Source: Candidatus Giovannonibacteria bacterium RIFCSPHIGHO2_01_FULL_45_24
GTDB taxonomy: Bacteria > Patescibacteriota > Minisyncoccia > UBA11713 > 2-01-FULL-45-33
Reading direction: 5' to 3'
NCBI GenBank assembly: GCA_001778495.1
Contig: MFHE01000010.1
Coordinates: 119,292 to 153,897 of the forward strand
Length of the DNA: 34,606 nt
The number at the start of each line of letters is the position of its first letter. Position 1 is the first letter of the stretch. Of this stretch, positions 1 through 34,606 are shown piece by piece. The translations under genes were made by a program, and so were the position numbers. The notes beneath the pieces are model-generated. The model had not been told where the DNA came from. It saw nothing but the letters and a program-made list of their open reading frames with translations, and searched no databases.

Positions 1-49
1 TAAAGTACCTATTGAACTCGTGATTGGGATAGCGGCCAATAATTGCCTT

Positions 50-1489
50 TTAAGCTAAAATCATTTGTTCCACTTGCTTTTGCGCCGAAATAACTATGCT
101 TTCCGCCTCTTGTCGCAATTCCGTTGCTTTCGCTCGTATTTTTCTAATTTTACCAACCATTTCATTTTGCTTGTCTTTTGACGGATAAATAACTTGCAAA
201 CTTCCAACTTCATCAAGATTGATATTTGCGCGAGCCGCGTATCTTTTTATGCGATCTAATTCCATTTGCCCAAATTTTGAAAGTAAAAATTCTTTTGCAT
301 ATTCTGGATACACATCATCTTTTAATCTAACGGAGGCTAGATTTTGACTTATATTAGCTTCTCTGTCCATATTGTAAACAGATACTTGTCCAATGGTCGC
401 CCCAATCAGTGCAATAAGCAAATCTCCTTTTTCTAATTGTGAACTTTTAAGTTTTTTATTATGGATTTCTTTTTTAATAAAATTTAAGTTATCAAAATCA
501 ATTTCATTGTCGGGGTTAATGTCTCCGCTTCGCAAAAATGGTATTCCGTCATTTTGATTTGTATAAGCATCTCCACCGGACAAAGGCGTTGAACCACTTG
601 TTATTTTTGTTGAAAGATTTTTCAAAGTTTTAACATTATATTTTGTGGTTGAAAAAATCTTGTCTAACATTTTAAAAATAGGACGAAAATATGAAGGGTC
701 AAGTCGGGTCTGAATTTCATCACTCCAAATCTGAAACACTCGCTCTGGGCTTTCTTTTGGAATATCTATACCAAGCTCACCGAAAACAAAATCATCTATT
801 GAGAATAAAACATTTTCAACTTCCGCTTTTTTCCTTTGTCTCTGCTCGTATGCTTTTTGGATTTTCTTGACGACTTCGTTTTGGATAGAAATAGGCGGGA
901 TTGGAATATCAAAATTCTTTATCGTTTCAATGGTGATATTCCCTTGAATCGCGCCGATTTTCTCTCGTTCAATCAACTTTCGGCTCGCTTCACCATTAAG
1001 CCAAGCGGCGACATATTGTTTATTTATTTTGTCGTTGAGACAAAATTTAATCATAAAAGAACCGAACGCAAAACCTTCCACCTCTTTCGGAACGACAATA
1101 ACAATACCTACCGAGCCACTCCTTGAAATAAGTAAATCGTTCTCGTGAACAACTGCCTTGCCTATTTCATCGCTCCGGCTTTCTGGTAAATAAACAATCT
1201 TACTTAAATCAAGTCCGTCGTTTTTCAAGTTTAGGATACGCAAAAGAGGCACGCCGGAATCCACATATTCGTTTGTCGTTGAAATGCCGTAGCGAATATC
1301 AGTAATAAAATCGCCCAATTTTTGCGATTCGTATTTCCCATGTTGTATCGCTTTTTGAAGTTCACGGATGGCCGGTATCCAATACTTCACGTCAAGGCGG
1401 CGACCCGCTATCGCATCCTCACTCCAAGTTGCAAAAACTTGGAGAGGAGTTGAATCGTTTTTACTTTTTGAATTTCTTGTATTCTTCAT
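50..1489 (-). CDS. hsdS: Restriction-modification specificity subunit (HsdS)
   Basis: DNA-recognition subunit of a type I-like restriction-modification enzyme. The 479-residue protein has the usual two-repeat layout. A first target-recognition domain ends at 'IPIPPISIQNEVVKKI' and leads into a helical spacer. A second recognition domain follows and ends in 'YPSKDKQNEMVGKIRKI' and a C-terminal helix. I chose the ATG at 1489 (MKNTRNSKSK) over the ORF-track start at 1618, because the longer version would overlap the methyltransferase gene by about 160 bases; from 1489 the overlap is 29 bases. It is the last gene of the pair with the upstream nuclease-methyltransferase. No separate hsdR is visible in the window, though one could lie beyond the left edge. 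The family call is firm; the DNA target cannot be read from sequence. Confidence 0.9.
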   Translation of the reverse strand: MKNTRNSKSKNDSTPLQVFATWSEDAIAGRRLDVKYWIPAIRELQKAIQHGKYESQKLGDFITDIRYGISTTNEYVDSGVPLLRILNLKNDGLDLSKIVYLPESRSDEIGKAVVHENDLLISRSGSVGIVIVVPKEVEGFAFGSFMIKFCLNDKINKQYVAAWLNGEASRKLIEREKIGAIQGNITIETIKNFDIPIPPISIQNEVVKKIQKAYEQRQRKKAEVENVLFSIDDFVFGELGIDIPKESPERVFQIWSDEIQTRLDPSYFRPIFKMLDKIFSTTKYNVKTLKNLSTKITSGSTPLSGGDAYTNQNDGIPFLRSGDINPDNEIDFDNLNFIKKEIHNKKLKSSQLEKGDLLIALIGATIGQVSVYNMDREANISQNLASVRLKDDVYPEYAKEFLLSKFGQMELDRIKRYAARANINLDEVGSLQVIYPSKDKQNEMVGKIRKIRAKATELRQEAESIVISAQKQVEQMILA

Positions 1490-3248
1490 AAATATCGTTG
1501 AAATCATTTTTGGCGTCTTTCTTACCTGTCGCTTCGTAGCCAATGTGTTCGGCAATCGCCATAAAAATTTTATAGCGTCCCAGCTTTTCCTTGCCACCCT
1601 TTTTACGAACGAATACAAGCGATGATTTCACGCCTGCGCCGAAGTGGGTAAATGCGAATTGCGGCAAACTGACGATTGCCTGTATCTGTGTTTTTTCTAT
1701 TAGAAAATCTCGGACATATTGTAGGGTTGAGTTAGACAAAATGCCGTCCGGCAAAACGATAGCAATTTGGCCAGTTTCCGGCTTTAGAAAATCTATACAC
1801 CGCTCAATAAATAATACTTCGGTCTTCTGATTATCCATCGCTTTGATTTTGCCTTTGGCGTCTTTTTTCTTCCCAAGAGCAAATTTCTCAAGATATGGAT
1901 GCTCGCTTCTTTTTACATTCGCTCCAAACGGCGGATTGGTAACGATAATGTCAAAGCGATTTTTAGCAAAGCCCGAATTTTTGGCCGTCATTTTTTCTAT
2001 ATCGTTGAGCGCGTCGTGGCCGATGACATTCGTATGGCCGTCGTCGTGAATAATCATATTCATTTTGGCTACACGAGCGATGGAATCGTTAATCTCAATA
2101 CCAAAGAGATTGTTTTGGGCAAAATCGTGCCAGTATCGCCATTGTTCTTTTTCTTCGTCCGGATAATATCCCTTTGCTTGGGCGCGGACTTCGTCAAGCG
2201 CGTGAAGTAGGAAGCCGCCCGAACCGCAAGCGGGGTCAAGCACAAGGTCGTCATTTTTTATACCCATCATCTTTACGGCAAAGCTCACAATGTTGCGCGG
2301 CGTAAAGAACTGGCCGCTTTTGCCTTTGAAAAAGTCCTCCATAAAATGTTCAAAGGCAACGCCCTTTGTATCCAAATCTGTTTTATCAAGAGAAATACCT
2401 TGTAAGTGCTCTACCACCGTATAGAGTTCTTCCGGCTCAATCTTCAAATCCTCCTTGAACACTTCGGGGTCAATCTTTTTCGCCTCTTGATAAATTGCGT
2501 TGATGCGTTTATACACACTCTCCGCGCTTTCGTGCGTCTTAATTTGAAAATCGTAGGGATCGCCTGTCTTGCGCCCTCGCTTTTCATCGCGGATTTTTAC
2601 AAAAATAATTTTTGCGAACTCATCAAACGCTGTTGTCGGCGCACGCTTACCGCCAGCCCATAGCGTATCGTGGCATTTTTGAAAGGCGCGTTTGAGGTCG
2701 TCTTGGTCAATCGGCTTCAAATCCCAGTTTGTATCACCTTTCTTGTAGCGGAACTCCTCAATCTTGCCGTAGGAAATCGGAATGTCGGTAATCGTTGCCT
2801 TCTCCGGTTCTTTGTCGTTCCATGCGGCTGTTTCCATCGCGCGGCGAGTGTTACCGGCAACGCAGTTAGCAAACGGGGCGTGAAGAACGCGCGCATTGGC
2901 TATGGCTTGTTTTGTCGCTTGTTCAAATTCAGCGTCAGAAATACCATCCTTCTTACACTCCACCACGATATACGGTTTACGCTTGCCGTCATCTTCATAA
3001 ATAACAATGTCAGCGTATCGTTCGGGCGTGCGGTCTGGCATTTCCACTTCAAGCTCAATGCGCGCAGCCGGATAGTTGTATTTCTCTATCAAGTCAAAAT
3101 AATACTCGGCTCGGACTTTTTCCTCCGGGTCGTTGAGATTTTCTTTGTGGCCGGACGGAAGATACTCAATCTTCGCCCCGTTGTTGTGGAGACGAAAATA
3201 TCCTTTACGCTCTCCCTCTTTCAAGATTTTCTCAAAAGTGTTTGACAT
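1461..3248 (-). CDS. Fused nuclease-like / N6-adenine DNA methyltransferase (HsdM-type)
   Basis: A 595-residue protein with two parts. The N-terminal ~170 residues resemble the HsdR N-terminal nuclease domain: 'RYADIVIYEDD...YIVVECKK' gives a PD-(D/E)XK-like set of D80, E97 and K99. The rest is a gamma-class adenine methyltransferase, with 'GQFFTP' at 312-317, the SAM-binding 'DPACGSGGF' at 338-346 and the catalytic 'NPPF' at 438-441. It therefore probably carries both cleavage and methylation and works with the HsdS encoded just downstream. Databases often label this architecture simply as HsdM. Having nuclease and methyltransferase in one chain beside a separate S subunit recalls the BcgI-type (type IIB) design; that comparison is inference. 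The start ATG at 3248 fits the usual N-terminus. Confidence 0.85.
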   Translation of the reverse strand: MSNTFEKILKEGERKGYFRLHNNGAKIEYLPSGHKENLNDPEEKVRAEYYFDLIEKYNYPAARIELEVEMPDRTPERYADIVIYEDDGKRKPYIVVECKKDGISDAEFEQATKQAIANARVLHAPFANCVAGNTRRAMETAAWNDKEPEKATITDIPISYGKIEEFRYKKGDTNWDLKPIDQDDLKRAFQKCHDTLWAGGKRAPTTAFDEFAKIIFVKIRDEKRGRKTGDPYDFQIKTHESAESVYKRINAIYQEAKKIDPEVFKEDLKIEPEELYTVVEHLQGISLDKTDLDTKGVAFEHFMEDFFKGKSGQFFTPRNIVSFAVKMMGIKNDDLVLDPACGSGGFLLHALDEVRAQAKGYYPDEEKEQWRYWHDFAQNNLFGIEINDSIARVAKMNMIIHDDGHTNVIGHDALNDIEKMTAKNSGFAKNRFDIIVTNPPFGANVKRSEHPYLEKFALGKKKDAKGKIKAMDNQKTEVLFIERCIDFLKPETGQIAIVLPDGILSNSTLQYVRDFLIEKTQIQAIVSLPQFAFTHFGAGVKSSLVFVRKKGGKEKLGRYKIFMAIAEHIGYEATGKKDAKNDFNDIYEEYKKFKK

Positions 3249-3273
3249 AGTTATTTCATTAAATCATCAACAC

Positions 3274-3501
3274 TCATATCAAAAACCGAATGTCTTTAAT
3301 TAGCACCCTGAATCTATCAAGGGGTGTCTGATTCTTTTCGTTTGTGATGAATGTTAGATCGGAAGACATGAAATATCCTTCATCTTCGCATAAAATCCTT
3401 AATTTTTGAAGTGTTTTTTGAGCAACCAAAGTTATCAACTTCGGGCTCTCTGGACTCCCTAGCGGGGTTGCGTCATCCCTTACCTTGATAAAGGTCGGCA
3501 T
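3274..3501 (-). CDS. Small hypothetical protein upstream of the R-M pair
   Basis: Not recognised. The ORF encodes about 75 residues from the ATG at 3501 (MPTFIKVRDD). The ORF track extends it to 3540, into the recombinase start, which is unlikely. It lies 25 bases upstream of the methyltransferase on the same strand and could be the first gene of that operon. In the short gap sits an 8-codon ORF (MSVDDLMK) overlapping its stop by ATGA. No motif or membrane segment is visible. It may equally be a chance ORF in the promoter region between divergent genes. Confidence 0.3.
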   Translation of the reverse strand: MPTFIKVRDDATPLGSPESPKLITLVAQKTLQKLRILCEDEGYFMSSDLTFITNEKNQTPLDRFRVLIKDIRFLI

Positions 3502-3527
3502 TATTAAGGGCTTAAAGGGAAAATTGT

Positions 3528-4850
3528 ATGGACTTAACAAAGACTTTGACGCCTAATAAGGCGAGGGAAGAGCAGGCAATCACGGCTATCAAATACGCGC
3601 TTTACGCAAGAAAGAGTACGGAATCGGAAGAGCGCCAAGTGCTTTCCATTGATAGCCAAGTTAAAGAGATGCTGCAGCTTGCTGAAAAAGAAAATCTCAA
3701 TATCGTTGAGATTAAACGCGAAAGCCATTCGGCGAAAAATGTCGGGCAACGCCCAATATTCAACGAACTTATTGGCGATATCCGCGCCGGAAAATTCAAC
3801 GGAATACTTTGCTGGGCTCCCGATCGAATAGCAAGAAATGCCGGAGATCTCGGAGCCGTAGTTGATTTGATAGATCAAAAACTGCTTCTTGAGGTCAGAA
3901 CCTATGGACAGAAATTTTCAAACTCTCCCAGCGAAAAATTCCTTCTCATGATTCTTGGATCGCAAGCCAAGCTCGAAAATGATCAGAAAGGGATAAATGT
4001 GAAAAGAGGCTTGCGAGCCAGAGTGGAGATGGGATTATGGCCGACGACCGCGCCTACAGGATATCTCAATGAAAAACGGACCGACAGAAAAGGCCATATT
4101 CTTACAGACCCGGAACGCGCGCCGATTATCAAGAAAATGTTTGAGAAAGTGGCCAACGAAGGATGGAGCGGAAGGAAATTGTATCACTGGCTGAAGTTTG
4201 AGATAAACTTCAAAACCAAAGGCAACAAGAATTTGTCTTTAAGCAATATTTATCTGATACTTCAGAACCATTTTTACTACGGCGTGTTTGAATATCCGCG
4301 AGGCGGCGGGAACTGGTATACCGGAAAACACGAGCCGTTAATCAATAAAGAATTGTTTCTGCAAGTTCAAGACCGGTTAAAAAGAGACCAGCTGCAGCGC
4401 GAGAATAGAGAGTTCGCTTTTACAAAGCTGCTCACATGCGGTCTCTGCGGATCAGGAATTACGGCTTGCGAGAAATTCAAAAAATTGAAAGACGGCACTA
4501 CTAATAAGTATATCTACTACGGCTGTGCGAGAAGCAAAAACAAAAACTGCGATTTTGGGTATACCAGAGAAGAAGAATTGATAAAGCAACTAATGTCTAT
4601 AATAGACGAAATTGACATGAACGAAGTCGGCATAAGGCACAGATTTGAAAAAGAGATTGAGCGATTCAATAAATTCCAGCAAGGGATTCTCAAGATGAAC
4701 GGCGGTAAAGTAAAAGCCAAGGCAATCAATGTGAGAGAATACGCCAAGTATATTCTTCAGGAAGGAAGCATGATTGAGAAAAGAGAGTTGCTTGGATGTC
4801 TGAAAGGTAAAATTGTTCTGCAGAATAAAACTGTAAGATTATTAAAGTAA
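3528..4850 (+). CDS. Large serine recombinase
   Basis: Site-specific DNA recombinase of the large serine (resolvase/invertase) family, 440 residues. The catalytic N-terminal domain begins around residue 22, with the nucleophile Ser30 in 'YALYARKSTES' and the conserved 'DRIARN' near 100. The 'recombinase' DNA-binding domain follows (about 160-290). A zinc ribbon comes next, with C304, C307, C333 and C341 ('LLTCGLCG', 'YGCARSKNKNC'), and then a short helical C-terminus. It is divergent from the R-M genes, and a strong hairpin follows its stop codon. Such enzymes usually integrate or excise mobile DNA, so this gene probably belongs to the element that carries the adjacent R-M genes. I could not identify att sites. 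The start at 3528 has an 'aaaggga' purine run before it. Confidence 0.9.
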   Translation: MDLTKTLTPNKAREEQAITAIKYALYARKSTESEERQVLSIDSQVKEMLQLAEKENLNIVEIKRESHSAKNVGQRPIFNELIGDIRAGKFNGILCWAPDRIARNAGDLGAVVDLIDQKLLLEVRTYGQKFSNSPSEKFLLMILGSQAKLENDQKGINVKRGLRARVEMGLWPTTAPTGYLNEKRTDRKGHILTDPERAPIIKKMFEKVANEGWSGRKLYHWLKFEINFKTKGNKNLSLSNIYLILQNHFYYGVFEYPRGGGNWYTGKHEPLINKELFLQVQDRLKRDQLQRENREFAFTKLLTCGLCGSGITACEKFKKLKDGTTNKYIYYGCARSKNKNCDFGYTREEELIKQLMSIIDEIDMNEVGIRHRFEKEIERFNKFQQGILKMNGGKVKAKAINVREYAKYILQEGSMIEKRELLGCLKGKIVLQNKTVRLLK

Positions 4851-4887
4851 AACAGAATTGGCGGATAAAATCCGCCAATTCTGTTTT
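4849..4887. terminator. Perfect 18-bp inverted repeat after the recombinase
   Basis: The arms 'aaaacagaattggcggat' and 'atccgccaattctgtttt' are perfect reverse complements around a 3-base loop. The hairpin starts in the recombinase stop codon and ends in four T residues. It is a good intrinsic terminator for the recombinase and, being symmetrical, could also work for the tRNA transcript arriving from the right. A mobile-element end is an alternative reading. Confidence 0.8.
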
Positions 4888-4932
4888 GTCACTTTCCAAG
4901 CCGATAGGTCTTCCGATAAAAAGTGTTTCGGG

Positions 4933-5007
4933 CGCAGCCGATGGGATTTGAACCCACGATCTCCTCCGTGACAGGGAGGCGTGTTAACCGGGCTACACTA
5001 CGGCTGC
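4933..5007 (-). tRNA. tRNA-Asp (GTC)
   Basis: A full cloverleaf can be read on the minus strand. The acceptor arms are GCAGCCG and CGGCTGC, the anticodon arm is CCTCC-CTGTCAC-GGAGG with anticodon GTC, the T-arm is intact and the discriminator base is G. CCA is not encoded (the next bases are CCC). It is transcribed after tRNA-Met. Confidence 0.95.
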
Positions 5008-5029
5008 ATAATTTTCGCAATCCGCCGAG

Positions 5030-5102
5030 TGGCTGGGGTGGGGATTGAACCCACGACCTGAGGCTTATGAGTCCTCCGCTCTGCCAACTGAGCTACCCAG
5101 CC
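5030..5102 (-). tRNA. tRNA-Met (CAT), elongator type
   Basis: The cloverleaf reads GGCTGGG...CCCAGCC with discriminator A and loop CTCATAA, giving anticodon CAT. Position 1 is paired with 72, unlike the initiator tRNA at 6071-6144, so this is an elongator tRNA. A lysidine-modified tRNA-Ile (CAT) cannot be excluded from sequence. The last anticodon-stem pair (31:39) is an A-G mismatch. CCA is not encoded. Confidence 0.88.
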
Positions 5103-5106
5103 ATAA

Positions 5107-5217
5107 TTTGGCGCGGGGTGAAAGTCCCCCGCCTGCCGGCAGGCAGGCTCGCTCTGCCACCCACCGCCTCCGGCGGGGTCTCGCTGAAAGCGGTGATGAG
5201 CTACACCAGCAGTTTGT
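5107..5217. repeat. Composite palindromic element upstream of tRNA-Met
   Basis: A G+C-rich stretch made of nested hairpins: 'gcggggtgaaagtcccccgc', 'cctgccggcaggcagg' and 'accgcctccggcggggt'. It ends in a tRNA-5'-half-like string (on the minus strand 'GGTGTAGCTCATCACCG'). A plausible promoter lies further out on the minus strand (TTCTCA, 17 bases, TAAACT), so it would be transcribed as the 5' leader of the tRNA-Met/Asp unit. No coding function is supported; the ORF-track entries here run across tRNAs. Confidence 0.6.
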
Positions 5218-5292
5218 AGACTACGCAATACCTAATTGGAATTAGTTTATCACAGAATCAATAGTTTGAGAAGTTATTTTTAAGACTAATGT

Positions 5293-5616
5293 TTAATGAA
5301 AGGGCATGTAATATGGGCTAAAACAACTTGCTTTATTTTTTTCGTGAAAATTCTTTGCCCACTCTTCGCACCTATCAAAATCGCACTTCGACGTAAAACC
5401 CTTAAATAGTTCTTGAGCTTCTATGAGACAGCGGTCCACGCTTCTTTTGGTAGCTTCCGGATATAAATTTTTACAAGTACTAATTTCGTTTTTTTGTTGT
5501 TGATAGTTATTATAAAATAAATCATTTGGCAAATCACAATCGCCATTAAACCCATTATCTTTACACCACTTATCACGCTCATTTAAAAACTTTGTTATTG
5601 ACACTTTAGTGCACAT
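5293..5616 (-). CDS. Small cysteine-rich hypothetical protein (probably the 3' part of a frameshifted gene)
   Basis: Not recognised. The 107-residue ORF has eight cysteines, including pairs spaced like 'CKDNGFNGDC' and 'CDFDRC', and is rich in charged residues, which suits a disulfide-bonded extracellular domain. The ATG used by the ORF track lacks a Shine-Dalgarno sequence. Immediately upstream, in another frame, is a 34-codon ORF encoding a membrane anchor ending '...RRWCPYNVH'. The two overlap by 11 bases, so a single-base change would join them into one anchored protein of about 140 residues. The gene stands alone between the tRNA operon and the GIY-YIG remnant. Confidence 0.5.
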   Translation of the reverse strand: MCTKVSITKFLNERDKWCKDNGFNGDCDLPNDLFYNNYQQQKNEISTCKNLYPEATKRSVDRCLIEAQELFKGFTSKCDFDRCEEWAKNFHEKNKASCFSPYYMPFH

Positions 5617-5710
5617 TATAAGGGCACCATCTTCTTTCGCTAAAATAATAAGAAACGAACGTGATTATCAAAAGAACAAGCACTATATTTATAGTTTTTT
5701 TATCTTTCAT
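5606..5710 (-). other. Short ORF encoding a membrane anchor, upstream frame of the Cys-rich gene
   Basis: From the ATG at 5710 the minus strand reads MKDKKTINIVLVLLIITF then VSYYFSERRWCPYNVH and stops. This is a basic N-terminus, one hydrophobic helix of about 16 residues, and a short periplasmic stub. It is too short for the ORF track. It is most simply the missing N-terminus (signal anchor) of the Cys-rich ORF at 5293-5616, separated by one frame change. Confidence 0.5.
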
Positions 5711-5787
5711 AAAAAATAGCTGGCTGATATAATGGCTAGCGTGGGAACACAAAGCCCCGCGCCAATAATGACTTAACTATACCACAT

Positions 5788-6048
5788 TTAATTAGTTAAA
5801 TAATTAGCCATTTGTTTTTTTAAATATTTCCTCCCCGAACCGCTTTTCAAGAATTTTTCGCGGCCGATTGCATCTTCTTTGAGCAAGTATGCTTCGCAAT
5901 AAATTAGTTTCCATTCTCTACCACGGCGAGTAGTTTGGCCGCCTTTGCCGGAATTGTGTTCCAAAAATCTTTTTCTCAAATCAGCCGTGTACCCGATATA
6001 CCATCCTCTGGCGGCTTGGTTTTCGCTGTCGTAGCTCTTGCGAGCCAC
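5788..6048 (-). pseudogene. GIY-YIG nuclease domain, 5'-truncated
   Basis: The C-terminal part is a clear small GIY-YIG endonuclease of the UPF0213/YhbQ kind: 'GWYIGYTADLRKRFLEHNSG', 'WKLIYCEAYLLKEDAIGREKFLKSG' and 'GRKYLKKQM'. These proteins normally begin with a first strand like 'YYVYVL' carrying the GIY half of the motif. Here the sequence upstream of 'KSYDSEN' is instead a palindrome that runs into the 3' end of the initiator tRNA. The only in-frame start outside the tRNA is a GTG at 6048, giving about 86 residues with the first strand missing. The ORF-track version reads through the tRNA and is not credible. It is probably inactive. Confidence 0.65.
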
Positions 6049-6073
6049 GAGGCGGCGAAGCCGCTTTTCGTGG
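6045..6073. repeat. Palindrome joining tRNA-fMet and the GIY-YIG remnant
   Basis: The sequence 'ccacgaggcggcgaagccgc' followed by 'ttttcgtgg' folds into outer arms CCACGA/TCGTGG and an inner GCGGC-GAA-GCCGC hairpin. One end overlaps the encoded CCA of the tRNA and the other overlaps the GTG start and first bases of the GIY-YIG remnant. It may act as a terminator or processing hairpin for the tRNA, or be an inserted repeat. Confidence 0.6.
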
Positions 6074-6144
6074 TAGCGGGGGCCGGATTTGAACCGGCGT
6101 CTCAAGGTTATGAGCCTTGCGAGATACCACTTCTCCACCCCGCG
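6071..6144 (-). tRNA. Initiator tRNA-fMet (CAT)
   Basis: The minus strand reads CGCGGGGTGGAGAAGTGG...CCCCGCTACCA. Initiator hallmarks are the unpaired position 1 (C1 opposite T72), the A11:T24 pair in the D-stem, the CAT anticodon, and the close match of the 5' end to known initiators. CCA is encoded. The anticodon stem is CAAGG-CTCATAA-CCTTG, so only two of the usual three consecutive G:C pairs next to the loop are kept; 29:41 is A:T. Confidence 0.92.
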
Positions 6145-6175
6145 ATGGCAAGTGAGTAAAAGAATAGCAAAAAAA

Positions 6176-6712
6176 TTAAATATATTCAAGCTCGCGGAGC
6201 GCCTTTTCAAAAAGGTTGAGCGCCCGTTCGGCGTCTTCTTTGGGAAGTTGGTAGCCGGCTTCGTGAGCGATGCGGTTTCTGATTTTGTGCGCTTCCCACA
6301 AAGCATCCAGCGAATCTAAATCTGCCGGCTCAATGTTTTTCAGCTTCTCGCCCAAATTCTCCCCGCCGTATCCAGCCATGGCTAAAATTTTCTCAATCAA
6401 AGAATCCGCGGCGATTACGGCCTGCTTCCTGTCATTTTCGTTTTCCGAGCCGCCTTGAACCAGAATTTTTTGCCAAGTTTCCAGATTTACATTGTTCTCC
6501 GGCGAGGCGCTTTGGGGCTCGTCAAAAACATGCATCGCGCGGAAAATCCGATTGGATTTGTAAACGCTGTAAATTATGCCAAAAACCAGCGGGATGGAAA
6601 TATAAACCGCAACCGCCTTAAGCAAAGGAATCGGCTGCGAATAATCATAGTGCAGCAAAAAATCCGCGAGATTGAAAACCAAGTCAAAAACCAAATTTAT
6701 AAAATCAATCAT
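6176..6712 (-). CDS. Membrane-anchored protein with HEPN-like RNxxxH motif
   Basis: The 178-residue protein has a hydrophobic N-terminal half, with helices near residues 2-20 and a clearer one at about 32-50 ('VAVYISIPLVFGIIYSVY'). A soluble helical C-terminal part (about 85-178) contains 'AHKIRNRIAHEAGY'. The R-N-x-x-x-H arrangement, placed late in an all-helical domain, resembles HEPN domains, which include RNases and nucleic-acid-binding helical bundles. Function here is unknown. The start overlaps the gatA stop by four bases (ATGA), so it is translated with gatC-gatA. The motif may simply be structural. Confidence 0.75.
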   Translation of the reverse strand: MIDFINLVFDLVFNLADFLLHYDYSQPIPLLKAVAVYISIPLVFGIIYSVYKSNRIFRAMHVFDEPQSASPENNVNLETWQKILVQGGSENENDRKQAVIAADSLIEKILAMAGYGGENLGEKLKNIEPADLDSLDALWEAHKIRNRIAHEAGYQLPKEDAERALNLFEKALRELEYI

Positions 6713-8082
6713 TGTTCCAAAAATTTTCCTAATTCAAATAATCTTTTTTCCTCAAAATGCGGGGCAATGAGCTGCGCGCCCGAAGAGAGCGTCAGCGCCG
6801 GCACGCCGGCGAGATTCGCCGGAATCGTGTAAATGTCCGAAAGGTACATTGCCAGAGGGTCCCTTGATTTTTCTCCGATTTTAAACGGCAGGGTAGGAGC
6901 AGTCGGAGCCAAGATTGCGTCAACCTCCTCAAACGCTTTCTTAAAATCTTCCGCAACCAGCGCGCGCGCTCTCTGCGCGCGCGAATAATAAGCGTCGTAG
7001 TATCCTGCTGAAAGGACATACGTGCCCAAAAGAACTCTGCGCCGGACTTCCAAGCCAAGCCCTTCTCCGCGCGATTTTTTGTAAGTCTCAATCAAATTAT
7101 CCCCATCGGTTCTTTTTCCGTATCTCATCCCGTCAAACCGGGCCATGTTGGATGAAACCTCCGCCGGCATAATTATATAGTAGCAAGAAAGCGCGTATTC
7201 TGTGTGAGGCAAAGTGATTTCGCGGATTTCGTACTTTTGCGACAGTTTTTTTACAGCTTCGTCAATATTTTTTTTGATTCCCGGAGCCAAGCCCTCCCCA
7301 AAATATTCTTCTGGGACGCCGATTGTTTTAACCAAGGGGCGCCGGATGTCCACTTGGACGTCCGGCGTCCAAGTAACTGAAGTTGCGTCCATTTCATCTC
7401 TTCCGCGAATCGCATTAAATAAAACTTCCGCGTCCTCCACCGTCTGCGCGATCGGCCCGATCTGGTCCAGAGATGATGCCATGGCGATAAGCCCCGAGCG
7501 CGAAACAGCGCCGTAAGTCGGTTTAAGCCCTACAACCCCGCAAAAAGCCGCGGGCTGGCGGATTGAGCCGCCCGTGTCCGAACCCAAAGCGGCCATAGCG
7601 AGCCCGCCGGCAACGGCGGCGGCGGAGCCGCCGGAGGAGCCGCCGGGGACGCGCGACATGTCGCGCGGATTTTTAACGGGGCCGTAAGCTGAATTTTCAG
7701 TGGAAGACCCCATTGCGAATTCGTCCATGTTCGTCCTCCCCAAAAAAATCGCCCCGGCTTTTTTTAACTTTTCAATCACGAAAGCATCGTAAGAGGCCAC
7801 ATAATTTTCTAAAATTTTTGAAGCTGCGCTGGCAATTTTACCGCGGATTAAAATATTGTCTTTAATCGCCAAAGGCACGCCCCAAAGTTCGCCTGGGGTT
7901 TCGCCGGAAGCGATACGCTCGTCAATTTCTTTTGCCCGTCCCAGCGCATCATTCTCAAAAATCTCAAGATATGCGTTGAGTTCACTGTTTTTCTTTTTAA
8001 TTTCGTCCAAATAAGAAATCACGACCTCGCGCGCGGAGATTTTTCTATTTTTTAGCGCCTCGTGGAATTCTTTTATGGTCAT
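6709..8082 (-). CDS. gatA: Asp/Glu-tRNA amidotransferase subunit A
   Basis: Amidase subunit of GatCAB. It releases ammonia from glutamine so that Asp-tRNA(Asn) or Glu-tRNA(Gln) can be converted to the amide form. The amidase signature is complete: Lys74 in 'VPLAIKDNI', cis-Ser149 in 'PGGSSGGSAAA' and nucleophile Ser173 in 'GSDTGGSIRQPA'. At 457 residues it is slightly short for the family (about 480). The start overlaps the gatC stop (ATGA) and its own stop overlaps the next gene the same way. gatB is not in the window. A coding palindrome sits around 'VTWTPDVQVDIRRP'. Confidence 0.97.
   Translation of the reverse strand: MTIKEFHEALKNRKISAREVVISYLDEIKKKNSELNAYLEIFENDALGRAKEIDERIASGETPGELWGVPLAIKDNILIRGKIASAASKILENYVASYDAFVIEKLKKAGAIFLGRTNMDEFAMGSSTENSAYGPVKNPRDMSRVPGGSSGGSAAAVAGGLAMAALGSDTGGSIRQPAAFCGVVGLKPTYGAVSRSGLIAMASSLDQIGPIAQTVEDAEVLFNAIRGRDEMDATSVTWTPDVQVDIRRPLVKTIGVPEEYFGEGLAPGIKKNIDEAVKKLSQKYEIREITLPHTEYALSCYYIIMPAEVSSNMARFDGMRYGKRTDGDNLIETYKKSRGEGLGLEVRRRVLLGTYVLSAGYYDAYYSRAQRARALVAEDFKKAFEEVDAILAPTAPTLPFKIGEKSRDPLAMYLSDIYTIPANLAGVPALTLSSGAQLIAPHFEEKRLFELGKFLEQ
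7340..7374. repeat. Composite palindrome inside gatA
   Basis: Two overlapping inverted repeats: 'acttggacg-tccgg-cgtccaagt' (perfect 9-bp arms), and CGCCGGA...TCCGGCG enclosing GTCCA-AG-TGGAC. It lies in the variable stretch between the conserved 'DATS' and 'GVPEEYF' segments of GatA, where sequence is poorly constrained. Confidence 0.65.
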
Positions 8083-8369
8083 AGAATGGATTGGACACGC
8101 AAATAATTACTTTTTTTGTCCGGAAACGCATCGATGAGATCAGTGGTGGGGTGGGTTATCTCTTCTTCTTTGTCTTCTTTTCTAAAAACATTCTTAACCT
8201 CCTCCAACGCGCGCGTCATCTCCGGAGCGACGGAAACGTCCGCCTCTTTAAGCCGGTCAACGTACCCCAAAATATCTCCCATATCTTTCGCGAGTTTTTT
8301 TGTCTCCGTCTTGCCGAATTCAACCCGCGCCAAATCCTTCAAATGCTCAATTTCTTCTTCGGAAATCAT
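8079..8369 (-). CDS. gatC: Asp/Glu-tRNA amidotransferase subunit C
   Basis: Small GatCAB subunit (96 residues) that wraps GatA and bridges it to GatB. Family features are 'EIEHLKDLARVEF' at the N-terminus, 'DMGDILGYVDRLKEADV' in the middle, and a C-terminal acidic stretch ending near 'THPTTDLIDAFPDK'. It sits directly upstream of gatA with a 4-base overlap. There is no Shine-Dalgarno sequence; a TACAAT box ends 7 bases before the ATG, so the message is probably leaderless. It lies downstream of ligA on the same strand and may also receive ligA read-through. Confidence 0.95.
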   Translation of the reverse strand: MISEEEIEHLKDLARVEFGKTETKKLAKDMGDILGYVDRLKEADVSVAPEMTRALEEVKNVFRKEDKEEEITHPTTDLIDAFPDKKSNYLRVQSIL

Positions 8370-8376
8370 TAAAACT

Positions 8377-8382
8377 ATTGTA
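8377..8382 (-). promoter_or_regulatory. -10 box 7 nt upstream of gatC (leaderless start)
   Basis: The minus strand reads TACAAT-AGTTTTA-ATG. The -10 matches consensus at five of six positions, and the expected transcription start falls at or next to the ATG. The -35 region is only a T-rich stretch, so this call rests on the -10 and its spacing. Confidence 0.55.
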
Positions 8383-8465
8383 GCTAAAAAAATGCATAAA
8401 AAAAAGCCCTAAGAGAAAGGTCCGCCGCATAAAAGTGTAGTGTATAGTGCAAAAAAAATAAAACT

Positions 8466-10445
8466 TTATTTAACTAACTGAAAAAATTCTTTTTCGTCAA
8501 TAATTTTTACTCCGAGTTTTTTGGCTTTTTCGTATTTTGAGCCGGGATTTTCTCCAACAACGACGTAGCCAGTATTTTTGCTGACTGTTTCCGAAGGGTC
8601 GCCGCCCAAATTGCGGACTTTTGTTTTGGCTTCGTCACGGCTCATTGATTCAAGCTCGCCCGTGAAAACGAATGTTTTGCCGGCAAGCTTCCCCGGCTTT
8701 TTCCGTTTGGGATTTTCTATTTCAACATATTTTAAAAGTTTTTTTAAAAAATTTTTATTGCGGCCGTCGCGAAACCAATCGTACGTGCTCCGCGCAACGA
8801 CTTCGCCTATGTTTGGCACTTTTTGTAATTCTTCCAAATCAGCTTTTTCTAATTTATCCAAAGAACCAAAATGTTCTGCCAAATCAATCGCCGTTTCCTC
8901 GCCTACGTGCAAAATTCCCAAAGCGTATAAAAATCTGGCAAGCGGAATGCGGCGGGAATTTTTAATGGCTTCAATTATATTTTGAGCCGATTTCTCGCCA
9001 AACCTTTCCAGCGGAGCAATATCTCCCTCTTTCAGCTCAAAAATGTCCGCAGCATCTTGTATAAGGCCGTTGTCCAAAAACGCGTCCAAAATTTTCGGCC
9101 CCAGGCCGTCAATATTGAACGCTTTTCTTGAGACGAAATGATAAAGATTCTCTCTGTGCCTCGCCGGGCAACTTTTATTTACGCAGTAAGAAATCACATC
9201 GCCGTGCGCCTTTTTTACTTCATGCTTGCAAACTGGGCAATGCTTCGGCATATGAAATTCTCTCTCATGCCCGGTGCGGAGCCCTTTTAAAACTTTGCGG
9301 ACGTCCGGAATCACATCTCCGGCGCGCCCAACAATCACACTGTCTCCGATTTTAAGCCCCAATCTTTTAATTTCGTCTTCATTATGAAGCGTCGCGCGGC
9401 TTACGGTTACCCCTCCGATCTCAACCGGACGCAAAACCGCGACCGGCGTCAAGGCGCCCGTGCGCCCGACCTGCACAATAATATCCTCTACCTTTGTCGT
9501 TGCTTCCTTGGGAGAAAATTTAAAAGCGGCCGCCCCGCGCGGCGCCTTGCCCACAACTCCCAGTTTTTTATAAAGTTTATTGGAATCAACGCTGACCACA
9601 AGGCCGTCTATATTGTAAGGTAATTTATCCCGGCGCTCCGCGATGCCTTTATAATGCTTAAAAACTTCTTCCGCGCCCTCGCAACGCCTCTCTAAATCGC
9701 CGCCTGTTTTAAAACCGAGCTTGCGTAAAGTTTTATGCTCTTCGCTGTGGTTTTTAAGGCCCATGCCCAAAAGATCGTATGAAAAAAAATCCAGCCGGCG
9801 TGACGCGGTGATTTTAGGGTCTAATTGCCGCAAAGACCCGGCTGCCAAATTTCTGGGGTTCGCGTAAATCTGCCCGTCTTTCTTTTTTTGCACTTTATTT
9901 ATCGCCTCAAAATTTTTTTTGGTGATGATTGCCTCTCCGCGTACTTCTATTTTCCCTTTCTCTTCAACGTTCAAAGGCACGGATTCAATCGTCCGCACGT
10001 TTTGGGTTACATTTTCCCCAATTTCCCCGTCGCCGCGAGTCGCGGCATATTTTAAAATCCCATTTTCATAAACAACGCTCAAAGCGAGCCCGTCAAATTT
10101 CGGCTCGGCATAAAAACGAAAAGTGTCGCGCGGAGCCAATTTTTTTATTCTTGTAAGCCACTCCGAAAATTCTTCCTCCGAAAAAACGTCTTCCAGGGAC
10201 AGCATTTTGGTCTCGTGCCGGATTTTTTTAAATTCTTTTAGGGGCTTGCCCGCAACCCTTTGCGTCGGCGAATCAGGCGTCACCAAATCCGGAAATTCGT
10301 CTTCCAGCTTTTTCAACTCGTGCTTCAGCGAATCAAGCGCCTCCTCCGAAATTTCAAGCCGATTCAAAACATGATACTGATAGCGATACTTATCTATCAG
10401 CTTTTTTAACTTCTCTATTCTCTCCTTGGCTTCGGTTTGGGTCAT
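8466..10445 (-). CDS. ligA: NAD-dependent DNA ligase
   Basis: Seals nicks in replication and repair using NAD+. The 659-residue protein is complete. It has an Ia domain, the adenylation motif 'EPKFDGLA' with Lys116, and the OB-fold. A Cys4 zinc finger follows (C403, C406, C421, C426; 'HCPVCKHE', 'YCVNKSCPARH'), then helix-hairpin-helix repeats ('NIDGLGPKI', 'VPNIGEVVA'), and a C-terminal BRCT domain from about 585 ('AGKTFVFTGELESMSRDEAK'). Family length is about 650-690. Downstream on the same strand are gatC and gatA. An A+T-only hairpin with a T run (AAATAAA/TTTATTT) follows the stop but is weak. Confidence 0.98.
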   Translation of the reverse strand: MTQTEAKERIEKLKKLIDKYRYQYHVLNRLEISEEALDSLKHELKKLEDEFPDLVTPDSPTQRVAGKPLKEFKKIRHETKMLSLEDVFSEEEFSEWLTRIKKLAPRDTFRFYAEPKFDGLALSVVYENGILKYAATRGDGEIGENVTQNVRTIESVPLNVEEKGKIEVRGEAIITKKNFEAINKVQKKKDGQIYANPRNLAAGSLRQLDPKITASRRLDFFSYDLLGMGLKNHSEEHKTLRKLGFKTGGDLERRCEGAEEVFKHYKGIAERRDKLPYNIDGLVVSVDSNKLYKKLGVVGKAPRGAAAFKFSPKEATTKVEDIIVQVGRTGALTPVAVLRPVEIGGVTVSRATLHNEDEIKRLGLKIGDSVIVGRAGDVIPDVRKVLKGLRTGHEREFHMPKHCPVCKHEVKKAHGDVISYCVNKSCPARHRENLYHFVSRKAFNIDGLGPKILDAFLDNGLIQDAADIFELKEGDIAPLERFGEKSAQNIIEAIKNSRRIPLARFLYALGILHVGEETAIDLAEHFGSLDKLEKADLEELQKVPNIGEVVARSTYDWFRDGRNKNFLKKLLKYVEIENPKRKKPGKLAGKTFVFTGELESMSRDEAKTKVRNLGGDPSETVSKNTGYVVVGENPGSKYEKAKKLGVKIIDEKEFFQLVK

Positions 10446-10488
10446 AGTTACTATGAAAAGTTTAACAAATTTAAGGAACGTTTTATGC

Positions 10489-10494
10489 TTGACA
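10489..10494 (+). promoter_or_regulatory. TTGACA -35 element for the 10538 gene
   Basis: A perfect TTGACA 49 bases before the ATG. The matching -10 is unclear (TAGCTT at 17-base spacing is weak, and TATGAT is too close), so the promoter is probable but not defined. Confidence 0.4.
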
Positions 10495-10537
10495 GAATTA
10501 AATCAATATGATAGCTTTAAAACAGGAGGTGATTCTA

Positions 10538-10873
10538 ATGGAAAAGTTTAGAGAAAAGTTTTTTGTTGTTTCGAAAATACTTCCGGATGGCGATGAACTA
10601 CTTATAGATTTTGCAAACGGCGATCGAGTGAAGATAATGAAATCTGCTCTTCTTGTAGATCTTGCAGATAAAGATATTGAAATGGTTTATTGGGAAGAGC
10701 TCAGTTTATACCGTAATGGCACAGTGATACTTCTTCCATACAAAGATAAATATAGCAGAACAATAAATACAACGCTTTTGGCCTGCAATATTCGTTGTCT
10801 AACGGATAAAGAATTTACTGATCACGCGATGAAGTTTGGTGCCAAGTCTTTACAGGACATGCGTGACTACTAA
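10538..10873 (+). CDS. Hypothetical protein with strong Shine-Dalgarno site
   Basis: A 111-residue protein I do not recognise. I chose the ATG at 10538 rather than 10508 because 'aggaggtgat' lies just upstream of it, an almost ideal Shine-Dalgarno sequence and one of the few in the window. The N-terminal half alternates strands ('FFVVSKILPDGDELLIDFANGDRVKIM') and resembles DUF2442-type beta proteins only loosely. There is no membrane segment. It is a single-gene unit: divergent from ligA and followed by a terminator shared with the minus-strand genes. Its A+T content and Shine-Dalgarno use differ from the leaderless neighbours, which suggests separate ancestry or regulation. Confidence 0.75.
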   Translation: MEKFREKFFVVSKILPDGDELLIDFANGDRVKIMKSALLVDLADKDIEMVYWEELSLYRNGTVILLPYKDKYSRTINTTLLACNIRCLTDKEFTDHAMKFGAKSLQDMRDY

Positions 10874-10908
10874 AAGTGGTGAGGGATAATCCCGATACCC
10901 GCTTTTTT
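10872..10908. terminator. Bidirectional terminator
   Basis: The arms AAAGTGG and CCCGCTTT (one G-T pair) enclose GGGAT-AA-TCCC and are followed by six T on the plus strand. On the minus strand the hairpin is followed by four T. It separates the converging 10538 gene and the 10907-11134 gene. Confidence 0.75.
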
Positions 10909-11134
10909 ATTTGTAAATCTGCCCCACTGAATCTTTTATAAAATTCCAGAGGATGGAAAAAGGCGAAGGTTCAGCAGCGGAGACGGCTGGCTCAGAAGGG
11001 GCGATTGAAAAAGTCGTAATCCAGACACCGATGATTATCGTCATAAGCGCGATGACGACAAGCGCGGCGATTGTTCTTCGCTCCGCCTCGGACTTTTGCT
11101 GGAGCTTTTCTACGAAATCCAGCGGGTCCTTCAC
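10907..11134 (-). CDS. Small single-pass membrane protein
   Basis: A 75-residue protein with a charged N-terminus ('MKDPLDFVEKLQQKSEAERR'), one strong transmembrane helix at about 22-42 ('TIAALVVIALMTIIIGVWITTF') and a short Pro/Ala/Ser-rich tail. Function is unknown. It overlaps the stop of the metallo-beta-lactamase-fold gene by four bases (ATGA), so the two are translationally coupled and may act together at the membrane. Confidence 0.7.
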   Translation of the reverse strand: MKDPLDFVEKLQQKSEAERRTIAALVVIALMTIIIGVWITTFSIAPSEPAVSAAEPSPFSILWNFIKDSVGQIYK

Positions 11135-11781
11135 GGCGTTTTTAAAATTACAATTTTTGACTCTTCCGCCGCCGGCAAACCGCTTTTTTTGATGGTGAAT
11201 TTTTCTTCCGGCTCGGCTTTTTCTCCCATCTCTTTCATAAAAACTTCAATGCCGTCCGGCTTCGCCTTAAGCCCCGAAATTTTGTAATGCATCGGAATTA
11301 TGACGCGCGGCTCAATTTCGTTCACAAGCTTCGCGGCCGCCTCGCCGTCAATAGTATCTCCCCCGCCAACAGGCAAAAACATAATGTCTGGCGTGCCAAG
11401 CGCCTCCTGAACTTCGCTCCGCAAAGCTTCCTCGCCGTAATCTCCCAAATGCGCCAATTTCATCCCTTCCCACTCAATTATATAAATAGTATTTTTACCT
11501 TTCTGTTTTCCATTTTTTGAATCGTGGAACGATTCTATTCCGCGGACAACGATACCTTTAAATTCGTACTCGCCCGGCCCAGTGATTTTAAAAATGTCGG
11601 CACCTTTAGCTGTCAACGTGTCAACGTTGTTGTGATTATCATGACCGTGCGAAATCAAAACGACGTCCGCGCCGAACCTCGGCGGCGTAAGCCCCGACTC
11701 TTTTGAAAACGGGTCAACGGCAAGCACCGTATCCCCGCTTTGAATTTTAAAACACGAAAGTCCGTAATAAGTGATAACCAT
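11131..11781 (-). CDS. Metallo-beta-lactamase-fold hydrolase (UPF0173-like)
   Basis: A 216-residue member of the metal-dependent hydrolase family often called beta-lactamase-fold Zn hydrolase or UPF0173. It begins with the family strand 'MVITYYGLSCFKIQSGDTVLAVDPF' and carries 'ISHGHDNHNN' (H45, H47, H50), 'HLGDYG' and 'PMHYK' as metal-ligand regions. The signature is unusual: the canonical HxHxDH would place Asp at 49, but here 48-49 read Asp-Asn, so the usual Asp is replaced by Asn and an Asp sits one residue earlier. The substrate is unknown. It forms a two-gene unit with the small membrane protein downstream. Confidence 0.85.
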   Translation of the reverse strand: MVITYYGLSCFKIQSGDTVLAVDPFSKESGLTPPRFGADVVLISHGHDNHNNVDTLTAKGADIFKITGPGEYEFKGIVVRGIESFHDSKNGKQKGKNTIYIIEWEGMKLAHLGDYGEEALRSEVQEALGTPDIMFLPVGGGDTIDGEAAAKLVNEIEPRVIIPMHYKISGLKAKPDGIEVFMKEMGEKAEPEEKFTIKKSGLPAAEESKIVILKTP

Positions 11782-11789
11782 AATTAGAT

Positions 11790-12764
11790 TTAAACTCTAT
11801 TTAAGCTCTTTAATAATTTTTTAAACCCGGCCGTATTAACAAAATAATTTTGTTTGTTACGTTTTAGTTTTTGTTTTATATTATTGAGTTGATTTAATAT
11901 TTTACCTTTATTTAAGTATTTTGTATTTGTGAAAAGATTAAAATAAATTCCGTCTAAAAATGAAATATAATGAATTTTATTATTACTCTCGCTAAAACTG
12001 ACGAATGAAATTACCTCATTGACTTGTTTATCTTGGCCACCACCACCCTCTTTCATGTGTTTATGCTCAACAATAAAAATACCATCTTTATATCTGATTA
12101 AAAAGTCTGGTATCTTTTGTTCTCTCTTTTTGCTCCAAGAAAAATTTATTTTGTAATAGTTAAGTAATTTTTTAAAAAGCTTTTTTCCTTTTTTATCCGC
12201 TTCAATATATTTTTTATCCCCTTTATTAAAATCTGCTATTGTTTCAACATTCGCCTTTTTAAAACCAGTAATATCTAAAATTTTAGATACTTTATATGTT
12301 CCGAGATTGCCACTCTCTTTATGTGCCTTAGCGTCTTTGCCCACTTGCAATGTGGTTGGGGTATACCCATAGGTTGAATATAGATTATGTCGCAGGTTTA
12401 TATATTTTTCAACGATATTTTTTATAATTTTAATTTGTTCTGTGCCATTCAAGTTTTTGAAAAGGCTGTAAGAAATATCCACAACTGGCCAGAAAGAGAC
12501 GAATTCAGAATAATTAATGTTTTTATTTTTAACAATTTCAAGTATTTTTTCTATTGCCTTTCTTGCCGTTAATTGATTTTTGTTTTTCTTAGCGAAATTA
12601 TACGCAGAAATACTCTCAAGTAAATCAAAATTTTTCCGCATCAAATCTGTTGGGTTCTTTGGGTCTTTAGAAATAATCAAATTTCCGTTTTTTAAATAAA
12701 ATTCATCAATAATCGGTTCTGGATTATTGAGCGAAAATTTAAAAAGTTTTATATTATTTATCAT
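11790..12764 (-). CDS. PD-(D/E)XK restriction endonuclease of a type II R-M system
   Basis: A 324-residue protein. The probable active site is 'KIPDFLIRYKDGIFIVEHKHMKEGGGGQ', giving D220, E233 and K235 in a PD...E-x-K arrangement followed by a glycine-rich turn. I infer restriction endonuclease from this motif and from its position 16 bases downstream of an adenine methyltransferase on the same strand. The N-terminal two thirds are helical and not recognised. Codon use is very A+T-rich (AAA, AAT, ATA, TTA), unlike the gatA, ligA or S1 genes nearby, which points to recent transfer. The recognition sequence cannot be inferred. Confidence 0.75.
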   Translation of the reverse strand: MINNIKLFKFSLNNPEPIIDEFYLKNGNLIISKDPKNPTDLMRKNFDLLESISAYNFAKKNKNQLTARKAIEKILEIVKNKNINYSEFVSFWPVVDISYSLFKNLNGTEQIKIIKNIVEKYINLRHNLYSTYGYTPTTLQVGKDAKAHKESGNLGTYKVSKILDITGFKKANVETIADFNKGDKKYIEADKKGKKLFKKLLNYYKINFSWSKKREQKIPDFLIRYKDGIFIVEHKHMKEGGGGQDKQVNEVISFVSFSESNNKIHYISFLDGIYFNLFTNTKYLNKGKILNQLNNIKQKLKRNKQNYFVNTAGFKKLLKSLNRV

Positions 12765-12780
12765 TTTTATATTTTCTAAA

Positions 12781-13785
12781 CTAAAACAGTTTTAATTTTG
12801 CATCTGGGTTAACAAATTCGTAAGCGTCTTCTAAAATAGCTCTGGCTGTTAAATAATCAAGTCTTCTTCTTCTTTCTCCATTTTTTTTATTTCCCTTGAA
12901 TGGTGACAAAAGAACATCGTGTGTTTTTTTTCTAAAATTAACAAGTGAATCGTTGCTATATTCTATCATTTTATCAATAGCATCATTTTTAGCTTCTAAT
13001 TCAATGACAGTTATAAGTCTAGAACTATGCTTAATATCAGACAGGTCGTAATCAATTTCTTCCGGTTTCATAAAGGATATTGGTTTTTGTGGATTGGTAG
13101 TATCAACGGCTCTCAGCGCAATTTGTCCTTTTGGTGAATTGAATTTCATATAAATATTTTTATGTGGTATTTTTCTCATTTTTTCAAAATAACTCAAATT
13201 GCCAAGTAACTTGTCATTTTTATAAACTTTAATTTTATCATTGAGCTTGTTTTTATTATCAAAACATATTACGCATACTGGATTTTCGGTGTCATTGAAT
13301 AATTGATTTTCAATTATCGTGACACTAATTAATCTGTTTTTTGGAAATCCCGAATTAATAAATGTTTCGGGGATAATCATCACGCCAAAATCATTTGATA
13401 GGCATTTCTCTACAGCTAACTGGTAAAGATCGTCGTATTTGCAAATATCAAAATACTTTTTGACGCTATCATAAATACCTTTTCTTTTCGCGCTATAATT
13501 TGTTAAATACGGCGGATTGGTGATTAAAACTGAATTTTTGACTTTTGGGATATTTAATAAACTATCGTTTATTTTCCAATTCAATGACCTATCAATGTCC
13601 AAACCAGTCATTTTTTTAAACCCGATTTGTTTTGCCAAATTGAGAAGATCGCCATCGCCAGCGAACGGGTCAAATGCTATATTTGCTTTTGTAGATTTAA
13701 TAAATTCAAGAATGTGTTTTTTAAGCCAAAAAGGATTTTTTGTGAAAAACTGACCCAAAGTGCGTTTTTTAAGCGCCAAATTCAT
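12781..13785 (-). CDS. Type II N6-adenine DNA methyltransferase (gamma class)
   Basis: Protects host DNA from the endonuclease encoded just downstream. From the ATG at 13785 the protein has 334 residues. It carries motif X 'LGQFFT' (10-15), SAM-binding motif I 'FDPFAGDGD' (38-46) and the catalytic 'NPPY' (90-93), in the X-I-IV order of gamma-class adenine methyltransferases. The C-terminal half (about 190-334) would hold the target-recognition region and includes 'RRRRLDYLTAR'. The ORF track starts at a TTG (13803). I prefer the ATG at 13785, or the one at 13791, because a promoter ends 8 bases before 13785. It shares the A+T-rich composition of the nuclease gene. Confidence 0.88.
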   Translation of the reverse strand: MNLALKKRTLGQFFTKNPFWLKKHILEFIKSTKANIAFDPFAGDGDLLNLAKQIGFKKMTGLDIDRSLNWKINDSLLNIPKVKNSVLITNPPYLTNYSAKRKGIYDSVKKYFDICKYDDLYQLAVEKCLSNDFGVMIIPETFINSGFPKNRLISVTIIENQLFNDTENPVCVICFDNKNKLNDKIKVYKNDKLLGNLSYFEKMRKIPHKNIYMKFNSPKGQIALRAVDTTNPQKPISFMKPEEIDYDLSDIKHSSRLITVIELEAKNDAIDKMIEYSNDSLVNFRKKTHDVLLSPFKGNKKNGERRRRLDYLTARAILEDAYEFVNPDAKLKLF

Positions 13786-13793
13786 ATACATAT

Positions 13794-13822
13794 ATTTTAT
13801 CAATTAAATCCCAATTTGATAA
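13794..13822 (-). promoter_or_regulatory. Promoter of the type II methyltransferase (leaderless)
   Basis: On the minus strand TTATCA, a 17-base spacer, then TAAAAT, 8 bases before the ATG at 13785. It is back to back with the S1 promoter. Confidence 0.5.
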
Positions 13823-13839
13823 GGTTTAATGCGGCAGTG

Positions 13840-13867
13840 TGGACAAATCTTTTTTTATAACTATAAT
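13840..13867 (+). promoter_or_regulatory. Promoter of the S1 gene (leaderless)
   Basis: TGGACA (5/6), a 16-base spacer and a perfect TATAAT, followed by CCAATCA and the ATG at 13875. Transcription would begin at or within a base or two of the start codon, and no Shine-Dalgarno sequence is present. This is the best-matched promoter of a protein gene in the window. Confidence 0.7.
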
Positions 13868-13874
13868 CCAATCA

Positions 13875-15011
13875 ATGGCGTTGGTTATGGAAAAGGAGGC
13901 CAAAATAGACAACGGGATAATGGAGGGCTTGCTTCAGGCGAAGCCCAAGGTTTTTCTTAAAGTCGGCGACCTCGTCGACGGGCTTTTTCTGTTTAAAGAA
14001 GGCGCCAAAGCATATTTGGATTTAAATCAGTACGGCACGGGAATAATTTACGGCAAGGAATATCAAAACGCGCGGGAGCTCATTAAAAATTTAAAAACGG
14101 GAGATAAGGTCGCGGCCAAAGTGGTTGAGTTGGAAAATGAAGACGGCCTAATTGAGCTTTCTTTAAAGGAAGCCGGGTCGGAAATTGTCTGGAGAGAAAT
14201 CAACGATGCGAAAGAGTCGCAAGAAACTTTGAGCATCAAAACGCTGGAAGCCAACAAAGGCGGGCTGGTGCTGGAGTGGAAAGGAATCAAGGGTTTCTTG
14301 CCCGCCTCGCAGCTTAAGGCCTCGCACTACCCCAGAGTAGAGGGCGGGGAAAAAGAAAAGATTTTTGAGGAACTCAAAAAACTGGTCGGCGAAACCATAG
14401 CCGTCACGGTTTTGGATTTTGAACAGAAAGAAAACAAACTCATTTTTTCAGAAAAAGGCACGGAATCGGAAATCCTCAAAAAAATGGTTGAGAAATACAA
14501 AGTCGGCGATGAAATAGAAGGCGAAATCACCGGCGTGGTTGATTTCGGCATATTTATAAAAATTGAAGAGGGCTTAGAGGGACTCGCGCACATATCGGAG
14601 CTGGACTGGGCACTGGTTGAAGACCCCAACGCGCTCTTTAAAGTCGGTGAAAAAACAAAAGCCAAGATTATTTCCGTAGACGGAGACAAGGTTTCGCTTT
14701 CAGTAAAAGCGCTGAAACCCGACCCCTGGGAAACGCACAAGGAAAAATACAAAAAAGGCGACATCACCTCCGGAAAAGTGCTTCGTTTAAACAAATTCGG
14801 GGCATTGGTTATGCTTGAGACCGGAATTTACGGGCTCGCGCACATATCGGAATTCGGAACGGAGAAAAAAATGCGCGAGATGGTCTCCCCCGGCGAAACT
14901 TACGTTTTTCAAATCGTAAATTACAAGCCGGAAGACAAAAAACTCTCGCTCTCGTTCTTGGGCAAAAACGGCGAGCTGGCAACAGCGAAGACAGAGGGGA
15001 AAAAAGAATAA
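13875..15011 (+). CDS. S1 RNA-binding domain protein (ribosomal protein S1-like)
   Basis: A 378-residue protein from the ATG at 13875; the ORF track starts upstream at a GTG inside the promoter. It contains four S1/OB repeats at roughly 25-95, 105-200, 210-285 and 295-365. The third and fourth are canonical ('GDEIEGEITGVVDFGIFIKIEEGLEGLAHISEL' and 'GDITSGKVLRLNKFGALVMLETGIYGLAHISEF'), while the first two are degenerate. The likely role is binding mRNA at the 30S ribosome, as for ribosomal protein S1, here with four repeats instead of six. Its own mRNA appears leaderless. A hairpin terminator follows. Confidence 0.88.
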   Translation: MALVMEKEAKIDNGIMEGLLQAKPKVFLKVGDLVDGLFLFKEGAKAYLDLNQYGTGIIYGKEYQNARELIKNLKTGDKVAAKVVELENEDGLIELSLKEAGSEIVWREINDAKESQETLSIKTLEANKGGLVLEWKGIKGFLPASQLKASHYPRVEGGEKEKIFEELKKLVGETIAVTVLDFEQKENKLIFSEKGTESEILKKMVEKYKVGDEIEGEITGVVDFGIFIKIEEGLEGLAHISELDWALVEDPNALFKVGEKTKAKIISVDGDKVSLSVKALKPDPWETHKEKYKKGDITSGKVLRLNKFGALVMLETGIYGLAHISEFGTEKKMREMVSPGETYVFQIVNYKPEDKKLSLSFLGKNGELATAKTEGKKE

Positions 15012-15017
15012 AAAAGG

Positions 15018-15044
15018 CCCCGGTCTATAAAAGACCAGGGTTTT
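15018..15044. terminator. Shared terminator between S1 and the IMPase gene
   Basis: Arms CCCCGGTCT and AGACCAGGG (one mismatch) around ATAAA. The plus strand is followed by TTTT and the minus strand by CCTTTTTT. The minus-strand gene's stop codon lies inside the hairpin. Confidence 0.75.
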
Positions 15045-15879
15045 GCTGCGCGCTTTGGCGCATATTGGGACAATTTAGCCGGAGAATTTCATCGTGCAGA
15101 AGCCCATTGGAAAAAATCAAACTGGAGCAATTTTCCAACGACCATGGCCTGCCGTAGAAATCTGTGACTTTGCCGCCGGCCTCTTCGGTAAATAGTATGC
15201 CGGGCAGATTGTCCCATGGCCCGTTGCTAAAAGACACAACAGCATCCACTGGCACATAAGCATAGACTCCGGAAACCAAGCAGGTGAATGATACGGCCAT
15301 AGACCAACCGTTTCGGTTACGCACGGAACTTCTCAATCTTTCAGCGAACGGGAAGGTTGGCAGTTTTTTGCTTTCGCCTTCCAAACACACGTTAGCCCTT
15401 CCAAAATCGCGACTGCTGGAAACACGCAACGGCTTGAGACCAATCGGCGTTTTCTGAAAAGCGCCTCTCCCATGAATAGCAAAAAAGAAACCGTCCCCGA
15501 AAACCTGCTCTCTAATCGGGAGATAAATCCACGACAGATAAATTTCACCCATTTCAACCAAGGCGCCCATTGTGCCAAAGTTGAAAGAAAGCATCCCTGT
15601 GTTATCTGTGCCGTCCCACGGGTCAATGATCCAAAAGTTGCTGGTTGGCGGCCACGCGCATTTTATCTCCTCGCTCACGATTTTGCAGTCAACGAGCGAC
15701 GGTAAAAAGTCGCAAAGCGCCGTCTGGAAAAGCAAATCCAACTCCCCGACGAACCCCCCTTGTTCTTTTTCCCGCATCTCCTGACTGCACAGCAAACGAA
15801 GAGTCGCTTGCTGCTGACTTCTTAGAAGTTCGGATATTTTTTGCACCATCTCCACCGCGCTTATCTCATATACAGACAC
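15025..15879 (-). CDS. Inositol monophosphatase-family phosphatase
   Basis: A 284-residue Mg-dependent sugar-phosphate phosphatase of the IMPase/FBPase superfamily. The metal sites are visible: 'SEE' near 69-71, 'WIIDPWDGTDNT' near 83-94, and the C-terminal 'GPWDNLPGILFTEEAGGKVTDFYG'. The substrate could be inositol phosphate, fructose-1,6-bisphosphate or 3'-phosphoadenosine phosphate; sequence alone does not decide. It starts with GTG at 15879 after 'aggggaaagggg', a usable Shine-Dalgarno region. A promoter overlaps the 3' end of mfd, so it has its own transcript with a leader of about 40 bases, unlike the leaderless genes. Confidence 0.88.
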   Translation of the reverse strand: MSVYEISAVEMVQKISELLRSQQQATLRLLCSQEMREKEQGGFVGELDLLFQTALCDFLPSLVDCKIVSEEIKCAWPPTSNFWIIDPWDGTDNTGMLSFNFGTMGALVEMGEIYLSWIYLPIREQVFGDGFFFAIHGRGAFQKTPIGLKPLRVSSSRDFGRANVCLEGESKKLPTFPFAERLRSSVRNRNGWSMAVSFTCLVSGVYAYVPVDAVVSFSNGPWDNLPGILFTEEAGGKVTDFYGRPWSLENCSSLIFSNGLLHDEILRLNCPNMRQSAQQNPGLL

Positions 15880-15924
15880 TTTATTCCCCTTTCCCCTGAA
15901 AAATTTTTTGTCAAAACCTCAATT

Positions 15925-15953
15925 ATGCTAGCAAATTTAGCTATTTTTGTCAA
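15925..15953 (-). promoter_or_regulatory. Promoter of the IMPase gene
   Basis: TTGACA (perfect), 17 bases, TAGCAT with an upstream TG (extended -10). The -35 lies inside the last codons of mfd on the same strand. The expected start near 15918 leaves a leader with a Shine-Dalgarno site. Confidence 0.65.
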
Positions 15954-17952
15954 ATATTTTTGCTTCCGCAACCGCTTCTTCCAGAAGTTCAAAGTAAAGG
16001 TTCAAGCCGATGCGGTAGGCGACGCCCGACTGCGCTTTGCCCAAAATATTCCCGGCGCCGCGGATTTCCAAATCCCTCCTTGCAAGTTCCAGCCCCGCGC
16101 CCAGCCATGAATATCTCTCCAGCGCCTCCAATCTCTCCGCCGCGCGCTCCTTTAATTTTTGCGCCGGATACAAAAAATACGCGAATGCTTCTTTTTCTCC
16201 GCGGCCTATGCGGCCGCGGAGCTGATGCGCCTGCGAAAGCCCGAGTTTTGTGGCATCCTCAACAATCAATGTATTTACGTTGGAAATATCCAGCCCGTTT
16301 TCAATAATTGTCGTTGAAACCAGAATGTCTATCTTTCCGGCGCGGAAGTCGCGCATGGTTTTTACAATCGCGCGCTCGTCCATTCTGCCGTGCAAAATCC
16401 CGATTCTGGCGCGCGTTTTCAAATTTTTAATCTCCTCCAAAAGCCGGGGGATTTTGTGGATACGATTTGCCAGAAAATAAATCTGTCCGCCGCGCGCGAG
16501 CTCAAAATCAACGGCTTCTTTCATTGTTTTCTTGTTTTTCGGCAAAACGTAAGTTTTTATCTCTGTCCGCCCTTCCGGCGGCGTTTCAATTGATGAAATC
16601 CGCTTAAGGCCGGAGAGCGCAATATGCAAAGTTCTCGGGATAGGCGTCGCGGACAAAGTAAGAATATCTGGAGTGACTATATTTTTCCCGCCAGAGGTGG
16701 GTCCGCCTATGGCGGAAAACTTTTCTTTCTGGGCTACGCCGAATTTTTGCTCCTCGTCAATTACCAAAAGCCCCAGATTTTTCCAGCCCGAGGCCGACAA
16801 AATTTTATGAGTCCCGATTACAATATCTATTCTGCCTGATTCAAGTTTTGTTAAAATTTCCTTAATTTTCGCCGGGCTTTCCAGCCTGGTAAGCCGCGCG
16901 GTTTCAACCCCGTATTTTTCCATGCGTTTTTTAAAAACCTCCGAATGCTGGTCAGCTAAAATAGTGGTCGGCGCCATAATCGCGGCCTGCCGGCCATTCA
17001 AAACCGCGCGGAAAGCCGCCACGAGCGCGATTTCCGTTTTCCCAAAACCAACGTCGCCAGTCAGCACTCTGTCCATCGGCTCCTGGCGCGACATATCTGA
17101 AAAAATTTCTTCCAGCGCGCTTTTTTGGCCAGTAGTGTATTCATATGGAAAATCCGCGATGAGCTCCTCCTCCAATTCTCCGTGCTCCAAATAGGGCGCG
17201 CGGTAGGCGGTTTTTCTCTCCGCGAGGGTTTTTAAAAGTTCTTTGGCGTAAGCGACAATATCTTCTTTGGCCTTCTTTTTTGTAATTTGCCACATCGGCG
17301 TGCCAAGCCGGTGAATCTCCGGCTTTTTAAAGCCGAGATACGGCTGGATTCTTTTGACTTCTTTTTTTGGCACAAAAAGCAAGTCAGGTGAATTCGGCCG
17401 GTCATGCGGCGGGGCATATTCAATAACAAAATCGTCATTTTTTTCGCCCCTAAAAATCCCGATTCCATGGTCAATATGGACAATATAGTCGCCGGGACTC
17501 ATAACTCCCCTAGCCCCTCTTACCTTAAGAGTGGAACTTCTTTTTTGCTTCCCCCTTAATGTAAGTGGGATTGAGGGGGTTATATCCAAAATAACATTCC
17601 CCTCAAACTCAATCGCGAAAACTTTGTCCGAATTTATCGGAAAAACGCGCACGACTCCTCCACGCCGGGAAAATTCACCGCGGTTTTCGGCCTCCCAAAC
17701 CTTGACGTACCACAGCTCCGCAATTTTTCTTAAAAACTCCGAGAGCTTAATTCGCTCCCCGACCTCAAAAACCAAAGTGTTTCTTGCCCAAAACGCGCTT
17801 TCACGGCGATTTTTCTCAATCTCTTCAAAATTTTCCGAAAACCAACCCGCCCCCTTTTCCAAAAAGAACGGGGTGACAGCAGCTATTAAAATTTTATTTA
17901 AACTTTTCTTCAGTTTCTGAATCCTATCAAAAATTTGATAAAAAATCAACAA
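15937..17952 (-). CDS. mfd: Shortened transcription-repair coupling factor (Mfd-like helicase)
   Basis: DNA translocase that removes stalled RNA polymerase and recruits repair. The 671-residue protein keeps a remnant of the UvrB-homology region ('ENRGEFSRRGGVVRVFP', about 89-105). It has the CarD-like RNA-polymerase-interacting domain ('MSPGDYIVHIDHGIGIF', 151-167 onward) and the RecG/Mfd helicase core: Walker A 'GDVGFGKTE' 299-307, 'DEEQ' 399-402, 'TLSATPIPRT' and 'QLRGRIGRG'. Most of the N-terminal UvrA-binding region and all of the C-terminal autoinhibitory domain (E. coli Mfd has 1148 residues) are absent. The start is a TTG at 17952 and the frame is open further upstream, so the true N-terminus is uncertain. 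Two repeat elements lie in frame, at 17501-17583 and 16681-16719. Confidence 0.88.
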   Translation of the reverse strand: MLIFYQIFDRIQKLKKSLNKILIAAVTPFFLEKGAGWFSENFEEIEKNRRESAFWARNTLVFEVGERIKLSEFLRKIAELWYVKVWEAENRGEFSRRGGVVRVFPINSDKVFAIEFEGNVILDITPSIPLTLRGKQKRSSTLKVRGARGVMSPGDYIVHIDHGIGIFRGEKNDDFVIEYAPPHDRPNSPDLLFVPKKEVKRIQPYLGFKKPEIHRLGTPMWQITKKKAKEDIVAYAKELLKTLAERKTAYRAPYLEHGELEEELIADFPYEYTTGQKSALEEIFSDMSRQEPMDRVLTGDVGFGKTEIALVAAFRAVLNGRQAAIMAPTTILADQHSEVFKKRMEKYGVETARLTRLESPAKIKEILTKLESGRIDIVIGTHKILSASGWKNLGLLVIDEEQKFGVAQKEKFSAIGGPTSGGKNIVTPDILTLSATPIPRTLHIALSGLKRISSIETPPEGRTEIKTYVLPKNKKTMKEAVDFELARGGQIYFLANRIHKIPRLLEEIKNLKTRARIGILHGRMDERAIVKTMRDFRAGKIDILVSTTIIENGLDISNVNTLIVEDATKLGLSQAHQLRGRIGRGEKEAFAYFLYPAQKLKERAAERLEALERYSWLGAGLELARRDLEIRGAGNILGKAQSGVAYRIGLNLYFELLEEAVAEAKIFDKNS
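16681..16719 (-). repeat. Coding double-hairpin repeat, mfd copy
   Basis: On the minus strand TCCGCC-ATA-GGCGGA is followed by a second hairpin CCCACC-TCT-GGCGGG. It is translated as FSAIGGPTSGGKN between 'GVAQKEK' and 'DILTLSATP', where other Mfd proteins have a short unrelated loop. It matches the hisS copy at 33 of 39 bases in the same frame. Confidence 0.8.
17501..17583. repeat. MITE-like inverted repeat inside mfd
   Basis: An 83-bp segment with imperfect terminal inverted repeats: 'ataactcccctagcccctc' at one end and 'gattgagggggttat' at the other, with 24 of 35 positions paired in the arms I aligned. It encodes 'TPSIPLTLRGKQKRSSTLKVRGARGV', exactly between the UvrB-like remnant and the CarD-like domain. 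It has no stop codon in the mfd frame. It looks like an old, decayed insertion tolerated in an interdomain linker. Confidence 0.65.
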
Positions 17953-17981
17953 TAAACAATAGAAAGAATGAAGGGCAATGT

Positions 17982-18339
17982 TTATTCTTTCCGCAGCGTG
18001 CCGGCGCTATTCACGCTGAAAATATGAATGTGGCGGCGTAAATCCAAATATTCCAGCGCCTCAAAAAATTCTTGCGGCAAAGGACAATAACCGACCCAAA
18101 CACTCTTTTGCAGAATCTTATAACCGCAGGCAAGAAGCTCCAATCTAAGCCATAAACGCTTTTTTCGTTCGCGCTCTGGAACATCAAAAATCACCAAGCG
18201 CATAACGCCGTCATTCTGAAGCGGCTCCGTTGTTTTCTTGAACCATCGTCCGCCTAATTAACCCTTGCTTCTGCAATCTAGAAAGTATCGCCCAAAATGT
18301 TGGTTTAGAAAATCTATGTGAAGAATCCAATCCCAACAT
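17982..18339 (-). pseudogene. PaaX-like / Cas2-fold regulator, frameshifted
   Basis: Two adjoining frames together make one protein. The upstream frame encodes a winged-helix-like part ('HRFSKPTFWAILSRLQKQGLIRRTMV'). The downstream frame (ORF track 17982-18203, 73 residues) encodes a ferredoxin-like part ('MRLVIFDVPERERKKRLWLRL', 'YKILQKSVWVGY') as in PaaX C-terminal and Cas2-fold proteins. The downstream frame is open upstream of its ATG, reading '...LQNDGVMRLVIFDVPE', which matches the family's usual 'DGKWRLVIFDIPE'. One base change between about 18211 and 18260 would restore it. The 73-residue part might still be made from its ATG. There is no CRISPR array nearby, so a cas2 role is not supported. 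Confidence 0.65.
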
Positions 18340-18376
18340 GCCGCGCCACAATCTCGCCTCAAGTAATAATCAACAA

Positions 18377-18405
18377 TTGACTAATTTGCAATATATTGCT
18401 ATGAA
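18377..18405 (+). promoter_or_regulatory. Promoter of the small 18442 gene
   Basis: TTGACT (5/6), 17 bases, TATGAA (4/6), about 30 bases before the Shine-Dalgarno-led ATG at 18442. Confidence 0.6.
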
Positions 18406-18441
18406 CTCCGTAGAGAACAACGGAAATGGGAGGTGGAGTTT

Positions 18442-18624
18442 ATGTATAAAGTCGTCCTGCTAAGGAAAAACGGGCAAAGAGAATTTTTTATTTCGGCAGG
18501 GAAGCCGACCGTCAAGCACAACAGAAATCACACGGAAATCCGCGGGAGAAGCCTGGCAAGGAGACCCTTCATCCTGATAGTAAGCCAGCACGATTCCGCC
18601 AAGATAGAGTTCGTAGTTAACTAG
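18442..18624 (+). CDS. Small basic hypothetical protein
   Basis: A 60-residue protein that I do not recognise. The ATG at 18442 follows 'gggaggtgg' at good spacing, so I prefer it to the GTG used in the ORF track. The sequence is basic and strand-rich ('MYKVVLLRKNGQREFFISAG', 'RRPFILIVSQHDSAKIEFVVN'). It has its own promoter. Its stop overlaps the stop of pth on the other strand in a shared CTAG, so the two genes converge with no spacer. The strong Shine-Dalgarno use resembles the 10538 gene. Confidence 0.65.
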   Translation: MYKVVLLRKNGQREFFISAGKPTVKHNRNHTEIRGRSLARRPFILIVSQHDSAKIEFVVN

Positions 18625-19178
18625 TTAAATTGGCTCATAGCGCTTTCTAACGAGCCGCTAGCCATTGCTTCAAGTGCGTCCGATACGCGCTTGTTTATTT
18701 TCTTAAAAACTTCCAATTCCGATGGTTTGAATTTTCCGACTATGAATTTCATCACCTCCTTTTGCGCCGGCTTTCTTTTGGGCGAAACGCCGATGCGAAT
18801 CCTCACGAAATTTTTTGTCTTGAGCGCGCGCATAACCGATTCCACTCCTTTGTGCCCGCCGGAACTTTTGCCGTAAGAAATTTTGAACCTGCCCAATGGC
18901 AAGTCCAAATCATCGTGAATCACAATCAGTTCTCTCATTTCCCTCTTCGGACGAATCAGTTTGGCCGCCGCGCTTCCCGATTTATTCATGAAAGTTTCCG
19001 GCAAAGCGATTGCCGTCTGCCCACTTTTTGAAACAAGCGAGCTGGATTTTTTGTCGTACTTAAACTCAGGGTAATCATTCTTCCCGGCAAAGCGCAACGC
19101 TGCCATCTTGCCGGCGTTATGCCTTGTGTTTTCGTATTCCGCTCCCGGGTTGCCTAAGCCCAAAATTAAGCGTATCAT
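18621..19178 (-). CDS. pth: Peptidyl-tRNA hydrolase
   Basis: Releases peptides from prematurely dropped peptidyl-tRNA so that the tRNA can be reused. At 185 residues it is typical for the family. It has the signatures 'LGLGNPGAEYENTRHNAG' (with the Asn of 'GNPG' and catalytic His20), 'FMNKSG', and 'IHDDLDLPLGRFKI' plus 'SSGGHKGVESV'. It is transcribed away from lepB. Its -10 box overlaps the lepB start codon and lies 8 bases before its own ATG, so the message is probably leaderless. Confidence 0.96.
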   Translation of the reverse strand: MIRLILGLGNPGAEYENTRHNAGKMAALRFAGKNDYPEFKYDKKSSSLVSKSGQTAIALPETFMNKSGSAAAKLIRPKREMRELIVIHDDLDLPLGRFKISYGKSSGGHKGVESVMRALKTKNFVRIRIGVSPKRKPAQKEVMKFIVGKFKPSELEVFKKINKRVSDALEAMASGSLESAMSQFN

Positions 19179-19214
19179 ATGTGAATATTATGGAAGAACG
19201 AAAAGAAAATGCAA
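19150..19214. promoter_or_regulatory. Overlapping divergent promoters of pth and lepB
   Basis: Plus strand for lepB: TTGCCT (19150-19155), 17 bases, TATCAT (19173-19178), 11 bases before the ATG at 19190. Minus strand for pth: TTGCAT (19209-19214), 16 bases, CATAAT (19187-19192), 8 bases before the ATG at 19178. The two start codons are only 11 bases apart, so each promoter runs into the other gene's coding region and simultaneous use would be mutually exclusive. Confidence 0.5.
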
Positions 19215-19714
19215 TTTGGGAATTTATAAAAGTGATTGTCGTCTCTCTGGCCATAGTTTTGCCAGTACGCATATATATTGCCCAGCCGTTCATAGTTTCC
19301 GGAGCTTCCATGGAGCCGAATTTTTATAACGGGGAATATCTGATAATAGACGAACTTACATACGAATTCCGCCCGCCCGAGCGCGGAGAGGTCGTGGTTT
19401 TCAGGTATCCTTTAAACCCGTCGGAATTTTTTATAAAAAGAATCGTCGGCCTGCCGAAAGAAACAGTGGAAGTAAAAAGCGGCAAAATTTCCATAAACGG
19501 CGTCGCCTTTGAAGAACCGTATATTGAAAATTCGCCTGAAACGCTCCCGGACATTAAAATAATGCTTGATGAGGGCGAATATTTCGTCTTGGGTGACAAT
19601 CGTCCCCACAGCTCCGATTCCAGATTCTGGGGGGCGCTACCGAAAGAGAAAATAATGGGGCGCGCGTTTCTGCGCCTTTGGCCGATAGCCAAAGCAGGAT
19701 TTACAACCGACTAA
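19190..19714 (+). CDS. lepB: Signal peptidase I
   Basis: Membrane serine protease that removes signal peptides from secreted proteins. The 174 residues start at the ATG at 19190; the ORF-track extension runs into pth. One N-terminal transmembrane helix ('VIVVSLAIVLPVRIYI') is followed by the nucleophile Ser in 'VSGASMEPNF', the general-base Lys in 'FFIKRIVGLP', and 'GDNRPHSSDSRFWG'. The sequence is complete. hisS follows after 6 bases in the same direction, so they share a transcript. Confidence 0.95.
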   Translation: MEERKENAIWEFIKVIVVSLAIVLPVRIYIAQPFIVSGASMEPNFYNGEYLIIDELTYEFRPPERGEVVVFRYPLNPSEFFIKRIVGLPKETVEVKSGKISINGVAFEEPYIENSPETLPDIKIMLDEGEYFVLGDNRPHSSDSRFWGALPKEKIMGRAFLRLWPIAKAGFTTD

Positions 19715-19720
19715 ATTAAC

Positions 19721-21100
19721 ATGCCAAAAAAATCAAGAAAGGAAATTGTCCGCTCGCCGAAGGGCATGCACGATATTCTCCATGGAGACATCAGGTACAT
19801 GGAGCGGATTTTGGAAAAGGCCGGCGAGATCGCCGAGTTTTACGGATTTTTGCCGATTAAAACCCCGCACCTGGAGCAAGCAGAGCTTTTTTTGAGGCCA
19901 TTGGGGGAAACCAGCGACGTCGTGGAGAAAGAAATGTATACTCTCCGCACCAAAGGCGGCGACCTCCTGGCGCTCCGACCGGAGGGAACAGCCGGAATCG
20001 CGCGCGCGTATTTTGAAAATGGGATGGGTTCGTGGCCACAGCCCGTGAAGCTTTACTACGAAGGCGCTTTTTTCAGGCATGAAAAGCCGCAACGCGGACG
20101 CTTCCGCGAATTCCGCCAGTTCGGTGTGGAAATTTTGGGTAGCGACGACGCCGTTTTAGACGCCCTCACTATTAAAATCGCCTATCTTATTCTTCGCGAA
20201 ATCGGATTCTCCGCCAAAGGCGGACCAGCCTCCGGCTGGAAAAATGACCTTCTGGTTCACATAAACAGCATAGGAGACAAAAACTGCCGCCCCGCTTACA
20301 AAAAAGAGCTTACAAATTACTACCGCAAAAAATTCAATTATCTCTGCAAAGACTGCAAGCGCCGGCTCAAAGACAACCCCCTGCGGCTTTTGGACTGCAA
20401 AGAAAAAGAATGCGCGGAGCTCAAAGCCCAGGCTCCGCAGATGATTGAGCGCCTTTGCGAAACGTGCAAAACGCATTTTAAATCCGTTTTGGAATTTCTG
20501 GACGAAGGGCAAATCCCTTACTTTTTGGATAACTTTCTGGTCAGGGGGTTTGATTATTACGGGCGGACGGTATTTGAAATTTTTCTGGAAGAAGAAAAAA
20601 AACAAGATGGGCCGGAAGCGGTTGCCGGGGCGCCAGCGACGGTTCTAGGGGCAGGCGGAAGATATGACGACCTTGCCTCAATTTTGGGAGAAAGGCCCTT
20701 GCCCGCGGTCGGGATGAGCTTGGGCATGGAAAGGATTATCCACGAAATGAAGCGGCTGGAAATCGCCCCGACGCCCCACCCGGAAGCAAAAGTGTTTTTA
20801 ATACACATCGGCCCCGCGGCAAAGAAACGGAGCTTCAACCTTATGGAAGAGCTCCGCGCGGCGGGGGTCAACGCGGGAGAATCAATTTCGCGCGACAATT
20901 TAAAAACCCAGCTGAATATCGCCTCTAAAATCGGCGCCAAACTCGCCCTGATTTTGGGCCAGAAAGAAGCCATGGACGGAAGCATTATCATGCGCGACAT
21001 GGAAGAGGGCTTCCAAGAATCGGTCCTCCAGACTAAGCTGATTGAAAAAATAAAAGCCAGCCTTGCCGAGTCTAGGCGGGCCAGCTTAAAGAAAAAATAA
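19721..21100 (+). CDS. hisS: Histidyl-tRNA synthetase
   Basis: Class II aminoacyl-tRNA synthetase that charges tRNA-His. It has 459 residues. Catalytic-core motifs are 'LRPEGTAGIARAY' and 'YYEGAFFRHEKPQRGRFREFRQFGVE' (motif 2). Then come the histidine-specific 'LVRGFDYYGRTVFE', the motif-3 region 'GGRYDDL...PAVGMSLGMERI', and a C-terminal anticodon-binding domain from about 365. A 39-base palindromic repeat is translated in frame as FSAKGGPASGWKN just before 'LLVHINSIGD', inside a variable insertion region. The C-terminal tail is basic ('SRRASLKKK'). Confidence 0.97.
   Translation: MPKKSRKEIVRSPKGMHDILHGDIRYMERILEKAGEIAEFYGFLPIKTPHLEQAELFLRPLGETSDVVEKEMYTLRTKGGDLLALRPEGTAGIARAYFENGMGSWPQPVKLYYEGAFFRHEKPQRGRFREFRQFGVEILGSDDAVLDALTIKIAYLILREIGFSAKGGPASGWKNDLLVHINSIGDKNCRPAYKKELTNYYRKKFNYLCKDCKRRLKDNPLRLLDCKEKECAELKAQAPQMIERLCETCKTHFKSVLEFLDEGQIPYFLDNFLVRGFDYYGRTVFEIFLEEEKKQDGPEAVAGAPATVLGAGGRYDDLASILGERPLPAVGMSLGMERIIHEMKRLEIAPTPHPEAKVFLIHIGPAAKKRSFNLMEELRAAGVNAGESISRDNLKTQLNIASKIGAKLALILGQKEAMDGSIIMRDMEEGFQESVLQTKLIEKIKASLAESRRASLKKK
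20207..20245 (+). repeat. Coding double-hairpin repeat, hisS copy
   Basis: TCCGCC-AAA-GGCGGA is followed by CCAGCC-TCC-GGCTGG; both hairpins are perfect. It is translated as FSAKGGPASGWKN. It aligns with the mfd copy without gaps (33 of 39 bases) in the same orientation relative to the gene and in the same frame. Confidence 0.8.
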
Positions 21101-21148
21101 TATGGAAAGTTACTCCGAGTGCAGTCTCCAATCCTAAATTCTATACAC

Positions 21149-21505
21149 ATGAACGAAAAAACAGAAAACAAAAATGATAAGCCGGTTCTGTCGAAAACGA
21201 ATAAAGTTATCATATTGGTTCTTGCCATAACTTTTTTTATATTCTCCATATTCAATGTATATTTAGAAATTCGCAGGCAACTGATGTGTAGTCAGATGGC
21301 TACCCAAATAGCCAAGATGAATCTTCAAACGATTCAAAGTACGCAATCTGATATTGATAATTATATCTTGAGAAAGGAAGCTTTTGAAAATGCTTGTCTT
21401 GAAAGAACCGGACTTGGAAGTTATTTTTTGGCATTTGTCAGCTTTGTATTTCTCGGTTATGCATTAAACCTTTTTCGCGTTCCTACAAAAGAGGAACATA
21501 GATAA
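21149..21505 (+). CDS. Two-helix membrane protein, unknown
   Basis: About 118 residues from the ATG at 21149 (MNEKTENKND), which I prefer to the ORF-track start because a TATACA box sits just before it. Two transmembrane helices are visible, one near the N-terminus ('KVIILVLAITFFIFSIFNVYL') and one near the C-terminus ('YFLAFVSFVFLGYALNLF'). Between them lies a Gln/Thr-rich loop with two Cys. I do not recognise a family. Base composition is more A+T-rich than in hisS. Confidence 0.6.
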   Translation: MNEKTENKNDKPVLSKTNKVIILVLAITFFIFSIFNVYLEIRRQLMCSQMATQIAKMNLQTIQSTQSDIDNYILRKEAFENACLERTGLGSYFLAFVSFVFLGYALNLFRVPTKEEHR

Positions 21506-21558
21506 AATAATCAAAAAAATAAATATGGACTCTCAAAACAAAGTGCATAGCATGAGCC

Positions 21559-21587
21559 TTGAACTATTTTGCTTAATTTGCTAATTT
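21559..21587 (+). promoter_or_regulatory. Promoter of the toxin-antitoxin/rpsU operon (leaderless)
   Basis: TTGAAC, a 17-base spacer, TAATTT, then 6 bases to the antitoxin ATG at 21594. It is the only convincing promoter I see before the chain of genes running to ftsA; a weaker -10 (TAAAAT) lies before yqeY. Confidence 0.5.
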
Positions 21588-21593
21588 TAAACT

Positions 21594-21818
21594 ATGGTAA
21601 CGGTAACTATCCCCAAAAAAGAATACGAGGAGCTGGTGGAAAAAAGAGTAAAATACGAGTGGCTCAAACAAATAATTGAAGGGAATACTTTTGCCTCTCC
21701 TCCAATCAAGAACGCTAACGAAGTACTGGCGGCTTTTAAATCTACCAAAAAATACAGCCGAGCTTTTCTGGAAAGTCTCAAAGTGGGGTTAAAACGCTCA
21801 TCCTACTTTAGGATATGA
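21594..21818 (+). CDS. Antitoxin of a RelE/ParE-type toxin-antitoxin pair
   Basis: A 74-residue protein. The N-terminus 'MVTVTIPKKEYEELVEKRVKYEWLKQII' looks like a short DNA-binding strand followed by a helix, as in small antitoxins. The C-terminal part ('FKSTKKYSRAFLESLKVGLKRSSYFRI') is basic and presumably wraps the toxin. The identification rests mainly on its position: it overlaps the toxin start by ATGA. It probably represses its own promoter, which would also affect the downstream housekeeping genes. Confidence 0.7.
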   Translation: MVTVTIPKKEYEELVEKRVKYEWLKQIIEGNTFASPPIKNANEVLAAFKSTKKYSRAFLESLKVGLKRSSYFRI

Positions 21819-22063
21819 AAGTTCTGCCGGTTCATTCAAAACTTGTTGCTTATCTCAAAAAGCGGCATCTTGAGAAAAAATTTGAAAAACAGAGACTGGT
21901 TTTTGAACACAATACTTTTCATCCAAGTTTGGGTACGGAGTTGCTTGAGCCAAAACACATGAGGATTTGGAGTTTTAGAATTGACAAAAAATATCGCGCT
22001 ATTTTTATCTTTAGAGAGAAGAATGTTGTTGAAATTTTAGATATTAACAATCATTATAAGTAG
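21815..22063 (+). CDS. RelE/ParE-superfamily toxin
   Basis: An 82-residue protein with the family's typical end: 'HPSLGTELLEPKHMRIWSFRIDKKYRAIFIFREKNVVEILDINNHYK'. This matches YafQ/HigB/RelE-like mRNA-cleaving toxins, with the conserved Arg and final Asp-x-x-x-His/Tyr region. A ParE-like gyrase target cannot be ruled out. It overlaps the antitoxin by four bases and ends one base before the HIT gene. Confidence 0.8.
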   Translation: MKVLPVHSKLVAYLKKRHLEKKFEKQRLVFEHNTFHPSLGTELLEPKHMRIWSFRIDKKYRAIFIFREKNVVEILDINNHYK

Positions 22064-22064
22064 C

Positions 22065-22385
22065 ATGGAAGACTGTATTTTCTGTAAAATCGTGAAAAAA
22101 GAAATTCCGGCGGAGATGTTGCAGGAAACGCCGGAAGCTGTTATCATCAAGGACATTCATCCTTCGGCGCCCGTGCATTATTTGGCAATTTTAAAAAAGC
22201 ACATTCCTTCTATTAAAGATGTTGGGCATAAAGACGAAGCTCTTTTAGGACATCTCATTCACGAAGCCAAAGAAGGCGCGAAGCGTTTAGGCCTTTCCGG
22301 TTATAAATTAGTGTTTAATGTCGGCCGCGAAGGCGGGCAAGTGATTGACCACATACACCTCCATATTTTAGGCGGGTGGAAATAA
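22065..22385 (+). CDS. HIT-family nucleotide hydrolase
   Basis: A 106-residue histidine-triad protein. The triad H96, H98, H100 is in 'VIDHIHLHILGG', and the N-terminal 'CIFCKIVKKEIPAE' has the Cys pair common in bacterial HIT proteins. It resembles HinT-type purine nucleoside phosphoramidases. Its start follows the toxin stop by one base, so it is co-transcribed with the toxin-antitoxin pair. Confidence 0.95.
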   Translation: MEDCIFCKIVKKEIPAEMLQETPEAVIIKDIHPSAPVHYLAILKKHIPSIKDVGHKDEALLGHLIHEAKEGAKRLGLSGYKLVFNVGREGGQVIDHIHLHILGGWK

Positions 22386-22389
22386 AATT

Positions 22390-22605
22390 ATGGTAGAAGT
22401 CAGAAAAAGAGAAAATGAATCGGCGGGAAGCATGCTTCGGCGCTTTGCGAAGATAATCCAGCAAAGCAAGTTTTTGGCGCGCGCCAGAGCCGGAAGGTAT
22501 TACGCGCCATCTAAGTCAGGATACAAAAAAAAGCGCGAGGCCCTGCGCCGCATCCAGTGGGAAAAAGAAATCCACCGCTTAAGAAAGCTGGGCAAAGTCC
22601 AGTAA
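22390..22605 (+). CDS. rpsU: Ribosomal protein S21
   Basis: A 71-residue basic protein of the 30S platform. Family features are 'VEVRKRENESAGSMLRRFAKIIQQS' and the Arg/Lys-rich C-terminal helix ('YKKKREALRRIQWEKEIHRLRKL'). It starts 4 bases after the HIT gene. Other bacteria often place rpsU with yqeY, as here. Confidence 0.93.
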   Translation: MVEVRKRENESAGSMLRRFAKIIQQSKFLARARAGRYYAPSKSGYKKKREALRRIQWEKEIHRLRKLGKVQ

Positions 22606-22627
22606 TTCATATAAAATAACACTAGAG

Positions 22628-23095
22628 ATGGCAGAAAATTTAAAAAGCAAAATCGCGGATGACCAAAAGAGCGCCTTAAAAGGCAGGAATGCCGCGCGGC
22701 TTTCCGTTTTGCGCATGCTGGCGGCCGCCATAACCGGCAAAGAAATAGAGTTGAGGAAAAAAGACATCGGCCTTTCAGACGATGAAGTGCTGGGCGTAAT
22801 TTCATCTGAAGCCAAAAAAAGGAAGGATTCCATCGCCGAATACAGAAAGGGCGGCAGGGAAGATTTGGCAAAAAAAGAGGAAGTAGAGCTCAAAATACTC
22901 CGGGAATATCTGCCGCCGGAGCTTCCGGATGACGAGCTTTTGCGGGTCGTGCTTGCGGGCATACGGGAGGCGGGAGCCGCATCCGAAGCGGATTTCGGGA
23001 AGGTTATGAAAATAATTATGCCCACGCTCAAAAATAAGGCCTCGGGCGACCGAATCTCCGAAATGCTCCAGAGGGAGCTCAAGAAGCCGGCATGA
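22628..23095 (+). CDS. yqeY: GatB/YqeY domain protein
   Basis: A 155-residue protein made of the two-part helical YqeY domain shared with the C-terminus of GatB: 'LKSKIADDQKSALKGRNAARLSVLRMLAAAI', 'EEVELKILREYLPPELPDDEL' and 'DFGKVMKIIMPTLKNKASGDRISEML'. It is thought to bind tRNA, though its function as a free protein is poorly understood. It follows rpsU and overlaps ybeY by four bases. Confidence 0.93.
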   Translation: MAENLKSKIADDQKSALKGRNAARLSVLRMLAAAITGKEIELRKKDIGLSDDEVLGVISSEAKKRKDSIAEYRKGGREDLAKKEEVELKILREYLPPELPDDELLRVVLAGIREAGAASEADFGKVMKIIMPTLKNKASGDRISEMLQRELKKPA

Positions 23096-23472
23096 TTGAG
23101 TTTAAAAACCTTGCCAAGTCCCCAAAGGACACAAAAATTCTGAAAAGGATTTACAATAAAACATTTTCCGCGCGCAAAAATTTTGAGTTGAGCGTAGTTT
23201 TCGCCCCCCCCTCTTTTATGCGGCGGCTGAACAGGATTTACAGAAGTAAAAATAAAACCGCGGACGTGCTTTCATTTTTGCTGGAGAAAAACAGGGGGGA
23301 AATTTTTTTAAACGCCCGCCTACCGGCGAGGCAGGCCGCTGAAAAAAATCTGCCGCGTCTCTTTACGCACGGCGCGCTCCATCTCTTGGGTTTTAACCAC
23401 AAAACAGAGAGAAGCTACAAAATAATGAGGAGAAAAGAATTAAAAACATTAAAAATACTTAAATTAAAATAA
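23092..23472 (+). CDS. ybeY: Endoribonuclease YbeY (rRNA maturation)
   Basis: Metal-dependent RNase involved in 16S rRNA 3'-end maturation and ribosome quality control. The 126 residues are near the lower end for the family. The zinc motif HGxxHLxGxxH is present as 'HGALHLLGFNH' (H93, H97, H103), preceded by the conserved 'TADVLSF' and 'GEIFLN'. Between 'GEIFLN' and the zinc motif is a short stretch 'ARLPARQAAEKN' that coincides with a decayed palindrome. The start overlaps yqeY (ATGA) and the stop overlaps ftsA (TAATG). Confidence 0.93.
   Translation: MIEFKNLAKSPKDTKILKRIYNKTFSARKNFELSVVFAPPSFMRRLNRIYRSKNKTADVLSFLLEKNRGEIFLNARLPARQAAEKNLPRLFTHGALHLLGFNHKTERSYKIMRRKELKTLKILKLK
23314..23336. 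repeat. Decayed palindrome inside ybeY
   Basis: 'gcccgcctaccggcgaggcaggc' resembles the 'cctgccggcaggcagg' palindrome upstream of tRNA-Met, with several mismatches. It encodes 'ARLPARQA', a loop that is variable between YbeY proteins. Confidence 0.5.
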
Positions 23473-24686
23473 TGCGCCAATCGGGAGCAATCGGAATAGA
23501 TTTAGGCACCGATTCGGTCAAAGCGGTCGCCGTAGAGACCGTCCTCGGAGAAAGCGCTGCGCGGGTAATCGGCGTCGGGGCGTCGCTCGGAAAAGGAATC
23601 AGAAAAGGGACGATCGCCGAGCCGGAGGAAGCGGGGCAGGCGATTAAAGAAGCCGTGGGGGCGCTGGAGAAATCCACCGGCATAAAAAGCCGCGGCGCGC
23701 ACGTTGGCATCGGCGGCGCGGGGCTTGCTTTTCAAAAATCAAAAGGATTGGTCGCGGTGTCAAGGGCCGACAGCGAGGTTACCAAAGAAGACGCCTCCAG
23801 AGCCGTGCAGGCCAGCGAGGCCAATTTAAGCAGATTGCAAAATAAGGAAATCCTCCATAAATTCCCGATAGTTTATCGCGTGGACAATGAAGTTCTTGCG
23901 CGCGACCCTGTTGGGCTTGTCGGAGTCCGGCTGGAAGCGGAGGTTTTATTTATTACCGCTTTTTCGCAAAGTCTTAAAAACGCCATAAAGGCCTTTGACG
24001 AAGCAGACATAAACATAGAAGAGGTCATCGCGAGCCCCTTGGCGGCGGCGAAAGCGGTTTTGGACGAACGGGAAAAAGAGGTCGGCGTGATGCTAATGGA
24101 CATCGGCTCAACCACCACCTCAATAATACTCTTTGAAGAAGGGCTCCCCTATTCGCTGGAGGTTCTGCCTTTCGGGTCGGCGAATATCACTCATGATATT
24201 GCGACGGGATTCCGCACGACTCTTGAAGAAGCGGAGAAGCTAAAAATAAATTACGGTTCTTTGCGCCAGGAAAGCGCGCCACCCAAAAAAACTGCGCGCG
24301 GAGGGGAGGATTTAGTTTACGGGGCTTACTCCAAAAAAAAGCTTTCTGAAATCATAGAAGCGCGACTGGACGATATTTTTGAGCTGGCTGAAAAACATTT
24401 AAAAAAATATGAGCGCGCCGGCCTTTTGGCTTCCGGCGTGGCGCTCGTGGGCGGAGGCGCGAACTTGCCGGGCATAGAAATTTTGGCGAAAGAGCGGCTT
24501 AAGCTCCACGCCCGAGTCGCCGAGCCGGAGAATCTCGGGGGGTTCAAAGAAAAAGTTAAAAATCCGGCCTGGTCTGTCGCTGTCGGCGCAGCGCTTATGG
24601 CTTTGGACCACAACTCTAACACTTCGCCATTTTTCCGCGGACGGACAGGCTCGCTCTTTCACTGGCTCCGCGCTTTTTTGCCATAG
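23472..24686 (+). CDS. ftsA: Cell division protein FtsA
   Basis: Actin-like protein that anchors FtsZ to the membrane. It has 404 residues. ATPase-fold motifs are 'GIDLGTDSVKAVAVE' at the N-terminus, 'LMDIGSTTTSIILFEEG' in the middle and 'GVALVGGGANLPGIE' near the C-terminus. The extreme C-terminus 'SLFHWLRAFLP' is an amphipathic membrane-targeting helix of the kind FtsA needs. It is translationally coupled to ybeY and lies 360 bases before ftsZ. Confidence 0.95.
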   Translation: MRQSGAIGIDLGTDSVKAVAVETVLGESAARVIGVGASLGKGIRKGTIAEPEEAGQAIKEAVGALEKSTGIKSRGAHVGIGGAGLAFQKSKGLVAVSRADSEVTKEDASRAVQASEANLSRLQNKEILHKFPIVYRVDNEVLARDPVGLVGVRLEAEVLFITAFSQSLKNAIKAFDEADINIEEVIASPLAAAKAVLDEREKEVGVMLMDIGSTTTSIILFEEGLPYSLEVLPFGSANITHDIATGFRTTLEEAEKLKINYGSLRQESAPPKKTARGGEDLVYGAYSKKKLSEIIEARLDDIFELAEKHLKKYERAGLLASGVALVGGGANLPGIEILAKERLKLHARVAEPENLGGFKEKVKNPAWSVAVGAALMALDHNSNTSPFFRGRTGSLFHWLRAFLP

Positions 24687-24718
24687 CTTGTAAATACGCA
24701 ACATGGTAGTATTTAAAT

Positions 24719-24951
24719 ATGGCAGATTCAATCACAAAAAAGGATTTAGAAGAAACATTAGATAAAAAATTCAGCCAATATCAAGGGGCTATCATTGAAG
24801 CTGTTGAATATAAACTTCAGAAAATAGAAACAGAGATAGCCGATTTGAGGTCAGAAATAAAGAAGAATTTATAATTCTGAAAGCGGAAGTGGACCAAATA
24901 AAATCCGTACTCCAAGAAAAATTTGGCATAAAAATAGCCGTTCAAAAATAA
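24719..24951 (+). pseudogene. Small coiled-coil protein gene, frameshifted
   Basis: It is missed by the ORF track. The first frame reads MADSITKKDLEETLDKKFSQ...IADLRSEIKKNL and stops after 51 residues. The next frame continues as FIILKAEVDQIKSVLQEKFGIKIAVQK. Joined, they make a coiled-coil protein of about 77 residues similar in style to the intact one at 31059-31379 ('EIRKEL...LVERKLGIK'). A single-base change near 24855-24875 accounts for it. It fills most of the ftsA-ftsZ gap. Confidence 0.6.
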
Positions 24952-24959
24952 AAAAATCG

Positions 24960-24983
24960 CCACACCAACACATTTTGGTGTGG
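24960..24983. other. 9-bp hairpin between ftsA and ftsZ
   Basis: CCACACCAA and TTGGTGTGG are perfect arms around CACATT, about 63 bases before the ftsZ ATG. There is no T run after it on the plus strand; on the minus strand several T residues follow. It could end the preceding transcript or act in the ftsZ leader. The remaining bases up to the ATG show no Shine-Dalgarno sequence and only weak promoter matches. Confidence 0.5.
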
Positions 24984-25046
24984 GGGTCAACCTTGCGCTA
25001 TTTTACTCTGTCGCTAATATGGAGTTGTTTTACTAAATCAAAAATT

Positions 25047-26180
25047 ATGCCGCATATTAAACCAGATATTGAATCTTTTGCCCGGATAAAAGTCGTTGGC
25101 GTTGGCGGGTCCGGGAAAAACGCGGTAAATCACATGATCCGCTCCAAAGTGCGCGGGGTTGAATTTATCGCGGTAAATACAGACGCGCAGGACCTGCATC
25201 AAAGCATGGCTCACAAAAAAATCAGGATAGGCAAAGGAATAACCAAAGGGCTTGGCACGGGGATGAATGTAGAACTCGGCAGGCAGGCGGCGGAAGAAAC
25301 AAAAGATGAAATCCACGAAGCGCTCAAGGGCGCGGACATGGTGTTTATAACCTGCGGGATGGGCGGAGGAACAGGCACGGGAGTCGCGCCGATAGTCGCC
25401 CAAGCCGCAAAAGCAGACGGCGCGCTGGCTATCGGCGTTGTCACAAAACCATTCGCTTTTGAAGGGCTGGAGCGCTCTCGCATCGCCGAAGGAGGGCTGA
25501 TCAAGCTCCGCGAAGCGGTGGACGCGCTGATTGTGATTCCAAACGATAAACTGCTTTCCATTGTCGCCAAAAGCACGCCTTTTCTTTCCGCTTTCGCCAT
25601 GTGCGACGAAGTCTTGCGCCACGCCGTTGAAAGCATCTCCGACCTCATAACCGTCCCCGGGATAATCAACGTTGATTTCGCCGACGTCCGCGCCGTAATG
25701 CAAAACGCCGGCTCAGCGCTCATGGGCATCGGCCACGGACGGGGCGAAGCGCGCGCCGAAGAAGCCGCCCGGGCCGCGGTCAGTTCCCCTCTTTTGGATA
25801 TTTCAATAAACGGGGCGCGCGGGGTGCTTTTCGCCGTTTCCGGCGGGCCGGACCTCACAATGTGGGAAATAAACGAGGCCGCGAAAATCATCACCTCTTC
25901 AATAGACCAAGACGCCAAAGTCATCTTCGGCGCGATTCAGGACGAACGGCTTAAAAAAGGAGATATAAAAATAACGGTCATTGCCTCCGGCTTTCCGGAC
26001 GACCATGTCGGCAAATCGGCTACGCTTTTCGGGCCGATGAAAGTAACTCAACAATCCGCTCCCAAAATTGTCCAGCAGCCATCACCACAAAACGGAGCCA
26101 AAAAAGTGCTCCCCCAAGCGCCCGAAGAGGACTCCGACTGGGACTCAATCCCCGCTTTCATCCGCAGGCAGAGGAAATAA
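25047..26180 (+). CDS. ftsZ: Cell division protein FtsZ
   Basis: Tubulin-like GTPase that forms the division ring. From the ATG at 25047 it has 377 residues; the ORF-track N-terminal extension is not conserved. It has the nucleotide motif 'GVGGSGKNAVNHM', the tubulin signature 'GMGGGTGTGVAP' (about 104-115), and the T7 loop 'NVDFADVRAVM'. The C-terminal peptide 'DWDSIPAFIRRQRK' binds FtsA. All key parts are present. Its position after ftsA is the standard division-gene arrangement. Confidence 0.97.
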   Translation: MPHIKPDIESFARIKVVGVGGSGKNAVNHMIRSKVRGVEFIAVNTDAQDLHQSMAHKKIRIGKGITKGLGTGMNVELGRQAAEETKDEIHEALKGADMVFITCGMGGGTGTGVAPIVAQAAKADGALAIGVVTKPFAFEGLERSRIAEGGLIKLREAVDALIVIPNDKLLSIVAKSTPFLSAFAMCDEVLRHAVESISDLITVPGIINVDFADVRAVMQNAGSALMGIGHGRGEARAEEAARAAVSSPLLDISINGARGVLFAVSGGPDLTMWEINEAAKIITSSIDQDAKVIFGAIQDERLKKGDIKITVIASGFPDDHVGKSATLFGPMKVTQQSAPKIVQQPSPQNGAKKVLPQAPEEDSDWDSIPAFIRRQRK

Positions 26181-26186
26181 GAAATG

Positions 26187-26195
26187 TGTTATAAT
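26187..26195 (+). promoter_or_regulatory. Extended -10 promoter of the SAM methyltransferase gene (leaderless)
   Basis: TGTTATAAT (TG-N-TATAAT) followed by 8 bases and the ATG at 26204. No clear -35 is needed with an extended -10, and no Shine-Dalgarno sequence is present. Confidence 0.65.
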
Positions 26196-26203
26196 ACTCC
26201 TGT

Positions 26204-26737
26204 ATGCCAGATGGGTTTATGAAGCCCGAAGAGGTTTTAGGAGTGTGGGACATCCGCCCGGGCGACAAAGTCGCCGATTTCGGCTGCGGGGCTGGTTTTT
26301 TTTCGTTGCCCTTGGGGCAGAGAGTCGGCCCGCAGGGCAAAATATACGCGCTGGACATCCGCCCGGAAGCGCTTGAAGCAACGCGCGCCAAAATAAAACT
26401 TTTCCATCTTTTTAACATTGAGCCCCAGCGCGCCGATTTGGAGCTTCCACAGGGCTCCGGTTTGCGCGACGAAAGCGCGGACAAAGTTCTTATCGCCAAC
26501 ATACTTTTTCAGGCGGAAGACAAAAACGCGGTAGCCAAAGAAGCTTACAGAATTTTAAAAAAGGGCGGGAGCGCGATGGTGGTGGAATGGGAAGACAGCG
26601 CCTCCGGAGCCGTTCCTCCGCTTGAGCACAGAATAAGCCGCGAAGAATCCAGAAAAAATTTAGAGAGCGCTGGGTTTCAATTCTTCAAGGAATTCGCGGC
26701 TGGCTCGCACCATTACTGCTTAATTTTTAATAAATAA
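26204..26737 (+). CDS. SAM-dependent methyltransferase (UbiE-like fold)
   Basis: A 177-residue class I methyltransferase. SAM-binding motif I is 'VADFGCGAGFFSLPLG', motif II is 'IYALDIRPEALEAT', and post-motif 'ADKVLIANILFQAEDKNAVAKEAYRILKKGG' is typical of small-molecule methyltransferases. The substrate is unknown. It begins the surface-protein operon: its stop overlaps the start of the solute-binding protein (TAATG). Confidence 0.88.
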   Translation: MPDGFMKPEEVLGVWDIRPGDKVADFGCGAGFFSLPLGQRVGPQGKIYALDIRPEALEATRAKIKLFHLFNIEPQRADLELPQGSGLRDESADKVLIANILFQAEDKNAVAKEAYRILKKGGSAMVVEWEDSASGAVPPLEHRISREESRKNLESAGFQFFKEFAAGSHHYCLIFNK

Positions 26738-28026
26738 TGGATAAACTGCAGATAGCGATAGTCGGCGGGGCAGTAATACTGGCGGTCGTTGTCGTTTTGG
26801 TATTTATCGGCGCAATACCGGGCCTGCGCACGGACGAAGGAATCGCCGCGAATTTGGTGATGTGGGGATTCGGCGACGAGGTTTTAATGCGCGACCTTAT
26901 TTTAAAATTTTCGGAGAGCAGGCCGGATTTTGAAGTCCGCTACAAAAAAGTCGCCCCGGAAAATTTTGAAAACGACTTCTTAAACGCCCTAGCCGGCGGC
27001 AACGCGCCCGACATAATAGTTTTCCCGGCCGGTTATCTTAAAAAACACAAAGACAAGCTCGCCTCCGCCCCGCCGATCCTTTTTACGGAAAGAGAAATCC
27101 GGCAAAATTACATTGATGCGGGCGCGGCGTTTTTGGGAGACAAAAACGAGGTTCTTGGCGCGCCGTTTTACGCCGACGCGGCGGCGCTTTACTGGAACAA
27201 AGACCTTTTTTCAAAAAATCTGCTCACGCTTCCGCCAAAAACTTGGGATGAATTTCTTGCCGACGCAACTAAATTTACAAAAAAAGATTCTTCCGGCAAT
27301 ATCCTTATCTCCGGCGCGGCTTTGGGGAGAGGAATAAACATCAAAAACGCTCCCTTGGTTTTGACGGCTTTGTTTCTCCAGTCGGGCGAGAAAATAATAA
27401 ATAATTCTGGCGAGATTGTCTTAAACAATCCCTTAAATATCGGGCAGACGAGTCTGCGGCCGGCGGAATCGTCCTTGAGATTTATGGCTGATTTCGCGAA
27501 TCCGAGAAAAACCGCCCAAAGCTGGTCAGGCGCCCTGCCGGAAGCGAAGGAGTTTTTTATAGCAGGGAAGCTCGCGATGTATCTTGGGCGGATATCGGAG
27601 TATGTTGAGATAACAAGCAAAAATCCGCATCTGTCTTTCGGAGTAAGCCCTCTGCCGCAGCTTGCAGACGCCCCCAAAAACATAACCGCCGGCGAAGTTT
27701 TCGCGCTTGCGGTGCCGAAAACTTCGCGGAACCAAAGGCAATCCTGGGAATTTATAAAATTTTTAAGCGAGCAAGAAAATTCCGCCGCCTACGCGGACAA
27801 AGCGGCAAACGTGTCACTCCGCCGCGACGTTTTGCCGGATTATTTCAAAGAGTCCGCAAGAGCGGCTTTCGCCGAATCCGTTTTGGCGCTGCAAATCTGG
27901 CCAAACCCCGACCCACAGAAGACCGACGGGATTTTTAGAGAATTAATAGAGGACGCCGCCACGGGCCGCTTTACGACATTGCGCGACGCCCTGGAAAAGG
28001 CCGGAAGCCGGCTTAGCGAATTATGA
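26737..28026 (+). CDS. Membrane-anchored extracellular solute-binding protein
   Basis: A 429-residue protein of the family 1 (sugar-type) periplasmic-binding fold. It has 'NLVMWGFGDEVLMRDLILKFSES', 'GNAPDIIVFPAGYL', 'GAPFYADAAALYWNKDLF', 'PKTWDEFL' and the C-terminal 'SWEFIKFLSEQENSAAYADKAANVSLRRDV'. In place of a lipoprotein signal it has an N-terminal transmembrane anchor ('IAIVGGAVILAVVVVLVFIGAIP'). No ABC permease or ATPase is in the window. Its coupling to TrbC-like genes suggests a surface role, perhaps capture of nutrients or host material. It overlaps both neighbours. Confidence 0.88.
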   Translation: MDKLQIAIVGGAVILAVVVVLVFIGAIPGLRTDEGIAANLVMWGFGDEVLMRDLILKFSESRPDFEVRYKKVAPENFENDFLNALAGGNAPDIIVFPAGYLKKHKDKLASAPPILFTEREIRQNYIDAGAAFLGDKNEVLGAPFYADAAALYWNKDLFSKNLLTLPPKTWDEFLADATKFTKKDSSGNILISGAALGRGINIKNAPLVLTALFLQSGEKIINNSGEIVLNNPLNIGQTSLRPAESSLRFMADFANPRKTAQSWSGALPEAKEFFIAGKLAMYLGRISEYVEITSKNPHLSFGVSPLPQLADAPKNITAGEVFALAVPKTSRNQRQSWEFIKFLSEQENSAAYADKAANVSLRRDVLPDYFKESARAAFAESVLALQIWPNPDPQKTDGIFRELIEDAATGRFTTLRDALEKAGSRLSEL

Positions 28027-28925
28027 CGCCTAGAATTTTATTTTTTTGCGGCTTGCTCGTTTTAATCGCCGCTCCGGCTCTGGCCGCGCCGCTGGAAATC
28101 GGTTTAGTCCCCTGCGGCTTTGAAGGACTGCCTGCGTGCGACCCATGCTATCTCTGGTATTTGGCAGGCAACATAGTTGATTTTTTGCTCAAAGGGCTTG
28201 CTCTTCCGATTTTGGCGCTCGCGCTTCTTGCGGGAGGCATCGTCTGGCTAACCAGCTCCGGCAACCCGGCGCAGATTGAAAAAGGCAAAAAAATACTCAC
28301 CTCAAGCGTCTTGGGAATTTTCATTGCCTTCGGAGCGTGGCTAATAGTGAATACCATCATCCACACTCTGGGGCAAGGGGGGCTTTCCTGGGCATGGGAG
28401 TCAACTTACGCCTGCCCCGCGCCGATTGTGACCCCGCCTCCGGTCGCGCCGCCGCCGCCCATTACTCCTCCGGCGGGGACGTTTCAAACAGAAGAAGAAG
28501 CAAGGGCGTATTTTGAAAATACCGGCATAGAAATTAATAAGGACCCGTGCACGGAAACGCAAACGGCAAATTGCACCGACCTTAAAGGCCTGCCGCTGGG
28601 CGCGGCCGCCGGGCTTAAAGCGCTGGCGACGTCCGGAGGATTTTGCATAAGCGGAGGAACGGAAGGCGAAGGCACAATTCATCAGACTCACGGCACAGGA
28701 AAGCCAGTAGTTGACATTAAACCGTCTTGCTCCGGCCCCGTTGAAATTGCGGAACTTACGGCGCTGCGGCAGAGAGCGAGTTTTTTATCTAAAGAGGCAA
28801 TATGCGAAAGCCAGGATGGAAAGCTTCGTTCAAGCAATACCAGTTGTTTGATAAGCAACGGGGGCGCGCCGTTCACGGAAGCCGAGCTTAGGCGGCTAAA
28901 CCATATCCATGTGGTTTTCCCTTAA
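28023..28925 (+). CDS. TrbC/VirB2-like membrane protein with a C-terminal M15-peptidase-like domain
   Basis: A 300-residue protein. It has a signal peptide ('ILFFCGLLVLIAAPALA') and two hydrophobic helices at about 55-77 and 95-115 with the TrbC/VirB2 pilin-like 'GGIVWLTSSGNPAQIEKGKKIL' between them. A Pro-rich linker ('PPPVAPPPPITPP') leads to a domain of about 145 residues. That domain carries 'CISGGTEGEGTIHQTHGTGKPVVDI' and ends 'LNHIHVVFP'. The H223...D231 and H294-I-H296 arrangement resembles the zinc site of M15/LAS peptidases (H-x-x-G-x-A-x-D and H-x-H), with one extra residue in the first motif. Activity on peptidoglycan is possible but inferred. It overlaps the preceding gene (ATGA). 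Confidence 0.75.
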   Translation: MTPRILFFCGLLVLIAAPALAAPLEIGLVPCGFEGLPACDPCYLWYLAGNIVDFLLKGLALPILALALLAGGIVWLTSSGNPAQIEKGKKILTSSVLGIFIAFGAWLIVNTIIHTLGQGGLSWAWESTYACPAPIVTPPPVAPPPPITPPAGTFQTEEEARAYFENTGIEINKDPCTETQTANCTDLKGLPLGAAAGLKALATSGGFCISGGTEGEGTIHQTHGTGKPVVDIKPSCSGPVEIAELTALRQRASFLSKEAICESQDGKLRSSNTSCLISNGGAPFTEAELRRLNHIHVVFP

Positions 28926-28932
28926 AAATATG

Positions 28933-28938
28933 TATAAT
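28933..28938 (+). promoter_or_regulatory. TATAAT box 6 nt before the 28945 gene
   Basis: A perfect TATAAT, then AAACCC and the ATG at 28945. No good -35 is visible. It suggests an internal leaderless start within the surface-protein cluster. Confidence 0.5.
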
Positions 28939-28944
28939 AAACCC

Positions 28945-29292
28945 ATGCTAAATCGCGCGAAGTTCTTCCTTTTCGGCCTTGTTTATGCTATAGTGAATTT
29001 AGGAGTCCGGGCGATGGCCGATGAGCCGTTTTATAGGATTGAAAACCCGATTAAAGCAGGTTCTTTCGCCGACGTAGTTAAGGGATTCGCCGACCTTATG
29101 GTTAAGATAGGAATCCCATTGGCAACCGTGTTTCTGATTTGGTCGGGGTTTCTCTTCGTATCGGCAAGGGGCAACGACGAACAGCTCAAAAAAGCCAAAT
29201 CAACTTTTTATTGGACAATTGTCGGGACGGCGCTTCTGGTGGGCGCTTACGCCATCGCCAGCGCCATAGTGGATTTCGCTAAGAAACTTTAA
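28945..29292 (+). CDS. TrbC/VirB2-like pilin-family membrane protein
   Basis: About 115 residues from the ATG at 28945 (MLNRAKFFLF); the ORF-track start lies in the previous gene. An N-terminal signal-like helix is followed by two hydrophobic helices ('VKIGIPLATVFLIWSGFLFVSA' and 'TFYWTIVGTALLVGAYAIASAIV') separated by a short charged turn ('RGNDEQLKKAKS'). That is the usual two-helix VirB2/TrbC layout. It is probably a surface or conjugative-pilus-like subunit, one of a family of four or five here. Confidence 0.75.
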   Translation: MLNRAKFFLFGLVYAIVNLGVRAMADEPFYRIENPIKAGSFADVVKGFADLMVKIGIPLATVFLIWSGFLFVSARGNDEQLKKAKSTFYWTIVGTALLVGAYAIASAIVDFAKKL

Positions 29293-29308
29293 AAATTAAA
29301 AAAGGTCG

Positions 29309-29325
29309 TCCCGCCGAAGGCGGGA
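29309..29325. repeat. Palindrome between TrbC-like genes
   Basis: TCCCGCC-GAA-GGCGGGA, perfect arms, followed directly by TATAAT. It belongs to the same hairpin type as the first half of the hisS and mfd coding repeats and the copy at 30548-30562. It could also end the upstream transcript, though no T run follows. Confidence 0.6.
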
Positions 29326-29382
29326 TATAATTAGCAGCATTCGCACATCATTAGCAGATTAGAATTATACTTAAACAAAATT

Positions 29383-29736
29383 ATGAATAAGAAAACTTTA
29401 GCGCAAATCACAATAAGCTCCGCTTTGGTTCTGCCGCTTTTCGCTTACGCGGCGGACGTGATATCAATCCTGGGGCAGCTTGAAGCCGTTTTGAACCGGG
29501 CCATCCCGATTCTTATGATAGTCGCCACCGTTGTTTTCCTTTGGGGCGTCATCAGATACGTTACCGCCGGCGGGGACGAGGAAAAATTGGCGGACGGCCG
29601 CAGATTTATCATCTTCGGGCTAGTCGGGCTTTTCGTTATGATAGCAATCTGGGGAGTGGTTAGAGCGATAGTCGCGCAATTCGGAGTCGGGGGAGGAACA
29701 ATCCCCGGCGGCCCGGGCGACGTCCGGCCGATTTAA
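29383..29736 (+). CDS. TrbC/VirB2-like pilin-family membrane protein
   Basis: A 117-residue protein. It has a signal peptide ('MNKKTLAQITISSALVLPLFAYA'), then two hydrophobic helices ('AIPILMIVATVVFLWGVIRYVTAGG' and 'FIIFGLVGLFVMIAIWGVVRAIVAQF') joined by 'DEEKLADGRR', and a Gly/Pro-rich tail. A TATACT box lies 11 bases upstream of the ATG. Its helix pattern is closest to the 30030-30341 protein ('VATVVFSWGAIQYVIAGGAGDEKKL'), so the two are likely duplicates. Confidence 0.8.
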   Translation: MNKKTLAQITISSALVLPLFAYAADVISILGQLEAVLNRAIPILMIVATVVFLWGVIRYVTAGGDEEKLADGRRFIIFGLVGLFVMIAIWGVVRAIVAQFGVGGGTIPGGPGDVRPI

Positions 29737-29745
29737 AAAGCGCCG

Positions 29746-30033
29746 ATGCCGCAGGCCCAAGCCAAAACTATAGACGACATTATTGGCATCGTGCAGATGT
29801 CAATCATTGACCCCATAACAATCTTGCTTTTTGCTTTGGCCGCCGTGGTGTTTCTCTTCGGAGTTGTGGAGTTCATCGCCGGGGCTTCGGCGGGGGAAGC
29901 GAGCGCATCCGGCGGGATGAGCTTCAAAACCCGCGCCAGAGGAAAAAAGCACATGACTTGGGGAATAGTCGGCCTTGTCGTTATGACCTCGGCCAAAGCA
30001 ATTATCGCGGTTTTACAAAACTTTTTTAAATGA
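29746..30033 (+). CDS. TrbC/VirB2-like membrane protein, divergent
   Basis: A 95-residue protein with two hydrophobic helices ('DPITILLFALAAVVFLFGVVEFIAG' and 'MTWGIVGLVVMTSAKAIIAVLQNFF') around a basic turn ('KTRARGKKH'). Its N-terminus is polar and not a classical signal peptide, unlike the other members. It starts 10 bases after the preceding gene and overlaps the next by four bases (ATGA). Confidence 0.7.
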   Translation: MPQAQAKTIDDIIGIVQMSIIDPITILLFALAAVVFLFGVVEFIAGASAGEASASGGMSFKTRARGKKHMTWGIVGLVVMTSAKAIIAVLQNFFK

Positions 30034-30341
30034 CTATCACAACCATAATCTGCAGGATTGTCGTCGTCTTGGGGCAAGTGGAGGCCCTGCTCTTCATCGT
30101 TGCCACGGTTGTTTTTTCGTGGGGAGCGATACAATATGTAATTGCAGGCGGGGCTGGGGACGAAAAAAAACTGGCGGCAGCCAAAAACTACATTATCTAC
30201 GGGCTTGTCGGACTCTTTGCGATGCTGGCAATGTGGGGAATCACGTTTGCAATTTACAGGACTATTTTGGGCGAGAACCCTTCCATCCCAATCCCTTCCC
30301 CGTCGTCCTGCCAGGAACTAAATCCGCCGGTCTCAACCTAG
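30030..30341 (+). CDS. TrbC/VirB2-like pilin-family membrane protein
   Basis: A 103-residue protein with two hydrophobic helices ('VEALLFIVATVVFSWGAIQYVIAGG' and 'NYIIYGLVGLFAMLAMWGITFAIYRTIL') and a short Pro/Ser-rich tail. It strongly resembles the 29383-29736 protein through the middle. It has no separate signal peptide; the first helix starts almost at the N-terminus. It is the last gene of the surface cluster before tRNA-Leu. Confidence 0.75.
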   Translation: MTITTIICRIVVVLGQVEALLFIVATVVFSWGAIQYVIAGGAGDEKKLAAAKNYIIYGLVGLFAMLAMWGITFAIYRTILGENPSIPIPSPSSCQELNPPVST

Positions 30342-30364
30342 CAAATTACCTACGCGCTAACTAT

Positions 30365-30445
30365 GCCGGAGTGGTGGAACGGCAGACACGCTCGACTTAA
30401 GATCGAGTGCCGAAAGGCGTGAGAGTTCGAATCTCTCCTCCGGCA
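30365..30445 (+). tRNA. tRNA-Leu (TAA)
   Basis: Acceptor GCCGGAG/CTCCGGC with discriminator A, anticodon arm CTCGA-CTTAAGA-TCGAG giving TAA, a long variable arm (TGCCGAAAGGCGT) and an intact T-arm. CCA is not encoded. Confidence 0.95.
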
Positions 30446-30529
30446 AAAAAATTATGCGAATACGCCCTGAATTTTTTGACATATTCGGACTCGCAACATT
30501 CGGCTTTATTTTTGTTTTGTCTTAAAGGC

Positions 30530-30580
30530 GGCGGCCTGCCCCGTAGCTCCGCCGAAGGCGGATGGTATCGGGGAGCTGCA
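30530..30580. repeat. Palindromic element downstream of tRNA-Leu
   Basis: Contains TCCGCC-GAA-GGCGGA (30548-30562), the same hairpin as in the hisS and mfd repeats, nested in a larger AGCTCC...GGAGCT / CCCCG...CGGGG fold. The region 30446-30680 has no credible gene; the 88-residue ORF there begins inside the tRNA. Confidence 0.6.
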
Positions 30581-30622
30581 CCGCTGACAATTTCAAGTTT
30601 TTCTTTGGCGGAATTCGGATTT

Positions 30623-30646
30623 ACTGAAATTCTACCGAATTTCAGT
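30623..30646. repeat. Perfect 10-bp hairpin
   Basis: ACTGAAATTC-TACC-GAATTTCAGT. It is flanked on both sides by 'ttggcgg' followed by an AATTC-containing string, so it looks like the core of another short repeat element. No gene is attached. Confidence 0.6.
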
Positions 30647-30678
30647 CTTGGCGGCAAATTCTTTGTTCTTTGAATTAT

Positions 30679-30912
30679 GAAAAAGAAGAAGCCCCTCGCA
30701 GCGATATTACCACTGCAAGGGGCTTAGGTTGGAACTTGGCGGGAGAGTGAGATTACTGCTTGCTTTCACGGATCCACTCATCAGCGTAGATACCTAAATT
30801 AGATGTCCAATGCGCTACTCACAGAGTAAACAAAGAGGATTTTCCGCTTTTTTCTCCCGTCTTATCAAAGAGCTATCAGTAATTTGAAGGATAATTCATC
30901 ACCTCAAATCAT
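30679..30912 (-). ncRNA. Candidate structured non-coding RNA
   Basis: A stand-alone transcript of about 235 nt is predicted, with a near-consensus promoter, a strong terminator and no long ORF. Hairpins can be drawn by eye: ATTTGAGG...CCTTCAAAT, TACTC-TGT-GAGTA and GACATCTA-ATT-TAGGTATC. A long-range CGGGAGA/TCTCCCG pairing encloses the middle. Size and isolation would fit 6S RNA or an unknown class. I see no tmRNA, RNase P or SRP RNA signature. A 7-codon ORF (MNYPSNY) after GAGGTG lies near the 5' end and could be a leader peptide. About 150 bases lie between its promoter and the next gene. Confidence 0.55.
30680..30725 (-). terminator. Terminator of the candidate ncRNA
   Basis: On the minus strand AAGCCCCT...AGGGGCTT (8 bp) with an inner GCAG/CTGC stem, followed by CTTCTTTTT. 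Confidence 0.7.
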
Positions 30913-30918
30913 GCGCTA

Positions 30919-30947
30919 AGTGTAGCATATTACGTCTATCCTGTCAA
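30919..30947 (-). promoter_or_regulatory. Promoter of the candidate ncRNA
   Basis: TTGACA, exactly 17 bases, TACACT (4/6). The expected start is near 30912. It is the best -35/-10 spacing match in this region and has no protein gene after it. Confidence 0.75.
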
Positions 30948-31058
30948 GCTCAACCGAAAACAATCAAAAAGGCTCTATTTCAGGCCATTCATTACTCTAA
31001 ATCAAATGATTAAAATTTTTCTTTTCTGCTTCTACAAAATATGGTTTGAGCCGATGTT

Positions 31059-31379
31059 TTATTTGCCGCTTTTTATTCCAAGCTTCCTTTCTACCAGAGA
31101 AAGGCGCGCCATAATGTCTTCGATTTCCATGCGCGGGATAAGCTCTTTCCGTATTTCTGCAATATCCCGCTCAATTACAGTTATCCTGGCGTCAATATGA
31201 GCCAATCTTGTCTCAAATCTATCCATTCTTGTTTCAAGCCGATCAAACCGCTTATCAACCTGTTCAAAACGTTTGTCCACTTGTTCAAAACGCTTGTCCA
31301 TGTCAACTTTTTTGGCGGTTTCGTCAAAACCGACTTTTACCATTCTAGCTAAATCGTCTAATGTAATTTTCCTTAGCAT
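31059..31379 (-). CDS. Small coiled-coil protein
   Basis: A 106-residue, highly charged heptad-repeat protein. Repeats 'DKRFEQVDKRFEQVDKRFDRLETRMDRFETRL' run through the middle and the end reads 'SLVERKLGIKSGK'. There is no membrane segment. Proteins of this style are common in parcubacterial genomes and their function is unknown to me. The frameshifted gene at 24719-24951 looks like a relative. It has its own leaderless promoter. Confidence 0.8.
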   Translation of the reverse strand: MLRKITLDDLARMVKVGFDETAKKVDMDKRFEQVDKRFEQVDKRFDRLETRMDRFETRLAHIDARITVIERDIAEIRKELIPRMEIEDIMARLSLVERKLGIKSGK

Positions 31380-31386
31380 ATTACTT

Positions 31387-31415
31387 AAATTAATAATAAA
31401 AACAATCTATGTCAA
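31387..31415 (-). promoter_or_regulatory. Promoter of the coiled-coil gene (leaderless)
   Basis: TTGACA (perfect), 17 bases, TAATTT, then AAGTAAT (7 bases) and the ATG at 31379. No Shine-Dalgarno sequence is present. Confidence 0.7.
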
Positions 31416-31423
31416 ACTTTTTT

Positions 31424-31494
31424 TGCGGCCAGCGAGAATCGAACTCGCGTCTTGTCCTTGGCAAGGACACATTCTGCCACTAAACCATGGCCGC
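31424..31494 (-). tRNA. tRNA-Gly (GCC)
   Basis: Acceptor GCGGCCA/TGGCCGC with discriminator A, anticodon arm TGTCC-TTGCCAA-GGACA giving GCC. CCA is not encoded. It is the last of three minus-strand tRNAs. Confidence 0.95.
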
Positions 31495-31500
31495 GGTTTT

Positions 31501-31582
31501 TGCCTCCGAGAGGATTTGAACCTCTAACCCTTTCGGGATCCCGCTCTAAACGGGACGCGTATGCCAATTCCGCCACGGAGGC
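31501..31582 (-). tRNA. tRNA-Leu (TAG)
   Basis: Acceptor GCCTCCG/CGGAGGC with discriminator A, anticodon arm TCCCG-TTTAGAG-CGGGA giving TAG, and a long variable arm (ATCCCGAAAGGGT). CCA is not encoded. Confidence 0.95.
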
Positions 31583-31600
31583 ATGGAATGTTGGCGGAGT

Positions 31601-31676
31601 TGGAGGCGCCGGAGGGAATTGAACCCTCGTATAGCGGTTTTGCAGACCGCCGCGTTAGCCACTTCGCCACGGCGCC
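31601..31676 (-). tRNA. tRNA-Cys (GCA)
   Basis: Acceptor GGCGCCG/CGGCGCC with discriminator T, the normal base for tRNA-Cys. The anticodon arm is GCGGT-CTGCAAA-ACCGC giving GCA. CCA is encoded. It lies just after rbfA on the same strand. Confidence 0.95.
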
Positions 31677-31678
31677 AT

Positions 31679-32017
31679 TTATTCATTCTTGACTTTTTCC
31701 AGCAATTTTTCAAGCCGGATAGTCCTCTCCGCGTCTTCTTCTCCCAAAAAAATTATTTTGGGTATAAACCGGCGGCGCGAGCGCGAAGCAAGGTACTTGC
31801 GCGCTTCTCCGGTAAGTTTCTTTACTGATTTTAAAACTTCCTTCGCCGCCTTTTCGGGGAAGACAGATATGGCAACTTCGGCTTTGTCCGACCTTTCGGG
31901 CGCGTAAATTTTCGCAACGGAAATAAACACGCCTTCGTCATGCGGAGTGTTTCGCTGTAAAAATCTGTTGAGTTCGCGTTTTAAAAAAGACGAAAATCTT
32001 TCCGCTTGGTGCGCCAT
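31679..32017 (-). CDS. rbfA: Ribosome-binding factor A
   Basis: Assists late maturation of the 30S subunit. The 112 residues start at the ATG at 32017; the ORF-track start lies inside infB. The KH-like fold shows 'VFISVAKIYAPERSDKAEVAISVFPEKAAKEVLKSVKKL' and the family's 'GEARKYLASRSRRRFIPKIIFLGEEDAERTIRLEKLLEKV'. The start overlaps the infB stop (TGATG), the standard infB-rbfA order. Confidence 0.92.
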   Translation of the reverse strand: MAHQAERFSSFLKRELNRFLQRNTPHDEGVFISVAKIYAPERSDKAEVAISVFPEKAAKEVLKSVKKLTGEARKYLASRSRRRFIPKIIFLGEEDAERTIRLEKLLEKVKNE

Positions 32018-33447
32018 CAGCACAAAATTTCCAACTCGTCTCCTTCGGCTATTGATATCTTTGAGCTCGCAAGCGCCCCGAATTCTTTTCCGGCTTCAAT
32101 CTCGGAGACGTTTACCCGCCCCTCTTGGAGATTTTCTATTTTTCCATCTCCTATTTTTTTCTCGCGGCGAAAAACGCCGAATTCCGCCCCGCGACGAATC
32201 AGTCCTTCCTGAACTTTTCCGCCTATTATCTGTGTTTTGCCGTCCGCCCTAAAAATTTTGAGTATCTTGGCGTGTCCAAGAATTTTAGTTATTTCTTCTT
32301 TTGGCGAGAGCGCTTCTATTTTTTTCTTAAGAAAATCCGCCAGCTCGTATACGATTTCAAACGATGCCACCTCCACGCCAAGCCGCAAAGCAAGCTCCCG
32401 CAGGTTTGATGAAAGCGCGACTTTGAAAGCCAGAATCAGCGGATTGGCCGCAGATGAGGCGAGCTTGATGTCGTTTTCGGACACATCGCCGACTTCGGAG
32501 CGCAATATTTTTATATCTTTCAGCTTTGCTGCTTCGTGTTCAATCGCCTCTGCCGAGCCCGAAACATCGGCTTTGATGACAAGGCCTATAAAGCCGCCAG
32601 GCGGTTTCGAGGAGCCGGGCGCGGGTTTTTCTCCGGCGGCGCGGGCGGCATCAATTGCTTCTTTTTGAGAGAAAAACGCTTTAAACTCCGCTCCCACCTG
32701 CGGCGGCTTGTCAAAACCGACTACCAAGACGGGCAAAGACGGGCTGGCGGAATCTATCGGGCCGCCTTTGAAATCTTCCAAAATCCTCGCTTTGGCGACC
32801 GCGCCTCCGGCGGCGACATACTCGCCTTTTTTCAAAGTTCCGTTTCTTATGAGCAAAGTGGATGTCACTCCGCGCCTCTGGTCGCGGTGCGATTCAATAA
32901 CCACCCCTGTCGCGAACGCTTTGGTGTCGGCTTGGAGACTTTCCATCTCGGCCATGAGCAAAATGGTTTCCAAGAGCTTGTCCACTCCCGTGCCCTGCTT
33001 TGCCGAAATTTCAATAAATGGCACGTTGCCACCGCGCCCTTCCAAAAAAACCTCTTTTTTGGCAAGCTCGTTTTTCATCCGCTCCGGATCCGCCGCCGGC
33101 TTGTCAATCTTATTTATCGCGACTAAAAAAGGGATGCCAGCGCTTTTTATGGCCGCCAGCGCTTCCTCCGTTTGCGGTTTAACCCCGTCGTCCGCCGCAA
33201 CGACCAATATGGCGATGTCCGCCACTTCTGCCCCACGCGAGCGCATTTTGGAAAACGCCTCGTGCCCGGGAGTATCCAAAAGGGTTATTTTTTTGCCGGC
33301 GTGTTCAACTTCATAAGCGCCTATGTGCTGGGTTATGCCTCCGGATTCACCGGCCACAACATTAGATTTTCTTATATAATCCAAAAGCGTTGTCTTGCCG
33401 TGGTCAATGTGCCCCATCACGACTACGATTGGCGGTCTACTTTGCAT
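32017..33447 (-). CDS. infB: Translation initiation factor IF-2, short form
   Basis: GTPase that brings initiator tRNA to the 30S subunit. It has 476 residues and starts almost directly at the G domain: 'VVVMGHIDHGKTTLLDYI' (G1), 'DTPGHEAF' (G3) and 'INKIDKP' (G4). Domains II, III and the fMet-tRNA-binding C-terminal domain follow, ending 'EAGKEFGALASSKISIAEGDELEIL'. The long N-terminal region (E. coli IF-2 has 890 residues) is absent. A Pro/Gly-rich stretch 'KPAPGSSKPPGG' precedes the 'VIKADVSGSAEAIE' segment. It overlaps the upstream DUF4446 gene by 11 bases and rbfA by one. Confidence 0.96.
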   Translation of the reverse strand: MQSRPPIVVVMGHIDHGKTTLLDYIRKSNVVAGESGGITQHIGAYEVEHAGKKITLLDTPGHEAFSKMRSRGAEVADIAILVVAADDGVKPQTEEALAAIKSAGIPFLVAINKIDKPAADPERMKNELAKKEVFLEGRGGNVPFIEISAKQGTGVDKLLETILLMAEMESLQADTKAFATGVVIESHRDQRRGVTSTLLIRNGTLKKGEYVAAGGAVAKARILEDFKGGPIDSASPSLPVLVVGFDKPPQVGAEFKAFFSQKEAIDAARAAGEKPAPGSSKPPGGFIGLVIKADVSGSAEAIEHEAAKLKDIKILRSEVGDVSENDIKLASSAANPLILAFKVALSSNLRELALRLGVEVASFEIVYELADFLKKKIEALSPKEEITKILGHAKILKIFRADGKTQIIGGKVQEGLIRRGAEFGVFRREKKIGDGKIENLQEGRVNVSEIEAGKEFGALASSKISIAEGDELEILC

Positions 33448-33913
33448 CTTGTATGGCCGTTCTTTCTTCTTCCGTTAATTGATACTGCGACCCGCCCCCC
33501 TGTATCGGCTTGGCGTAAATCCTGTTCATCTCCCTTCCGTAAAGAGAAGAAATTACAACACCGTCGTTTTTGTCGTTTAAAAGCGCCAAAGCGAAGCTTT
33601 GGTCGCCGCCGGTGTCCGAAAAAGGATTGTATCTCACAAGCCCGACCTTGCGGATGCCTTTGGGCAAAGCGTCTTCCAAAAACTTTATCCTACCTTTTAG
33701 TTCCTCAAAGGTTTTATCCGCAGAATTTTGGCGGTCTCTTAAATCCAGCAGAACTTTTTCCAAATCCAGCCCGCTGGACGGCTGGTTTTTAAAAATTATC
33801 TTGAAATTTCTGCGCAAAATAAAAACCCACGCAAGGGCGGCGAGATTCAGCGCCAAAAGCCCGAGAAAAAAATATAAGCCGTATTTATCAAATAAGTTAA
33901 TCAGCTGATTCAT
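33437..33913 (-). CDS. DUF4446 membrane-anchored protein
   Basis: 158 residues from the ATG at 33913 (MNQLINLFDKYGLYFF). One N-terminal transmembrane helix ('YFFLGLLALNLAALAWVFIL') is followed by a short helical region. The conserved DUF4446 core is 'VGLVRYNPFSDTGGDQSFALALLNDKNDGVVISSLYGREMNRIYAKPI...YQLTEEE'. Function is unknown. It is the first gene of the infB-rbfA operon and overlaps infB. The chosen start avoids the longer ORF-track version, which lacks an ATG-proximal signal. Confidence 0.88.
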   Translation of the reverse strand: MNQLINLFDKYGLYFFLGLLALNLAALAWVFILRRNFKIIFKNQPSSGLDLEKVLLDLRDRQNSADKTFEELKGRIKFLEDALPKGIRKVGLVRYNPFSDTGGDQSFALALLNDKNDGVVISSLYGREMNRIYAKPIQGGGSQYQLTEEERTAIQDAK

Positions 33914-33936
33914 TATGTAAAAGAGCTTAACATGTT

Positions 33937-33965
33937 TTGATTTTTGTGGCAAAATTTATTACAAT
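33937..33965 (+). promoter_or_regulatory. Promoter of tRNA-Lys / tRNA-Ser
   Basis: TTGATT, 17 bases, TACAAT (5/6). The expected start near 33972 leaves a leader of about 23 nt containing a palindrome before tRNA-Lys. Confidence 0.6.
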
Positions 33966-33972
33966 TCAAAAA

Positions 33973-33989
33973 TCTTGCCTGCCGGCAAG
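33973..33989. repeat. Palindrome in the tRNA-Lys leader
   Basis: 'cttgcctgccggcaagc': arms GCTTGCC/GGCAAG around the CTGCCGG-type core also found upstream of tRNA-Met. It would lie in the 5' leader of the tRNA transcript. Confidence 0.5.
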
Positions 33990-33994
33990 CACAG

Positions 33995-34067
33995 CCGCCC
34001 ATAGCTCAATTGGCAGAGCAGGTCCCTCTTAAGGACAAGGTTGGAGGTTCAACTCCTCCTGGGCGGA
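33995..34067 (+). tRNA. tRNA-Lys (CTT)
   Basis: Acceptor CCGCCCA/TGGGCGG with discriminator A, anticodon arm GTCC-CTCTTAA-GGAC giving CTT (the outermost stem pair is a mismatch), and an intact T-arm. CCA is not encoded. Confidence 0.92.
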
Positions 34068-34076
34068 AAAAAATTT

Positions 34077-34166
34077 GGAAGCGTGGCAGAGCGGACGAAT
34101 GCACCGGTTTCGAAAACCGGAAGCCGCGCAAGCGGCTCGGAGGTTCGAATCCTCCCGCTTCCGCCA
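34077..34166 (+). tRNA. tRNA-Ser (CGA)
   Basis: Acceptor GGAAGCG/CGCTTCC with discriminator G, anticodon arm CCGGT-TTCGAAA-ACCGG giving CGA, and a long variable arm (AGCCGCGCAAGCGGCT). CCA is encoded. A truncated XRE gene begins directly after it. Confidence 0.95.
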
Positions 34167-34167
34167 G

Positions 34168-34287
34168 TTGGGAAAAGATGTGATTATTAAAATTGAATCC
34201 GGCGCAACGTCTAACCCGACGACGATTGAAACGGTCGCCAAGATCGCCAAAGCATTGGATGTTTCAATCGAACAACTAATCGTATGA
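34168..34287 (+). pseudogene. XRE-type helix-turn-helix regulator, 5'-truncated at tRNA-Ser
   Basis: The frame after tRNA-Ser encodes 'GKDVIIKIESGATSNPTTIETVAKIAKALDVSIEQLIV', the second half of an XRE/Cro-type HTH domain, starting within or near the recognition helix. The N-terminal half is missing because the frame runs back into the tRNA. The only starts after the tRNA are TTG (34168) and GTG (34180). Its stop overlaps the next gene's ATG (ATGA), as in an intact operon, so only the 5' end has been lost. This is what an insertion or recombination at the tRNA 3' end would leave. Confidence 0.6.
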
Positions 34288-34606
34288 AAATTTCACTGAT
34301 ACAAATTGGTTCGGGCGACGACAAGGAAGTCAATCTTCAGAAAGCCAACAAACACATTGCAGAAGCAATAGCGCAAAAAGCTGATGTTATTTGCTTGCCA
34401 GAAGTTTTTTTATATTCAGGCGATGACGAGATTGCAAAAGTGGAAAAGTCATCTTCTCGTTATCTAACGGCTTTTCAGGAACTGGCAAAAACAAAACAGG
34501 TCAACATTATTCTTGGCAGTATTTTATTTTTAGACGAATTGGCAAATAAACCAAAAAATACTTGTTTTGTAATTGATAGACAAGGGAAAATTGTTTATCG
34601 CTACAA
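34284..34606 (+). CDS. Carbon-nitrogen hydrolase (nitrilase superfamily), partial at the window edge
   Basis: Not in the ORF track because it is open to the right edge. It begins 'MKISLIQIGSGDDKEVNLQKANKHIAEAIAQKADVICLPEVFLYSG', the usual start of nitrilase-family amidases, with the catalytic Glu in 'CLPEVF'. 'VNIILGSILF' and 'NTCFVIDRQGKIVYRY' follow. The catalytic Lys and Cys lie beyond the window. It overlaps the XRE remnant by four bases. Confidence 0.85.
   Translation, partial: MKISLIQIGSGDDKEVNLQKANKHIAEAIAQKADVICLPEVFLYSGDDEIAKVEKSSSRYLTAFQELAKTKQVNIILGSILFLDELANKPKNTCFVIDRQGKIVYRY

Follow-up and report, generated by a model that had tools for sequence, protein, structure and literature searches.

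A structured RNA in a Patescibacteria genome as the probable remnant of a single-gene cassette

We have identified a structured RNA element of Patescibacteria that, in the 34,606-nucleotide stretch of DNA analysed here (the window), is probably what is left of a single-gene cassette that was gained by horizontal transfer and has since lost its ORF; the host is an uncultured, ultrasmall bacterium. Homologues occur in 13 other draft genomes of Patescibacteria, which span several classes and hold about 14 such loci between them; these loci look like an undescribed cassette family in which a common structured RNA leader precedes different genes. At the level of sequence, comparison among the copies shows that they are homologous, that the leader hairpin covaries, that both long-range pairings co-vary, that the window copy has no ORF and that the cassettes have common ends on both sides.

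The window comes from a Patescibacteria genome of 531 kb in 14 contigs, whose relatives at the protein level are 'Candidatus Giovannonibacteria' and other Parcubacteria/Paceibacteria; no rRNA operon was found in the stretches of this genome that were examined. At one end of the window (50-4850), type I restriction genes lie beside a serine-recombinase-like ORF. From their translations, judged by eye, we take these to be hsdS-like (50-1618), hsdM-like (1461-3248) and serine-recombinase-like (3528-4850) ORFs. The element itself is flanked by tRNA-Leu(taa) and a 106-aa coiled-coil ORF, with tRNA-Gly/Leu/Cys, rbfA and infB nearby. In the close relatives G007 and G008, acyP-like and uppS-like genes, named by eye, fill the same tRNA-bounded interval (L085:9074-10533 and L087:9364-10407) and are absent from the corresponding window interval (30446-31424). 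In other relatives the flanking tRNAs are adjacent and the interval is closed up. Thus, judging from these neighbourhoods, the element is most likely an addition in the window lineage and not ancestral at this locus.

The first-pass annotation had described a near-consensus promoter, several hairpins, a long-range CGGGAGA/TCTCCCG pairing and a strong terminator in a region with no gene, and we find all of these on the minus strand of a gene-free interval. The promoter (30947-30919) combines a TTGACA -35 box (30942-30947), a 17-nt spacer and a TACACT -10 box with a TG extension (30919-30924), and matches the consensus at 10 of 12 positions. Sites with at least 10 matches number nine in the 34.6-kb window, and a perfect -35 box occurs in two of them, this promoter included. 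The -35 box is identical in the homologue in genome G165 and reads TTTACA in that of G712; the -10 box is TATACT in both. Behind the promoter lies a 5' hairpin, TGATTTGAGG ... CCTTCAAATTA (30880-30911), recognised by folding and comparison, whose pairing is retained in G165 and G712 through changes from G-U to G-C or A-U. It is followed by a conserved box, ATAGCTCTTTGATAAG (30861-30876), that may resemble an rRNA-type boxA, by the strand CGGGAGA (30853-30859), identified from the fold and from relatives, and by the anti-Shine-Dalgarno segment AATCCTC (30835-30841), which in relatives pairs with the Shine-Dalgarno region of the gene and whose target is missing in the window.

The remainder of the element bears the marks of a loss. 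A leader hairpin (30772-30831) retains its outer helix, GTTTACTC/GAGTGGAT, and has lost the 3' arm of its inner helix (GCTACTCA in relatives). Ten codons, GAT GAG TGG ATC CGT GAA AGC AAG CAG TAA (30753-30782), are probably the end of the lost ORF, a reading based on their position directly before the trailer strand, where relatives have a stop codon; this putative remnant overlaps the retained outer helix strand of the leader hairpin. The trailer strand TCTCCCG (30740-30746) directly follows the putative stop codon, as in relatives, and an intrinsic terminator with a 17-bp stem and a T tail (30689-30725) is evident in the sequence.

Folding energy alone does not support the element, as the terminator gives most of it; homology supports it. 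The 227-nt window RNA folds better than 200 of 200 dinucleotide shuffles (z -3.70), and CGGGAGA (30859-30853) pairs with TCTCCCG (30746-30740) in both the minimum free energy (MFE) and the centroid fold. Once the terminator is removed z falls to -1.15 and 29 of 200 shuffles fold equally well. The local hairpin of the window taken by itself is at chance level (z -0.46) owing to the loss of its inner 3' arm, whereas four intact hairpins are well beyond their shuffled versions in folding energy (z -4.6 to -6.4).

Blastn found no copy in nine family members of the window genome, and over 384 genomes of its class a single clear homologue, in G165 (76% over 162 nt, E 1e-23). With a two-sequence covariance model (R1) the search reached two genomes of other classes, G712 (E 6e-25) and G628 (E 7e-10). 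A second model (R2), built from G165, G712 and G628 with the window copy left out, recovers the window at 62.6 bits (E 1.2e-10) and adds ten genomes within the class of G628. The element occurs sporadically: the class of G628 has 11 carriers among 363 genomes and that of G712 one among 55, and in the window's own class the searches made found only G165 and the window genome. Neither blastn against phages and plasmids nor pattern scans of IMG/VR viral contigs found a copy, and the element thus shows no viral sign. Several short or weak matches were rejected: those in G006 and G004 encode PEKKAEK in related coding sequences and reflect A-rich chance, that at G000:C6 has no visible element around it, those in G326 and G097 are chance-like at 28-29 nt, and the weak R1 matches L100-L103, L023 and L044 are without the common anatomy.

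The leader hairpin covaries strongly. In a 13-sequence alignment fitted to the hairpin model, which was itself derived from four of those sequences, 91.6% of cells are paired and two-sided changes occur at 12 of 21 pairs. None of 500 shuffles does as well, and pairing falls to 31-48% when the partner strand is slid by 1-3 columns. The inner helix, GAGTAGC/GCTACTC or a compensated form of it, pairs in the other 12 aligned copies, the window being the one without the 3' arm.

Two long-range pairings connect the leader with the gene that it precedes. When the leaders of G712 and G628 are folded, the MFE structure pairs the pyrimidine segment with the Shine-Dalgarno region of the gene itself, and across 14 leaders an anti-Shine-Dalgarno segment matches its own Shine-Dalgarno region better than permuted partners (p 0.0012). 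In the best cases complementarity extends past the Shine-Dalgarno core, reaching 12 bp in G864. Additionally, in five relatives the segment that follows the conserved box can form 7-9 bp with the stretch immediately past the stop codon of the ORF that it precedes, with differing letters from one to the next (AGACGAGAG/CTCTCGTCT, GCGGGAGA/TCTCCCGC, GCGAGAGAA/TTCTCTCGC, AACGAGAA/TTCTCGTT and CGAGAGA/TCTCTCG). Both leaders of G165 match the trailers of their own ORFs. By helix length the permutation p is 0.00015 with the window and 0.00095 without it, and by duplex energy alone about 0.05; a clear helix of 7-9 bp with a GRGAGA-type motif is found in six of the 14 leaders tested. The CGGGAGA/TCTCCCG pairing noticed at the outset is thus real and conserved. 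In relatives its strands enclose an ORF of roughly 120-250 codons; in the window it lies in register with theirs, but with the ORF lost only about 106 nt separate the two strands.

In relatives the leader is followed directly, on its 3' side, by a Shine-Dalgarno sequence and an ATG: in G712, in G628, in both G165 copies and, with few exceptions, at the ten further candidate loci, the weak candidate L127 (31 bits) being without a convincing ORF. A family of response-regulator-like ORFs stands behind the leaders of G712, G628, G902 and G955, and the G955 member is broken. That ORF (L118 / L147) is frameshifted, with 32 aa followed by a 103-aa frame, and represents a second decaying cassette. The remaining cassette ORFs, among those scanned, gave no Pfam, NCBIfam or PHROG match worth naming. 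In most cassettes the cargo ORFs have a GC3 of 0.6-0.9 against AT-richer surroundings, and a terminator-like hairpin typically lies downstream of the stop codon.

The closest cassette to the window copy is that of G712, from another class. The promoter and leader of the window (30784-30957) share 83% identity with the 174 nt on the 5' side of the G712 ORF, and 76% with G165; the segment from the terminator end onward (30572-30690) is 83% identical to the 119-nt flank behind the G712 ORF. Between these retained parts, the 222-aa ORF, its Shine-Dalgarno and the 3' arm of the hairpin are all missing from the window. The window genome holds no homologue of the response-regulator-like family, and downstream of the element on the minus strand the window contains no gene and no Shine-Dalgarno with a start codon; we therefore file the copy as an ORF-less remnant and not as a working member. 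Horizontal transfer is suggested by sequence identity of 83% across classes while family members are without the element. As the codon remnant is just ten codons long and some of it is also part of the outer helix strand that was kept, a different history is possible, in which a small deletion removed the hairpin arm and the downstream part was replaced.

Cassette boundaries suggest, rather than show, mobility, since repeats are found at the ends but no integrase was recognised beside the cassettes and a Y1 transposase occurs in G628 only. G628 and G864 carry unrelated ORFs, yet their cassettes match over 224 nt before the ORF (83%) and over 150 nt behind it (90%). The G712 cassette is bracketed by 50-nt direct repeats of 96% identity (L130:5367-5416 and 6529-6578), and the final ~60 nt of the window's 3' flank resemble this repeat; the window has only such a right-hand repeat-like sequence (30572-30632), close to tRNA-Leu. 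The two-ORF cassette of G165 lies between inverted repeats of 112 nt (100%) and 55 nt (95%) (L129:513-667 and 2518-2671). No integrase or recombinase was recognised in the cassette surroundings, the Y1 transposase lies upstream of the G628 cassette, and a searched genome usually has one cassette locus. The long-range pairing itself may act at the DNA level, as a recombination site.

Two cassettes that are unrelated to each other, those of G165 (L129:1774-1816) and G1016 (L126:1448-1502), have two ORFs, and in each a hammerhead-like core lies after ORF 1 and ahead of leader 2. In these second-gene leaders the core stands in place of the 5' hairpin, at the position that promoter and 5' hairpin occupy in other leaders. 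Both have a type III-like core, CTGATGA...GAAA, with stems I-III readable, as in the type III hammerhead family RF00008; they differ from that family in their placement before a second leader and in their scores, 44.6 bits for G1016 and 28.6 bits for G165, which both fall below the Rfam gathering cut-off of 48.5. Single-strand folds of the two cores did not return the full hammerhead fold as MFE, and a literature search found no report of a hammerhead splitting a two-gene message ahead of a second leader. A candidate hammerhead in the window copy (CTGATGAG...TGAAA around 30783) was rejected, having no Rfam match even at E 10.

The relatives also bear on what kind of RNA this is. The first-pass annotation proposed a divergent 6S RNA, which would bind RNA polymerase, or a new RNA class in this lineage. 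Superficially the element looks like 6S RNA in having a promoter, a size near 200 nt and a helix that closes it over a long range; against this, RF00013 has no match in the whole window genome at E <= 1, while among 14 control genomes the same model matches six, and in the relatives the RNA is the leader of an mRNA whose ORF lies within the closing helix. The element is almost certainly not a 6S RNA. The Rfam covariance-model check put forward alongside that proposal gave no family match in the window stretch, 6S included, down to noise-level E-values, and Rfam 15 at gathering score has none for the window or the intact copies L094, L098, L099, L118-L127 and L129-L131. The proposed new class is largely borne out, as a conserved, covarying RNA outside Rfam, but its relatives are 5' leaders; similarly, 'stand-alone' describes the window copy only, where the gene has been lost, and elsewhere the RNA forms a 5' leader and a 3' trailer around an ORF. 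A riboswitch class, with the covarying hairpin as a ligand aptamer gating the Shine-Dalgarno and the window as a broken member, would account for the hairpin's conservation and the predicted Shine-Dalgarno sequestration. We regard it as distinctly improbable, given downstream ORFs related neither to one another nor to any common metabolite, and a hairpin apex in which most positions pair and sequence conservation is poor.

Given its intact promoter, 5' hairpin and terminator, the window copy could still be in use. The leader might have been kept as a free regulatory RNA acting in trans, for example by presenting its exposed AAUCCUC to other ribosome-binding sites, and a -35 box nearer to consensus than that of G712, the intact 5' hairpin and 17-bp terminator and the retained leader-trailer helix would fit such a role. 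The conserved hairpin is broken and folds at chance level, however, and only a single genome has this copy, all nine family members lacking it, a confinement that makes purifying selection on it not demonstrable. We therefore consider retention as a free RNA unlikely, and prefer the cassette remnant.

Several known systems resemble the intact cassettes in part. The rRNA transcription units have a boxA antitermination leader and a leader-trailer helix (PMC4807359, PMC10250234). They share with the cassettes the order of promoter, boxA-like element, leader strand, product and trailer strand, with the helix bracketing the product; in the cassettes, however, the product is a small ORF and the helix is 7-9 bp as against a long rRNA processing stem. 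When the cassette box was compared with the rRNA leader of one host (G955), the best site was AATGTTGTTTGACAAC, a weak likeness by this test (p 0.07). That rRNA leader (L133:1830-2113) also contains TGTTGTTTGACAACTGAAAAG, which is similar to the cassette box of the same genome, TGTTCTTTGATAAG. The likeness to boxA is judged mainly against the consensus of the E. coli rRNA boxA, TGCTCTTTAACA. Translation-controlling 5' leaders, such as riboswitches and ribosomal-protein leaders, likewise combine a structured 5' UTR with anti-Shine-Dalgarno pairing to the ribosome-binding site, whereas the cassette leader has no Rfam match, serves unrelated ORFs and adds a leader-trailer helix and, occasionally, an upstream hammerhead-like core. 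Integron gene cassettes also carry small, varied ORFs between common ends and are spread over distant genomes; unlike them, the cassettes described here have their own promoter and terminator, are usually solitary in the genomes searched, have no recognised integrase nearby and are bounded by varied repeats. With 6S RNA (RF00013) they have size and a closing helix in common, and differ from it in the lack of a model match and the ORF found in relatives.

From this arrangement we infer transcription, translational control, a role for the boxA-like element, ribozyme cleavage and mobility. An intact cassette would produce from one promoter an mRNA with, in order, the 5' hairpin, the boxA-like element, the leader strand, the anti-Shine-Dalgarno segment, the long covarying hairpin, the Shine-Dalgarno, a small ORF, the trailer strand and the terminator. 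The leader would fold back onto the Shine-Dalgarno, and the second helix would join it to the sequence just past the stop codon, closing the message around the ORF. Translation of a message closed in this way may be held down or conditional, and the mRNA may be protected, stable or circularised. Where a cassette has two ORFs, hammerhead cleavage between them would provide the second leader with its own 5' end.

We tentatively suggest, while regarding it as somewhat short of an even chance, that Patescibacteria harbour a family of mobile cassettes for gene expression, each with an exchangeable small ORF set between two constant parts, a promoter-leader and a trailer-terminator. These two parts would recognise each other as RNA across the ORF, and hammerheads would separate consecutive ORFs so that each keeps a leader of its own. 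A literature search found no regulatory RNA specific to Patescibacteria, and inducible expression tools have been named as a missing need for these organisms (PMC11665869). If the suggestion is true, a leader that accompanies unrelated small genes across classes, closes on its trailer and sometimes follows a hammerhead-like ribozyme would constitute a natural, portable module for gene expression. The cassettes would then offer a handle on the movement and expression of genes of foreign composition in host-dependent bacteria.
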